This document shows positions 1 to 50,819 of a stretch of DNA of 50,819 nucleotides, in pieces. Within the stretch, counting starts at the first letter, position 1. Every line of letters begins with the position of its first letter. Below the pieces are notes generated by a model that saw only the letters and a program-made list of their open reading frames with translations, made no database searches and was not told the origin of the DNA. The position numbers were made by a program, and so were the translations under genes. This DNA is from an uncultured Pseudomonadota bacterium (GTDB lineage: Bacteria; Pseudomonadota; Gammaproteobacteria; Methylococcales; Methylomonadaceae): NCBI GenBank assembly GCA_903928965.1, contig CAIYSZ010000050.1:1-50819 (forward strand), read 5' to 3'.

Positions 1-247
1 ATGCCCGCATCCGTGCGGGCAACACTCGCTACTAGCCTTCCCCGCCCGCCAAGGCCTTAGGTGGTTGGTGATTTTAGGGTGGTCCTGGCTTAGGATGCTA
101 GCCGGCGCCTTTATGCTCGCCGCCCAGGCCCCAATGCGATAAAGCGGGCCGTGGATCATTTAGACACTAGCAACTCGTAGTATTTTGCGGCAGCTTGAAT
201 CAGAGCCGCGCTAATGGCGTTTGCTCTGCCGATCCCTGTATTGACTA

Positions 248-276
248 GCGGTTTCGTTTAAAATAAACGAAACCGC
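248..276. promoter_or_regulatory. Perfect inverted repeat upstream of mepA
   Basis: Two exact 13-base arms (GCGGTTTCGTTTA and its complement) are separated by AAA and end 16 bases before the mepA start codon. No T-run follows in the plus direction, so an operator or an mRNA hairpin over the start region is more likely than a terminator. The rest of the first 292 bases holds no gene I can support, only a small hairpin at 3-20. Confidence 0.5.
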
Positions 277-292
277 AACCTTATAACAGACT

Positions 293-1147
293 ATGCAATC
301 AAGACTTGGATTTATAAAAATCGGCTGTTTAGCCTTCGGTCTGCTAGCGGCTAACTATAGCCGCGCCGACGAAACCGCCAAAGCCTGGTCCGCTATTTCT
401 TCGCCTAGCGCGCACTCCCCTGAAAGCATAGGCGGCTACACGCACGGCTGTTTGCGCGGCGCTCAAGCCTTGCCGCTTAGCGGCCCCGGCTATCAAGTGA
501 TGCGTTTATCCCGCCGCCGCTATTACGGCCACCCGGATTTAATCGATTTTATCCAAAACTTTGGGCGAAGCATGGCCGGCGCCCAGCAAGTCGATTTGTT
601 GATCGGTGATTTGAGCCAGGCTCGCGGCGGGCCAACCTTAAGCGGCCACCGCAGCCATCAGACCGGATTAGACGCGGACATTTGGTTTATGCCGCTCAAA
701 AGCGGCGCGCGATTAAGCCAAGAAGAGCGGGAAAAATTAAGCGCCGCGCCGATGGTTAATTTACGCAACGACCAGCTTATCCCCGGCAACTGGTCGGCCA
801 GACAAGCCAAAATGCTGGAAGCGGCGGCCAGGGACGCAAAAGTGGATCGGATTTTTGTCAACGCGGCGATTAAACGCGAGCTCTGCCGGCATAAAACGTC
901 TGGCTCAAGCGCCTGGTTGGCCAAAATCCGGCCCTGGTGGCTGCACGAAGACCATTTTCACGTGCGCCTAGTTTGCCCCGCTGACAGCCCGCACTGCGAA
1001 AAACAAGACAGCCTACCCGCCGGCGACGGCTGCGACGCCAGCCTGGATTGGTGGTTTTCCAAGGAAGCCAAGCAACCGAGCAAACCGGCCAAACCCGCCC
1101 CGCCGCAGCCATTGCCGGCTGCATGCGAGCAGGTCATGCTGGAGTAG
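293..1147 (+). CDS. mepA: Penicillin-insensitive murein endopeptidase MepA
   Basis: This is a periplasmic zinc peptidase of the MepA/LAS (peptidase M74) family, which cleaves D-Ala-meso-DAP crosslinks in peptidoglycan. Residues 1-25 form a signal peptide (hydrophobic stretch followed by SRADE). The family's metal-site signature is visible: GHRSHQTGLDADIWF contains H122 and D129 with the H-x6-D spacing, and WWLHEDHFHVRL at 216-226 supplies the H-x-H pair. At 284 residues the length is normal for the family. The C-terminus is a short Lys/Pro-rich tail (KPAKPAPPQPLP). It is monocistronic, with a perfect inverted repeat just upstream and only a weak ribosome site. The identification is firm; the activity follows from family knowledge. 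Confidence 0.93.
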   Translation: MQSRLGFIKIGCLAFGLLAANYSRADETAKAWSAISSPSAHSPESIGGYTHGCLRGAQALPLSGPGYQVMRLSRRRYYGHPDLIDFIQNFGRSMAGAQQVDLLIGDLSQARGGPTLSGHRSHQTGLDADIWFMPLKSGARLSQEEREKLSAAPMVNLRNDQLIPGNWSARQAKMLEAAARDAKVDRIFVNAAIKRELCRHKTSGSSAWLAKIRPWWLHEDHFHVRLVCPADSPHCEKQDSLPAGDGCDASLDWWFSKEAKQPSKPAKPAPPQPLPAACEQVMLE

Positions 1148-1302
1148 GCGGCTTGGGCATACTTTTTCGGCTTACCTGCTGTTTAAACAACATAAGTCTT
1201 TACAATCAGGAATGGCGAAATATTGCCGCGGGTCCAGCGCATGACTTAATATGTCATTATCCCGGCATTACCGTCTAACCCAAGCAACCGAACGGCCCCG
1301 AA

Positions 1303-2574
1303 ATGACCACACCCGCCAAACAGTCAACCCGGATTTTACTTAAAAAATTCGCGGCCATTGTCCTGGCGTTAAGCGGCATGCTATTCATTCTGTGGCTGGA
1401 TAGTTGGTTCACTTTGCACGCCGAATTGCCCAAATTCGGCGCGGACATGAATGACGGCCTATTGCTAATGGTTGGGTTTTTAACCAGTTTTCATTGCGTC
1501 GGCATGTGCGGCTCGCTGGTGCTCAGTTATACGGCCAAAAGCGCCATGGCCAAGCAAAAACCGCATTTGACGCATTTTCTGTACGGGGCCGGTAAAACCG
1601 TGTCCTATACCGTCATCGGCGCGCTATTGGGTGAATTCGGGGCCATCATCTCTTTCACGCCGCATGCCCAAGGCGTGGCTGGCGTCGCCGCCGGAATCTT
1701 CCTAATTTTATTCGGCTTGCATATGCTGGAAGTGTTCCCGGCGCTCAACCATTTTCAAATCAGAACGCCCGGTTTTCTGATGCGCTTTATCGGCAAAGAG
1801 TACCGCAAACACAGCCATCCGTTTATAATTGGCCTGCTCAACGGCTTAATGATCATCTGCGGCCCGCTGCAAGCCATGTACGTCATGGCGGCCGGCTCCG
1901 GCGGCTGGCGCGAGGGCGCGGAAATCCTGTTTTTTTTCGGCCTTGGAACCTTGCCCTTGCTACTGGGTTTCGGTTTTTTAACCAGTCTGCTCTCCGCCAA
2001 CCTGACACCCAAGCTACTAAAAGTCTCAGGCGGGGTCGTCATGGCGCTGGGCGGCGTCATGCTGAACCGCGGCTTGGCGGTCACCGGCTCCGGGCTGGAT
2101 TTTAACAGCTTGCAAGCCGAGCTTACGGCGCGCCTGCTGCCTATCGTCACAGCCCCTTCCCAACCGCCGGCCGAGCAAAGCATCAACATGGATGTCATAC
2201 CCGGCCGCTTCGCGCCCAACCAATTCGTGCTGCAAAAAGACATACCGGTGCGGTGGAGCATCAACGGCAAGGAGTTGAATACCTGTAATCGCGTGATCCT
2301 GGTTCCCAAATACGGACTCAGAATCGAATTGCATTCGGGCGTGCAAATCGTGGAATTCACCCCGCACGAAACCGGCATAGTGCCATGGAGTTGTTGGATG
2401 GGCATGATACCCGGCTCGTTTATCGTGGTCGATAAGCCACCGTCGGATGCCGCCGCCTCAAAGGCGGCGGAAAGCTGTCTACGGCATTGGCTGGACGAAT
2501 GGCAAACGGCTTGGCGCGGCGCGCTGGCATCTTTAAGTGAAAACTGGCGGCGTTGTCGGGAAGCGGCGCAATAA
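1303..2574 (+). CDS. TauE/SafE-type membrane protein with C-terminal cupredoxin-like domain
   Basis: This is a polytopic inner-membrane protein of the COG2836 'SafE/UreH-like' family. The hallmark HCVGMCG motif is at residues 64-70, within the second hydrophobic helix, and further helices run to about residue 270. Residues of about 305-378 form a separate soluble domain that ends in FTPHETGIVPW and then SCWMGM (363-368). The H355/C364/M368 arrangement is that of a cupredoxin-type copper site. COG2836 proteins are often linked to copper handling or cytochrome oxidase assembly, so copper trafficking is my inference and sulfite export is only the generic family label. The last 45 residues are Ala/Trp/Arg-rich and of unknown role. 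It stands alone, 155 bases after mepA. Confidence 0.8.
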   Translation: MTTPAKQSTRILLKKFAAIVLALSGMLFILWLDSWFTLHAELPKFGADMNDGLLLMVGFLTSFHCVGMCGSLVLSYTAKSAMAKQKPHLTHFLYGAGKTVSYTVIGALLGEFGAIISFTPHAQGVAGVAAGIFLILFGLHMLEVFPALNHFQIRTPGFLMRFIGKEYRKHSHPFIIGLLNGLMIICGPLQAMYVMAAGSGGWREGAEILFFFGLGTLPLLLGFGFLTSLLSANLTPKLLKVSGGVVMALGGVMLNRGLAVTGSGLDFNSLQAELTARLLPIVTAPSQPPAEQSINMDVIPGRFAPNQFVLQKDIPVRWSINGKELNTCNRVILVPKYGLRIELHSGVQIVEFTPHETGIVPWSCWMGMIPGSFIVVDKPPSDAAASKAAESCLRHWLDEWQTAWRGALASLSENWRRCREAAQ

Positions 2575-2630
2575 ACAACAATACAGCTTATAATCCATTA
2601 CAGCGCGCCCGCCGCGATCAAGCGTTACCC

Positions 2631-2658
2631 ATCAGCTTGATACCATCAGCTTGATACC
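2631..2658. repeat. 14-bp direct tandem repeat
   Basis: ATCAGCTTGATACC occurs twice head to tail in the gap before the small membrane protein gene, followed by a looser third variant (ATCATTTGTTGATAC). It lies in the likely promoter/leader region of the next gene. It looks like slipped-strand duplication; a regulatory role is unproven. Confidence 0.6.
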
Positions 2659-2714
2659 ATCATTTGTTGATACAATCATTTGCTAAAACTCATCTTCAAT
2701 CAGGAGAATTATTT

Positions 2715-3050
2715 ATGAGCGAACCGCTAAACACTCTCGTTCCCGGCAACCAGACCCCTCCGGCGAAAAAAGGCGAAATTCTGATCCAGGGTCTAGCCTT
2801 GGGACTTGCCGTATCCTTTGTCGGCCACGTCGGCAAAAGTCTGGGCGGCAAGTTGCTGGCCCACCCCGCGGCGTTATTCTCCGCCGGCGTGGCGGCGGGC
2901 TATTTGACGTTTAAATACCGCAAGGAAATCGTTGCATTAGGCACTAACGCCGCCGAAGAAAGCAAAAACTTCGTGTTGGGGCAACGGGAAGAGTTTTACG
3001 ATTTGTTGGCGGAAATCAAGCAAGAAAATCAAACCCCCGCCACTGAATAG
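2715..3050 (+). CDS. Small conserved-looking membrane protein of unknown function
   Basis: This is a 111-residue protein. I chose the ATG preceded by CAGGAGAATT at about -8 over an in-frame codon 51 bases upstream that has no ribosome site. The N-terminus is polar (MSEPLNTLVPGNQTPPAKKGE). Two hydrophobic, glycine-rich segments follow (ILIQGLALGLAVSFVGHVG and AALFSAGVAAGYLTF), suggesting a helical hairpin in the membrane. The C-terminal 40 residues are charged and probably helical. I do not recognise the family and assign no function. It has its own leader and no obvious operon partner. Confidence 0.6.
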   Translation: MSEPLNTLVPGNQTPPAKKGEILIQGLALGLAVSFVGHVGKSLGGKLLAHPAALFSAGVAAGYLTFKYRKEIVALGTNAAEESKNFVLGQREEFYDLLAEIKQENQTPATE

Positions 3051-3057
3051 TGACAGG

Positions 3058-3160
3058 TAATCAAAACATCCATGGGATGCGCTGAATGCAATGAAGCGCA
3101 TCGCTCGCGAAGAGACATGATTAATCCGATTCACGCTCCTTAGCGCATCCTGTTTTGATA
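3058..3160. repeat. REP-like nested inverted repeat
   Basis: TAATCAAAACA near the left end pairs with TGTTTTGATAA at the right end. Inside, GGATGCGCT pairs with either of two AGCGCATC copies. The block lies between convergent genes and can fold as a large hairpin in either direction, so it may serve as a bidirectional terminator or be a REP/MITE remnant. There is no coding potential. Confidence 0.5.
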
Positions 3161-3178
3161 ATCGGGTAAAAATAAGCC

Positions 3179-3907
3179 TTATAAATACAGCGGGGCCATC
3201 ATGCGCCAATAGCGGCCGCGATGCGCCCTTCCCTCCCATTCATGCAAGGCATGACGCACGCCTTTTTGAGTTAAAATCCGGCTCAATTCATGGTTATTGC
3301 CAAGGAACGGGTCTTGCTTGCCGATAGCCAGCACGATATCCATGCTGCGTAGCGCGTGGAGTTGCAGTTCGTTTTCCAGATTCGGCAAAAAATGCGTCGG
3401 AGTGTGGAAGTAAACGTCGTCGTTGTAAAATCCGTTCAACAAATTCTTGAAATTTTCGACTTCCATGGTCAGATCGAAACGGCCGGAGAAGGCGGCCAGT
3501 TTTTGAAACAAGTGCGGATGTCTAAATGCAATGTTCGCGGCATGGTAAGCGCCCAAGCTGCAACCGTGGGCAATCTTGCACGGATACGGATTATTCTCAT
3601 CCATGAACGGCAGAATTTCCTCCAACAAGTAATTTTCAAACTCGATATGCCGCTTGATGCGATCCTCGGGATTGTTCCAAAAACAGTAGAAGGTTTCGTG
3701 GTCTATACTGTCCACGCAATAAAGTTGCAAATGCCCGGCTTCTATCTTGTCGCGCAGACTCTCGACTATCCCTAGATTCTCGTATTCATAAAACCTGCCG
3801 TCCCGGGTAGGAAACACCAGCACCTTGGCGCCGGCGTGACCGAAGACTAAAAATTCCATGTCCCGGCCCAGCCGAGGGGTGTACCAATGATGATATTCGC
3901 GATGCAT
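3179..3907 (-). CDS. Putative esterase (alpha/beta hydrolase)
   Basis: This is a 242-residue cytosolic protein without a signal peptide. The nucleophile elbow GCSLGAYHA fits G-x-S-x-G. A later aspartate in AIGKQDPFLGN and a histidine in EGRAHRGRYW complete a plausible Ser-Asp-His triad in the usual order. The start MHREYHHWYTPRLGRDMEFLVFGHAG resembles the 'putative esterase' (EstA/D-like) group. Its substrate is not evident. It follows another hydrolase on the same strand after 12 bases, so the two are probably co-transcribed. The fold is well supported and the function only general. Confidence 0.75.
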   Translation of the reverse strand: MHREYHHWYTPRLGRDMEFLVFGHAGAKVLVFPTRDGRFYEYENLGIVESLRDKIEAGHLQLYCVDSIDHETFYCFWNNPEDRIKRHIEFENYLLEEILPFMDENNPYPCKIAHGCSLGAYHAANIAFRHPHLFQKLAAFSGRFDLTMEVENFKNLLNGFYNDDVYFHTPTHFLPNLENELQLHALRSMDIVLAIGKQDPFLGNNHELSRILTQKGVRHALHEWEGRAHRGRYWRMMAPLYL

Positions 3908-3919
3908 ACAAAGGGCGAA

Positions 3920-4870
3920 TCAGCTCCCAAAAAAATTCCTTAGCTCTGTTAGCAATTGTTGTTCTTGAGTTATCCGATTGGGATAATCAAAATGCCCTGC
4001 TTCCAATACAAACAACTGTTTTTTACCCGCCCAAGCGTTATGTATGGCGAACTGGCCGGGCGGGGCCACCACCGGGTCGAATTCAGCCAGGGCGAAATGC
4101 GCCGGTTGCCAAGCGTAAACGGCGGCAAATGCGGCATCATACAGTTTTAATGTGTCAACAGCGTTATGGCCATGTTGCGTATAATCCTGCAAGGCCGCCG
4201 CGCTGCCGACGGTCGGCAAGGTCAGCCGCAATTGCTGGTAGCCAAAGGTCGGCACGTTAAAATGCGCGCGCTTTATGCGCGTGTCCCACGGAACGGCCAA
4301 CGCGCCGATGCCGCCGCTAAAACTAATGCCCATATAGCCGATGCGGCCGGCGGTTTGCGGAAACTTTTTTAACAATACGCCGACCGCCATCCACACATCC
4401 TCAACGCAACCGCCAAGTATGTAACTGTCCGGATGTTCAATGCCGTGCAATACATGTTGCCTAGGATCGGAGGATACGCCAGGCAAGGGGCTGCGCCCCA
4501 AGCCGCGGAAACAAGGAAACAGCAGCGCCGCGCCCGGAATATCCAAATGATAATCCGGTTGTTCGCGCCCGCCGTAGCCGTGGCCAACGACAATCGCTTG
4601 GCGTACCTCACCATTCTTCGGAATCAACAACCAGCCGTTGATTTTAACGTCCCGAGTTGAACGGTACTGAATATCGAACACCTGATAACCGGCATACTCT
4701 CCTTGGGCGGATAAAGTAAAATCCGCCGCCTGCGTCATGGTTTGCACGTAACGCCGCCGCCAATAATCGGCGAACGACGCTGGAGAGGCGGGAGCCCGCA
4801 CCTCCAGCAAATCAATCAGCTGATAGCCGTAACAGGGATCGAACGAATAATCGTGATGAAATAAATACAT
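3920..4870 (-). CDS. Acetylxylan esterase-family (AXE1) hydrolase
   Basis: This is a 316-residue alpha/beta hydrolase resembling acetylxylan esterase/cephalosporin-C deacetylase. Visible features are an oxyanion-loop motif (VVGHGYGGREQPDY), the nucleophile elbow GISFSGGIG, an acid in ALAEFDPVVAP and a C-terminal histidine in LEAGHFDYPN. The sequence between elbow and acid (ALAVPWDTRIKRAHFNVPTF) is typical of the family. There is no signal peptide, so it would act inside the cell, perhaps on acetylated sugars or xenobiotic esters. It is the first gene of a two-hydrolase unit and is transcribed toward the esterase below it. Substrate specificity cannot be read from sequence. Confidence 0.8.
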   Translation of the reverse strand: MYLFHHDYSFDPCYGYQLIDLLEVRAPASPASFADYWRRRYVQTMTQAADFTLSAQGEYAGYQVFDIQYRSTRDVKINGWLLIPKNGEVRQAIVVGHGYGGREQPDYHLDIPGAALLFPCFRGLGRSPLPGVSSDPRQHVLHGIEHPDSYILGGCVEDVWMAVGVLLKKFPQTAGRIGYMGISFSGGIGALAVPWDTRIKRAHFNVPTFGYQQLRLTLPTVGSAAALQDYTQHGHNAVDTLKLYDAAFAAVYAWQPAHFALAEFDPVVAPPGQFAIHNAWAGKKQLFVLEAGHFDYPNRITQEQQLLTELRNFFGS

Positions 4871-4942
4871 GGATCATCTCCGACCGCGAATGATTCATTA
4901 TGATAATCTCTGTTGTCGCGGACGGCAACCATCAATTACAAA

Positions 4943-5248
4943 TCAATCCACGATCTTATATTTTTCACGCGAGGCGTCCACCATATCGCGCAATTCCTTA
5001 CCCGGCTTAAAATGCGGGACATGCTTTTCGGTCAATGAAACCGATTCACCAGTTTTAGGGTTACGGCCCAGGCGCGCGGCGCGATGATGCAGCGAAAAGC
5101 TGCCGAACCCTCTGATTTCTATACGTTCTCCGTTGGCCAGCGTTTCACTTAAATGTTCGATAACGCATCTGACCGCTAATTCCACGTCTTTGAGCGCCAG
5201 ATGTTGTTGTTTTCTTGCTAACACTTCTATTAATTCTGATTTCGTCAC
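4943..5248 (-). CDS. ihfB: Integration host factor subunit beta
   Basis: This is a 101-residue HU/IHF-family DNA-bending protein. The start [14 protein letters not shown] and the DNA-binding beta-arm region [29 protein letters not shown] identify it as IHF beta rather than HU. RNPKTGE and the Pro at the arm tip intercalate DNA in the family. It acts as a heterodimer with IHF alpha, whose gene is not in this window. It lies 65 bases downstream of rpsA behind a strong terminator, the classic rpsA-ihfB arrangement of Gammaproteobacteria. Transcription may come from readthrough or from a promoter in that gap. Confidence 0.95.
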
Positions 5249-5265
5249 AGCTAATCCTAACGATT

Positions 5266-5302
5266 AAAAAAGGGCGATATGGAACCCGTCCATAACGCCC
5301 TT
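5266..5302 (-). terminator. Intrinsic terminator after rpsA
   Basis: Read on the minus strand, AAGGGCGTTATGGA pairs with TCCATATCGCCCTT around a short CGGGT loop and is followed by a run of T. It lies directly between the rpsA stop and the ihfB start, so it probably limits ihfB transcription to partial readthrough or an internal promoter. Confidence 0.85.
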
Positions 5303-5313
5303 AACATTAACGA

Positions 5314-6975
5314 TTATTTATCTATTTGCTTAAAGATATCGCCCAAGGTGGCTGTGCCAGCGTTTTGTTGCGAATAATCCTTAATGGCGTTGGATTCTTC
5401 TTCCGCGTCCTTGGCCTTGATGGACAAGGAAATGGATTTGGTTTTCTTATCCACGCCGATAAATTTGGCTTCGATTTCGTCGCCTTCCTTCAACAAGGTG
5501 CGGGCGTCCTCAACCCGGTCGCGTTGAATTTCGGAAGCGCGCAAATAGCCCTCTACGTTATCCGCTAAGGTGACCACCGCGCCCTTGGCGTCGATTTCTT
5601 TAACCACACCTCTTACCAGACTACCTTTTTCATGCAAGGCAATGTAATTTTGGAACGGGTCCTGCTCCAGCTGCTTAATGCCAAGGGAGATACGCTCGCG
5701 CTCCGAGTCAACCGCCAAAATAACGGTTTCAACTTCGTCGCCTTTTTTGAAGGCGCGAATCGCTTCCTCATCGTTTTCGTTCCAGCTGATGTCGGACATG
5801 TGCACCAAACCGTCGATGCCGCCATCCAGACCGATGAAAATGCCGAAATCGGTGATGGATTTGATTTTGCCGCTGATTTTGTCGCCTTTGTTGTGCGTGG
5901 CGGCGAATTCGTCCCAAGGATTGGAACGGCATTGTTTCATGCCCAAGGAAATACGGCGGCGATCTTCGTCGATCTCCAGCACCATGACTTCCACTTCATC
6001 GCCCAGTTGCACGACTTTAGACGGATTGACGTTTTTGTTGGTCCAATCCATTTCGGAAACGTGCACCAAGCCTTCCACGCCTTCCTCGATCTCGACGAAG
6101 CAGCCGTAATCGGCCAAGTTGTTGACCTTGCCGAACACGCGGCTGCCGGCCGGATAACGGCGGGCGATATTTTGCCACGGATCTTCTTCCAACTGCTTCA
6201 TGCCCAGCGAGACGCGGGTTTTGTCCTTGTCGAACTTGAGAACCTTGACCTTGACTTCCTGACCGATTTCCACGCACTCGGACGGATGACGCACGCGACG
6301 CCAAGCCATGTCGGTGATGTGCAACAAACCGTCCACGCCGCCCAAATCGATGAACGCGCCGTAATCGGTGAGGTTTTTGACCACCCCGGTAACCACTGCG
6401 CCGTCTTGCAGGGTTTTGACCAACTCTTCCCGCTCGGCGCTGTACTCGCTTTCCACCACCGCGCGGCGCGACAACACCACGTTGTTGCGTTTTTGGTCGA
6501 TTTTAATGACTTTGAATTCCAGATCGCGGTTTTCCAAAAATGTTGTATCGCGTATCGGGCGAACATCCACCAACGATCCCGGCAGGAACGCGCGCAACGC
6601 ACCGACCGCCACTGTGAAACCGCCGCGTACTTTGCCGTTGATACGGCCAACGATGGTTTCTTGTTTTTCGAAGGCTTTTTCCAGTTCGCTCCAAGCCTTG
6701 CTTTTCTTCGCCTTGTCGCGCGACAACAGCGTGGAACCCAAGCCGTCTTCAAACATGTCCAAGGCTACTTCAATCTCGTCACCGACATTGACTTCTAAAT
6801 CGCCATCCGCATTCAAAAATTGCCATTTCGGAATAACGCCTTCCGATTTGGCTTGCGTACTGACGATCACAAATTCGTTCTCGATATCAATAACAGTACC
6901 GATCAACATAGCGCCAGGACGCATTTCGGTCTTGGCAAAACTTTCTTCCAACAGTTGTGCAAAGCTTTCGCTCAT
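5314..6975 (-). CDS. rpsA: 30S ribosomal protein S1
   Basis: This is a 553-residue protein built of six S1 RNA-binding domains. The repeated signatures [59 protein letters not shown] and [23 protein letters not shown] are clear. S1 unfolds mRNA and helps initiation on the 30S subunit. I start it at the ATG giving [13 protein letters not shown], which matches the family N-terminus; an upstream in-frame TTG would add only five residues. It sits between cmk and ihfB as in other Gammaproteobacteria. Terminators lie on both sides, so it is likely to have its own promoter in the 97-base gap after cmk. Confidence 0.97.
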
Positions 6976-7033
6976 TCTCGTATTTCCCAAGCTTGTTCAT
7001 ACAACCACAAGCTTTTATCTAAGTAAAAAAATT

Positions 7034-7062
7034 AAAAAAAGCCGCTCAAGCGATTTGGCGGC
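7034..7062 (-). terminator. Probable terminator between cmk and rpsA
   Basis: On the minus strand a GCCGC...GCGGC stem is followed by seven T residues and an AT-rich stretch. The stem is short, so termination may be partial. It is consistent with rpsA having an independent promoter. Confidence 0.5.
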
Positions 7063-7072
7063 CGCCCTCGTT

Positions 7073-7735
7073 TTAGTCCCCGCGAACTAAATTCAATACC
7101 GATTCCAGCGCTTGTTCAATGCTCAAATCGGAAGAATCCAGATATAACGCGCCTTCCGGCGCAACCAGCGGCGCCACGGCCCGTTCCCGGTCACGTTGAT
7201 CGCGTTGTTCGATCTCGCTCCGTATTTGTATAAGATTAGCATCAATCCCTTTTTCTTTCAACTGCTTATATCGGCGTAACGCTCGCTGCTCGCTACTGGC
7301 GGTCAAAAACACCTTGTAAGCCGCATCCGGAAACACCACGCTGCCCATATCGCGGCCGTCGGCCACCAGACCGGGCGGCCGTCTAAAATCCATTTGTTTT
7401 TGGAATAAAGCTTGCCGCACCGCCGGGTCGGCGGCAATGAGAGAGGCATTTTTACCGGCGGTCTCGCCCGCCAATTGGGTGGTGACGTCCAGTCCGTTCA
7501 GCCTAACGGTAAACACGTCACCGCAATCGAAGTGTAGTTGCATTTCCGCCGCTACGCCACAAACGCCGGCGCTATCATGCAAATCCAGGCCGGCTTGCAC
7601 CGCGGCTAAACCCAGCGCGCGATAGATAGCGCCACTGTCCAAATAATGCCAGCCCAAACGCTTGGCCGCCAGACGGCTGACGGTGCCCTTGCCGGCGCCG
7701 CTGGGACCGTCTATGGTCAATACCGGAACAGGCAT
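7073..7735 (-). CDS. cmk: Cytidylate kinase
   Basis: This is a 220-residue kinase that phosphorylates CMP/dCMP with ATP for nucleotide salvage. The P-loop IDGPSGAGKGTVSR is at residues 7-20. LDSGAIYRALGLAA (substrate side) and DGRDMGSVVFPDAAYKVFLTAS are typical. The start ATG abuts the aroA stop codon with no gap, so the two are translationally coupled, as commonly seen for aroA-cmk. The length is normal for the family. Confidence 0.97.
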   Translation of the reverse strand: MPVPVLTIDGPSGAGKGTVSRLAAKRLGWHYLDSGAIYRALGLAAVQAGLDLHDSAGVCGVAAEMQLHFDCGDVFTVRLNGLDVTTQLAGETAGKNASLIAADPAVRQALFQKQMDFRRPPGLVADGRDMGSVVFPDAAYKVFLTASSEQRALRRYKQLKEKGIDANLIQIRSEIEQRDQRDRERAVAPLVAPEGALYLDSSDLSIEQALESVLNLVRGD

Positions 7736-9058
7736 TTATTTCAGCACGCTCAATTGCAAGCCCAAATGCCGCGCCAATTGCGCAAACTCCGGGAACGAGG
7801 TGTTGACGTTAGCGCAATCCTTGATCGTGATTTCGCCGCCGGCGCGGAGCGCGGCGATTGAAAACGACATGGCGATTCTATGGTCGCCGTGCGAATCCAC
7901 CTCGCCGCCGCCGATGGGGCCGCCGCCTTGGATAATCATGCCGTCCTCGGTCGGTTGCGCGTCCACGCCCAAAATTTGCAGACCGTCGGCCATCACTTGA
8001 ATCCGGTCGGATTCCTTCACCCGCAATTCCTTGGCTCCGGTCAACACGGTGCGGCCGCCGGCGCAAGCCGCCGCCACGAACAGCACCGGAAATTCGTCTA
8101 TTGCCAACGGCACCAAATCTTCAGGTATTTCTATACCGTGCAAAACGGCGGACCGTACGCGCAAGTCCGCCACCGGCTCGCCGCCGACTTCACGCTGATT
8201 CAACAATTCTATGTTAGCGCCCATCAAACGCAAAATATCGATGACGCCGGTGCGGGTCGGGTTAATCCCGACGTGACGCAAGGTCACGTCGGAATCCGGG
8301 GCGATACTCGCGCCGACCAGAAAAAACGCCGCCGAGGAAATATCGCTCGGCACGTCGATTTCGGCCGAGGTCAATTTGCCGCTATTGTCGATGATGGCCG
8401 TCGCGCCTTCACGCTGGACCGGATAACCAAAGCCGTTCAACATGCGCTCGGTGTGATCGCGAGTCGGCGCGGGTTCGGTGACGCGGGTAACCCCGCCGGC
8501 GAACATGCCGGCCAGCAACAAACAGGATTTAACCTGGGCGCTGGCGATGGGCATCAAATAATCAATGCCTTGTAAATCGGGATTGCCGTGGATATGCAGC
8601 GGCGCGGTGCCATTGGGCTGGGTTTCGATGCGCGCGCCCATCAAGGCCAAAGGCTCGGTCACCCGGCGCATGGGGCGCGATTCCAAGGATTTGTCGCCGG
8701 TCAGCACGGTATCGAACGGCTGCGCGGACAATAAACCGCTCAACAAGCGCATGGAGGTGCCGGAATTGCCGAGATACAACGGTTTTTCCGGCTGTTTTAA
8801 ACCGTGTTTGCCGACGCCGTGGATGGTCACTTCGCCGTTCACCGGGCCTTCGATTTGCACACCCATGGCGCGGAACGCCTCCAAGGTGGAAATCGCGTCC
8901 TCGGCATTCAAAAAACCGCGCACGCGGGTGACGCCTTCCGCCAGAGAACCCAGCATGATGGAGCGGTGCGACATGGATTTATCGCCCGGCACTCGAATTT
9001 CACCTTGCAGGCTACCGCCCGGTTGTAATTTAAACAGTGTTCCGTGAGTCATGGTCAT
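7736..9058 (-). CDS. aroA: 3-phosphoshikimate 1-carboxyvinyltransferase (EPSP synthase)
   Basis: This is the sixth step of the shikimate pathway, joining shikimate-3-phosphate and PEP. Diagnostic motifs are GDKSMSHRSIMLGSLAEG near the start, LGNSGTSMRLLSGLL (PEP site), ELRVKESDRI and DSHGDHRIAMSFSIAALRA. The length of about 440 residues is normal. I chose the ATG giving MTMTHGTLF; an upstream TTG would add five residues and another ATG lies two codons further in. The 5' end overlaps the end of tyrA by 29 bases. It is part of the hisC-tyrA-aroA-cmk run on the minus strand. Confidence 0.96.
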   Translation of the reverse strand: MTMTHGTLFKLQPGGSLQGEIRVPGDKSMSHRSIMLGSLAEGVTRVRGFLNAEDAISTLEAFRAMGVQIEGPVNGEVTIHGVGKHGLKQPEKPLYLGNSGTSMRLLSGLLSAQPFDTVLTGDKSLESRPMRRVTEPLALMGARIETQPNGTAPLHIHGNPDLQGIDYLMPIASAQVKSCLLLAGMFAGGVTRVTEPAPTRDHTERMLNGFGYPVQREGATAIIDNSGKLTSAEIDVPSDISSAAFFLVGASIAPDSDVTLRHVGINPTRTGVIDILRLMGANIELLNQREVGGEPVADLRVRSAVLHGIEIPEDLVPLAIDEFPVLFVAAACAGGRTVLTGAKELRVKESDRIQVMADGLQILGVDAQPTEDGMIIQGGGPIGGGEVDSHGDHRIAMSFSIAALRAGGEITIKDCANVNTSFPEFAQLARHLGLQLSVLK

Positions 9059-9938
9059 TATTATAGTCGTCAAGTTGATCGAGATAGCGTTGCCGCGCGT
9101 TTTTGGCGTAGCTAAACGCCTGAAACAATTCGTCAGGCCGCCGTTCTTGCAGCATGCGCTCCAGCAGGCTCAGTTCGGCCCGGTATTCTTGCAACAAGGG
9201 TAGAATTTCCGCCCGGTTGGCCAGGGCGATGTCCACCCACATGGTCGGGTCGCTGGAAGCGATACGGCTAAAATCGCGAAACCCGCCGGCGGCGAACTTG
9301 AAAATCTCGCGCTGCTCATCCTGCCGGCCCAGCAAGCCGACCAGAGCGAAGGCCAACAAATGCGGCAAATGGCTGGTGGCGGCGAACACCGTATCATGAT
9401 GCGCCGGCGTCATGAGCGACACCCATGCCCCCATGGCTTGCCAGAAGGCTTGCACTTTTTGCAGCGCGCTAGGGTCGCTGCCGGCGTCAGGCGTGATAAT
9501 CAAACGCCGCTGTTGAAACAAATCGGCTTGCGCCGCCGCCGCGCCGCTACGTTCCGCGCCGGCGATAGGATGCGCGGCGATAAAATTGGCCGGCGCGCGG
9601 CCGAATACTTCAACCGCCGCCGCCAATACGCTGCCCTTGGCGCTGCACACGTCGGTGTAAACCGCCGTTTCAGACCAAAACGGCCGCAATTGGCGGAACA
9701 CCCCGGTCACCGCACCAACCGGAACTGCGATCAACACCAGGTCCGCGCCGGCCAGCGCCGGTTCCAGATCGGTGAAACAGGCGTCCACCACGCCCAATTC
9801 CAAAGCCGTTTGCAGATTCGGCGCATCCGCCTCGCGGCCATAGGCCACGATATTGGAACATAAACCGTTAGCCCGCGCGGCCAAAGCCACCGAGCCGCCG
9901 ATCAAGCCCGCGCCTATGATGCACAGCCGCTCAAACAC
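9030..9938 (-). CDS. tyrA: Prephenate dehydrogenase
   Basis: This is an NAD(P)-dependent oxidative decarboxylation of prephenate (or arogenate) in tyrosine synthesis. The Rossmann motif CIIGAGLIGGSVALAAR is at the N-terminus. FIAAHPIAGAERSG and the late GGFRDFSRIASSDPTMW stretch are family signatures. I chose the GTG whose first bases overlap the hisC stop by eight bases, because it gives the family-like start (M)FERLCIIGAG; an upstream TTG would add nine unlikely residues. The length becomes 302. Unlike the Pseudomonas arrangement, where this domain can be fused to AroA, here the two are separate overlapping genes. Confidence 0.94.
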   Translation of the reverse strand: MFERLCIIGAGLIGGSVALAARANGLCSNIVAYGREADAPNLQTALELGVVDACFTDLEPALAGADLVLIAVPVGAVTGVFRQLRPFWSETAVYTDVCSAKGSVLAAAVEVFGRAPANFIAAHPIAGAERSGAAAAQADLFQQRRLIITPDAGSDPSALQKVQAFWQAMGAWVSLMTPAHHDTVFAATSHLPHLLAFALVGLLGRQDEQREIFKFAAGGFRDFSRIASSDPTMWVDIALANRAEILPLLQEYRAELSLLERMLQERRPDELFQAFSYAKNARQRYLDQLDDYNNDHDSRNTV

Positions 9939-11034
9939 CCGCCAGCACCTGCCGCAAGGCCTCAATAAAGGTTTGGTTTTCTGCTTCCGTACCTATACTG
10001 ACGCGCACATACTCAGGCAAATCATAATTGGCCACCGGCCGCACGATCACACCCTTGCGCAGCAAGGCTTCATACACGGAAAACGCGCCTTCGCCCACCC
10101 GCACGGCGATGAAATTGCCGTGCGAGGGTATCCATTCCAACCCGAGTTCAGCGAAAGCCTCGGTTAATTGACGCATGCCGGCTTGGTTAAGCGCCAGGGT
10201 GCGTTGCAGAAAATCCGCGTCATCCAGCGCCGCCTCGGCCGCCGCCAAGGCCAAGTTGCTATTGTTAAACGGCTGCCGCACCCGGTTCAAAATATCCGCC
10301 AATTCCGGCGACGACACGCCGTAACCGATACGCAAACCAGCCAAACCATAGGCTTTTGAGAAGGTGCGGGTTACCAGCAAATTGGGGTAACGCTCCGGCC
10401 AATGCAAGGTCTCGGCGCGCAGTTCCGGAGCCACGAATTCATAATAAGCCTCGTCCAGCACGCAAATCACGTGTTCCGGCAACTCGGCGATAAACGCCTC
10501 CACTTCGCTCGGGCTTAGCAACACGCCGGTCGGATTGTTAGGGTTGGCGATAAACGCCAGCCGCGTGCGCTCATTGATCAAGGCGCGCATCGCCGCCAAA
10601 TCGTGACCGTAATCGCGCGCCGGAGCAATCCGCGCCACCGCCCCCGCCGCTTGGGTCAGAATCGGATACAAGGCGAAAGCGTGCCGCGCGAACACGGATT
10701 CGTGCTCGGGCGTCAAAAACGCCCGCGCCGCCAGCTCCAAAATCTCGCTGGAGCCGTTGCCCAGCGTAATTTGCCCCGGCTGAATGCTATGCTTGGCCGC
10801 CAAGGCCGCTTTCAATGAAAATCCGCCACCGTCAGGATAACGCGCTATGTCCGCGCTGGCGGCGGCAATAGCCGCCTTGGCCCGCTCGCCCAGTCCCAGG
10901 GGATTTTCATTCGACGCCAGCTTGACGATGTGAATCAAGCCTAGTTCGCGTTCCAATTCTTCTATCGGTTTTCCCGGCTGATACGGCGTCAAATGCCGCA
11001 CTCCGGCGGCGACAAGCGGTAAAAATCTATTCAT
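9931..11034 (-). CDS. hisC: Histidinol-phosphate/aromatic aminotransferase
   Basis: This is a 367-residue class I/II PLP aminotransferase. The N-terminus LTPYQPGKPIEELERELG, the ASNENPLGL segment and the PLP-lysine motif TFSKAYGLAGLRIGYG near residue 225 are typical of HisC. Its place between pheA and tyrA in the cluster suggests it serves as the aromatic aminotransferase (hisC2/hisH-like) as well as, or instead of, histidine synthesis; that is inferred from context. It is the first gene of the run that follows the inserted toxin-antitoxin pair. Confidence 0.93.
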   Translation of the reverse strand: MNRFLPLVAAGVRHLTPYQPGKPIEELERELGLIHIVKLASNENPLGLGERAKAAIAAASADIARYPDGGGFSLKAALAAKHSIQPGQITLGNGSSEILELAARAFLTPEHESVFARHAFALYPILTQAAGAVARIAPARDYGHDLAAMRALINERTRLAFIANPNNPTGVLLSPSEVEAFIAELPEHVICVLDEAYYEFVAPELRAETLHWPERYPNLLVTRTFSKAYGLAGLRIGYGVSSPELADILNRVRQPFNNSNLALAAAEAALDDADFLQRTLALNQAGMRQLTEAFAELGLEWIPSHGNFIAVRVGEGAFSVYEALLRKGVIVRPVANYDLPEYVRVSIGTEAENQTFIEALRQVLAGV

Positions 11035-11273
11035 GCGGATGATTGATATGTAGAAATGCGCGCCCTAAACTTCCAAAGTTTACACAAAACACCCCCCAAA
11101 AGCAACTCAAAAAGGGGCTCAGAGTTAATTAGTAACATGTGAAGAACAAATAGAAGAAATTCGTCGCGCTGGTCGATATCATATTCAAGCACATACTGCA
11201 ACCACATCGCGTGGGGCTTATGCTCACTAATATGCAACGAGAAACTCTTTTAGCCGAAGCCTAGCCGGTGGAT
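11035..11273. other. Gene-free spacer next to the ParE toxin
   Basis: This stretch is AT-richer than the flanking genes. A 68-codon minus-strand frame exists but shows no recognisable motif or ribosome site. I see no supportable gene; it is probably part of the sequence brought in with the toxin-antitoxin pair. Confidence 0.4.
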
Positions 11274-11573
11274 TTATTCTCGCTCGTTTTCCAATGAGTG
11301 CCAAACTCTTAATATTATTGGAATAACGCCGTCTAATCGGTATCTTATGACATAACCGCGCTTCCCGAAGGGAACAAACACTTCACGGTCTTGACGACCT
11401 TCTAACTTTTTGCCCAAAGCTGGAAAATTTACTAAAGAAATGGCGGTTTTTCTAATTGCTTGAACTGAACGCTTTGCCGCCTCTGGATTTTCTGATTTAA
11501 TAAAACGATATAATCGGTTTAGATCGCGTTGCGCCGCCGGCGACCATATTAAATCAATTCCGGGTTTGGACAT
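11274..11573 (-). CDS. ParE/RelE-family toxin
   Basis: This is a 99-residue toxin-like protein of the ParE/RelE superfamily. Diagnostic elements are the N-terminal strand IDLIWSPAAQRDLNRLYRFI, a central SVQAIRKTAISLVNFPALGKKL helix-loop, and the C-terminal strands FVPFGKRGYVIRYRLDGVIPIILRVWHSLENERE. ParE toxins inhibit gyrase and RelE toxins cleave mRNA; the sequence fits ParE better. Its start overlaps the end of the antitoxin gene by 25 bases, so the antitoxin is made first. It lies in a block inserted between pheA and hisC. Confidence 0.88.
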   Translation of the reverse strand: MSKPGIDLIWSPAAQRDLNRLYRFIKSENPEAAKRSVQAIRKTAISLVNFPALGKKLEGRQDREVFVPFGKRGYVIRYRLDGVIPIILRVWHSLENERE

Positions 11574-11830
11574 TCAGTATCCTTACCAGCTTCTAGGTCA
11601 TCAAACCATGCCAACATTGCTTCATGTGTAACGCCTTTTCCCGTTAGCCTGTATTCTTCCCAAGCTGCATCGGCTTCACGGTTACGCGCTTCAAAGGCTT
11701 CCTCTTTTTCAATATATTCCATAATAGCTTCCCGCAACAACCAATGCGGTGAACGCTGCTTTATTTTCTCTAGTGACTTTAAACGCTCCCGCGTTGCTTC
11801 GTCTAGCTTTACTCCTATTGTTACATTCAT
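11549..11830 (-). CDS. Ribbon-helix-helix antitoxin (CopG/ParD-like)
   Basis: This is a 93-residue protein. The N-terminal MNVTIGVKLDEATRERLKSLEKIKQRSPHWLLREAIMEYIEKEE is a ribbon-helix-helix DNA-binding domain, and the acidic C-terminus is the likely toxin-binding arm. I start at the ATG preceded by AGAGGTC; an upstream in-frame TTG would add five residues. It is the first gene of the pair and overlaps the toxin gene. A 17-base palindrome directly upstream is the likely autoregulatory operator. Confidence 0.88.
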   Translation of the reverse strand: MNVTIGVKLDEATRERLKSLEKIKQRSPHWLLREAIMEYIEKEEAFEARNREADAAWEEYRLTGKGVTHEAMLAWFDDLEAGKDTECPNPELI

Positions 11831-11846
11831 AAAGACCTCTTTCAAC

Positions 11847-11895
11847 GTTGCAATTGTTGCAACTTATTTCTACCATGCCTTACCAATTACCTCAA
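11847..11895 (-). promoter_or_regulatory. Promoter and operator of the ParE/RHH pair
   Basis: On the minus strand TTGAGG and TAGAAA are spaced by 17 bases. Immediately downstream lies GTTGCAATTGTTGCAAC, a palindrome with 7-base arms that ends 16 bases before the antitoxin start. The position fits repression by the ribbon-helix-helix protein. Confidence 0.55.
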
Positions 11896-11970
11896 CTATT
11901 TTCACGCCGGGGGCGTGTTCATAAACCTGGCGTGGTGCAAGGACGGCGTGTTTTGCGGATGCAGACCGCC

Positions 11971-13056
11971 CTAAAACACCGCCCGCGGATAAGACCCCAA
12001 CACCCTTAAATACCGCACCTGCAAACGCAAATCCTCCAACGCCCGCGCAACCTGCGCGTCATCCTGGTGCCCTTCTATGTCTATGAAAAACACGTATTCC
12101 CACAGCCGCTGTCGCGAGGGGCGGGATTCTATGTGCATCATGCTGATGCCGTATTCGTTGAATGGCGCTAGTATGCGATATAACGCGCCGGGTTGGTTGT
12201 CGGCGGAGAGTAACAGAGAGGTTTTGTCGGCCCCGGTGGCTTGCGGTTGCTGCCGGCCGATGATGATAAAGCGGGTGGTGTTGTTGGCCTCATCTTCAAT
12301 ATGGCTGGCCAGCACGCTTAGGCCATACACTTCCGCCGCCGCCGCGCCGGCGATGGCGGCCATGCCGGGCTCTTGCGCCGCAAGGCGCGCGGCCTCGGCG
12401 TTGCTGCTGACGGCGACGCAATTGACGCCGGGCAGGTTTTGCCGCAGCCAGCCGCGGCATTGCGCCAGCGATTGCTGGTGCGAATACACGCCTTGTATCC
12501 GGCTCAAGGCGTCCACATTGCCCAGCAGGTGCTGGCGGATGCGTATCTCTACCTCGCCGCAGATATTCAGCTCCGAGTCCATGAATCGGTCCAGGGTGTG
12601 GGCGATGACGCCTTCGGTGGAGTTTTCCACCGGCGCCACGCCGAATTGGCATAGCCCGGTGTCCACCGCGTGAAAAATATCGCCGATGGCGGACACCGGC
12701 ACGGCATTCACGGCGTGGCCGAAATGCTTTTGCAGCGCCTGCTGGCTAAAAGTGCCGCTCGGCCCTAAAAAAGCCACTTCCAGCGGCCTTTCCAAGGCCA
12801 GACAAGCCGACATGATTTCCCGGAACAGAAACATGGCCGATTCGTCTCCCAGCGGCCCCGCGTTCAGTTCCTTGATGCGGCGCAACACCAGGGCCTCGCG
12901 GTCCGGACGGTAAAAACTCCCGCTTTCGCCGGCCGCCAATTTAGTGCGCGCCACTTCCAGCGCGCACTCAGCGCGCTGGTTCATCAGTTCCAGAATTTGC
13001 CGGTCTATGCCGTCTATGCGCGCGCGCAAGTCGGAGAGCGGGATAATATCGGCCAT
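11971..13056 (-). CDS. pheA: Bifunctional chorismate mutase / prephenate dehydratase (P-protein)
   Basis: This is a 361-residue enzyme converting chorismate to prephenate and then phenylpyruvate. Residues 1-90 are an AroQ mutase domain (LRARIDGIDRQILELMNQRAECALEVARTK). Residues 92-270 form the dehydratase, with FLGPSGTFSQQAL, GVAPVENSTEGVI and NTTRFIIIG. Residues of about 275-350 form an ACT domain containing MMHIESRPSRQRLWEY; the ESRP motif mediates phenylalanine feedback inhibition in the family. It starts 6 bases after the serC stop, so it is co-transcribed with serC. The downstream gene in related genomes is hisC, but here a toxin-antitoxin pair intervenes. Confidence 0.97.
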   Translation of the reverse strand: MADIIPLSDLRARIDGIDRQILELMNQRAECALEVARTKLAAGESGSFYRPDREALVLRRIKELNAGPLGDESAMFLFREIMSACLALERPLEVAFLGPSGTFSQQALQKHFGHAVNAVPVSAIGDIFHAVDTGLCQFGVAPVENSTEGVIAHTLDRFMDSELNICGEVEIRIRQHLLGNVDALSRIQGVYSHQQSLAQCRGWLRQNLPGVNCVAVSSNAEAARLAAQEPGMAAIAGAAAAEVYGLSVLASHIEDEANNTTRFIIIGRQQPQATGADKTSLLLSADNQPGALYRILAPFNEYGISMMHIESRPSRQRLWEYVFFIDIEGHQDDAQVARALEDLRLQVRYLRVLGSYPRAVF

Positions 13057-13062
13057 GGCGGA

Positions 13063-14142
13063 TTAATGCGTGCGCTCGAATTCCGCCATGAAGGCGATCA
13101 AGGCATCCACCCCCGCCTCCGGCATGGCGTTGTAAATACTGGCGCGCATGCCGCCAACCGAACGATGGCCTTGCAAGCCGCTCAGACCGTTGGCCTCGGC
13201 CTTGCTTAAAAATTCGGCGTCCAAGGCGGCGTCGCGCAATACGAACGGCACGTTCATGCGCGAGCGGCAGTTCTTATGCACCGGATTGCTATAAAGACTA
13301 GAACTGTCGATGGCTTGATACAATTTTTGCGCCTTAGCGATATTCACTTGCTCTATTGCCGCCACGCCGCCTTGCCGCTTTAGCCACTGCAACACCAAAC
13401 CCAGCAAATACCAGTTATAGGTCGGCGGCGTGTTCAGCATGGATTCGCTTTTGGCCTGCAAGGCGTAATCGAACACCGCCGGCGTGTCCGGCCGGGCATG
13501 GCCCAGCAAATCCTCGCGCACAATGACCACCGTCACCCCGGCCGGCCCCATGTTCTTTTGCGCGCCGGCGTAAATCAATCCGAATCGGCTAACGTCAACC
13601 GGGCGCGACAAAATGTTGGACGACATATCGCACACCAGCGGCAGGCCGCCGGATTCGGGAATAAAGTCGAACTCGACGCCGTTAATCGTCTCGTTGGATG
13701 TGTAATGCAAATAAGCGCTGTCGGCTGAGATATCCCAGCCGGCTGGTTCGGGAATGCGGGTGAATTTGTCGGCCTCGGCGCTGGCGGCGAGGTGCACGCG
13801 GCAATACTTGGCCGCTTCCTTAATCGCGCTACTGGACCAAGAACCGGTATTCACATAGCTGGCGACGGTGCGCCCGGCCAGCAGATTGTGCGGAATCATG
13901 GCGAATTGCGCCGTGGCCCCGGCTTGCAAAAACAACACCTGATAGTGGCTAGGCGCCTGCATCAGCTCGATAAAATCAGTTTTCATGCGCGCGGCGATGT
14001 GCATGAAATCCTTGCCGCGGTGACTCATTTCCATCACCGACATACCGCTAGCGCCGTATTCCAGCATTTCATCCCTGGCTTGGGCCAGTACTTCTTCCGG
14101 CAAGGCGGAAGGTCCGGCGCTGAAATTATAGATTCTAGACAT
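13063..14142 (-). CDS. serC: Phosphoserine aminotransferase
   Basis: This is a 359-residue class V PLP aminotransferase making O-phosphoserine for serine and (via 4-phosphohydroxythreonine) pyridoxal phosphate. The start YNFSAGPSALPEEVL is diagnostic, and YAGAQKNMGPAG carries the PLP lysine near residue 195. CDMSSNILSRPVDVSRFG precedes it as expected. It follows gyrA after 27 bases on the same strand and precedes pheA closely, which is the standard gyrA-serC-pheA order of many Gammaproteobacteria. Confidence 0.97.
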   Translation of the reverse strand: MSRIYNFSAGPSALPEEVLAQARDEMLEYGASGMSVMEMSHRGKDFMHIAARMKTDFIELMQAPSHYQVLFLQAGATAQFAMIPHNLLAGRTVASYVNTGSWSSSAIKEAAKYCRVHLAASAEADKFTRIPEPAGWDISADSAYLHYTSNETINGVEFDFIPESGGLPLVCDMSSNILSRPVDVSRFGLIYAGAQKNMGPAGVTVVIVREDLLGHARPDTPAVFDYALQAKSESMLNTPPTYNWYLLGLVLQWLKRQGGVAAIEQVNIAKAQKLYQAIDSSSLYSNPVHKNCRSRMNVPFVLRDAALDAEFLSKAEANGLSGLQGHRSVGGMRASIYNAMPEAGVDALIAFMAEFERTH

Positions 14143-14169
14143 GATTCCTCTTCACTATAAGGATTCTAA

Positions 14170-16800
14170 TTAAGGCGCGTCATCCGGCGCGCCGTCGACG
14201 TTGGTTTCGTTTTCGTTGGTTTCGTTTTCATTGATCTCGTTCTCGGCGGCCTCGTCAATTTCATCGGACTCCTCGTCCAGGCCTTCAATCCGATCCACGC
14301 CGACCACTTTTTCGCCTTTGTCCAAGCGTATCACCATCACGCCTTGCGTATTGCGGCCGACCACGGAAATTTCATTGACGCGGGTGCGCACCAAGATGCC
14401 GCCGTTGGTGATCAGCATGATTTCGTCTTGATCGTTGACCAATACCGCGCCCACCACCGCGCCGTTGCGCTCGGACGTCTGTATCGCGATCAAACCCTGG
14501 CCGCCGCGCCGGTGTTGAGTAAATTCCTCCAACTTGGTACGCTTGCCGTAACCGTTTTCGGTGACGTTCAATACCGTGCCTTCGCTGGCGATAATTAAAG
14601 ATATCACGCTCTGACCGTCTTGCAAGCGGATGCCGCGCACGCCGGCCGCGCCGCGCCCCATGGAGCGGACGTCGGTTTCGTTGAAACACACCGCCTTGCC
14701 GTCGCTGCTGAACAGCAATACGTTTTGTTGACCGTCGGTAATCGCCACCCCCACCAGGGCGTCGTTCTCGCTCAGGTCTATGGCGATCTTACCGTTGCTG
14801 CGCTGGCGCTCAAATTCGACCAGCGGGGTTTTCTTGACCACGCCGGAAGCAGTGGCCATGAACACGAATTTATCCTCGCTATATTCACGCACCCGCAACA
14901 TGGCGTTGATTTTTTCGCCCTCTTCCAACGGCAGCAAATTGACGAACGGCTTGCCCGACGACGCCCGGCTGGCTACCGGCAAATTAAACACCCGCAGCCA
15001 ATACACCTTGCCGCGCGAGGAAAAGCACAAAATGGTGTCATGGGTATTGGCGATAATCAGTTTTTCGATAAAATCGTTTTCCTTGGTGGCGGTGGCGGAT
15101 TTGCCGCGGCCGCCGCGTTTTTGGGCCCGGTAATCGGTCAGCGGCTGGGTTTTAACATAGCCCTCGTGCGACATGGTAACCACCATGTGCTCCTCGGTGA
15201 TTAAATCCTCGTCCGACAAATTGGAATAATCCATCACGATTTCCGTGCGCCGCGCGTCGGAATATTGGTTTTTGATGTCGGTCAATTCCTCGCGGATCAC
15301 CTCCATCAGGCGTTCGTCGCTGCCCAAAATCAGCAAATAGCCGTCAATTTGCAATAACAATTCCTTGTATTCATTGACAATTTTCTCCTGTTCCAAGCCG
15401 GTCAAACGATGCAGGCGCAAGTCCAGTATCGCTTGCGCTTGGGTTTCGGACAAGCGGTACTGGCCGTTGAACAAGCCGAATTCAGCGCCCAAATCCTCCG
15501 GCCGCGAGCGCTCGGCGTCCGCGCGCTCCAGCAAGGCGTTGACCAGACCGGCCTCCCAGGTGCGCGCCAGCAGGCCTTCCTTGGCCTCCTGCGGATTGGG
15601 CGAGGTCTTGATCAACTCGATCATGGCGTCGATATTGGCCAAGGCCACCGCCAGGCCTTCTAAAATATGCGCCCGTTCGCGCGCCTTGCGCAAATTGTAC
15701 AAAGTGCGCCGGGTAACGATTTCGCGCCGGTGGTTGATGAAGGCGCACAAAATTTCTTTTAGCGTCATGCAGCGCGGGCGGCCGTCGTCCAACGCCACCA
15801 TATTGATGCCGAACACGGTTTGCAACTGGGTTTGCTTGTACAAATTATTCAGCACGACGTCCGGCGACTCGCCGCGGCGCAGTTCCACCACCATGCGCAT
15901 GCCGTCCTTGTCGGATTCGTCGCGCAAGGCGGAAATGCCCTCTAGTTTGCCTTCCTTGACCAGCTCGGCGATTTTCTCCAACAAACGCGCCTTGTTGACT
16001 TGATAGGGCAATTCAGTGGTAATGATGGCTTGGCGGCCGCTGTCGCCGATATCCTCAAAATGGCTGCGCCCGCGCAAATGAATCCGCCCGCGCCCGGTGG
16101 CGTAGGCCTCGGCGATGCCGGAAGCGCCGTTGATGATGCCGGCGGTGGGAAAATCCGGGCCGGGGATGATGCGCATTAATTCCGGCAGGGTGATATCTGG
16201 ATTGTCAATCAAGGCCAAGCAAGCGCTAACGACTTCCGCCAAGTTGTGCGGCGGAATATTGGTGGCCATGCCGACGGCGATGCCGGACGAACCGTTGATC
16301 AGCAATACCGGCACTCGAGTCGGCAGCACCGCCGGCTCGGATTCAGACTCGTCGTAGTTGGCGACGAAATCGACGGTTTCCTTGTCCAGATCGGCCAATA
16401 ATTCATGCGCGATGCGCGACATGCGCACCTCGGTGTACCGCATCGCCGCCGGCGAGTCGCCGTCCACGGAGCCGAAGTTGCCCTGGCCGTCGATCAGCAT
16501 GTAACGCAAGGAAAACGGCTGCGCCATGCGCACGATGGTGTCGTACACCGCCGTGTCGCCGTGCGGGTGGTATTTACCGATCACGTCGCCGACCACCCTA
16601 GCCGATTTTTTATACGGCTTGTTCCAATCGTTGCCCAGTTCGCTCATGGCGAACAGCACGCGCCGGTGCACCGGTTTCAGGCCGTCGCGCACGTCGGGCA
16701 AGGCCCGGCCCACGATTACGCTCATGGCGTAATCCAGATACGACTGTTTCATCTCGTCTTCGAGATTGACCGGAAAAATTTCTTTGGCGAAGTCTGACAT
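14170..16800 (-). CDS. gyrA: DNA gyrase subunit A
   Basis: This is an 876-residue type II topoisomerase subunit. The catalytic tyrosine is Y122 in [12 protein letters not shown]. The quinolone-determining stretch reads [17 protein letters not shown], i.e. T83 and D87 in E. coli numbering; Thr at 83 is also wild type in Pseudomonas, so this is not evidence of a resistance mutation. The C-terminal beta-pinwheel repeats include the GyrA-box-like QKRGGRGKS. The last 35 residues are acidic and repetitive ([11 protein letters not shown]), encoded by a near-tandem microsatellite. A gap of 347 bases lies upstream. Confidence 0.98.
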
Positions 16801-17147
16801 GTGTCCGTGGTTTCCATGCGCCGCCTATGCCTAGACGGAGTTCATTTAACGCAAGCCGTAGTACGCGAACACCCTGCGGAAACAGCTTGTAAACGACTAT
16901 TGTAACAAACCGGGCCCGTTTCGTGGCGAACTAGGCGCGTCGCGGCGGGAATTCCTTTAAAAAATAAAGGCGAATCCGCCTCTGACAGAGCTGCGAGTGC
17001 GCCACGCGCATTGGACTGGTAATGATAGTATGCTGACTCCTTACGACAGGGCCTATGCTTACGCATACATTGATTCAATGTTTATGCCATTAGGAAAAGC
17101 CGATTACAGCGTTTACGTTTGGCCAACGGTATCCGGCGAAAGCGGCG
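16801..17147. other. Intergenic region upstream of gyrA
   Basis: I see no gene here. It should contain the gyrA promoter on the minus strand, but no convincing -35/-10 pair stands out. A small hairpin (CCTTTA/TAAAGG) lies near 16956-16972. On the other side the endolysin gene ends pointing away from gyrA's start. Confidence 0.4.
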
Positions 17148-17930
17148 TTATACCACCAGCGCCGCCCGCGTAGCCGTGTCGGCGATGCCGGTGGCTGGAA
17201 GGCCGGAGCCGCCTTGATAATGCCAAAGCGCCAACAAGGTCTGAAAGCCGAACGCCCCATCCGCATTGATATGCAGCGCAGTTTGTAGTTTTTCCACAGC
17301 AGCCCCGGAATCGCCCTTGATGAGGGCGTCGCTCATAAGCCCTTCGCCCCGCAAGCCGATGGCGAACAGCGCGGCTTCCGCTAGGCGTCGCCCCGGCAGA
17401 TTAGACGCGGTGGGCGTGCCCGGCCAAAGCCGCGTCATGGCCGCTATTTGGTTAACAATATCAATCCAGGCCGCGCGCCCGGCGGCTAGATTATTATGAA
17501 TTGCTTGCATTTCGACGCGTCGCGGACCTGTAAGCTCAGTGCCGCGATTGTAAACCAAGGATACTAGCGCGCCAAAACTATCCGCGGGCAGCAGATCCGA
17601 ACCCGGAAACCCCTCTAATGTAGTGTTTATTTCTCGCGGTAAGGTGTAGTTTTTGAAAACGGCTTCGGCGGCGTCCGCTGGAATGACGATATCCGCCGCG
17701 CTGGCCAGCGCGGCTTGGGCAGCCGCGCCGGTCTTACCCTTGGTTTGCTCCAACCGCGCCAGGTCGTTGGAGGAGAGATAAGCCGTCCACGCGGAAAGGC
17801 TAGCGGGGTCCGCTCCAATGTCGCAGCCATAGCCTAAGGTAACGCCGCTAGCGCCACCCGGCCATTCCGGCCTTGGGGGACAACCTTCAAAGCTTTTTAA
17901 GAGGTTGATTGTGACTTCGTTAACTTGCAT
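17148..17930 (-). CDS. Endolysin-like lysozyme with C-terminal peptidoglycan-binding domain
   Basis: This is a 260-residue protein with no signal peptide. The N-terminal domain resembles phage-type (GH24-like) lysozymes: an acidic residue E15 in LLKSFEGC, then GVTLGYGCDIGA about 20 residues later, then FGALVSLVYNRGTEL, which recalls the ALVSF-N-G motif of the family. The last 70 residues (LIKGDSGAAVEKLQTALHINADGAFGFQTLLALW) are a peptidoglycan_binding_1 domain. I start at the ATG preceded by TTGAGGAGCG. No holin, spanin or other phage gene is adjacent, so it is either a domesticated lysin or a remnant. Muralytic activity is inferred. Confidence 0.78.
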   Translation of the reverse strand: MQVNEVTINLLKSFEGCPPRPEWPGGASGVTLGYGCDIGADPASLSAWTAYLSSNDLARLEQTKGKTGAAAQAALASAADIVIPADAAEAVFKNYTLPREINTTLEGFPGSDLLPADSFGALVSLVYNRGTELTGPRRVEMQAIHNNLAAGRAAWIDIVNQIAAMTRLWPGTPTASNLPGRRLAEAALFAIGLRGEGLMSDALIKGDSGAAVEKLQTALHINADGAFGFQTLLALWHYQGGSGLPATGIADTATRAALVV

Positions 17931-18149
17931 AGTAGCGCTCCTCAAGCGATTTGATTTTAACACCATACCTACCGTTTTGCTGAGTCACCCTATATATGGC
18001 AAAACACCAACGCCATTGAACCAGCGTCATTCAAGCGCCACATGCTCCTCGGGCTTAAAGAGCGGCCATTGAATTTTTGCGACAATCGCCGCCAGATAGG
18101 CCACGGCGCCACATCCGCTCGCAAACATTTCTGAATTGTCCGCATAAAC

Positions 18150-18175
18150 AGTACACCATGAATTCATGGTGTACT
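18150..18175. promoter_or_regulatory. Perfect 26-bp palindrome upstream of dusA
   Basis: The sequence reads AGTACACCATGAA on each strand, with no spacer and an EcoRI-type GAATTC centre. It lies 53 bases before the dusA start. A repressor operator or an unusual cruciform are the simplest readings. The rest of the 298-base gap between the lysozyme and dusA contains no gene I can support. Confidence 0.6.
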
Positions 18176-18228
18176 ATTATCGTGCCAATCATTGAAATTT
18201 GCAAACTTTCAAACTCTTTCGCTAACCC

Positions 18229-19218
18229 ATGAACCCCAACAATTTCAATCATCTATTCTCCGTGGCCCCCATGCTGGATTGGACGGACCGGCATTGCCGC
18301 TACTTCCACCGTCTGCTGAGCAAAAACGCGCTGCTGTATAGTGAAATGATCACCACCGGGGCTATTTTGCGCGGTGACGCGGCGCGGCATTTGCGTTTCA
18401 ACCCCGCGGAGCATCCGGTGGCGCTGCAACTGGGCGGCAGCGACCCGGCCGACTTGGCCGCTTGCGCGCGCATCGGCGCGGAGTTCGGTTACGACGAAAT
18501 CAACCTGAACGTCGGCTGCCCCAGCGACCGGGTGCAACAAGGCCGTTTCGGCGCTTGCTTGATGCTGGAACCGGAACTGGTGGCCGAATGCGTGGCGGCG
18601 ATGCAAGCCGAGGTTTCCATTCCGGTGACGGTGAAATCGCGCATCGGCGTGGATGAGCGCGACAGCTACCCGGAACTGCGACACTTTATCCAAACCGTTG
18701 CCGCCGCCGGCTGCCGAACCTTTATCGTGCATGCGCGCAAGGCCTGGCTTAGCGGTTTGTCGCCCAAGGAAAACCGAGAAATCCCGCCCCTGCATTACGA
18801 CGTAGTGGCGCAACTGAAGCAAGATTTTCCGCATCTAAACTTTGTGCTCAACGGCGGCCTGACCGATTTGCACACCTGCCGCCATTGGCTTGAGCGCCTG
18901 GACGGCGTGATGCTGGGACGCGAGGTTTACCATAATCCGTATATTTTGGCGCACGTTGACGGGCTTTGGACAAAAGAAACGCCAGCGTTTAAAACGCGCG
19001 AACAAATTGCGCTGGATTTGCTACCTTATATTGAAGACCAGCTCCGGCAAGGAGAGCGTTTGCATGGCATCACCCGCCATATATTAGGCCTATTTCACGG
19101 CGAGGCAGGCGCGCGCGCCTGGCGGCGGCACTTAAGCGAAAATGCCAACCGGCCCGCCGCCGGCCCGCATACCGTGCTGGAAGCATTGAAACTGACGCGC
19201 GCTTCTACTCCGGCCTAG
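18229..19218 (+). CDS. dusA: tRNA-dihydrouridine synthase A
   Basis: This is a 329-residue FMN enzyme reducing uridines in the tRNA D-loop (U20/U20a in E. coli). VAPMLDWTDRHCRYFHRLLS at the start, INLNVGCPSDRVQQGRFGACLM with the catalytic cysteine C98, VKSRIGVDERDSY and FVLNGGLTD are diagnostic of the DusA subfamily. The gene is intact. Its last 100 or so codons and the following intergenic sequence are duplicated about 1.15 kb downstream, flanking a two-gene insertion; the last residues differ between copies (RASTPA here, SEYAPA there). Confidence 0.96.
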   Translation: MNPNNFNHLFSVAPMLDWTDRHCRYFHRLLSKNALLYSEMITTGAILRGDAARHLRFNPAEHPVALQLGGSDPADLAACARIGAEFGYDEINLNVGCPSDRVQQGRFGACLMLEPELVAECVAAMQAEVSIPVTVKSRIGVDERDSYPELRHFIQTVAAAGCRTFIVHARKAWLSGLSPKENREIPPLHYDVVAQLKQDFPHLNFVLNGGLTDLHTCRHWLERLDGVMLGREVYHNPYILAHVDGLWTKETPAFKTREQIALDLLPYIEDQLRQGERLHGITRHILGLFHGEAGARAWRRHLSENANRPAAGPHTVLEALKLTRASTPA

Positions 19219-19303
19219 AACGGTGCTAGCTCATTGTTTACATTCACGGATATTTTTATTGAAATAGGTAATTATCCGGCGACAAACCATAAATATATAG
19301 TAT
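18906..19303 (+). repeat. Direct repeat, copy 1 (dusA 3' end plus trailer)
   Basis: This stretch is closely similar to 20059-20406, starting at the same CGTGATGCTGGGACG sequence and running past the dusA stop into the trailer. Identity is near-complete in the first 170 bases, then drops around the stop codon. It forms the left edge of the DUF4160/DUF2442 insertion. Confidence 0.85.
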
Positions 19304-19325
19304 CCCGCCGTCATACAGCATAGAG

Positions 19326-19763
19326 CTAAGAATGCTCGGCTTCCCATCCCTTGCAGGCCAGGGCAATATAACGCGGAACAGGGCGGGCCCCGGTGCCGTA
19401 AGCGCTTATGGTACGCGGCGTCATGCCCAATGCCCGCGCGGCATCCGCTAATGACAAGCCATGACGAATCCGCCAGGCCAGGAAAATGCGCGTATCTTCG
19501 TCGGGCGCGGCTTGTTGCATGGCTTCCAACCACAAGGTATCGGCTCCAATTTGAATGTCAAAGTCCGTCCATTCGACAGCCCACCCCTCGCCGGGTATAA
19601 GCCGAGCCTTGGCAAAAACGGCAGGATCGCGCAATGGCGTCAGACCGGGCTTGGAAAAAACAGCTTCCCGCTTATCCACGATCAATGTATCACCGTTAAT
19701 AAAGGTCATCTTCAACTGATAGTTAGGCAAAGCTTCAACCGCGAATAGGCGGGGGCGTTTCAT
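19326..19763 (-). CDS. DUF2442 protein with C-terminal helix-turn-helix
   Basis: This is a 145-residue protein. Residues of about 1-75 (RLFAVEALPNYQLKMTFINGD, then DPAVFAKARLIPGEGWAVEW) are a DUF2442 domain. Residues of about 95-140 (IRHGLSLADAARALGMTPRTISAYGTGARPVP) are an XRE-like DNA-binding domain. I chose the ATG that overlaps the upstream DUF4160 stop as ATGA, with GGAAGAAATGG as the ribosome site; two in-frame ATGs lie up to 18 bases upstream. DUF4160-DUF2442 pairs recur in bacterial genomes and behave like toxin-antitoxin modules in their layout, but I know of no settled biochemical role. It is probably the autoregulator of the pair. Confidence 0.75.
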   Translation of the reverse strand: MKRPRLFAVEALPNYQLKMTFINGDTLIVDKREAVFSKPGLTPLRDPAVFAKARLIPGEGWAVEWTDFDIQIGADTLWLEAMQQAAPDEDTRIFLAWRIRHGLSLADAARALGMTPRTISAYGTGARPVPRYIALACKGWEAEHS

Positions 19764-19987
19764 GGATGCCATTTCTTCCATTCCTCAATCAATTCATTTT
19801 GGTTTGCGATAACCCACGTCATGACTTCATCACGCAAGCCTCGCGGAAATACGCCTTCGCAAGTTAACGTTTGTAGATTAATCAATACGTCAACGTTGCC
19901 GCCAACCAAATGCGCATGCATCGGCGGATGGTCGTCCTCTCGTATTTGAAGTCTATACTTATTGCGAAAACGGTGTTTTGTGGTCAT
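19760..19987 (-). CDS. DUF4160 domain protein
   Basis: This is a 75-residue protein. RNKYRLQIREDDHPPMHAHLVGG contains the conserved H-P-P-H-x-H cluster that defines DUF4160, and the C-terminus VMTWVIANQNELIEEWKKWHP is a helix. The conserved histidines could bind metal or be catalytic, but this is unproven. It is the first gene of a coupled pair (ATGA overlap with the DUF2442-HTH gene). The promoter lies so close to the ATG that the mRNA may be leaderless. Both genes sit inside the duplicated dusA end. Confidence 0.72.
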   Translation of the reverse strand: MTTKHRFRNKYRLQIREDDHPPMHAHLVGGNVDVLINLQTLTCEGVFPRGLRDEVMTWVIANQNELIEEWKKWHP

Positions 19988-19993
19988 TCGCTA

Positions 19994-20022
19994 ATGGTAT
20001 GGAAATAATTTCCATAAGTCAA
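19994..20022 (-). promoter_or_regulatory. Promoter with embedded palindrome for the DUF4160/DUF2442 pair
   Basis: On the minus strand TTGACT and TACCAT are spaced by 17 bases, and the -10 ends six bases before the DUF4160 ATG. The spacer is almost entirely the palindrome TATGGAAATTATTTCCATA (9-base arms, one central base, at 19998-20016). A bound repressor would block the promoter, which suggests autoregulation by the HTH partner. A second overlapping option (TTGACC-17-TATGGA) lies slightly upstream. Confidence 0.55.
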
Positions 20023-20058
20023 ACCACCCTATAGGTCAATTTCCGATCGAACCTTTCT

Positions 20059-20321
20059 CGTGATGCTGGGACGCGAGGTTTACCATAATCCGACTATTTT
20101 GGCGCACGTTGACGCCCTTTGGACAAAAGAAACGCCAGCGTTTAAAACGCGCGAACAAATTGCGCTGGATTTGCTACCTTATATTGAAGACCAGCTCCGG
20201 CAAGGAGAGCGTTTGCATGGCATTACCCGCCATATATAGCGAAAATGCCAACCGGCCCGCCGCCGGCCCGCATACCGTGCTGGAAGCATTGAAACTAACG
20301 AGCGAATACGCGCCGGCCTGA
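20059..20321 (+). pseudogene. Truncated second copy of the dusA 3' end
   Basis: It reproduces dusA from VMLGREVYHNP onward with a few substitutions. It lacks about 50 bases (the region encoding LGLFHGEAGARAWRRHLS), which breaks the frame and creates a stop right after TRHI. There is no start codon or upstream dusA sequence. It is probably the original chromosomal 3' end displaced from the gene by the insertion, or an imported partial copy. It is not functional. Confidence 0.85.
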
Positions 20322-20406
20322 GACCGTGTAGGCCATTGTTTAAATTCGCGGATTTTATACTGAAATACTTAATTTAATCGGCGACGCTCGGCAAATATAA
20401 GGTATA
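20059..20406 (+). repeat. Direct repeat, copy 2 (right edge of the insertion)
   Basis: This is the partner of 18906-19303. The similarity continues beyond the dusA stop through the trailer to within 30 bases of folE. The duplicated unit is therefore the dusA end plus the dusA-folE intergenic sequence. Confidence 0.8.
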
Positions 20407-20433
20407 CTCAGTAAATTTAATTCGGACTTTTTG

Positions 20434-20976
20434 ATGGAAGAACATTTTTCCAAAATCATCGCCGCCATCGGCGAAGACATCAATCGCGACGGTCTGCGCG
20501 ACACGCCGTCGCGCGCCGCCAAGGCGTTTAAATTTTTAACCAACGGTTACGGCAAGACCCTGGACCAGGTGCTGAACAACGCCATCTTCCAAGCCGACAC
20601 CGAGGACATGGTCATCGTCAAGGACATAGAACTGTATTCCTTGTGCGAGCACCATTTATTGCCGTTTATCGGCAAATGCCACATCGGATACCTGCCCACG
20701 GGCAAGGTATTAGGCTTGTCCAAGTTGGCGCGTATTGTGGACATGTACGGCCGCCGCCTGCAGATCCAAGAACAATTGACCCGGCAAATCGCTACCGCGG
20801 TGGAAACCGCCATAGACGCGCGCGGGGTCGCGGTGGTCATAGAAGCCAAGCATCTATGCATGATGATGCGCGGCGTGCAGAAACAAAACTCGGTAATGAC
20901 CACCTCGGTAATGACCGGCGTGTTCCGCGAGGAAATCAGCACCCGCTCGGAATTTCTTAACTTAATAAACCGATAA
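20434..20976 (+). CDS. folE: GTP cyclohydrolase I
   Basis: This is a 180-residue type IA enzyme converting GTP to dihydroneopterin triphosphate, the first step of folate synthesis. The zinc and active-site motif [22 protein letters not shown] is near residue 70. [30 protein letters not shown] supplies the remaining Cys ligand. I chose the ATG rather than an adjacent upstream TTG. It starts an operon: hemH follows after 3 bases. Its promoter lies within or next to the duplicated dusA trailer. Confidence 0.97.
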
Positions 20977-20979
20977 ACC

Positions 20980-21942
20980 ATGCTAAAAACCGGCGTCGTT
21001 TTAGTTAATCTGGGTTCGCCCGAATCTCCGCAAACCGGCGACGTGCGCAAATTTTTGCGCGCCTTCCTCGGCGACCCGCGCGTGGTCAACCTGCCGCGAC
21101 CGCTGTGGCTGTTGATACTCAATCTTTTCATCCTGCCGTTTCGGCCGAGCAAATCCGCGCACGCCTACCAAAGCATTTGGACCGAGGCCGGCTCGCCGCT
21201 GGCGGTCCATACCGCCGGCCTTAGCCAACGGCTTAACCAGCTTTACGCCCAACCGAACCTGGAATTCGCCTACGCCATGAGCTACGGAGAACCGGCGATT
21301 GCGGACGTCATTGCGGGCTTACGGCAAAACGGGGCCGGGCGCATCATCGTATTGCCTCTTTACCCGCAATATTCCTCCACCACCACCGCCTCGGTATTCG
21401 ACGCGCTGGCGGCTTATGGCCGTAAACAAAGGCATATTCCGGAACTGCATTTCATCAGCGATTACCACCAACGGCCGGTCTATATCAAAGCGCTGGCGGA
21501 CTCGGTGCGCGCGCATTGGCGCGACCACGGCCAAGCCGAATTATTACTCTTGTCGTTTCACGGTCTGCCGAAAAAACTCAGCGAACTGGGCGACCCTTAC
21601 GCCAAGCAATGCGCCGAAACAGCGCGGCTATTGGCCGCCGAACTAGGCCTGGACGCCGCGCGATGGCGGCTGGTGTTTCAATCCCGCTTCGGCCGCGCCG
21701 AATGGTTGCAGCCGTATTGCGTGGAAACGTTGCAAGCGCTGCCGGCCGAGGGAATAAAACACATCGACGTACTGTGTCCGGGATTCGCGGTGGACTGCCT
21801 GGAAACGCTAGAAGAAATCGCCATCACCAATAAGCAAATTTTTCTCGACGCCGGCGGCGTGGAATACCGCTACATAGCGGCGCTAAACGACGGCGTAGCG
21901 CACGCGGCGGCGATTTACGACATAATAATAAACCACGATTAG
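20980..21942 (+). CDS. hemH: Ferrochelatase
   Basis: This is a 320-residue enzyme inserting Fe(II) into protoporphyrin IX, the last step of heme synthesis. VVLVNLGSPESPQTGDVRKFLRAFLGDPRVVNLPR at the N-terminus and LLLSFHGLPKK (metal-binding His near 192) are diagnostic. CPGFAVDCLETLEEIA near the C-terminus matches the family. It is tightly linked to folE upstream and followed after 25 bases by the MutS-like gene with a good GAGAGAAG ribosome site. Confidence 0.97.
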   Translation: MLKTGVVLVNLGSPESPQTGDVRKFLRAFLGDPRVVNLPRPLWLLILNLFILPFRPSKSAHAYQSIWTEAGSPLAVHTAGLSQRLNQLYAQPNLEFAYAMSYGEPAIADVIAGLRQNGAGRIIVLPLYPQYSSTTTASVFDALAAYGRKQRHIPELHFISDYHQRPVYIKALADSVRAHWRDHGQAELLLLSFHGLPKKLSELGDPYAKQCAETARLLAAELGLDAARWRLVFQSRFGRAEWLQPYCVETLQALPAEGIKHIDVLCPGFAVDCLETLEEIAITNKQIFLDAGGVEYRYIAALNDGVAHAAAIYDIIINHD

Positions 21943-21967
21943 CCTATCACCTTAAGAGAGAAGCGCA

Positions 21968-23569
21968 ATGACCGAGAACGTATTGCAAAGTTGGAAAGAC
22001 GATTGGCCGCATATCGCCGCCTACCAGCCGGCCCCTACCGGCGAAGGCGTGCTGGACCAAGCCGCTTTTGACGCCATGGAAGTGGAAGAATTGTTCGACA
22101 CCGTCAACCACGCCGCCACTATCGCCGGGCAAACCGTGCTCTACCGCTCGCTGACGAATCCATTGGACAATCTGGAAGCGATCAACGCCAAACAAGAAGC
22201 CATCCGCGAGATTTTAGAGCAACCGGCGGTGCGCGAAAACGTGGAAAACATCGTCGCCAACGCCGCGCGCAACGAAGCGCGCCTGCACGTGCTATTGTTC
22301 GGCGAATTTCTCGGCTCATTCGGCACCTCGCGCGAATTAAAGCAAATTGAAGGCTACGGCTACAAGCAATACAAGCAAGGCGTCAATTTCGTATTGAAAT
22401 TAGTGCATGCGATACAAGCGTCCGAAACGCCTAAATCCGCTTACTTGCGTCAGGTTTACCGCAAAATCAACCAATTCGCGGAAAGCAATGACTATTCCCT
22501 GATGGTCGGCCCGGTCTACAACACCGAACAAGGCATGCAAAGCCGCTTGCAGCGCAAGGGCTTTTGGCCGCCGGCGGTCATATTCCGCCCTAGCCTATTC
22601 AAACCATTGCTGCTCGCCGCCGCCGCCGCCAGTATTTGGGTGTTGATGCAATTGTTTCCGGGCGATATGTTCAAGGTCTCGCGCGACGGCATTTCCGTCG
22701 CCTCCGTGTTCTTTTTGCCCTTGCTATTGGCCTATATTCCGCTGGTTGGCGGCTATGACCGGGACAATTGCATCATCCCGCTACGCAATCAATACCGGCA
22801 TTCGGCGGCGCTAGGAGAATTATTGGACGGCCTGGGCGAACTGGACGAACTGCTCACCTTAATTAAATACTCTGAAAATTACGGCGGCGACATGGTGCTG
22901 CCGGAAATGCACGATACGGAACAACACAGCATACGCCTGAGCGGCTGCAAAAACCCGGTATTGGGTTACCAAAACCCGGACTACGTGCCGAACGACTTTA
23001 TTATGGAGCGGCAGCGCCTAATCTGCATCACCGGCCCCAATAGCGGCGGCAAAACCGCCTTGTGCAAAACCGTCACCCAAATACAAATCCTGGCCCAAAT
23101 CGGCGGCTTCGTGCCGGCTACTTCGGCTATCCTAAGCGTGGCGGACCGCATTTTCTACCAAGCGCCGTCCATCAGCCATTTGGACGACGGCGAAGGCCGC
23201 TTCGGCGCGGAATTAAAACGCACCCGCGACATTTTCCTGGCCAGCAGCGCCAAAAGCCTAGTAGTATTGGACGAAATGGCCGAAGGCACCACCTTTGAAG
23301 AAAAAATGCAATCCTCCACCGACATTCTGGACGGCTTTTACCGCAAAAACAACAGCACCATACTCATTACGCATAACCATCAACTAGTAGACGTGTTCAT
23401 CAAACGCCGCATCGCGGAAGCCTGGCAAGTGGAATTCGCCAACGACACCGACCTGCCGACCTTTAAACTGATACCAGGCATCTCGCGCATCAGTCACGCC
23501 GACCGGGTGGCGAAGAAAATCGGCTTCTCCAAGCAAGACATCGACAACTATTTGGCGCGCCGTTCATGA
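21968..23569 (+). CDS. Membrane-associated MutS-like ATPase
   Basis: This is a 533-residue protein with the MutS family ATPase domain but no mismatch-recognition domain. The Walker A is [15 protein letters not shown] at about 352-366, the Walker B is [13 protein letters not shown], and the switch histidine lies in [12 protein letters not shown]. The N-terminal third is a helical core/clamp-like region ([28 protein letters not shown] resembles MutS domain III). Two hydrophobic segments at about 211-256 ([33 protein letters not shown]) suggest insertion in the membrane, which is unusual for MutS. Its role is unknown. Its stop overlaps the purT start by four bases (ATGA). Confidence 0.8.
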
Positions 23570-24768
23570 ATATAGGCACGCCTTACAGCGCATCCGCCAC
23601 CAAGGCCTTATTGCTGGGCGCGGGCGAACTGGGCAAGGAAATCGCCATTTCCCTGCAACGCCACGGCGTGCAAGTCATCGCCGCGGACCGCTACCCCAAC
23701 GCGCCGGCCATGCAAGTGGCGCATGTAAGCGCCGTACTCGACATGACCGACCCGGAAGCGCTAACGCGGCTGATCCGCGAACACCGGCCGCATTTCGTGA
23801 TTCCGGAAATCGAGGCCATCGCCACCGGCGCTTTGCAAGCCTTGGAAGCAGCCGGCGAGGCGGTGATCGTCCCTAACGCCAAGGCCATACAACTGACCAT
23901 GAACCGCGAGGGCATCCGCCAACTGGCGGCGGCGGAGCTAGGCCTGCCCACCTCAAAATACGCCTTCGCCGCCAGCTACGCCGAGCTATTGGCGGCGGTG
24001 GAGCAACAAAACATAGGCTACCCGTGCTTCGTCAAGCCCACCATGTCCTCGTCCGGCAAGGGGCAATCCATGGCCCGCGACGCCGCCGAATTGCAAGCCG
24101 CCTGGGACTACGCCCAAGCCGGCGCCCGCGCCAGCACCGGCAAGGTGATAGTAGAAGCCAAAATCGAGTTTGATTTTGAAATCACCCTGCTCACCGTGCG
24201 CGCCCTCAACAGCAAAGGCGAAACGGAAACCCATTTTTGCCAGCCCATCGGCCACCGGCAAGAAGCCGGCGACTACCGCGAGAGCTGGCAGCCGCAAGCC
24301 ATGAGCGCGGCCGCCTGGGCCGAGTCGCAACGCATCGCCGCCGCCATTACCGCCGCGCTGGGCGGCCTGGGCCTGTTCGGCGTGGAATTGTTCGTCAAGG
24401 GCGACCAGGTCTGGTTCAGTGAAGTCAGCCCGCGCCCGCACGACACCGGCCTGGTTACCTTAGTCAGCCAACGCCAAAGCGAATTTGACTTGCATGTCCG
24501 CGCGATTTTGGGTTTGCCGGTTGACGCGGAATTAGCTAAAATCGGCGCATCGGCGGTCATACTGGCCGCCGCGGCCGGCGAAAACGTGGTTTACGCCGGC
24601 TTGGAACTAGCCCTGGAGCAACCGGAAAGCGAAGTGCGCCTGTTCGGCAAGCCGCAAGCCTACCCCGGCCGGCGCATGGGCGTGGCGCTAGCCGGCGCGG
24701 ACAGCGTGGAACAAGCCCGCGCCCGCGCCACGGCCGCCGCCGCCGCGATTAAGGTCGCGCCCGGATAA
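23566..24768 (+). CDS. purT: Formate-dependent phosphoribosylglycinamide formyltransferase
   Basis: This is a 400-residue ATP-grasp enzyme that makes FGAR from GAR with formate and ATP (purine synthesis step 3, alternative to PurN). [60 protein letters not shown] and [27 protein letters not shown] are diagnostic. It is translationally coupled to the MutS-like gene by an ATGA overlap. Use of formate would suit a C1-metabolising host, but many other bacteria have it. Confidence 0.97.
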
Positions 24769-24790
24769 ACCCTAACACCGAGGAGGGCTC

Positions 24791-25369
24791 ATGCAAGGAT
24801 ACCGCCGCCTAGCCATATTACTCTGCTTCTCAGCCGCCACCCAGGCGGATATCTACACCTATACCGCCCCGCACGGCCCAACGATGATCACCAACCTCAA
24901 ACCCAAGGATAGCGTCAAGTATAAAATCCTGGTGCGCAGCCAACCGGCCACCTACAGCCAAGACCTAAAATACGCCCCCACTAATAAACAAAAATACCTC
25001 GGCTTGGTCGAACAAGCCGCCTTCAAACACAATGTAGACCCCAAACTACTGCACGCGGTCATCCAAACCGAATCGGCGTACAACTCCCGCGCCATCTCCT
25101 CCGCCGGTGCCATGGGCCTAATGCAACTCATGCCCGACACCGCCACCCGCTACGGCGTCACCAACCCCTACGACGCCGAACAAAACATAGACGCCGGCGC
25201 GCATTACCTAAGCGACTTGCTGGACATGTTCGGCTCTAATTTGTATCTAGCCATCGCCGGCTACAACGCCGGCGAAGGCGCGGTGATGAAATACAACTAC
25301 ACCGTCCCGCCGTACCGGGAAACGCAAAATTATGTGCGGCAGGTGTTGCAGTTGTATGCGGGGGGGTAA
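24791..25369 (+). CDS. Lytic transglycosylase (SLT domain)
   Basis: This is a 192-residue secreted murein transglycosylase. The N-terminal 18 residues are a signal peptide (ILLCFSAATQA), followed by a short DUF4124-like stretch (DIYTYTAPHGPTMITNLKP). The SLT domain shows the catalytic glutamate in VIQTESAYNSRAIS, then GAMGLMQLMPDTATRYGV, NIDAGAHYLSDLL and AIAGYNAGEGAV. It follows purT by 22 bases with a strong GAGGAGGG ribosome site, so it is probably the last gene of the folE operon. Confidence 0.92.
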   Translation: MQGYRRLAILLCFSAATQADIYTYTAPHGPTMITNLKPKDSVKYKILVRSQPATYSQDLKYAPTNKQKYLGLVEQAAFKHNVDPKLLHAVIQTESAYNSRAISSAGAMGLMQLMPDTATRYGVTNPYDAEQNIDAGAHYLSDLLDMFGSNLYLAIAGYNAGEGAVMKYNYTVPPYRETQNYVRQVLQLYAGG

Positions 25370-25533
25370 TGATTCAGCACAAGCGCCCGGTACAAATGAA
25401 ACGATATCAAGTTTTTTGTTAGTCGTGCCGGTTGATCAACGGTGTGACGCGGAAATAAACGCGGAATTACAAGCCTTGCGCGATGAAAAGAGCCATTTAT
25501 GAAACTGTTTCTGGAATGGTTTTGAAGCCACCC

Positions 25534-25768
25534 CTACGCATCAAACAACTGAGTATAAGCATTTACGACAGCTTGCTGATCAATATTATTCAGAATACCC
25601 GCTTGCCTAATAATCAAGCGATTATCCAAGGTGAATAATTTCATCCGAACTATAGAAGCTGAAGAAAGACCAGCGCTATGCAAATCGGAAATATTGACAT
25701 CGTATAGCCGGCTAGAGTTTTTGGCGCTAGTAATCATGGCTAACACTAAACCACCGAAAATTTATCAT
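25534..25768 (-). pseudogene. Broken MazF/PemK-family toxin gene
   Basis: The C-terminal two thirds is recognisable: LAMITSAKNSSRLYDVNISDLHSAGLSSASIVRMKLFTLDNRLIIRQAG matches the second half of MazF/PemK toxins (S-x-V-R-x-K-L-F-T-L). The N-terminal strands are missing: a possible ATG overlaps the antitoxin stop (TTATGA) and gives MINFRWFSV, but it is one frame off and about 20-25 residues too short to join the rest. A deletion with frameshift is the simplest reading. Confidence 0.7.
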
Positions 25769-25992
25769 AAATCGGCATAGGCTTCATCATCAAATTCACT
25801 ATCCCATTCGCCTAAAGTGCCTTGTAGTGCTTTTGTATAACTAACATCCATAGGCGGGGCTTTGCGGAGATGAACCCCCGCGTAATCAATTTAAAATATA
25901 ATAACATTCCCTTCCTTAAGATCGAGGACTTCAAGAACTGAATCGGGAATTATGGTTTGATTATGATGAATTATTTGACTATTAGTTTTCAT
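25765..25992 (-). pseudogene. MazE/AbrB-like antitoxin gene with an internal stop
   Basis: The frame opens with ATG behind a TTGGAG ribosome site and reads MKTNSQIIHHNQTIIPDSVLE (AbrB/SpoVT-like). A TAA stop at codon 34 follows VLDLKEGNVIIF. The same frame then continues uninterrupted (IDYAGVHLRKAPPMDVSYTKAL and an acidic tail) to a TGA at codon 76. One base change would restore a full antitoxin. It overlaps the broken toxin gene, so this is a decayed MazEF-type pair. Confidence 0.7.
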
Positions 25993-26380
25993 TCAATAAC
26001 TCCAATTATTTTAGAGTACCAGCATCATAGAATTCTATAAAGCTACAGATGTTTCATATATTATGACGACATGCTAGCGTATTTCCGGTGGTTATTGCAA
26101 ATACAGACAATGATCTACAGGTACTTCGGCAAATGATTCAAGTATTGGGTGGTCTCGTAGTATTGGGTTGTCATGATGATTTACTCCAGCCGTTTTATCC
26201 TTCAACTTAAATATTCTAAACCCTATGCTGGTGCGTGGCAAAAAATTAATACCCAAGCACAGGGGGGAAATTCCAAGCCCGCGCCACCCAAGCACACCCA
26301 AAACTTGCCACCAACAAACGACCCTGCTAGGCTAACTGTGGCGTAGGGTTGCCTATAAGTTCTGTGGCTAGTAGTCTAAA
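25993..26380. other. AT-rich gap without a supported gene
   Basis: There are short frames on both strands (a 69-codon minus frame and a plus-strand frame reading VFPVVIANTDNDLQVLRQ), but neither shows a ribosome site or a family I can name. An imperfect duplication (GTATTGGGTGGTCTC / GTATTGGGTTGTCAT) lies near 26143-26173. It probably consists of eroded gene fragments. Confidence 0.35.
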
Positions 26381-26425
26381 TTGTGACAGAATTTAGTTTA
26401 CTTTTTATATGAAATATCATATAAA
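26381..26425 (+). promoter_or_regulatory. Promoter and operator of the RelE/XRE pair
   Basis: TTGTGA and TTTATA are separated by 17 bases. The -10 overlaps a palindrome with arms TTTATATGA and TCATATAAA around AATA (26404-26425). It ends six bases before the toxin start codon, leaving a very short leader without a ribosome site. Repression by the XRE antitoxin is inferred. Confidence 0.5.
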
Positions 26426-26431
26426 TATTCC

Positions 26432-26800
26432 ATGATACCCTCATTCAACAAACCCGTCGTCTGGCTCGGCTCGTCCCATGTGGATTGGAAGGCTTTTCCA
26501 GACGACGTACAGGATGTCATGGGATATACCTTACATCTAGCGCAACTTGGCGAAAAAGCCAATAACGTCAAACCCTTGACTGGCTTTAAGGGTGCTTCTG
26601 CGCTTGAAATAAGCGACGACTATCACGGTGACGCCTATAGGGCGATTTACACGGTAAAATTTCATGATGTTGTATATGTCCTGCACGCTTTTCAAAAGAA
26701 AAGCGAACAAGGAATAGCAACACCCAAAAGTGAGATTGATTTAATTGAACAACGTTTAAAAAAGGCAAAAGAGCACCATGACAAAAACTTTGCTCAATAA
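26432..26800 (+). CDS. RelE/HigB-type toxin (phage Gp49-like family)
   Basis: This is a 122-residue protein of the DUF891/Gp49-like branch of the RelE superfamily. KPVVWLGSSHVDWKAFPDDVQDVMGYTLHLAQLG, then VKPLTGFKGASALEISDDYHGDAYRAIYTVKFHDVVYVLHAFQKKSE, are characteristic, including the R-x-x-Y and H-x-F-x-K-K elements. These toxins usually cleave mRNA at the ribosome. The toxin gene comes first and overlaps the antitoxin gene by 23 bases, as in HigBA-type modules. It appears intact. Confidence 0.88.
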   Translation: MIPSFNKPVVWLGSSHVDWKAFPDDVQDVMGYTLHLAQLGEKANNVKPLTGFKGASALEISDDYHGDAYRAIYTVKFHDVVYVLHAFQKKSEQGIATPKSEIDLIEQRLKKAKEHHDKNFAQ

Positions 26801-27116
26801 CGATGAACGCATTGTACAAACCTTGCATCCATTTGAGGGATTGCCCAACGGCGAGGAACGCTTTGCCAAGGTTCAATTGGCGCGCCAGATCAATCTATTG
26901 CTGGAAGAACGCGGTTTGAAACAACGCGAGGCGGCTGAATTGCTCGGCATAACCCAACCGGAGGTGTCTAATCTTGCCACGGGTCGCATTTCAGGATTCA
27001 CTTTTGACCGCTTATACCGTTGCCTATCCGCTTTGGATACGGATATTGAGATCACGCTTAAAAGGCATATCGTGACGGAAACATCATCCGCGTTTATTCA
27101 TGTTTCATGCCTTTGA
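26778..27116 (+). CDS. XRE-family antitoxin (HigA-like)
   Basis: This is a 112-residue protein. The helix-turn-helix at about 46-80 (LLLEERGLKQREAAELLGITQPEVSNLATGRISGF) followed by FDRLYRCLSALDTDIEITLKR is typical of XRE antitoxins paired with Gp49-like toxins. It is translated from within the toxin gene's end. The C-terminal 19 residues after LKRHI are poorly conserved-looking and may be read-on from an altered end. Confidence 0.87.
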   Translation: MTKTLLNNDERIVQTLHPFEGLPNGEERFAKVQLARQINLLLEERGLKQREAAELLGITQPEVSNLATGRISGFTFDRLYRCLSALDTDIEITLKRHIVTETSSAFIHVSCL

Positions 27117-27126
27117 AAAATAATAA

Positions 27127-27276
27127 CGCTATTTACCCTACATTATCCACGCCATGCAAAAAGCCGGAGCGGCCGGCATCGGCGCGGGCCGCGGCCAAAT
27201 TACATTAAACCGCGTGCTAAACGACAGCCCCGACGCCCCCGTCATTGAAATCTTCCGCGACGGCCAACTCGGATGA
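27127..27276 (+). pseudogene. Probable remnant of a Cas6-type RAMP endoribonuclease
   Basis: An isolated reading frame encodes RYLPYIIHAMQKAG, then AGIGAGRGQITLNRVLND, and ends at a stop after EIFRDGQLG. From memory, this resembles the central part of CRISPR-associated Cas6 proteins (a 'YLPYFIYAF..G..GIGRGRG.F.L..V' pattern). Only about 48 codons remain, with a stop just upstream and no further cas sequence on either side. It is GC-richer than the adjoining toxin-antitoxin genes. The assignment is tentative. Confidence 0.4.
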
Positions 27277-27377
27277 CCCCAAGGATTCGTGAGAAAATGG
27301 GCAGTAGCGAATAGCCTCATGTGATATGGGGTAAAACAAGCCGTCCGTGACACCAGCCGCCATCCAAGAGCCTAAAT

Positions 27378-27848
27378 TTATTCCTCATTAGCTCCATCAC
27401 TTTCAAGTTTCTTACGTAGAGCTATTAAGACACTGTGGGTCGTTTCTATATCCTTGACTTGAATTCCTTCCGAAAGCTTGTTAATCCACGGGGCTTGCAG
27501 GGACATCGCGGAATCAAAAACCTGTTTTCCATTGTCGGTTAGTACGATAAGCGGGGCTCGCTTATGATGAGGATTAGGTTCAAAGGTAACAAGCCCCTCT
27601 TTTTCCAAATCATTAACAATACGCTGTATATTCTGGCGATTTGCTCCCATATCCCGGGCGATCCATGCAACAGGCTGCGCCCGTTCCGTGGCGACAATGG
27701 CGCCTAAAACCTGCCAGCGAGCGCTTGTTAAGCCCAGATTGGCAACCAATCTATCTCCAGTAGCAAGCATTCGATTATTGAGTCTAAATAAATCAAGGAT
27801 AAGTTCGGTCAAAGCAACGCCTGCCGAGGTTCGGTTAATTTCTATCAT
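27378..27848 (-). CDS. MarR-family transcriptional regulator
   Basis: This is a 156-residue winged-helix repressor. LTSARWQVLGAIVATERAQPVAWIARDMGANRQNIQRIVNDLEKEGLVTFEPNPHHKRAPLIVLTDNGKQVF covers the recognition helix and the wing (D/N-x-R/K-R-A). It is divergent from the monooxygenase-like gene with a 105-base shared promoter region containing a clear palindrome, the standard layout for MarR control of a neighbour. The inducing ligand is unknown. Confidence 0.9.
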   Translation of the reverse strand: MIEINRTSAGVALTELILDLFRLNNRMLATGDRLVANLGLTSARWQVLGAIVATERAQPVAWIARDMGANRQNIQRIVNDLEKEGLVTFEPNPHHKRAPLIVLTDNGKQVFDSAMSLQAPWINKLSEGIQVKDIETTHSVLIALRKKLESDGANEE

Positions 27849-27886
27849 GGTCTCACATCGCTGATTATTGATTTTATGATGCTATA

Positions 27887-27915
27887 TTGACATCATGTTG
27901 TCAATAAGGTATATT
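27887..27915 (+). promoter_or_regulatory. Consensus promoter overlapped by a MarR-type operator
   Basis: TTGACA and TATATT are spaced by exactly 17 bases, facing the monooxygenase-like gene. The -35 box is the left arm of TTGACATCATGTTGTCAA (27887-27904), a palindrome with exact 6-base arms. A MarR dimer bound there would cover the -35. The transcript would have a leader of about 30 bases. Confidence 0.7.
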
Positions 27916-27953
27916 AACATCTCATTGCATAACCATATCAGAAGGAACCAATC

Positions 27954-28322
27954 ATGTCACTTATTCAACCACTAGACCCTTCATTTCCTATCGAAAGTCA
28001 AATCGAAATCGATATTTCCCCAGTCGTTTTGGTAAACATATTCACACTGGATAAGGCAGATGAACAAGACTTCCTCAAAGTCTGGCAAAGCGACGCAGAT
28101 TTTATGAAGCAGCAGCCAGGGTTTATATCAACCCAACTACACCGCGCCATAGGCGAGAGTTTGGTCTATCTAAACTATGCTGTTTGGGAATCAAACGCCG
28201 CATTTAAAGCCGCATTTACGAACCCTGAGTTTTTAGAAAAGCTGTCGTCCTATCCATCTTCCGCGGTTTGCACACCTCATTTGTTTCAGAAAGTCGCTGT
28301 GCCCGGAATCTGTGTCGCATAG
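27954..28322 (+). CDS. Antibiotic biosynthesis monooxygenase (ABM) family protein
   Basis: This is a 122-residue small ferredoxin-like fold protein. VVLVNIFTLDKADEQDFLKVWQSDADFMKQQPGFISTQLHRAIGESLVYLNYAVWESNAAFKAAF is the ABM domain pattern (strand, helix with W, PGF, strand with Y/W). Members act as quinol or heme monooxygenases, or have no known activity; which applies here is not evident. A good AGAAGGAACC ribosome site precedes the ATG. It is divergently transcribed from, and probably repressed by, the MarR protein. Confidence 0.85.
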   Translation: MSLIQPLDPSFPIESQIEIDISPVVLVNIFTLDKADEQDFLKVWQSDADFMKQQPGFISTQLHRAIGESLVYLNYAVWESNAAFKAAFTNPEFLEKLSSYPSSAVCTPHLFQKVAVPGICVA

Positions 28323-28442
28323 CAGCGTTTTTAGTTAATATTAACAATTGCATAAGTTCCCGCATAAAAATTCCGGCAAGGCATGGTTCTAAAGCCAAAA
28401 TATGCGCGGAAACTTATGCAACGATTAATACCGGAGAAAACC

Positions 28443-28688
28443 ATGTTAAAAACCATACACCCAGTTGCTGGCGGAATTGCACTCATTACAATTGCGACTT
28501 TTTGGTTATCAACAATTTTTAGCGAGCTATTCGCGTCCCCCCATCACCAACCCCCTAGCCTCAACCAAATCCTTAACCGTATCGGTAGCCACCCCGGAAA
28601 CCGGCTCCTGCTCGCCATGCAAATACTGCCAGCGCCGCCCAACCCCGGCATGATACGCGGCCAGCATGTCCCTATCCTTATCGCCTAA
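28443..28688 (+). pseudogene. Truncated small membrane protein running into the gmhB 3' end
   Basis: A good ribosome site (CCGGAGAAAA) precedes MLKTIHPVAGGIALITIATFWLSTIFSELFAS, one transmembrane helix typical of the start of a small multi-pass membrane protein. The frame then crosses into sequence antisense to gmhB and becomes proline-rich nonsense until a chance stop. The join is near 28528-28540, at the gmhB stop codon. The rest of the gene appears to have been deleted. It is 120 bases after the ABM gene and was probably co-transcribed with it. Confidence 0.65.
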
Positions 28689-29081
28689 CATAATAGATTC
28701 CGGCATGGACAAACGATGCGCCAGCGCCGCTTTCAACAACATACCGGGATAAGGTTTGCGGTCGAACGAATCTTGCTGGTATACCCCCACCCCTTGCTCG
28801 GCATGGTAAGGGCAATAATACACATCGCTTATACTAACCCCTTGCGCGGCGAATTGCCGCACCATCCAATCGTTTAACACGGCAAACTCGGCTTCGGAAA
28901 AAAAACCGCGGCCAATGCCAGCCTGATTGGTGGCCACAATTAACTTAAACCCAAGTTCCTGGGCGGCGCGGCATAAATCGAATATGCCATCGATAAAATG
29001 AAAATCCTCGATTTTATAAACATAACCAGGGTCGTGGTTTATCACCCCGTCCCGGTCCAAAAACAAAGCCTTGTTTAACAT
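28527..29081 (-). CDS. gmhB: D-glycero-D-manno-heptose 1,7-bisphosphate phosphatase (HAD-IIIA)
   Basis: This is a 184-residue HAD phosphatase. FLDRDGVINHDPGYV holds the nucleophile pair DxD, ATNQAGIGRG is motif II, FDRKPYPGML holds the motif III Lys, and MLGDKDRDMLAA is motif IV. Its place behind hddA and hddC supports action on heptose 1,7-bisphosphate. Oddly, the zinc loop is only half present: CPYH remains, but the usual C-x-C before RKP is S-F-D. That points to a divergent GmhB or another sugar phosphatase. A 572-base repeat block separates it from hddC. Confidence 0.85.
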   Translation of the reverse strand: MLNKALFLDRDGVINHDPGYVYKIEDFHFIDGIFDLCRAAQELGFKLIVATNQAGIGRGFFSEAEFAVLNDWMVRQFAAQGVSISDVYYCPYHAEQGVGVYQQDSFDRKPYPGMLLKAALAHRLSMPESIMLGDKDRDMLAAYHAGVGRRWQYLHGEQEPVSGVATDTVKDLVEARGLVMGGRE

Positions 29082-29120
29082 ATTGTAATATTGAAATAAT
29101 AAATTTTAATCTAGTATCAT

Positions 29121-29650
29121 GCAGCATCCTACGGCTAGCTGGCGGAAAAAATAATAGGCCGCCAATCAACCCATCACCCGAGGCCTTGGCAACCGGGGAC
29201 GGTTGGCGGGGGTGTGGGAGGCATGGATGCCGACCCCAAGCCTCCACGGATGGATTCACGGCGTCCCCCGACAGCCGTCCCCGGTTGCCAAGGCCGGCTG
29301 GAAGCCTATAGCCTTTTACTTGAGCTACCGCGATTGTCCCGGCTACATCTAACGATGCGCTTCGCTACGCGAAGCAGCATCCTACAGCTAGCTGGCGGAA
29401 AAAATAACAGGCCGCCAATCAACCCATCACCCGAGGCCTTGGCAGCCGGGGAAGCGACGCCAATAGCCTTTTATTGAACTACCGCGATTGTCCCGGCTAC
29501 GTCAAACGATGCGCTTCGCTACGCGAAGCAGCATCCTACGGCTAGCTGGCGGAAAAAACAGGCCGCCAATCAACCCATCACCCGAGGCCTTGGCGGCCGG
29601 GGACGGTTGGCGGGGGTGTGGGAGGCATGGAAGCGTGATTGCCCCGGCGC
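29121..29650. repeat. Three REP-like repeat units with hairpin junctions
   Basis: Three units start with GCAGCATCCTAC(A/G)GCTAGCTGGCGG and share AGGCCGCCAATCAACCCATC and ACCCGAGGCCTTGGC (starts near 29121, 29375, 29529). Units 1 and 2 both contain ACCGCGATTGTCCCGGCTAC. The junctions are the hairpin GCTTCGCTACGCGAAGC (29359-29375 and 29513-29529). Unit 1 also has exact 21-base inverted arms at 29182-29202 and 29275-29295. The block is not coding. It separates gmhB from hddC and may attenuate transcription. Confidence 0.8.
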
Positions 29651-29653
29651 CTA

Positions 29654-30343
29654 CTACAACTTAACCAACTCAGTCCGCGCCCGCAAATAATCCTCCGGCA
29701 CACCGATATCTATAAAACTGGAACGGGTAACAAAATAATCCAAATCCAAGCCAGATAAAACTCCCCGCTCCAAAAAATCCGTTTCAAAAGAAAATTTAAC
29801 TCCCGGCGCAAAATCATCCAATAAAGTTTTAGACACCACATAACAACCGGCGTTGACCAAACCCGGCCCGCCGCCGCGCTTTTCCAAAAATCCGGTAATT
29901 CGCTCCGCCTCCACCTCGACCCGCCCAAAGCGGCCTGTGTCCTCCACCTCCCGCACCACCACCAACGGCAAGCGCCTAGCTTGCCAGCGGCCTTCGATTT
30001 CAGCCGCTTCCAGACGCAAATAAGTATCACCGTTCAACACAAACGCATGCTCGCCGTCCAGCAGCGGCAAAGCCAACCGCAACGCGCCCCCCGTACCCAG
30101 CGGAGCCTCCTCCACGCTATAAACCAACCGCATGCCGGCGTAGGCGTCGCCGAAATGCGTCATAATCATCCCCGCTTGATAACCCAAGGCCAGAATAACC
30201 CGCTCGAACCCCTGCCCGGCCAACATATCCAGCAATATGGCCAAAAAAGGCCGCCCGTTGACCGGGGCCAGACATTTCGGCAGGTCTGGAACCGCCGTTT
30301 TTAAGCGCGTGCCCAGGCCGCCCGCTAAAATAATCGCTTCCAT
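29654..30343 (-). CDS. hddC: D-glycero-alpha-D-manno-heptose 1-phosphate guanylyltransferase
   Basis: This is a 229-residue nucleotidyltransferase. The N-terminal AIILAGGLGTRLKTAVPDLPKCLAPVNGRPFL is the pyrophosphorylase signature, FVLNGDTYLRL holds the metal-binding Asp, and EKRGGGPGLVNAGCYVVSK matches the product-binding loop. Position next to hddA makes GDP-heptose formation the likely role; UTP- or CTP-using relatives look similar, so nucleotide choice is inferred. It lies 30 bases after hddA. Confidence 0.8.
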   Translation of the reverse strand: MEAIILAGGLGTRLKTAVPDLPKCLAPVNGRPFLAILLDMLAGQGFERVILALGYQAGMIMTHFGDAYAGMRLVYSVEEAPLGTGGALRLALPLLDGEHAFVLNGDTYLRLEAAEIEGRWQARRLPLVVVREVEDTGRFGRVEVEAERITGFLEKRGGGPGLVNAGCYVVSKTLLDDFAPGVKFSFETDFLERGVLSGLDLDYFVTRSSFIDIGVPEDYLRARTELVKL

Positions 30344-30373
30344 GATAAAGGCCTTGGCGCGCCGCCCATGATA

Positions 30374-31435
30374 TTATCCTCCATGGATTCTCCACGCTTG
30401 AGAACCATGCTTGGTAAAATGGCAGTTGCTGATCTTGCCGTCAAATCGCTCCAGCGTGCGTATCACCTGCATACGCTTATCGGGAGGCGCGAAAAACATC
30501 ATAAAACCGCCGCCGCCGGCCCCGGACACCTTGCCGGCCAAGGCCCCGGCGCTGATCGCCGCGGCATGGATTTCCTCAATAATCGGGGTGGTCACGGTTT
30601 TGGCGGTGTTTTTCTTGCTGACCCAGCCTTGATGCATGGAGGCGACAAAACCGTTGAAATCGCCGCGCAGCAGGCATTCCTTCATATGCACCGCTTCCAG
30701 CTTGATACTGTGCATGGCTTGTAGGGTCTTGGTTTCGCCCTGGGATAGCTGATTGCTTTGATCAAATATAATATTCGCCGATTCCCTGGAAACGCCGGTA
30801 TAAAACAAAACCAAAGACGCTTCCAATTCATGGATTATCCAATTCTTAATCCGCAACGGATTAATAACCGTCCGGTTATCGGCGTAAAACTCCATGAAAT
30901 TAAACCCGCCGAACGTAGCCGAGAACTGATCTTGCCTGCCGCCTAACAAGCCGCAATCAATGCGTTCTATTTTATAGGCCAGCGACGCGATAGTGTAATC
31001 GTCCAAGGGCAGATTCAGCAATTCCATGAAAGCGCGGATCATGGCCACCACCAAGGTCGACGACGAACCCAAGCCGGAACCCGCCGGCGCATCGCAAAAC
31101 GTGCTTAATTCTATCGCCAGCGGCTGATTGGCGTTATAAAGACTTACGATTTCGTTATACACCGCCTTATGCAAAGCCAGATGCTTATCCAATGCATAAG
31201 CGGCGGCCAACGGCAGCTCCTCTTCCTGCTGCTGGTCGGCGGCGATAAATTTAACGTATTGTGAATTGTTTTCCTTGATTACCGCGTAAGCATAGCGGTC
31301 GATAGTGGCGTTTAAAACATAACCGCCATGGATGTCGCAATAAGGACTCAAGTCGGTGCCGCCGCCGGCGAATCCTAGACGTAACGGCGCGCGGGCGCGG
31401 ATAATCACATTGTCCCCTTGGGTGTTTAAACCCAT
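30374..31435 (-). CDS. hddA: D-glycero-alpha-D-manno-heptose 7-phosphate kinase
   Basis: This is a 353-residue GHMP-family kinase that makes heptose 1,7-bisphosphate for GDP-heptose synthesis. IIRARAPLRLGFAGGGTDLSPYCDIHGG is the characteristic N-terminus, DAPAGSGLGSSSTLVVAMI is the ATP loop, and GKVSGAGGGGFMMFFAPPDKR is GHMP motif 3. It is the first gene of the hddA-hddC-(repeats)-gmhB run. The sedoheptulose-7-phosphate isomerase needed upstream is not in the window. Confidence 0.9.
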   Translation of the reverse strand: MGLNTQGDNVIIRARAPLRLGFAGGGTDLSPYCDIHGGYVLNATIDRYAYAVIKENNSQYVKFIAADQQQEEELPLAAAYALDKHLALHKAVYNEIVSLYNANQPLAIELSTFCDAPAGSGLGSSSTLVVAMIRAFMELLNLPLDDYTIASLAYKIERIDCGLLGGRQDQFSATFGGFNFMEFYADNRTVINPLRIKNWIIHELEASLVLFYTGVSRESANIIFDQSNQLSQGETKTLQAMHSIKLEAVHMKECLLRGDFNGFVASMHQGWVSKKNTAKTVTTPIIEEIHAAAISAGALAGKVSGAGGGGFMMFFAPPDKRMQVIRTLERFDGKISNCHFTKHGSQAWRIHGG

Positions 31436-31613
31436 ATGTCCTATAGGGTTTCATGATTACCAACAAGCTTCTAGGCGTTCTCACGCTTTTTTGGCTTGGC
31501 TGAAACTTGCCGGAAATCAGGTATGGTTTTTAGTTACGCGTCTTAAAGGTAAAACGGCGCGGCCGGGCGGAATTATATGACCGGGGCGCGGTTTGCATTA
31601 ACCGGCGGTAGTA

Positions 31614-33041
31614 TTAACCGTCGCGCGGAATCTGGAGCACCTGCCCGACTCTTAAATTGCCGTCCGGCATATTATTGGCCAAACGCAAGGCCCGCATCGA
31701 CACTTTATATTGCTGGGCTATGCCTAGCAAAGTATCGCCGCGGCTAATAACATGTTGCTGCGCGGGCGCGACGGCTTGCATTATGGGTTTGTTTTCCTCG
31801 GCCGCCGGAGCTGTGGGCGTCGATTTAACCGCCAGCGCCGGTTTGGCCGCGCCGGATAGCCGCGCGAATAAGGTATCGCCGGGTGCGTATTGGCGAAAAT
31901 GCGCCAGCACGCCGCCAAAAATGGCCGCCGCCATTTTGTCTTGATAAGCACGGCTCAACAGCCTTTGTTCCTCAAGCGGATTAGAGATAAACGCCGTCTC
32001 CACCAATATGGACGGAATATCCCCCGACTTAAGCACCACGAAACCGGCTTTTTGCACCGCTTCACGGTGCACGCCGCTTAAACTGCCAACCCGGCGCAGC
32101 ACGTGCGCGCCCGCATTTTGGCTGGCTTCCTTAGAGGCCTTGTTGGTTAAATCCTGCAACACGTTGGCCAATAGCGGCGAGGCGTCGCTCACGCTGGAAT
32201 CCCCGTCCGCGGCGTTTTCGCTGTCCGCCAACCAGCGCGCGCCGGCGCTGGAAGCGCCCCGGTTAGCCAAAGTGTATACCGAAGCGCCGTGCGCGCTGGC
32301 GTCCATAAAAGCGTCGGCATGAATGGACAGCAGCAAATCCGCCTTGGCCTCTTGCGCCAAGCGCACCCGCTCCGGCAAGTGCACAAAATAGTCGCCGTCG
32401 CGTATCATCACCGCACGCATGCCGGGTTGAGCGTCCACCAATTGTTGCAAGCGGCGGGCGATGGCAAATACCACGTCCTTTTCCCGCGCGCCGCCGGCCC
32501 CTTGCGCCCCGACGTCCTTGCCGCCGTGGCCGGCGTCTATCGCCACCACGATGTCACGCCCTTTTTTAGCCGCGGGCGGAGCGGAGGGCTTGCGCGCCGC
32601 CTGCGCAACCACGGGCTTGACGGCGAACGCGGCCTCCGGCGCCACGGCTGGAGCAGCCGCGGGCGGTGTTTTAGGAGTCAGGTCGAAGGTAAAATCCATG
32701 CCGCCGTCTTTAGCGGTTTGGCTCATTTTGCCGCCGGCCTCGGTCGTCAAATGCAGGACCACGCGCAAATCGGCTGCGTGAACGCCCACGCGCAGGCGGC
32801 TAAACAGAGGATGATTGACGGGTTGCGGCAGGTCGCGCGGCAAACGCGTATTGGCGAAATCGACCACCAGCCGATTCGGATTAGTCAATATAAAATAATG
32901 CGCTTTGCACGGTGCGGACAATTGAAACAGCGCCTGATTGGAAGCGTAATTGACGCCGGTTAAGTCAACCGGGTCGGCCCAGGCCGGGAGTAGGCGGATT
33001 AATAATCCGAAAAAAATCAACCAACGGCTGGGGCCAGGCAT
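31614..33041 (-). CDS. amiC: N-acetylmuramoyl-L-alanine amidase with AMIN and LysM domains
   Basis: This is a 475-residue periplasmic cell-separation amidase. I start at the ATG giving MPGPSRWLIFFGLLIRLLPAWADPV, a clear signal peptide; upstream codons would run into tsaE. An AMIN domain follows (VDFANTRLPRDLPQPV). The zinc amidase_3 domain shows AIDAGHGGKDVGAQG, LLSIHADAF and LVETAFISNPLEEQRLL. A C-terminal LysM (HVISRGDTLLGIAQQYKVSMRALRLANNM) binds murein. The tsaE-amidase order is common in Gammaproteobacteria. The symbol could equally be amiB. Confidence 0.93.
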   Translation of the reverse strand: MPGPSRWLIFFGLLIRLLPAWADPVDLTGVNYASNQALFQLSAPCKAHYFILTNPNRLVVDFANTRLPRDLPQPVNHPLFSRLRVGVHAADLRVVLHLTTEAGGKMSQTAKDGGMDFTFDLTPKTPPAAAPAVAPEAAFAVKPVVAQAARKPSAPPAAKKGRDIVVAIDAGHGGKDVGAQGAGGAREKDVVFAIARRLQQLVDAQPGMRAVMIRDGDYFVHLPERVRLAQEAKADLLLSIHADAFMDASAHGASVYTLANRGASSAGARWLADSENAADGDSSVSDASPLLANVLQDLTNKASKEASQNAGAHVLRRVGSLSGVHREAVQKAGFVVLKSGDIPSILVETAFISNPLEEQRLLSRAYQDKMAAAIFGGVLAHFRQYAPGDTLFARLSGAAKPALAVKSTPTAPAAEENKPIMQAVAPAQQHVISRGDTLLGIAQQYKVSMRALRLANNMPDGNLRVGQVLQIPRDG

Positions 33042-33103
33042 AATGAGGGAACCTAAAGGTAGCGGCGATTTTACTATAGCTGCTTTAATTATAACAACGC
33101 GGT

Positions 33104-33607
33104 TTAGATTTTCCAGTGCCGATGTAAAGTTTTTTCCAATTCCGGATTTTCGGCGCGCCATTGCAATAAACGTTGCCCGGCGTGGTGGCTTAAGCGCAAG
33201 GTTAAATTCGGGGCCGGCAATAGCCCCGCGCCCATTTCCGGCCATTCGATCATACACAAGGCCGGCTGGCGTAAATAATCCTCAATCCCTAGCCATAGCA
33301 GTTCTTCCGGGTCGCTGAGCCGGTATAGATCAAAATGAAACACCCGCCGTTCGCCAAGCTCGTATTCCTCCACCAGGGCGTAAGTCGGGCTTCTAACCGC
33401 GCCGAGGTAACCCCCGGCGCGCAATAATCCGCGGGCGAAAGTCGTTTTACCGGCCCCCAATTCACCGTGCAGGAATACCAGCAAACGTTCGGGCGCCAGA
33501 CGCCAAAGCGCCGCGCCCAGCGCCTCGGTGGCTTCGGCGTCGGGCAGCAGCAATTGCCGGCGCGGTTCGCCCGCATGTTCAGCCGTTGCCGTCACCTGAG
33601 CAGCCAT
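33104..33607 (-). CDS. tsaE: tRNA threonylcarbamoyladenosine biosynthesis ATPase TsaE
   Basis: This is a 167-residue ATPase that supports TsaB/TsaD in making t6A37 on ANN-decoding tRNAs. The P-loop FLHGELGAGKTTFARGLL is at about 45-62. VRSPTYALVEEYELG and FHFDLYRLSDPEELLWLGIEDYL are family signatures, and CMIEWPEMG holds the late Trp-Pro motif. It starts 9 bases after dsbC and is followed by the amidase gene. Confidence 0.95.
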   Translation of the reverse strand: MAAQVTATAEHAGEPRRQLLLPDAEATEALGAALWRLAPERLLVFLHGELGAGKTTFARGLLRAGGYLGAVRSPTYALVEEYELGERRVFHFDLYRLSDPEELLWLGIEDYLRQPALCMIEWPEMGAGLLPAPNLTLRLSHHAGQRLLQWRAENPELEKTLHRHWKI

Positions 33608-33616
33608 CGCCGCCGC

Positions 33617-34330
33617 TTATTGCTCCTTGGACAAAATGCTGGCCAATTTGGCCGCCGGTACGTAGCCCGGCAACAAAGTGCCTTTTTCGGTGACGATCAT
33701 CGGCGTGCCGTTCATGCCGAAGTCCTCGCCCAAGGCCATATGCGAATCAATAGGATGGTTGCATGGTTTAGAGTCCGGGGTCTCGCCTTTTTTGGCCGCC
33801 GTCAAAGCCTTGTTGCGGTCTTCGGCGCACCAAACGGCAATCGCTTTTTTATAAGACTCGGAGCCCTTGCCGGCGCGGGGGTAAAACAAATAACGCACGG
33901 TAATGCCTTGCGCCATATATTGTTCAATTTCGGAATGCAGTTTGCGGCAATAACCGCAATCAATGTCGGTAAACACCGAAACCGAATATTTACTATTTTC
34001 CGGTTTGAATACTATCATTTTTTCCGCGCCCATTTTATCCAACTCGGCTTTACGCACGCCGGACATTTTGGTTTCGGTAATATTTTTCTTGGCCCCGACG
34101 TCGAAAACCTGGCCTTGAATAAAAAATTTGCCGTCGTTGGATATGTAAAACAAATTGGCGCCGATTTTAACCTCGGACACGCCGGGCAATTCAGAGGGTT
34201 TAATGCTGTCAATCGGGGCGTCAGGCATGAAACCGGCCAAGGCTTTTTTAATCGCCGCTTCATCCGCGTTAGCCGCGCCGAACCATGCCAGCGCGGACGC
34301 CAACAAAATTAAATTCAAAAAATTCTTCAT
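33617..34330 (-). CDS. dsbC: Thiol:disulfide isomerase DsbC
   Basis: This is a 237-residue periplasmic disulfide isomerase. A signal peptide (NLILLASALAWFGAANA) precedes a dimerisation domain (ALAGFMPDAPIDSIKPSELPGVSEVKIG). The thioredoxin-fold domain carries the CGYC active site in FTDIDCGYCRKLH near residue 125, and a cis-Pro in GTPMIVTEKGTLLPGY. I chose the ATG (MKNFLN) over an upstream in-frame TTG. DsbD, which would reduce it, is not in the window. Confidence 0.95.
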   Translation of the reverse strand: MKNFLNLILLASALAWFGAANADEAAIKKALAGFMPDAPIDSIKPSELPGVSEVKIGANLFYISNDGKFFIQGQVFDVGAKKNITETKMSGVRKAELDKMGAEKMIVFKPENSKYSVSVFTDIDCGYCRKLHSEIEQYMAQGITVRYLFYPRAGKGSESYKKAIAVWCAEDRNKALTAAKKGETPDSKPCNHPIDSHMALGEDFGMNGTPMIVTEKGTLLPGYVPAAKLASILSKEQ

Positions 34331-34420
34331 GATGTTATAAACCAAGCTAGGATAAAAAAAGTCTTGCCGCGGATTAAGAGCACGTTCTGCTAATAGACCG
34401 CGGTCATGGGCTAACGTTCC

Positions 34421-35785
34421 TTAATGCCCGAACAATTTGCCCACGTCCAGGAATAGCGCCAATACCATTAACGAAAACAGCAGAACCATGCCTATTTGCT
34501 GAAAGTATAATTGCACCCGCTCCGGCGCCGGCTTGCCGCGCACCGCTTCAATCAAGAAAAACAGCAAATGGCCGCCGTCCAACACCGGCACCGGCAATAA
34601 ATTGAGCACCCCCAGGCTGACGCTGACTAGCCCCAAAAATTTTAAAAACGCGGTCAGTCCCATTTCCGCCGATTGACCGGCGTATTGAGCAATACTGATA
34701 GGGCCGCTCAAATTGTCCACCGAGGCGGAGCCGACGAACATTTTTCCCATCATCTCCAGGGTCGCCACGGAGTAAAACCCGGTCTTGCGTAAGGCGGACC
34801 AGGCGGCGGGTAGCGGCGCCAGGGAATGTTTGACTTTGTAGGCGTCCATAAACCCCGGCGGCGTTAACACGCCCGCGCCGATTTTACCCACGGTTTTGCC
34901 GTCTCTCTCCACGGCGCGCGGGGTTAGGCTCAGCGTCAACGGCATGCCGTCGCGTTCGATGCGCACGGCAATGGCCGCTCCGGCATGCGATTGCACATAA
35001 TCCACCCATTGCCGCCAATCCTTAATGGCCTCCCCGTCCGCGCTAATCAGCAAATCGCCGCTCCGCAAGCCGGCTTGCTCCGCCGCGCCATCCGCGATGA
35101 CTTGGCCTATCAAGGGCGGCAAGGTCGGCGACCAGGCTTTCAAACCCAAAATCTTGGCAAAATGCTCGGGTTGCTCTACATCGGCGGCGGCGATTGGAAT
35201 ACGGCGAATGCGTTCGTCACCGTCCAGGGTTTTTACCGTCACGTCTAATTCACTCGCGCCGCCGACTGCTTGCGACAATACCAAATCCAGCGTCTCGCCC
35301 CAGGTGGGGGCAATTTCGCCATTGATCGACAAAATCTCGTCCTGCTCGGCAAAACCTGCTTGCGCGGCCAAAGTGCCCGCCTCCGGCGTGGATACGATAG
35401 GCCGCAAACCTTCCTCGCCCAACATCAGCGCCGCCCAAAACAGCAGGACCGCCAGACCTAGATTGAACAGCGGGCCGGCCGCCACGATAATAATGCGCGC
35501 CCATACCGGCTGCCGGTTAAAGGCGTAGGGCAAATCCTCGGCGGCCACGGCATGCTCCCGCTCGTCCGCCATTTTTACATAGCCGCCCATGGGGATGGCC
35601 GAAATAACGAACTCGGTTTCTTTGGACTGTTTATTTAATACAAACAAAACCTTGCCGAAACCAATGGAAAACCTTAATACTTTCACTCCTAACTTGCGCG
35701 CCGCCAGAAAATGACCTAATTCGTGAAAAGTCACCAATATGCCGATAGCCAGGATAAAATAAAAGGCGGAGTGCAGTACGTCCAT
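34421..35785 (-). CDS. rseP: RIP zinc metalloprotease RseP
   Basis: This is a 454-residue inner-membrane site-2 protease that cuts RseA to release sigma-E. The zinc motif HELGH is at residues 21-25 in the first helix. Two PDZ domains follow (about 115-285, with AEQAGLRSGDLLISADGEAI). The third-ligand motif NLLPVPVLDGGHLLFF is near the C-terminus. The start overlaps the dxr stop by one base (TAATG), so the genes are coupled, as in other Gammaproteobacteria. Here bamA does not follow; the next gene is dsbC. Confidence 0.97.
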   Translation of the reverse strand: MDVLHSAFYFILAIGILVTFHELGHFLAARKLGVKVLRFSIGFGKVLFVLNKQSKETEFVISAIPMGGYVKMADEREHAVAAEDLPYAFNRQPVWARIIIVAAGPLFNLGLAVLLFWAALMLGEEGLRPIVSTPEAGTLAAQAGFAEQDEILSINGEIAPTWGETLDLVLSQAVGGASELDVTVKTLDGDERIRRIPIAAADVEQPEHFAKILGLKAWSPTLPPLIGQVIADGAAEQAGLRSGDLLISADGEAIKDWRQWVDYVQSHAGAAIAVRIERDGMPLTLSLTPRAVERDGKTVGKIGAGVLTPPGFMDAYKVKHSLAPLPAAWSALRKTGFYSVATLEMMGKMFVGSASVDNLSGPISIAQYAGQSAEMGLTAFLKFLGLVSVSLGVLNLLPVPVLDGGHLLFFLIEAVRGKPAPERVQLYFQQIGMVLLFSLMVLALFLDVGKLFGH

Positions 35786-36972
35786 TACGCCGCCATGCCG
35801 TTGACTATGCGTTCCGCGGCCGCGCGCGCCTCGGCGTCGGCTTGCAACACCGCCGCCAAGCTATCCGCCGGCAGAGGGGTGAATTCGCGCATGCTGGCGG
35901 CGATGACGCGGGCGATATCGGTAAAGCGGATTTTTTCATCCAAAAACGCTTGCACCGCAATTTCATTGGCGGCATTCAAAACAGCCGGCATCAAGCCGCC
36001 GGCGCTAACCGCCTCCACCGCCAAACCCAGACAAGGAAAACGCTCTAAATCCGGGCGCTCAAAATCCATGCGCGCCACCTTAAAAATATCCAACGGCGCA
36101 ACCCCTGAATCAAAACGCGCCGGCCAAGCCAGCGCATGCGCGATGGGCGTGCGCATGTCGGGGTTGCCCATTTGCGCCAGAACCGAGCCGTCCACGTAAT
36201 CCACCATGGAATGAATAATGCTTTGCGGATGTATGACCACTTGTATGGCTTCCGGCGGCATGGAGAACAACAAGCAAGCCTCGATCAATTCCAGGCCTTT
36301 GTTCATCATGGTGGCTGAATCCACGGAAATTTTCTTGCCCATGTCCCATTTCGGGTGGGCGATGGCCTGCGCCGGCGTAACATGCGGCAATTCCGTCAGC
36401 GGCGTTTGCCGGAACGGCCCGCCGGACGCGGTCAGCAAAATCCGCCGCGCCGCCGTCGCCGGCGTCCCGGTGGCATAACCGGCCGGCATGCATTGAAATA
36501 TCGCATTATGCTCGCTGTCTATCGGCAGCAGCACGGCTCCGGAAGCGCGCACCGCCTCCAAAAAAACCTGTCCGGACATGACCAAGGCTTCCTTGTTGGC
36601 CAACAACACCGTCTTGCCGGCTTGCGCGGCCGCCAGGGTCGGCAACAAACCCGCTCCGCCTACGATAGCGGCCATCACCGCATCCACTTCCGGCAACACG
36701 GCGACCTGGCTTAAACCTTCGGCCCCAGCCAAGACCTTGATGCCAGCCAGCGGGGACTGGGCGATGCGCGCGGCGAATTCCGCGGCCTTGTCCGCATCCG
36801 AAACCACCGCGTAATCCGGACGGTGGGCCAAACATTGTTCAAACAGCGCATCCGTATTCCGGTGCGCGGTCAGCGCCACCACCCGGTAAGCGTCCGGATG
36901 GCGCGCCACCACGTCCAAGGTGCTGACGCCTATCGAACCCGTGGCGCCCAGAATGCAAATGCCTTTACTCAT
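35785..36972 (-). CDS. dxr: 1-deoxy-D-xylulose 5-phosphate reductoisomerase
   Basis: This is a 395-residue NADPH enzyme and the first committed step of the MEP isoprenoid pathway. [22 protein letters not shown] is the NADPH-binding start, [12 protein letters not shown] and [15 protein letters not shown] surround the metal site, and [12 protein letters not shown] and [27 protein letters not shown] are diagnostic. It overlaps cdsA by four bases (ATGA) and rseP by one, so all three are translated in series. Confidence 0.97.
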
Positions 36973-37883
36973 GCGAAAATACTCCGGCCGATCAATAATA
37001 TACCGGCGTAAAAAAACGGCGCCGCCGCGACTACGCTATCTACCCGGTCCAGCACTCCGCCATGCCCCGGCAATAAATGACTACTGTCTTTCACTCCCTT
37101 GCGACGTTTCACCAGACTAAAAAACAAGTCGCCGTATATAGATACCAGTACGGTCAGCACGGATAACATTAATAAATCGAAGGACATTAAAATGGCTAAT
37201 TGACCTTGCTCGCTATCGGTGTTGGTCAAGGCCGACACGCCATAGTGCAAACGCAGGCCGACGCCGCAAATCACCGCCGAAGCCAAGGCCGCGTACATGC
37301 CCTGCACGGTTTTACCCGGACTGATTTCCGGAGCCAGTTGCTCCTTGCCCCATTTGCGGCCGGCAAAATAGGCGCTGACGTCGGCGGTCCAGATCAATAT
37401 CATGAAATACAATACCATTGATGAGCCGTAAAAGGCGCGCAATTTGCTCAAAAACATCCAGGCCGACAGCAAAACCAACCAGCCGATGAAAGCGGTAAAC
37501 ACCGGCTTGAACTCCATGCGCAATAATTGCGGCCCGGCGTTGCGGATTAAAATCATGGTCAACAGCCAAAACAAGACCGGCGGTATCACCAGCCATTCCA
37601 GAATATCGGAATAATCCTTCAATTCAGGCCATTCCAACGCTTCGCTGGCCAATTCCAGGAGTTCGGTCCAGAAAGTAACCCCCAGCATGGGAAAAATCAG
37701 CCAAAACAAAAACCATAACTTTTTTTTCAAACTGGTGACATTGGTTAAATCCAGCCATTCCCAAGCGCCGAGCAAGGTAACCACCCCGATCAACGCGGAA
37801 AAATTTGTCGACGACAGCTCAAATATCGCCGCAATCATTAACGAGGCCAGCACCAACGCGGTTATAATTCGTTTTATCAACAT
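36969..37883 (-). CDS. cdsA: Phosphatidate cytidylyltransferase
   Basis: This is a 304-residue polytopic membrane enzyme making CDP-diacylglycerol from phosphatidate and CTP. Several hydrophobic helices precede [25 protein letters not shown] and the signature [25 protein letters not shown], which holds the catalytic Asp. The length is slightly above the E. coli enzyme. It follows uppS after 75 bases and is coupled to dxr by overlap. Confidence 0.96.
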
Positions 37884-37958
37884 AGGTCTGCTTATTAGCT
37901 AATTATTTTTTTAATGTAAAGCCTATCCGAAGGCGATGACGCGCCGCTACGGGATAGT

Positions 37959-38738
37959 CTAGCCGGACATTTTTTTTTCCTGGATTTGATCGCCGGTAAA
38001 GCCAAAACGCCGCTGCCGCTTTTTAAAACTGTCAATTGCCCGCCCCAGCTCTTTTTCGTCAAAATCCGGCCATAAAAGATCGGTAAAATAAAACTCGGTA
38101 TAAGCCAATTGCCATAATAAAAAATTACTGATTCTTTCCTCGCCGCCGGTGCGGATGAACAAATCCGGCTCGGGCAAACCGTCGGTCACTAGATAACGGC
38201 TGATTAACGCCTCCGAAACCTCTTGCTCGCCGATTTCTCCCAGCCTTACCGAATGGGCAATCCGCCGCGCGGCTTGCGCAATGTCCCAGCGGCCGCCGTA
38301 ATTGGCGGCGATCACCAGGGTCAAGCCGGTATTCACGGCCGTGGCGGCTTCCGCCAACCGGATGCGTTCCTGCAATTTCTCGGAAAACGCGCTCTTATCG
38401 CCGATGACCAAAAGACGGATATTGTTTTCCATCATATTATCAATCTCGGCTTGCAAGGTAGCCATGAACAAATCCATCAGCAGACTGACCTCGTCCAGCG
38501 GACGCCGCCAATTCTCGCTACTGAAGGCGAATAAAGACAAGACTTCTATATTATTGCGCGCGCAATGTTCCACCGTTTTCCGCACCGCCTTCACGCCGGA
38601 GCGATGTCCCATCACCCGCGGCATTAAGCGCCTTTGCGCCCAGCGGCCATTGCCGTCCATGATAATGGCGATGTGCCGTGGATTGCCGTTATCAGTGGCC
38701 GGAAAATTTATTGACTCATTGGACATAGCATGGGACAT
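37959..38738 (-). CDS. uppS: Undecaprenyl diphosphate synthase
   Basis: This cis-prenyltransferase of about 259 residues makes the C55 lipid carrier for peptidoglycan and O-antigen. HIAIIMDGNGRWAQRRLMPRVMGHRSG is the catalytic start with the metal-binding Asp, LSLFAFSSENWRRP and PDLFIRTGGEERISNFLLWQLAYTEFYF are diagnostic. The start is uncertain: a TTG touching the frr stop and two ATGs are in frame within 24 bases, because a 12-base unit encoding MSHA is duplicated. I took the middle choice. Confidence 0.95.
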   Translation of the reverse strand: MSHAMSNESINFPATDNGNPRHIAIIMDGNGRWAQRRLMPRVMGHRSGVKAVRKTVEHCARNNIEVLSLFAFSSENWRRPLDEVSLLMDLFMATLQAEIDNMMENNIRLLVIGDKSAFSEKLQERIRLAEAATAVNTGLTLVIAANYGGRWDIAQAARRIAHSVRLGEIGEQEVSEALISRYLVTDGLPEPDLFIRTGGEERISNFLLWQLAYTEFYFTDLLWPDFDEKELGRAIDSFKKRQRRFGFTGDQIQEKKMSG

Positions 38739-38750
38739 AGCGTGGCTCAA

Positions 38751-39308
38751 TTACATGGACAAAAGATCGGCTTCTTTTTCTTCCAGATATTTTTCAACTT
38801 CCTTGATGTATTGGTCGGTCAATTTCTGCATTTTTTCCTCGGCTTGACGCGCATCGTCCTCGGAAATCAATTTTTCCTTCAATGCGTCCTTGATCGCGGC
38901 GTTGGCGTCGCGGCGGATATTGCGGATAGCCACCCGGCCTTGTTCGGCTTCGTTTTTGACCACTTTCACCAATTCGCGCCGGCGTTCCTCGGTCAAGGCC
39001 GGCAATGGAATCCGTATCACCATGCCCTGGGTGGCCGGGTTCAAGCCCAAACCGGAAGACAAAATCGCCTTTTCAATGGCTTGCACCATACCTTTTTCCC
39101 AAGGCGTCACTTTCAAGGTGCGCGCGTCTTCCACGGACACGTTGGCGACCTGCGACAGCGGGGACTCGTTCCCGTAATAATTGACGCTGACCTGATCCAG
39201 CAAACTCGGATGCGCGCGTCCGGTACGAATTTTGGAAAAAGCCTTTTGCAAGGACTCTATACTTTTCAGCATCCGCGCCGCGGCGTCTTGTTGAATATCA
39301 CTAATCAT
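38751..39308 (-). CDS. frr: Ribosome recycling factor
   Basis: This is a 185-residue protein that splits post-termination ribosomes with [43 protein letters not shown] is the classic N-terminus, and [36 protein letters not shown] is the central signature. I start at the ATG behind GAGTAGCAGGA, which gives exactly the family length. It follows pyrH after 5 bases. Confidence 0.97.
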
Positions 39309-39313
39309 TCCTG

Positions 39314-40033
39314 CTACTCTCTCACAATTAAGGAGCCGATGTCCTCGCCGCGCATTAAGCGCATGATCGCTCCCGGCTCGAATATGTTCATCACCCGCAT
39401 AGGCAGATTGTTCTCCCGGCACAAAACCAAGGCGGTGGCGTCCGCGACGTTCAAACGTTGGTCTATCGCTTCATCATACGTCAAACGCGGGTAAAACACC
39501 GCATTCGGATCTTTCTTCGGGTCCGCGGAATACACGCCCTTCACCTTGGTCGCCTTAATCATCAACTCGGCGTCGATTTCAATCGCCCGCAAACTGGCGG
39601 CGGTGTCGGTGGTGAAAAAAGGATTGCCGGTGCCGGCGGCGAAAATAGTCACCCGGCCTTTTTCCAAATGCCTAACCGCGCGGCGGCGAATGTAATCCTC
39701 GCACACTTGATTGATTTTCAAAGCCGTCATCACCCGCACCGGCCGCCCCAAATGCTCCAGGGCGTCTTGCATGGCCAAGGCGTTGATCACCGTCGCCAAC
39801 ATCCCCATTTGATCGCCGGTGACCCGGTTCAAACCGGCGGACGCTTTTTCCGCGCCGCGTAAAATGTTGCCGCCGCCGATCACCAAGGCAACCTGCACCC
39901 CGGCGTCGCCGAGGTCTTTAACCTCTTGAGCCAGCCGCGTCACAATATCCGGGTCGATACTGCCGCCCTGTTCACTCATCAGCGCTTCACCACTTAATTT
40001 AAGTAAAATTCTCTGACAAATTATCTGACTCAT
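39314..40033 (-). CDS. pyrH: Uridylate kinase
   Basis: This is a 239-residue UMP kinase of the amino-acid-kinase fold. [24 protein letters not shown] is the start motif, [39 protein letters not shown] is the diagnostic stretch, and [23 protein letters not shown] is the UMP-binding part. I start at [12 protein letters not shown] rather than at an upstream in-frame codon. It is separated from tsf by a terminator, so it may have its own promoter in the 138-base gap. Confidence 0.97.
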
Positions 40034-40130
40034 AGTTAATTTTCCGTAGTGTGATAGGTTAAAGCGCTTAGCCGTGCCGGAACGCATACGCGCCCGAGAA
40101 AACCGCGCCCAAAAAGAATCCGTGAACAGA

Positions 40131-40158
40131 AAAAAACCCGGGCGCGGCCCGGGTTTTT
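40131..40158 (-). terminator. Intrinsic terminator after tsf
   Basis: CCCGGGCGCGGCCCGGG forms a GC-rich stem flanked by A-runs on one side and T-runs on the other, so it works on either strand. It lies 14 bases past the tsf stop and separates rpsB-tsf from pyrH-frr. Confidence 0.9.
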
Positions 40159-40171
40159 AGTATTGTCGTCA

Positions 40172-41050
40172 TTAACCCCTGACTTGCGCCATAACTTCCT
40201 CGGCGAAATTTTCCTCTTTTTTCTCTATGCCTTCGCCTACTTCAAGGCGAGCGAATCTAATCACTGTATTATCATGGTTTTTCAACAGCTTCGCTATCGT
40301 CAAACTATCGTCCTTAATAAATGGCTGACCCAACAAGGTGACCTCGGCCAAGAATTTGGTGATACGACCGCCAACCATTTTTTCAACGATTTCCAGCGGT
40401 TTGCCGCTTTCCAAGGCTTGGGCGGAGAAAATTTCCTTTTCCTTGGCCACCAATTCAGCCGGCACTTCATCCGCATGCACGAAATCCGGTTTCGACGCCG
40501 CGATATGCATGGCAATATCCTTGCCCAAGGCGGGGTCGGCTTTAGCCAGTTCGACGATGACGCCGATTTTGCTTCCGTGCAGATAAAAGGCTTGACCGCC
40601 TTCCGTGGTAGTGAATTTTACGAAACGGCGCACGGTAATGTTTTCGCCCAATTTTGAAATCAGTTCGCGGCGGGTTTCTTCCACGCTGACGCCGCTGGCC
40701 AGCGGCAACTCTTGCAGTTGCGCCAAATCGGCCACGTCGTGCTTGACCAGCGCATCGGCGATGGCCGCGGCGAAACCGGTGAAATCCTCGCCCTTGGCCA
40801 CGAAATCGGTTTCACAGTTCACGTCCACCAGCGCCACGGTTTTGCCGTCATCGGACAATTTAACGCTCATCACGCCCTCGGCGGCGATGCGGCCGGATTT
40901 TTTATCCGCTTTAGCCAAACCGGCCTTACGCATGTTTTCAATCGCCAATTCCATGTCGCCATTGGCTTCAACCAGCGCGCGTTTACACTCCATCATGCCG
41001 GAACTGGTACGCTCGCGCAGTTCCTTAACCATTTCAGCCGAAATACTCAT
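40172..41050 (-). CDS. tsf: Elongation factor Ts
   Basis: This is a 292-residue guanine-nucleotide exchange factor for EF-Tu. VKELRERTSSGMMECKRALVEANGDMELAIENMRKAGLAKADKKSGRIAAEG is the N-terminal signature, and VALVDVNCETDFVAKGEDF holds the TDFV motif that contacts EF-Tu. I start at MSISAEMVK, behind a GAGGAAT ribosome site. It follows rpsB after a 130-base gap containing an attenuator-like hairpin. Confidence 0.97.
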   Translation of the reverse strand: MSISAEMVKELRERTSSGMMECKRALVEANGDMELAIENMRKAGLAKADKKSGRIAAEGVMSVKLSDDGKTVALVDVNCETDFVAKGEDFTGFAAAIADALVKHDVADLAQLQELPLASGVSVEETRRELISKLGENITVRRFVKFTTTEGGQAFYLHGSKIGVIVELAKADPALGKDIAMHIAASKPDFVHADEVPAELVAKEKEIFSAQALESGKPLEIVEKMVGGRITKFLAEVTLLGQPFIKDDSLTIAKLLKNHDNTVIRFARLEVGEGIEKKEENFAEEVMAQVRG

Positions 41051-41085
41051 TGTCTGATTCCTCAAGTTTATCAATTATAAAATTC

Positions 41086-41112
41086 AAAAAAACGCCTCCG
41101 AAGGAGGCGTTT
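41086..41112 (-). terminator. Hairpin attenuator between rpsB and tsf
   Basis: On the minus strand AACGCCTCC and GGAGGCGTT pair around TTC and are followed by seven T residues. It sits inside the rpsB-tsf operon, so partial termination is likely. The expected result is less tsf than rpsB transcript. Confidence 0.85.
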
Positions 41113-41180
41113 AAAACTCAACCTGGTTCAGGGCCGCCGAAACGGCCCGCAACGGAACCGGCGCCTCGCCAAGCCCGGCT

Positions 41181-41936
41181 TTATTCAGCCGGCGCTTCTT
41201 CGGCGGGGAGTTCCTCAATGAACTCATCCGCCTTGGCCGACGCATCCATGCGCAAGGACTTGGCTTCCAGAATCGCGTCCGCGGCGCTTTGGCAATACAA
41301 AGTCAAGGCGCGAATCGAGTCGTCGTTGCCGGGGATCACATAATCCACGTTCTCGGGAGAGTTGTTCGAATCCACCACGCCGACCACCGGAATGCCCAAT
41401 TTCTTGGCTTCCATGATCGCGTTTTTTTCATAACCGACATCCAATACGAACAACACGTCCGGAATGCCGCGCATATCTTTAATACCGCCTAGGCTACGCT
41501 CCAATTTTTCCAGTTCGCGTTCCATGCCCAAAGCTTCTTTTTTGCTGAAGCGTTGGTACAAGGTGCCGTCGGCTTTCATCGCTTCCAGTTCCTTCAAGCG
41601 GTTGATAGATTTTTTGATCGTTTTAAAATTGGTCAACATGCCGCCCAGCCAACGATGGTTGACATAAGGCATATCCGCTTTTTTCGCTTCATCCGACACG
41701 GTCTTGCGCGCGGCTTTTTTGGTGCCTACAAACAAGATAGTGCCTTTGTTCGCGGTCATTTGACAAAGATAATTCATCGCGTCGTTAAACAACGGCAACG
41801 TATGTTCCAAGTTTATAATATGGATTTTATTACGCGCGCCGAACAAAAACGGCGCCATTTTGGGGTTCCAGTAACGGGTTTGGTGACCAAAATGTACACC
41901 GGCTTCTAACATTTGACGCATTGACACTGCGGCCAT
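41181..41936 (-). CDS. rpsB: 30S ribosomal protein S2
   Basis: This is a 251-residue ribosomal protein. [45 protein letters not shown] is diagnostic, as is the central [20 protein letters not shown] and [47 protein letters not shown] ribosome site precedes the ATG. It is first in the rpsB-tsf operon and divergent from map. A structured leader upstream suggests S2 autoregulation, as known in E. coli. Confidence 0.98.
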
Positions 41937-41992
41937 TCTTACTACTCCTGATATAAATTGCCGGTTTACCGGCGGTGGGTTACGCCTCCGCG

Positions 41993-42057
41993 CTGTCCCG
42001 ATGGACGACCCGCGCGGTAAGTTCCCGCCGCGGGCACCCCGTCCATCGTGCCGACAG
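41993..42057 (-). promoter_or_regulatory. Structured rpsB leader (S2 autoregulation element)
   Basis: On the minus strand CTGTC..CGATGGACG pairs with CGTCCATCG..GACAG around a GC-rich inner part. A second small hairpin, CCGGTAAACCGG, lies between it and the ribosome site. In E. coli the conserved rpsB 5' leader mediates repression by S2; by position and fold this is probably the counterpart. Confidence 0.6.
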
Positions 42058-42094
42058 GCGTGAGTATTAAATTAAAAAACATAGTGAACTTAAC

Positions 42095-42123
42095 TTTATA
42101 CCATGTTTAGGATTCCACAACAA
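42095..42123 (-). promoter_or_regulatory. Putative rpsB promoter
   Basis: TTGTTG and TATAAA are spaced by 17 bases on the minus strand. Transcription would start near 42088 and read through the structured leader into rpsB. The -10 is good and the -35 moderate. Confidence 0.55.
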
Positions 42124-42218
42124 GCTCAATTCTGATAGACTGATCAATCAACAGTCCGCGCCTGGCGGCAAAACCTTAATTATTTTATAATATTACAACG
42201 GTAAACCGACTTCCCGAC

Positions 42219-42983
42219 ATGGCTATTTTAATTAAAACCGCCGACGAAATTGAAAAAATGCGCGTTGCCTGCCGCCTGGCCGCCGAGGTGCTGGAAATGA
42301 TAGCGCCGTATGTCGTCGCCGGCGTCGCCACGGAAGAACTTGATCGCATTTGCCACGATTACATGGTAGACGTGCAACAAGCCATTCCCGCGCCGTTGAA
42401 TTACCGGGGATACCCCAAATCGATCTGCACCTCCATCAATCACCAAATTTGCCACGGCATACCCAGCGAAAAAAAACTGAAAAACGGCGATATCGTTAAC
42501 CTTGACATTACCGTCATCAAGGACGGCTACCACGGCGACACCAGCAAAATGTTCCTCGTCGGCGAGGTTAGCCCGCCCGCCAAGCGCCTGGTGGACGCCA
42601 CCTACGAAGCCTTATTCCTAGGCATAGCCGAAGTCAAGCCGGGCGGGTATTTCGGCGACATCGGCCACGCCATTCAAACGCATGCCGAGAAAAATCATTT
42701 AGCGGTGGTACGCGAGTTTTGCGGCCACGGCATAGGCAAGAATTTTCACGAGGCGCCGAACGTGCTGCACTACGGCAAACGCGGCGAAGGCGACATGATA
42801 CTGCCGGGCATGATCTTCACCATAGAACCCATGCTCAACCTGGGTAAACGGCACATGAAAATCCTCGGCGACGGCTGGACCGCGGTCACCAAGGACCGCA
42901 GCTTGTCCGCGCAATGGGAGCACACCATTCTGGTCACCGACGACGGATACGAGATTCTGACCTTGCGCGGAGAAGAACGGTGA
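42219..42983 (+). CDS. map: Methionine aminopeptidase, type I
   Basis: This is a 254-residue metalloprotease that removes the initiator Met. SICTSINHQICHGIPSEKKLKNGDIVNLDITVIKDGYHGDTSKMF holds the substrate His and the two metal Asp residues. FCGHGIGKNFHEAPNVLHYG, GMIFTIEPMLNLG and AQWEHTILVTDDGYEILT supply the remaining ligands (H, E, E). It is divergent from rpsB, a standard arrangement, and its stop overlaps the glnD GTG start. Confidence 0.97.
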   Translation: MAILIKTADEIEKMRVACRLAAEVLEMIAPYVVAGVATEELDRICHDYMVDVQQAIPAPLNYRGYPKSICTSINHQICHGIPSEKKLKNGDIVNLDITVIKDGYHGDTSKMFLVGEVSPPAKRLVDATYEALFLGIAEVKPGGYFGDIGHAIQTHAEKNHLAVVREFCGHGIGKNFHEAPNVLHYGKRGEGDMILPGMIFTIEPMLNLGKRHMKILGDGWTAVTKDRSLSAQWEHTILVTDDGYEILTLRGEER

Positions 42984-45616
42984 ATGCCGCGCGCCCCATG
43001 CCAGCGGCGGCGGCGGACAATTGCTTTGCCCAGCTCCATCCGGCGGCCGGCTTTAAGCGCCTGATTCAAATTCAAAACCAAACCCTGAAGCAGCGCTTTC
43101 GCGCCGACCGTCCGGTCAACCATTTACTCGCCGCCAAATCGCAATTCACGGACCACCTGCTGCTGTGCTGCTGGCGGCATTTCCTCGGCCCGGCGGATGA
43201 TGTTTGCCTAATCGCCACCGGCGGTTACGGGCGCGGCGAACTGTTTCCCCATTCGGATATCGATATTCTGATCCTAGCGGAAGAAGACGTTAAAATCCGC
43301 CGTCAGGACGACTTGGCGCATTTCAGCCGTTTTTTATGGGATATCGGCCTAAAACCGGGCCAATCGGTGCGCACCCCGCGCGAATGCTTGGAAGCCGCCG
43401 GCCAAGACCAAACCATTTTCACCAGCTTGCTGGAAATGCGCCTCATCGCCGGACGGCCCGACAGCTTTCAAAACCTGCAACAACAGATGCGGCACGCCCT
43501 GCTGTGGCCGTCGGAAGCGTATTTCCCGGCCAAAATCGAAGAACAACAGCACCGATATATAAAACACCACGACACGGCTTACAACCTGGAACCGAATATC
43601 AAGGAAGGCCCCGGCGGCCTGCGCGATTTACAGCTCATCGCCTGGCTGTTCAAACGCCATTATCTCGCCGAAAGCGAATACGAGCTGATTCATTACGGAT
43701 ATCTGGCGCAAATCGAATACGACAATCTCATTAACGCGCGCGACATACTCTGGCGCATCCGCTATGCCTTGCACATTCTGACCCAGCGCAGCGAAGACCG
43801 CCTGCTGTTCGATTACCAACGCGATTTGGCGCAACAATTCGGCTATTTCATGGGCTCGAACCAACCGGACGTGGAAAGCTTCATGCAATTTTACTTTAAA
43901 ACCGTTGGGGAAATTGAACGCCAGAATGAAATGCTGCTGCAATTACTGAGCGAGAATTTAGTCAGCAGTCAAGAAAGCCTGCAACCCGTTCCGGTCAACG
44001 AGCATTTCCAAGCCATAGACGGTTATCTGGAGTCAATCCGCTCGGACCTGTTCAGCCAACGCCCGCTGGCCTTGCTGGAAATCTTTTTACTGATGCAGCG
44101 CACCCCCGCTCTGAAAGGCATACGCGCCAACACCGTGCGCCTGATCCGCGCCAATCTGGCGCTCATCGACCAGGCGTTCCGGGAAAACCACCAAGCCAAT
44201 CGCCTATTCATTGAAATTTTGCGCCAACCGCGCGGCATTACCCATGAACTCAAGCGCATGAACCGCTACGGCGTACTGCCGGCCTATTTGCCGGACTTCG
44301 CCAATATCGTGGCCCGCATGCAATATGATTTATTCCATATCTATACCGTGGATGAACACACCCTATTCGTGATCCGCAATCTGCGCCGGTTTTCATTGGA
44401 CAAGCACGCCCACGAACTGCCGTTTTGCAGCAAAATATTTCTGCTGATCTCCAAACCCGAAATTCTGTATATCGCCGCCATGTTTCACGACATCGCCAAA
44501 GGCCGCGGCGGCGACCACTCCAGGCTAGGTTGCGAAATAGCCTCCCGCTTTTGCCTGCAACATCAAATTCCCTTGCACGACCGCAAACTGATAGCATGGC
44601 TGGTGGAGCATCATCTGCTGTTGTCGATGACCGCGCAGCGCAAAGACATCAGCGACCCGGAAATTATTTACCAGTTCGCGCTGCAAGTCGGCAGCATCGA
44701 AAACCTAAACCATTTATACCTGCTGACGGTGGCGGATATCCGCGCCACCAACCCCAGCCTATGGAATTCATGGAAGGACACCTTGCTGCGCGAACTCTAT
44801 ATCTCCACGCATAACGCCTTGCACCGCGGCTTGCACAACCCGATCGCCCGTTCCGAGCGGATTGACGACACCATCAAGGAAGCGCGGCAAGAATTACAAA
44901 AACTCGGCGTATCCGACGCCGCGATAGACAAAGCCTGGCGGCATGTCAGCGAAGACTATTTTCTGCGCTATTCCGCCGACGAAATCGCCTGGCACACCGT
45001 CGCCATCGCCGCCTCCAGCGAAGCCGACCTGCCCCTGGTATTGCTAAGGCCGCAAACCCAGCGCAGCAGCGCCGAAATTTTCGTCTACACCCACAATGAA
45101 ACCGGTTTGTTTTCGATTTGCACGGCCTGTCTGGACCAAATAGGCCTCAGCATTCTCGATGCGCGCATAATCACCACTTCCGACCAATATGTGCTGAACA
45201 GCTTTCAAGTATTACAGCAAAGCGGCGCGCCGATCCGCGATTTATACCAGGAAATTCACATCTCCAGCACCTTGCGGCAAAGCCTGATCAATAAAACCGT
45301 GGTGGAAAACCCGTGCAATTTTCATAAAATTTCACGCCAGGCGCGGCATTTTCCCATCCCGACCGAAATAACCTTTTTAGAAGACCCGCAACAACGGCAT
45401 ACCATTATTGAACTCATCACCACCGACCGCGCCGGCCTGTTGTCGATTATCGGCAAGGCGTTCACCGAGCTGGGCATTCAATTGCACGACGCCAAAATCA
45501 CCACCGTAGGCAGCCGCGCCGAGGACATGTTCTACGTCACCGACCATTACGGCCGCCTGATCGAGGACGAAGCGCAAAAAGAAAACCTGCGCGCAACCAT
45601 TATGTCCATGCTGTAA
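42980..45616 (+). CDS. glnD: [Protein-PII] uridylyltransferase / uridylyl-removing enzyme
   Basis: This 878-residue nitrogen sensor uridylylates PII when glutamine is low. The nucleotidyltransferase motif ATGGYGRGELFPHSDIDILIL is near residue 80. The HD phosphodiesterase motif AAMFHDIAKGRGGDHS is near 500. Two ACT domains lie at about 705-780 and 808-878 (TIIELITTDRAGLLSIIGKAFTELGIQLHDAKI). I chose the GTG behind GGAGAAGAAC, which overlaps the map stop; an ATG six codons later is the alternative. The map-glnD order is typical of Gammaproteobacteria. Confidence 0.96.
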   Translation: MNAARPMPAAAADNCFAQLHPAAGFKRLIQIQNQTLKQRFRADRPVNHLLAAKSQFTDHLLLCCWRHFLGPADDVCLIATGGYGRGELFPHSDIDILILAEEDVKIRRQDDLAHFSRFLWDIGLKPGQSVRTPRECLEAAGQDQTIFTSLLEMRLIAGRPDSFQNLQQQMRHALLWPSEAYFPAKIEEQQHRYIKHHDTAYNLEPNIKEGPGGLRDLQLIAWLFKRHYLAESEYELIHYGYLAQIEYDNLINARDILWRIRYALHILTQRSEDRLLFDYQRDLAQQFGYFMGSNQPDVESFMQFYFKTVGEIERQNEMLLQLLSENLVSSQESLQPVPVNEHFQAIDGYLESIRSDLFSQRPLALLEIFLLMQRTPALKGIRANTVRLIRANLALIDQAFRENHQANRLFIEILRQPRGITHELKRMNRYGVLPAYLPDFANIVARMQYDLFHIYTVDEHTLFVIRNLRRFSLDKHAHELPFCSKIFLLISKPEILYIAAMFHDIAKGRGGDHSRLGCEIASRFCLQHQIPLHDRKLIAWLVEHHLLLSMTAQRKDISDPEIIYQFALQVGSIENLNHLYLLTVADIRATNPSLWNSWKDTLLRELYISTHNALHRGLHNPIARSERIDDTIKEARQELQKLGVSDAAIDKAWRHVSEDYFLRYSADEIAWHTVAIAASSEADLPLVLLRPQTQRSSAEIFVYTHNETGLFSICTACLDQIGLSILDARIITTSDQYVLNSFQVLQQSGAPIRDLYQEIHISSTLRQSLINKTVVENPCNFHKISRQARHFPIPTEITFLEDPQQRHTIIELITTDRAGLLSIIGKAFTELGIQLHDAKITTVGSRAEDMFYVTDHYGRLIEDEAQKENLRATIMSML

Positions 45617-45644
45617 AGCGTAAGCCGTAAAGCGTAAGCCGTAA

Positions 45645-45670
45645 ACGGATAAGGCTTAAACCTTATCCGT
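45645..45670 (+). terminator. Hairpin after glnD
   Basis: ACGGATAAGG and CCTTATCCGT pair around CTTAAA, 28 bases past the glnD stop. There is no T-run, so it may be a weak or Rho-assisted terminator. Just before it AGCGTAAGCCGTAA is tandemly repeated. Confidence 0.5.
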
Positions 45671-45749
45671 CCGCCGCGCCGCAGACTTGCATTTAATTGA
45701 AAAAACTGCTATTTTTTCCAAAATATAACTAGGGACAGGTAAAACACGC

Positions 45750-46385
45750 ATGCGCATGCAATCCATAATCCGAATGCCGTTTTTGCTTTTGTGGCTCGGA
45801 CTAGCCGGCTGTGAATCGTATCTGCCGCAAAAACTCAATTACATCCCTCTCGCCTGGCGCGATAAAGTAGACGTACTGGAACCCATAGACGTCTACGTAT
45901 CCAACACGGAAAACCCATTATATCTGGCGGTCAGAGAACCCGGCGCCGGCGGACTGACCGACGCGGTATTGCTACGGCCGCTGCAAAACATGACCATTTA
46001 CCGCGTGTGGAACGGCCCGGACGGACCCTATCTCGACGACTTCAACACCACTAACCGCTACGGCTATTGGTGGACTTCGGAGCGTCCGCAAGGCAAGCTA
46101 AACGATTTTCGCCTGCAAAACGCCATCTGTCCGGAAGACAACGAACTGCAATGGGTCACCGCCTGCACCCTGCATGGCGGCAGCTTGATCGCCGTGGGCC
46201 CCACGCAATCGGCGGTTTGTAAAAACGGCGAACTGCTCCCCGGCGGCCCCACCCTGCAAATTTATGTCGGCAACTACATGCGCGACGTGGAATGCATGAA
46301 GACCTACGTCAAACCTTGCGGCGAGCCCGATAAAACGGATTATAAAGCGTATCCGGGAGAACTGATCAAGGAGGACTGCCCCTAA
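45750..46385 (+). CDS. Predicted lipoprotein of unknown function
   Basis: This is a 211-residue protein. A short positive start and FLLLWLGLAGC form a lipoprotein signal with the lipobox LAGC (Cys at about 21). The mature part is rich in Tyr/Trp/Pro (RYGYWWTSERPQG) and has eight or so cysteines, several paired by spacing (CPEDNELQWVTAC; CMKTYVKPCGEP), so disulfides are likely in the periplasm. I do not recognise the family. It lies between glnD and a tRNA gene without close partners. Confidence 0.65.
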   Translation: MRMQSIIRMPFLLLWLGLAGCESYLPQKLNYIPLAWRDKVDVLEPIDVYVSNTENPLYLAVREPGAGGLTDAVLLRPLQNMTIYRVWNGPDGPYLDDFNTTNRYGYWWTSERPQGKLNDFRLQNAICPEDNELQWVTACTLHGGSLIAVGPTQSAVCKNGELLPGGPTLQIYVGNYMRDVECMKTYVKPCGEPDKTDYKAYPGELIKEDCP

Positions 46386-46414
46386 AAAAGCCAAGCCGTA
46401 ACGCATGGAAAAAA

Positions 46415-46443
46415 TTGACACGTAAAATCTATCCATTTATAAT
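46415..46443 (+). promoter_or_regulatory. Consensus sigma-70 promoter of tRNA-Leu
   Basis: TTGACA and TATAAT are separated by exactly 17 bases, a perfect match to consensus. The predicted start near 46450 is about 22 bases before the mature tRNA. No GC-rich discriminator is obvious. Confidence 0.9.
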
Positions 46444-46471
46444 GCTCAATTCATCCCGCTGATAAAGCAAT

Positions 46472-46558
46472 GCCGAGGTGGTGAAATTGGTAGACACGCT
46501 AGTTTCAGGTACTAGTGGGCGCAAGCTCGTGGAGGTTCAAGTCCTCTCCTCGGCACCA
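46472..46558 (+). tRNA. tRNA-Leu (anticodon CAG)
   Basis: This is an 87-base class II tRNA. The acceptor stem GCCGAGG pairs with CCTCGGC, followed by an encoded ACCA end. The D-loop contains AATTGGTAGAC. The anticodon stem CTAGT/ACTAG encloses TTCAGGT, giving CAG, and a long variable arm (GGGCGCAAGCTCGT) is typical of leucine tRNAs. The T-arm reads GGAGGTTCAAGTCCTCT. It decodes CUG. Confidence 0.97.
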
Positions 46559-46882
46559 TCCCGCGTTTTTTAAAACGCCGAAACAAACCAAAATCAGTCA
46601 AAACCAGCGCCTACGCTTGACCGCCGCGCCAGAAAGCCAATCTAAGCCGTAATAAACCCGCATTGCCACGAAAAAATTACGCATGGCTAGCATCAGGCGA
46701 ATAAGCAAAAAATGGCAAGCCCAAATCACTCCGCATCATCCTCAGGTTCCTTTTAAGAATCACGTGTTAGCATTACGCTGCTAAGGTGATTTGAAAGCGC
46801 CCACGTTTGCTAGCGCACATAAATCATTTGCTGTAAGCTGTAACCCTAATCGAATCACTCTCCATCTCAAGCCAGGAGTCCC
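46559..46882. other. Intergenic region between tRNA-Leu and zwf
   Basis: I see no gene. A poor TTTT stretch just after the tRNA may end its transcript. The zwf promoter should lie here, and AGGAG sits directly before the zwf start. Confidence 0.4.
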
Positions 46883-48307
46883 ATGATGCAAAATCGTCTA
46901 CACTCCCATGCCTCGCCCGCGGATGCGCTGGTTATCTTCGGCGTCACCGGCGATCTGGCGCATCGGATGATCTTTCCCGCGCTTTACGGTATGCTCAAGA
47001 GCGGCGCGCTGGATATACCGGTGATTGGCGTCGCCTCGGCCAAGTGGAACTTGGCCCAGGTGCGCCAAAAGGCGCGCGACAGCATACGTCAATCAAGCGG
47101 GCAATTCGGCAAGATCGAAGACCCTGACGCCCTAGACCGGCTTACGTCATTACTCAACTATGTGGGCGGCGATTACAACGACCTGAACACGTTCACCGCG
47201 CTAAAACAGGCGCTGGGCAATGCCCGGCGTCCGGCCTATTTCCTCGCCATCCCGCCGGCGCTGTTCCCAACGGTGATGAAATGGCTGGCAGCCGCGGGCC
47301 TGACCGAAGGAGGGCGCGTGATCGTTGAAAAGCCGTTTGGACGCGATCTAGCCTCCGCGCAAGAACTCAACCGCATCGCGCTGTCGACGTTCCCTGAAGA
47401 CTCGATATACCGAATCGACCACTATCTGGGAAAAGAGGCGATTATGAATATCCTCTATTTCCGCTTTGCCAATTCCTTCCTAGAGCCGATTTGGAACCGA
47501 AACTGCATCTCCAGCGTACAAATCACCTTATCAGAGGATTTCGGGGTGAAAGACCGCGGCGCGTTTTACGAAAGCGTCGGCTGTCTGCGCGACGTGGTGC
47601 AAAACCATCTATTCCAGATTGTTGCGCTACTGGCCATGGAGCCGCCTGCTTATCAAGGCTTTGGCGCGGTGCACAATGAAAAAGCCAAAGTATTCCAAGC
47701 CATGCGCGCCCTGCACCCGGACGATATCGTGCGCGGCCAATACACGGGCTACCTGAATGAAATCGGCGTGGCAAAAGATTCCGACGTCGAGACCTTTTGC
47801 GCCCTACGGCTGTTCATAGATTCCTGGCGCTGGGAGGGGGTGCCCTGGTATTTGCGTTCCGGCAAATGTTTGGCCACCACGGCCGCCGAAGTTATCGTGG
47901 AATTAAAACCGCCGCCGCAAAGATTGTTTGACGATTCCGCGCCGGTTAGCGGGCGCTCCAATTATCTGCGCTTCCGTTTGTCACCCAATTCCGCCATCGC
48001 TCTCGCGGCGCGAGTTAAGCGCGCGGGTAAAGAGTTCGTCGGCGACACGCGCGAGTTATATCTGCTGAATGACCAACCCTCGCAAGAGCCGCCATACCAG
48101 CGATTATTGGGCGACGCCATAAGCGGCGACGGCTCGCTTTTCATACGGGAAGACGCGGTTGAGTCGGCCTGGGCGGTGATCGAACCCGTTCTGAAAACAC
48201 ATCATCCGATATATCCCTACCCGCCCGGCAGCTGGGGGCCTGAACAAGTTGACGCGCTCATCGCGCCGCACGGCAGCTGGCGCAATCCTCAATTGGTGAA
48301 TACCTAG
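46883..48307 (+). CDS. zwf: Glucose-6-phosphate 1-dehydrogenase
   Basis: This is a 474-residue NAD(P)-dependent dehydrogenase of the oxidative pentose phosphate/Entner-Doudoroff entry. DALVIFGVTGDLAHRMIFPALYGML is the dinucleotide-binding start (G-x-x-G-D-L-A). RVIVEKPFGRDL and SIYRIDHYLGKEAIMNIL (near 174-190) are the substrate and catalytic His motifs. RDVVQNHLFQIVALLAMEPP and SWRWEGVPWYLRSGKCL complete the family pattern. GVTGD instead of the usual GASGD is a minor variation. No pgl or gnd gene is adjacent. Confidence 0.95.
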   Translation: MMQNRLHSHASPADALVIFGVTGDLAHRMIFPALYGMLKSGALDIPVIGVASAKWNLAQVRQKARDSIRQSSGQFGKIEDPDALDRLTSLLNYVGGDYNDLNTFTALKQALGNARRPAYFLAIPPALFPTVMKWLAAAGLTEGGRVIVEKPFGRDLASAQELNRIALSTFPEDSIYRIDHYLGKEAIMNILYFRFANSFLEPIWNRNCISSVQITLSEDFGVKDRGAFYESVGCLRDVVQNHLFQIVALLAMEPPAYQGFGAVHNEKAKVFQAMRALHPDDIVRGQYTGYLNEIGVAKDSDVETFCALRLFIDSWRWEGVPWYLRSGKCLATTAAEVIVELKPPPQRLFDDSAPVSGRSNYLRFRLSPNSAIALAARVKRAGKEFVGDTRELYLLNDQPSQEPPYQRLLGDAISGDGSLFIREDAVESAWAVIEPVLKTHHPIYPYPPGSWGPEQVDALIAPHGSWRNPQLVNT

Positions 48308-48387
48308 TGTTAGCCATTGACCCGCCAACCGATAGCCTGCTATCTTTCATGGTAACGCCGACTAGCCGCGCAATCAGCATGAACCAA

Positions 48388-48433
48388 CTTAAGTCATAAC
48401 CTGAATCCATCTTAAGTCATAACCTGAATCCAT
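48388..48433. repeat. Exact 23-bp tandem duplication
   Basis: CTTAAGTCATAACCTGAATC plus CAT occurs twice back to back in the gap between zwf and the TssJ-like gene. It looks like a recent slippage event. No coding role is evident. Confidence 0.85.
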
Positions 48434-48509
48434 ATTGTAATAGCCGGCTAGACCCGTTACACTTTATACTTGGCAAAGTTTACCTTCTACTTAACTATAA
48501 TCGCCTCGC

Positions 48510-49001
48510 ATGACGCCTTTTTTTCGCTACGGATTATTCACCCTACTGTTTCTGTTATTGGCCGGTTGCGCCGACAATCCCCCGCCGCCGCCCGCTCCGC
48601 CGCCACCGCCGCCAACCCAGCTGATGTTACGCATTCAAGCCGACGAGTCCATCAACCCGGACGCGAGCGGTAAACCCGCCCCGGTATTGCTGCGAATTTA
48701 TGAACTGAAAGAGCAAACCGCATTTACCGGAGCCGATTTTTTCACCCTTTTTGAAAAGGACTCCGCCACTTTGGGCGCGGCATTGCTCAAAAAGCAGGAG
48801 TTTTTCATTAAACCCGGCGATAACAAAGCCCTTAACATCCAAACCGACCCGGCGACCACGCAAATAGCCGTGTTCGCGGCGTTCAGAGTGTTGGACACCG
48901 CCCAATGGCGAGCGGTCTATGAACTGGCGGCGCATCAACAAAACAATGTGGCGGCGACTATTACCGGAAACTCGCTGAAACTTGGGCCGATAACGCCCTA
49001 A
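48510..49001 (+). CDS. tssJ: TssJ-like type VI secretion lipoprotein
   Basis: This is a 163-residue outer-membrane lipoprotein. The signal LFTLLFLLLAGC holds the lipobox (Cys at about 20), followed by a proline-only linker (NPPPPPAPPPPPPTQ). The mature domain has the TssJ/VasD pattern: LMLRIQADESINPDASGKPAPVLLRIYELKEQTAFTGADFFTLFEKDSATLG, then KKQEFFIKPGDNKALNI and VFAAFRVLDTAQWRAVYEL. TssJ anchors TssM at the outer membrane. No other T6SS gene lies in the window, so it is either orphan or split from the main cluster. Confidence 0.85.
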   Translation: MTPFFRYGLFTLLFLLLAGCADNPPPPPAPPPPPPTQLMLRIQADESINPDASGKPAPVLLRIYELKEQTAFTGADFFTLFEKDSATLGAALLKKQEFFIKPGDNKALNIQTDPATTQIAVFAAFRVLDTAQWRAVYELAAHQQNNVAATITGNSLKLGPITP

Positions 49002-49186
49002 GAAAAAAAACATGTTTACATGTCGGGTCGGTTCAAACCCTAAGTCAACCTATTCATTAAGGCCTTGGCGGAGCGTCAAAGAAAAAATGGGGGAGTTCGG
49101 AATCTAACATTGAAAGCAGGAATCACAGTCTGTTAGTAAATCGGAATTGACTGGATTCAGCATGTAGAGACGCCAATATAAATTAT

Positions 49187-49393
49187 TTGCTTGGTGTCGA
49201 ATTATTCACTTATTCGCCTAATCAAAATTTGGCTTCCGTCCATGAAACCGCCCAAGGTCTGAATCAGGCGGAGATTTTGAGCAATCCTGACTTGCAGATG
49301 TTTGGCGTACTGTGCCAAACAACCGAAGCGGTACAACCGACAGAACCAACCAAAGCCGTAGGCACGACTGCCCATTTCCTCGTTAGGCTATAA
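49187..49393 (+). CDS. Possible short hypothetical protein or gene fragment
   Basis: A 68-codon frame (ELFTYSPNQNLASVHETAQGLNQAEILSNPDLQMFGVLCQTTEAVQPTEPTKAV) starts with TTG and has no ribosome site. Composition is protein-like, but I know no family. Its end overlaps the convergent toxin gene by 11 bases. It may be the tail of a lost gene; real expression is doubtful. Confidence 0.25.
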   Translation: MLGVELFTYSPNQNLASVHETAQGLNQAEILSNPDLQMFGVLCQTTEAVQPTEPTKAVGTTAHFLVRL

Positions 49394-49826
49394 TGGAACC
49401 GTAGTCAATAAAGGCTTCGGCAACCGCCGCAAAACCTTCCATGATTTCTCTATGCTGTTGGGTTTTCATCCGAGCCACTTCGTGGGCATCGGGTTCGGAT
49501 AAAATGTAAATCAACAAAAAATTGCCTTTTTTATCCTTGACGTAGATAAGGACGCGATCACTGGTCTTTCTGCCCTTAAATCGCCATATTTTCTGCCATA
49601 AAGACAGTTGGGTTAGGTCGAGAACAGGCACTAAATGGACATGGCGTAAAATGTACTTATTGCCATTGATTAGAGGGGTGACATAAGCGGAATCTTTACC
49701 AAAATGATAACAACCATGTTCATCTTTGGACAGCTTCCACTTCTTGAAGAGGTTACAAAAGAGTTGGCTATCTAATTTTTCGTTATCAAGGACAGATTTA
49801 AGCTTGGCTGTTGTTTTAACAACCAT
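49383..49826 (-). CDS. YafO-like toxin of a type II toxin-antitoxin pair
   Basis: This is a 147-residue protein. The second half, YHFGKDSAYVTP...ILRHVHLVPV...SDRVLIYVKDKKGNFLLIYILSEPDAHEVARMKTQQHREIMEGFAAVAEAFI, follows the order of conserved elements in E. coli YafO (FGRDA.Y, A/RH.HL, L.Y, L..IL.P..H..AR......I..MA..F). YafO is a ribosome-dependent mRNA interferase. The N-terminal 30 residues are an extra helix. It is the second gene of a two-gene unit, 18 bases after a small partner. Confidence 0.75.
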   Translation of the reverse strand: MVVKTTAKLKSVLDNEKLDSQLFCNLFKKWKLSKDEHGCYHFGKDSAYVTPLINGNKYILRHVHLVPVLDLTQLSLWQKIWRFKGRKTSDRVLIYVKDKKGNFLLIYILSEPDAHEVARMKTQQHREIMEGFAAVAEAFIDYGSIIA

Positions 49827-49844
49827 CTGACTATTTGTGAACGA

Positions 49845-50030
49845 TTATTTTTTACGCGCAACCCCAGCAAAAGCACTATGCGCCTCATCAATCGTGAATT
49901 TATTACTTTTGTAAATTCCAGCAAACAACGCCGCCGCCTTCATAGCTTCCTTTGAGGCAGGCTTTTTGGTTCTGGCCTTGGAATCATCTGTCAACCCAAG
50001 TTGACTGGCATTAAAAAATAACGGCTTCAT
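49845..50030 (-). CDS. Putative small antitoxin partner of the YafO-like toxin
   Basis: This is a 61-residue protein. I start at the ATG (MKPLFFNASQLGL) preceded by GGAAAGAACC, because the predicted promoter lies just upstream; longer in-frame starts would be inside the promoter. The sequence is Ala/Lys-rich (KARTKKPASKEAMKAAALFAGIYKSNKFTIDEAHSAFAGVARKK) and probably helical. It does not look like the Phd-type antitoxin YafN that partners YafO in E. coli. The antitoxin role is inferred from position and size only. Confidence 0.6.
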   Translation of the reverse strand: MKPLFFNASQLGLTDDSKARTKKPASKEAMKAAALFAGIYKSNKFTIDEAHSAFAGVARKK

Positions 50031-50085
50031 GGTTCTTTCCGAGTGATGGCTTGAGCGTAAATAAAACGCTATAAAATCCATTGAA

Positions 50086-50114
50086 ATCATAACGCAAAAA
50101 TTTCATGCTGTCCA
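50086..50114 (-). promoter_or_regulatory. Promoter of the YafO-like pair
   Basis: TGGACA and TATGAT are spaced by 17 bases on the minus strand, placing the start about 50 bases before the small partner gene. Further upstream, near 50154-50184, GCACCAA/TTGGTGC forms a small hairpin. The 314-base gap between this unit and the TPR gene otherwise holds nothing I can name. Confidence 0.6.
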
Positions 50115-50292
50115 CATTACAATGCTATTTGTTGTCATTTTCGGAAGACGACTGCACCAATTCATTGGGTCGCCCACTTGGTGCGCAGCAGACTACTGAC
50201 CATGGCGTGTCAACAATCCTATGCACGAACCGCCTTGAGATGTTGTAATTTCTCAAATCCTTTACCGTAGTCTGGTCCAAACCCAAAGCCAA

Positions 50293-50332
50293 CCAACCAA
50301 CCACCCCAGGCTATGGCGGGGTGGTTGGTTGG
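50293..50332 (-). terminator. Strong hairpin after the TPR gene
   Basis: CCAACCAACCACCCC and GGGGTGGTTGGTTGG form an exact 15-base stem around a 10-base loop, 12 bases past the TPR gene's stop. No T-run follows, so it may be Rho-assisted or simply protect the 3' end. The left arm carries one extra AACC repeat. Confidence 0.55.
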
Positions 50333-50344
50333 CTTGCGTGAAGC

Positions 50345-50819
50345 TTAGGTCAACTCATTCATCCAAGTCTGCACGATATGTGCATTAGGGCTGCCTAGCT
50401 GCTGAAATAACTCCAAACCCAGCGAATAATAGCGTCTAGCCTCGGTATGATTGCCTTTTTGTTTATTCAGGCTGCCTAAATTGCCGTATTGAATGCCCAT
50501 GCCCTCCTTATACCCTAGCGCTTCGTTCAGCGATAACGCCGTTTGGAAAAACTCCATAGCTTTATATAAATCGCCGCGCGTTTGATAGGCGACGCCTAAA
50601 TTGCCGTAACCGGCCGCCATGGCCGCCTTGCGGCCTAAGGCCTCATGCAGGGTTAAGGCTTTATGATGATATTCCAGCGCTTTATCCGGGTCGTCACGCA
50701 TTTGATGCACGATCCCCAGCTTGCCGCAATCAGCCGCCATACCCTCTTTATGGCCTAGCGCTTCATGCAAGGTTAAGGCTTTTTGGTAATAATCGATGGC
50801 CTGATCCAAATCGCCGAAG
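50345..50819 (-). CDS. Tetratricopeptide-repeat protein (5' end outside the window)
   Basis: About 157 residues are visible and the frame runs off the window's end. Four TPR units of about 40 residues recur: DQAIDYYQKALTLHEALGHKEGMAADCGKLGIVHQ, DKALEYHHKALTLHEALGRKAAMAAGYGNLGVAYQ, YKAMEFFQTALSLNEALGYKEGMGIQYGNLGSLNK and TEARRYYSLGLELFQQLG. The repeats are long (NPHP3/kinesin-light-chain type) and nearly identical, suggesting recent unit duplication. Such arrays mediate protein binding and often follow an effector domain, which cannot be seen here. Confidence 0.85.
   Translation of the reverse strand, partial: FGDLDQAIDYYQKALTLHEALGHKEGMAADCGKLGIVHQMRDDPDKALEYHHKALTLHEALGRKAAMAAGYGNLGVAYQTRGDLYKAMEFFQTALSLNEALGYKEGMGIQYGNLGSLNKQKGNHTEARRYYSLGLELFQQLGSPNAHIVQTWMNELT

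Follow-up and report, generated by a model that had tools for sequence, protein, structure and literature searches.

Introduction

Gene pairs in which a DUF4160 protein is encoded beside a DUF2442 protein have been reported to act as toxin-antitoxin systems. In Dickeya dadantii 3937, DhiT is described as slowing the growth of both Dickeya and Escherichia coli, with DhiTA repressing its own promoter (PMC8198452), and in Thermus a vector lacking the second gene of a DUF4160/DUF2442 pair is reported to have given no transformants, both single deletions of the pair being stable in E. coli (PMC12724237). The pair is also listed under toxin-antitoxin annotations in a marine survey (PMC12654330).

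Insertion of restriction-modification systems is reported to duplicate long stretches of target DNA, variable in length (PMC3031569 and PMC3874152, citing Nobusato 2000 and Furuta 2010). In E. coli tests of homology-facilitated illegitimate recombination (HFIR), for which deletion is given as the usual laboratory outcome, part of the lacZ end was duplicated in 56 of 60 clones, and in the 14 that were sequenced the duplications measured 109–950 bp and were ascribed by the authors to single crossovers of shortened circles (PMC3240628). Transformation is likewise described as able to yield tandem duplications through repeats (PMC3784515), and HFIR has been tentatively proposed for the growth of T6SS effector-immunity arrays in Vibrio cholerae (PMC5361080). 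Here we compare these systems with a DUF4160/DUF2442 pair found behind dusA, a core gene of tRNA modification, in a stretch of 50,819 nucleotides from a Methylomonas-like bacterium (the window), which is contig C50 of a draft genome (3.25 Mb, 116 contigs, 91.9% complete).

Results

The window has the gene order dusA, folE (encoding GTP cyclohydrolase I) and ferrochelatase gene. This order is kept in 26 of the 28 dusA loci fetched from relatives (L005–L032), all 26 belonging to the same genus and the two exceptions to other genera; ten further same-genus genomes were left out of the inspection. In the 26 inspected loci folE directly adjoins dusA at a distance of 37–40 nt, and TATACTC could be read by eye in each of their dusA-folE spacers. 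They represent empty sites, in agreement with the preliminary description, which had taken the pair to be inserted. In the window, an intact dusA (18229..19218, plus strand; Pfam Dus, NCBIfam DusA) and folE (20434..20976, plus strand) flank the two-gene module and a second copy of the dusA end. Just upstream of dusA, on the opposite strand, lies a peptidoglycan-binding-domain gene, possibly endolysin-like (17148–17966), and between the two is a near-perfect 32-nt palindrome (18147–18178). The dusA gene of one relative (G035, locus L017) is seemingly frame-broken in its assembly, as its tblastn match is split.

As the preliminary description had stated, the dusA end and the former dusA-folE spacer occur twice, both times on the plus strand: as copy 1 at 18906 to about 19317 and as copy 2 at 20059 to about 20412. 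One block (18906–19084 / 20059–20237) is 97% identical and a second (19135–19225 / 20238–20328) 87% identical, with similarity continuing through the spacer to about 19317 / 20412. Copy 1 completes a full-length DusA (PRK11815, 523.9 bits against a cut-off of 269), while copy 2, which adjoins folE, lacks 50 nt (copy-1 positions 19085–19134) and has a broken reading frame. The copy-2 spacer is 110 nt long and has TATACTC in front of folE; the copy-1 spacer (19219..19325, plus strand) lacks this motif, as seen by comparison with the spacers of the 26 inspected relatives. Thus folE has the leader of copy 2 and the intact dusA end is that of copy 1. The other repeats found when the window was compared with itself (E 1e-5) were an array near 29.1–29.6 kb and weaker pairs at 50.5–50.8 and 6.0–6.4 kb; the array (29121–29634) has units of about 80–150 nt with 93–96% identity.

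The two copies had been said to differ most around the stop codon, and the transition is in fact sharp. The best single change point lies at 19194, with 5 mismatches in 238 positions before it and 31 in 115 after it, a contrast matched by none of 5000 permutations; identity is 98% between the dusA parts and 73% between the tails with their spacers. Over the 59 codons of the first dusA block, about 2 of the differences between the copies are synonymous and 3 nonsynonymous; a further 57 nt show none. As a pseudogene, the copy-2 dusA is expected to accumulate changes at roughly the rate of the spacer, so one shared clock fails to produce the change point, and the contrast makes a single plain duplication unlikely. 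One tail with its spacer may thus derive from another lineage, or the dusA part may have been homogenised later, and a plain duplication followed by gene conversion would be another way to arrive at such a pattern. Since no relative has the long spacer, the foreign tail could be that of either copy; the change point makes another strain a plausible source of the copy-1 tail, much as the preliminary description had supposed, in which case the last ~7 codons of dusA (from 19194) are possibly donor-derived.

Just ahead of copy 2, a short stub at 20048..20062 (plus strand) resembles dusA 18715–18729 (CGAACCTTTxTCGTG at both places) and is its probable 5′ edge before a 180-nt deletion, although a match as good was obtained in 27 of 5000 shuffled junctions. 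Copy 2 is likely, though not certain, to have originally started at or before dusA codon 163 and to have suffered an in-frame loss of 180 nt between CGTG repeats. The right junction also holds a filler (20027..20047), the first 18 nt of which occur once in the genome with two mismatches allowed.

A search with 18906–19330 against 37 genomes of the genus (the window's own and 36 relatives, E 0.001) found two separate dusA-end places in the window's own genome only. Among the 36 relatives, 25 gave a single match, which in two of them, G029 and G035, was split into a pair of adjacent pieces, and none showed a second copy; the other 11 gave no match at this threshold, so a strongly decayed second copy elsewhere could escape this count. 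The long spacer is absent from all 26 inspected relatives. No relative showed the module at the same place or a dusA repeat, so neither of the observations named beforehand as speaking against the original reading (the module here without any repeat, or a repeat older than the module across the genus) was made. A donor strain carrying the module behind dusA without a repeat was not found among the 36 relatives either, and the flanks of the compared modules, drawn from 73 module loci of named genomes, did not match those of the window.

Only a two-gene module lies between the copies, as had been noted; two open reading frames there were given a family search, and both matched. The toxin gene (DUF4160, 75 aa; 19760..19987, minus strand; Pfam) comes first and overlaps by 22 nt the start of the gene for the antitoxin (DUF2442 with a C-terminal HTH, 151 aa; 19326..19781, minus strand; Pfam). 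DhiTA and the Thermus 'PEM' module have the same domain pair and likewise have the toxin gene first and overlapping or abutting genes, whereas the Thermus antitoxin is reported to have 92 aa (PMC12724237), against 151 aa with an HTH here. Toward the DhiT model of NCBIfam the window toxin scores 27.1 bits, under the cut-off of 100, and so it belongs to the same broad family and is not DhiT proper. The antitoxin is homologous to PDB 2auw (NE0471, E 6e-28), a solved structure deposited as a hypothetical protein. With a DUF4160 protein adjoining a DUF2442 protein and the toxin gene in front, we assign the module, as a DUF4160/DUF2442-HTH pair, to the DhiTA type in its broad sense and predict it to be a type II toxin-antitoxin system; among the 73 loci from named genomes, 63 have a DUF4160 relative beside the antitoxin (at E 0.01, some few being weak). 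The earlier view that such pairs have no settled function is outdated, as they are reported to have acted as toxin-antitoxin systems in Dickeya and E. coli (PMC8198452) and in Thermus (PMC12724237). The module is intact and under purifying selection, with dN/dS values against the copy in the same-genus genome G026 of about 0.04 for the toxin and about 0.08 for the antitoxin. Neither reading frame between the copies belongs to a restriction-modification system, and a family search of the two, which matched DUF4160 and DUF2442-HTH, revealed no recombinase, as had been claimed.

An operator-like palindrome, TATGGAAATTATTTCCATA (19998..20016, minus strand), lies within the stretch between TTGACT (20022–20017) and TACCAT (19999–19994), the 17 nt between these two motifs falling inside it. 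A 19-nt palindrome, TATNGAAATNATTTCNATA, stands ahead of the toxin start with at most three mismatches in 45 of 61 module loci (the window included) but not in the other 16, against 0.3% in shuffled controls, the consensus having been derived from the same 61 loci, of which the related ones are not independent. At 30 of these 45 loci the gap between its end and the start codon is exactly 10 nt, and TTGA occurs within 9 nt upstream of the palindrome in 23 of the 45. The window's own genome has the exact site once and four sites with two mismatches, while a reversed control pattern gave one. These features predict that the HTH of the antitoxin represses the module promoter at the palindrome; for the Dickeya system autorepression is reported (PMC8198452). 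From the promoter geometry (19985–20022), toxin RNA is predicted to start at or adjoining the start codon, and the toxin mRNA is possibly leaderless.

Further comparisons indicate horizontal transfer of the module. Its DNA is 86% identical to that of G026, whereas the dusA genes of the two genomes are only about 70% identical, that of G026 lying on another contig, and the antitoxins of two Nitrosomonadales (83% and 81% identity) are nearer to that of the window than are those of Methylobacter-titled records (75–78%, with one partial match, L097, at 82%). An antitoxin relative occurs in 39 of 301 genomes of the order, the window's own included (E 1e-8); at a strict limit of 1e-25 one of 369 genomes of the class matched, the window's own, and the close subfamily is patchy in distribution. 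Phage records gave no match, while 15 plasmid records, all under 60% identity, and 8 viral contigs did.

One independent and clear second case emerged among 80 loci tested, in a Zoogloeaceae MAG (L129), whose antitoxin is 65% identical to that of the window. There, gcvH is followed by a DhiTA-like pair, by AAGGAACCAAGCCC with the last 46 nt of gcvH, by a PIN-toxin pair, and by AAGGAACCAAGCCCCC directly ahead of gcvP. The repeated gcvH end includes the stop codon and is 93% identical to the original, and a search of the host genome with the gcvH end found two places only. Two toxin-antitoxin-like pairs are thus stacked between gcvH and gcvP (L129:785–2467), with one and the same 14-nt leader element closing each unit; the small partner of the PIN-domain toxin matched no Pfam family. 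We read the locus as a stack of two modules at a single site, each accompanied by a separate copy of the adjacent gene's end.

Beyond this case, recurrence of gene-end repeats is not statistically supported, and most modules lack one. A flanking repeat was found at E 0.05 in 15 of the 80 loci, some of which hold the antitoxin only, and most of these repeats were short matches of 12–32 nt. That of L088 is presumably a REP-like palindrome, and that of L138 has 30 nt at 83% identity. We set aside L145 and L148, whose repeats look like terminator hairpins, and L085 and L134, with three occurrences within the locus. L128, with a 50-nt repeat where a large ORF ends, initially seemed a further case but is not counted, since this repeat occurs a third time on the contig. 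With a fixed module position and loci of at least 10 kb, repeats flanked the module in 5 of 36 cases against 6 of 216 controls, but none of the five is an unambiguous gene-end duplication, so this comparison gives no real support; its design also left both L128 and L129 undetected. Among the controls, the positives were gene-internal repeats or short matches.

Flanks are shared more often on one side of the module than on both. Among 64 modules compared, 24 pairs share a flank within 2.5 kb, three of them both flanks and 21 only one, the one-sided pairs not being independent, as many are Methylobacter at one site: the Methylobacter-titled L089, L090, L092, L094 and L096 have the left flank in common (lipB-lipA in L096) and mostly not the right. 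In 12 of 14 chosen and aligned pairs homology starts 34–65 nt before the toxin start, the exceptions being L093/L095 and L121/L125. L089/L096 and L135/L138 have the other flank in common at a greater distance. One-sided sharing fits joining with homology at one side but does not prove it, as gene turnover beside the module would look alike. In L096 (4737–9248) the module stands behind lipA, and an AAA ATPase and a protein of the subtilase family (Pfam) come next, possibly defence-type cargo; this stretch is common to L091 (94% over 5.7 kb) and starts about 65 nt before the toxin start.

Discussion

We suggest, at about an even chance, that DNA of a related strain (dusA tail, spacer and module) was joined homologously within dusA and illegitimately on the other side, duplicating the recipient's dusA end. 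A DhiTA-like type II module would have arrived already beside the donor's dusA tail and spacer; the donor dusA part would have paired with the recipient gene, with a crossover near 19194, as the change point implies, and the far module end, having no homology, would have been joined illegitimately into a sister copy's dusA around codon 163, as indicated by the stub. The recipient's own dusA end and spacer would thereby have been left downstream as copy 2. With copy 1 keeping DusA complete and copy 2 keeping the folE leader, the unused halves would decay, and decay is seen as frame loss and deletion in copy 2 and as the missing TATACTC box in copy 1. The module would then maintain itself: its antitoxin HTH would repress the promoter by acting at the palindrome, and the toxin would be freed if the antitoxin were lost. 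A mosaic tail fits a linear donor recombining inside dusA and joined illegitimately further upstream; the stub marks the likely joint. The layout may be that of HFIR, with the left end inside dusA at the change point and the right end obscured by the later deletion, but laboratory HFIR mostly ends in a deletion and the E. coli duplications were attributed to a different route (PMC3240628). ComEC is present in the window's own genome, as it is in 12 of 14 control genomes.

A rather unlikely alternative is that the dusA end was duplicated in tandem within the strain, that the module was captured at the joint and that gene conversion of the dusA part followed. The long spacer is found in both copies (110 nt in copy 2) and in none of the 26 inspected relatives, so that both copies stem from one recent ancestor, but this account requires three events, its plain duplication step alone is at odds with the change point, and no member of the genus was seen with the repeat and without the module. 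Integration of a circle (dusA tail, spacer and module) by one homologous crossover of the Campbell type, leaving dusA ends on both sides of the module, is unlikely. It predicts the same order of parts and was invoked for the E. coli duplications of 109–950 bp (PMC3240628); differences between donor and recipient would nevertheless be expected on both sides of the crossover, whereas the dusA parts are 98% alike and the tails with spacers 73%, and a circle integrating in this way would give no change point.

The locus also resembles the insertions of restriction-modification systems, in which, as described (PMC3031569, PMC3874152), an addiction-type module without a recombinase is enclosed by long, variable target repeats, with an empty site in relatives; here, too, a long direct repeat surrounds the insert and relatives have the empty site, although the cargo is a toxin-antitoxin pair and the repeat copies are mosaic. 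That the module itself inserts in a transposition-like manner with such duplications, as proposed for those systems, is quite improbable: gene-end repeats do surround it in two unrelated hosts (46 nt and about 350–620 nt), and break points usually lie at the module edges, but the unit has no recombinase, most of the 80 loci lack a gene-end repeat and the similarity of the copies is uneven along their length. The earlier picture of a self-mobile unit, replacing its target's 3′ end by its own activity, is not supported: the module occupies many different sites, in most of which no gene-end repeat is seen, and a foreign look is confined to roughly the last 7 codons and the spacer; homologous plus illegitimate recombination would explain the structure.

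The dusA gene is itself known as the insertion site of dusA-specific genomic islands, but these are reported to use the 5′ end, 21-bp repeats and their own integrase (PMC4482086), while the window insertion is at the 3′ end, with no integrase found between the repeats. It is very improbable that the locus is what remains of a recombinase-driven island of dusA or tRNA type that lost its integrase, since known dusA islands use 5′ sites (PMC4482086) and the window repeats a long 3′ segment with only the pair in between, even though a decayed DhiTA-like module in G183 (L170:3241–5311) is accompanied by a phage-type integrase and enclosed by repeats of a tRNA-Pro end (47 nt, 91%). A chimeric assembly of two strains' sequences, suggested by the draft state of the genome (116 contigs, 91.9% complete) and by spacers that resemble two alleles, is just as improbable, for the 50-nt deletion and broken frame of copy 2 would hardly be tolerable in a strain's only dusA.

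Joining of related-strain DNA, homologous in dusA and illegitimate beyond the module, would have a parallel in the T6SS arrays, where a module is described as anchored by conserved upstream sequence and the old 3′ part as pushed downstream (PMC5361080); there, the effector gene itself is displaced, whereas in the window dusA is complete and an unrelated pair stands behind it. More tentatively, and as a possibility only, recombinase-less toxin-antitoxin modules may in general spread behind the 3′ ends of core genes, the gene end serving as homology arm, the other end being joined illegitimately and a mosaic scar remaining, with further events of this sort then stacking different modules at one site, as in L129. 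The locus is real and largely explained, as a known kind of toxin-antitoxin system whose antitoxin bears an HTH, the insertion being most likely due to a mechanism known for other cargo.

The palindrome offers a ready prediction for the regulation of the DUF2442-HTH subfamily, to which the solved 2auw is related. As concrete scars, the dusA locus and L129 both indicate a single mechanism and bring it within reach of testing, and the value of the dusA locus lies in being a clear scar that hints at how toxin-antitoxin modules without an enzyme of their own may enter chromosomes.
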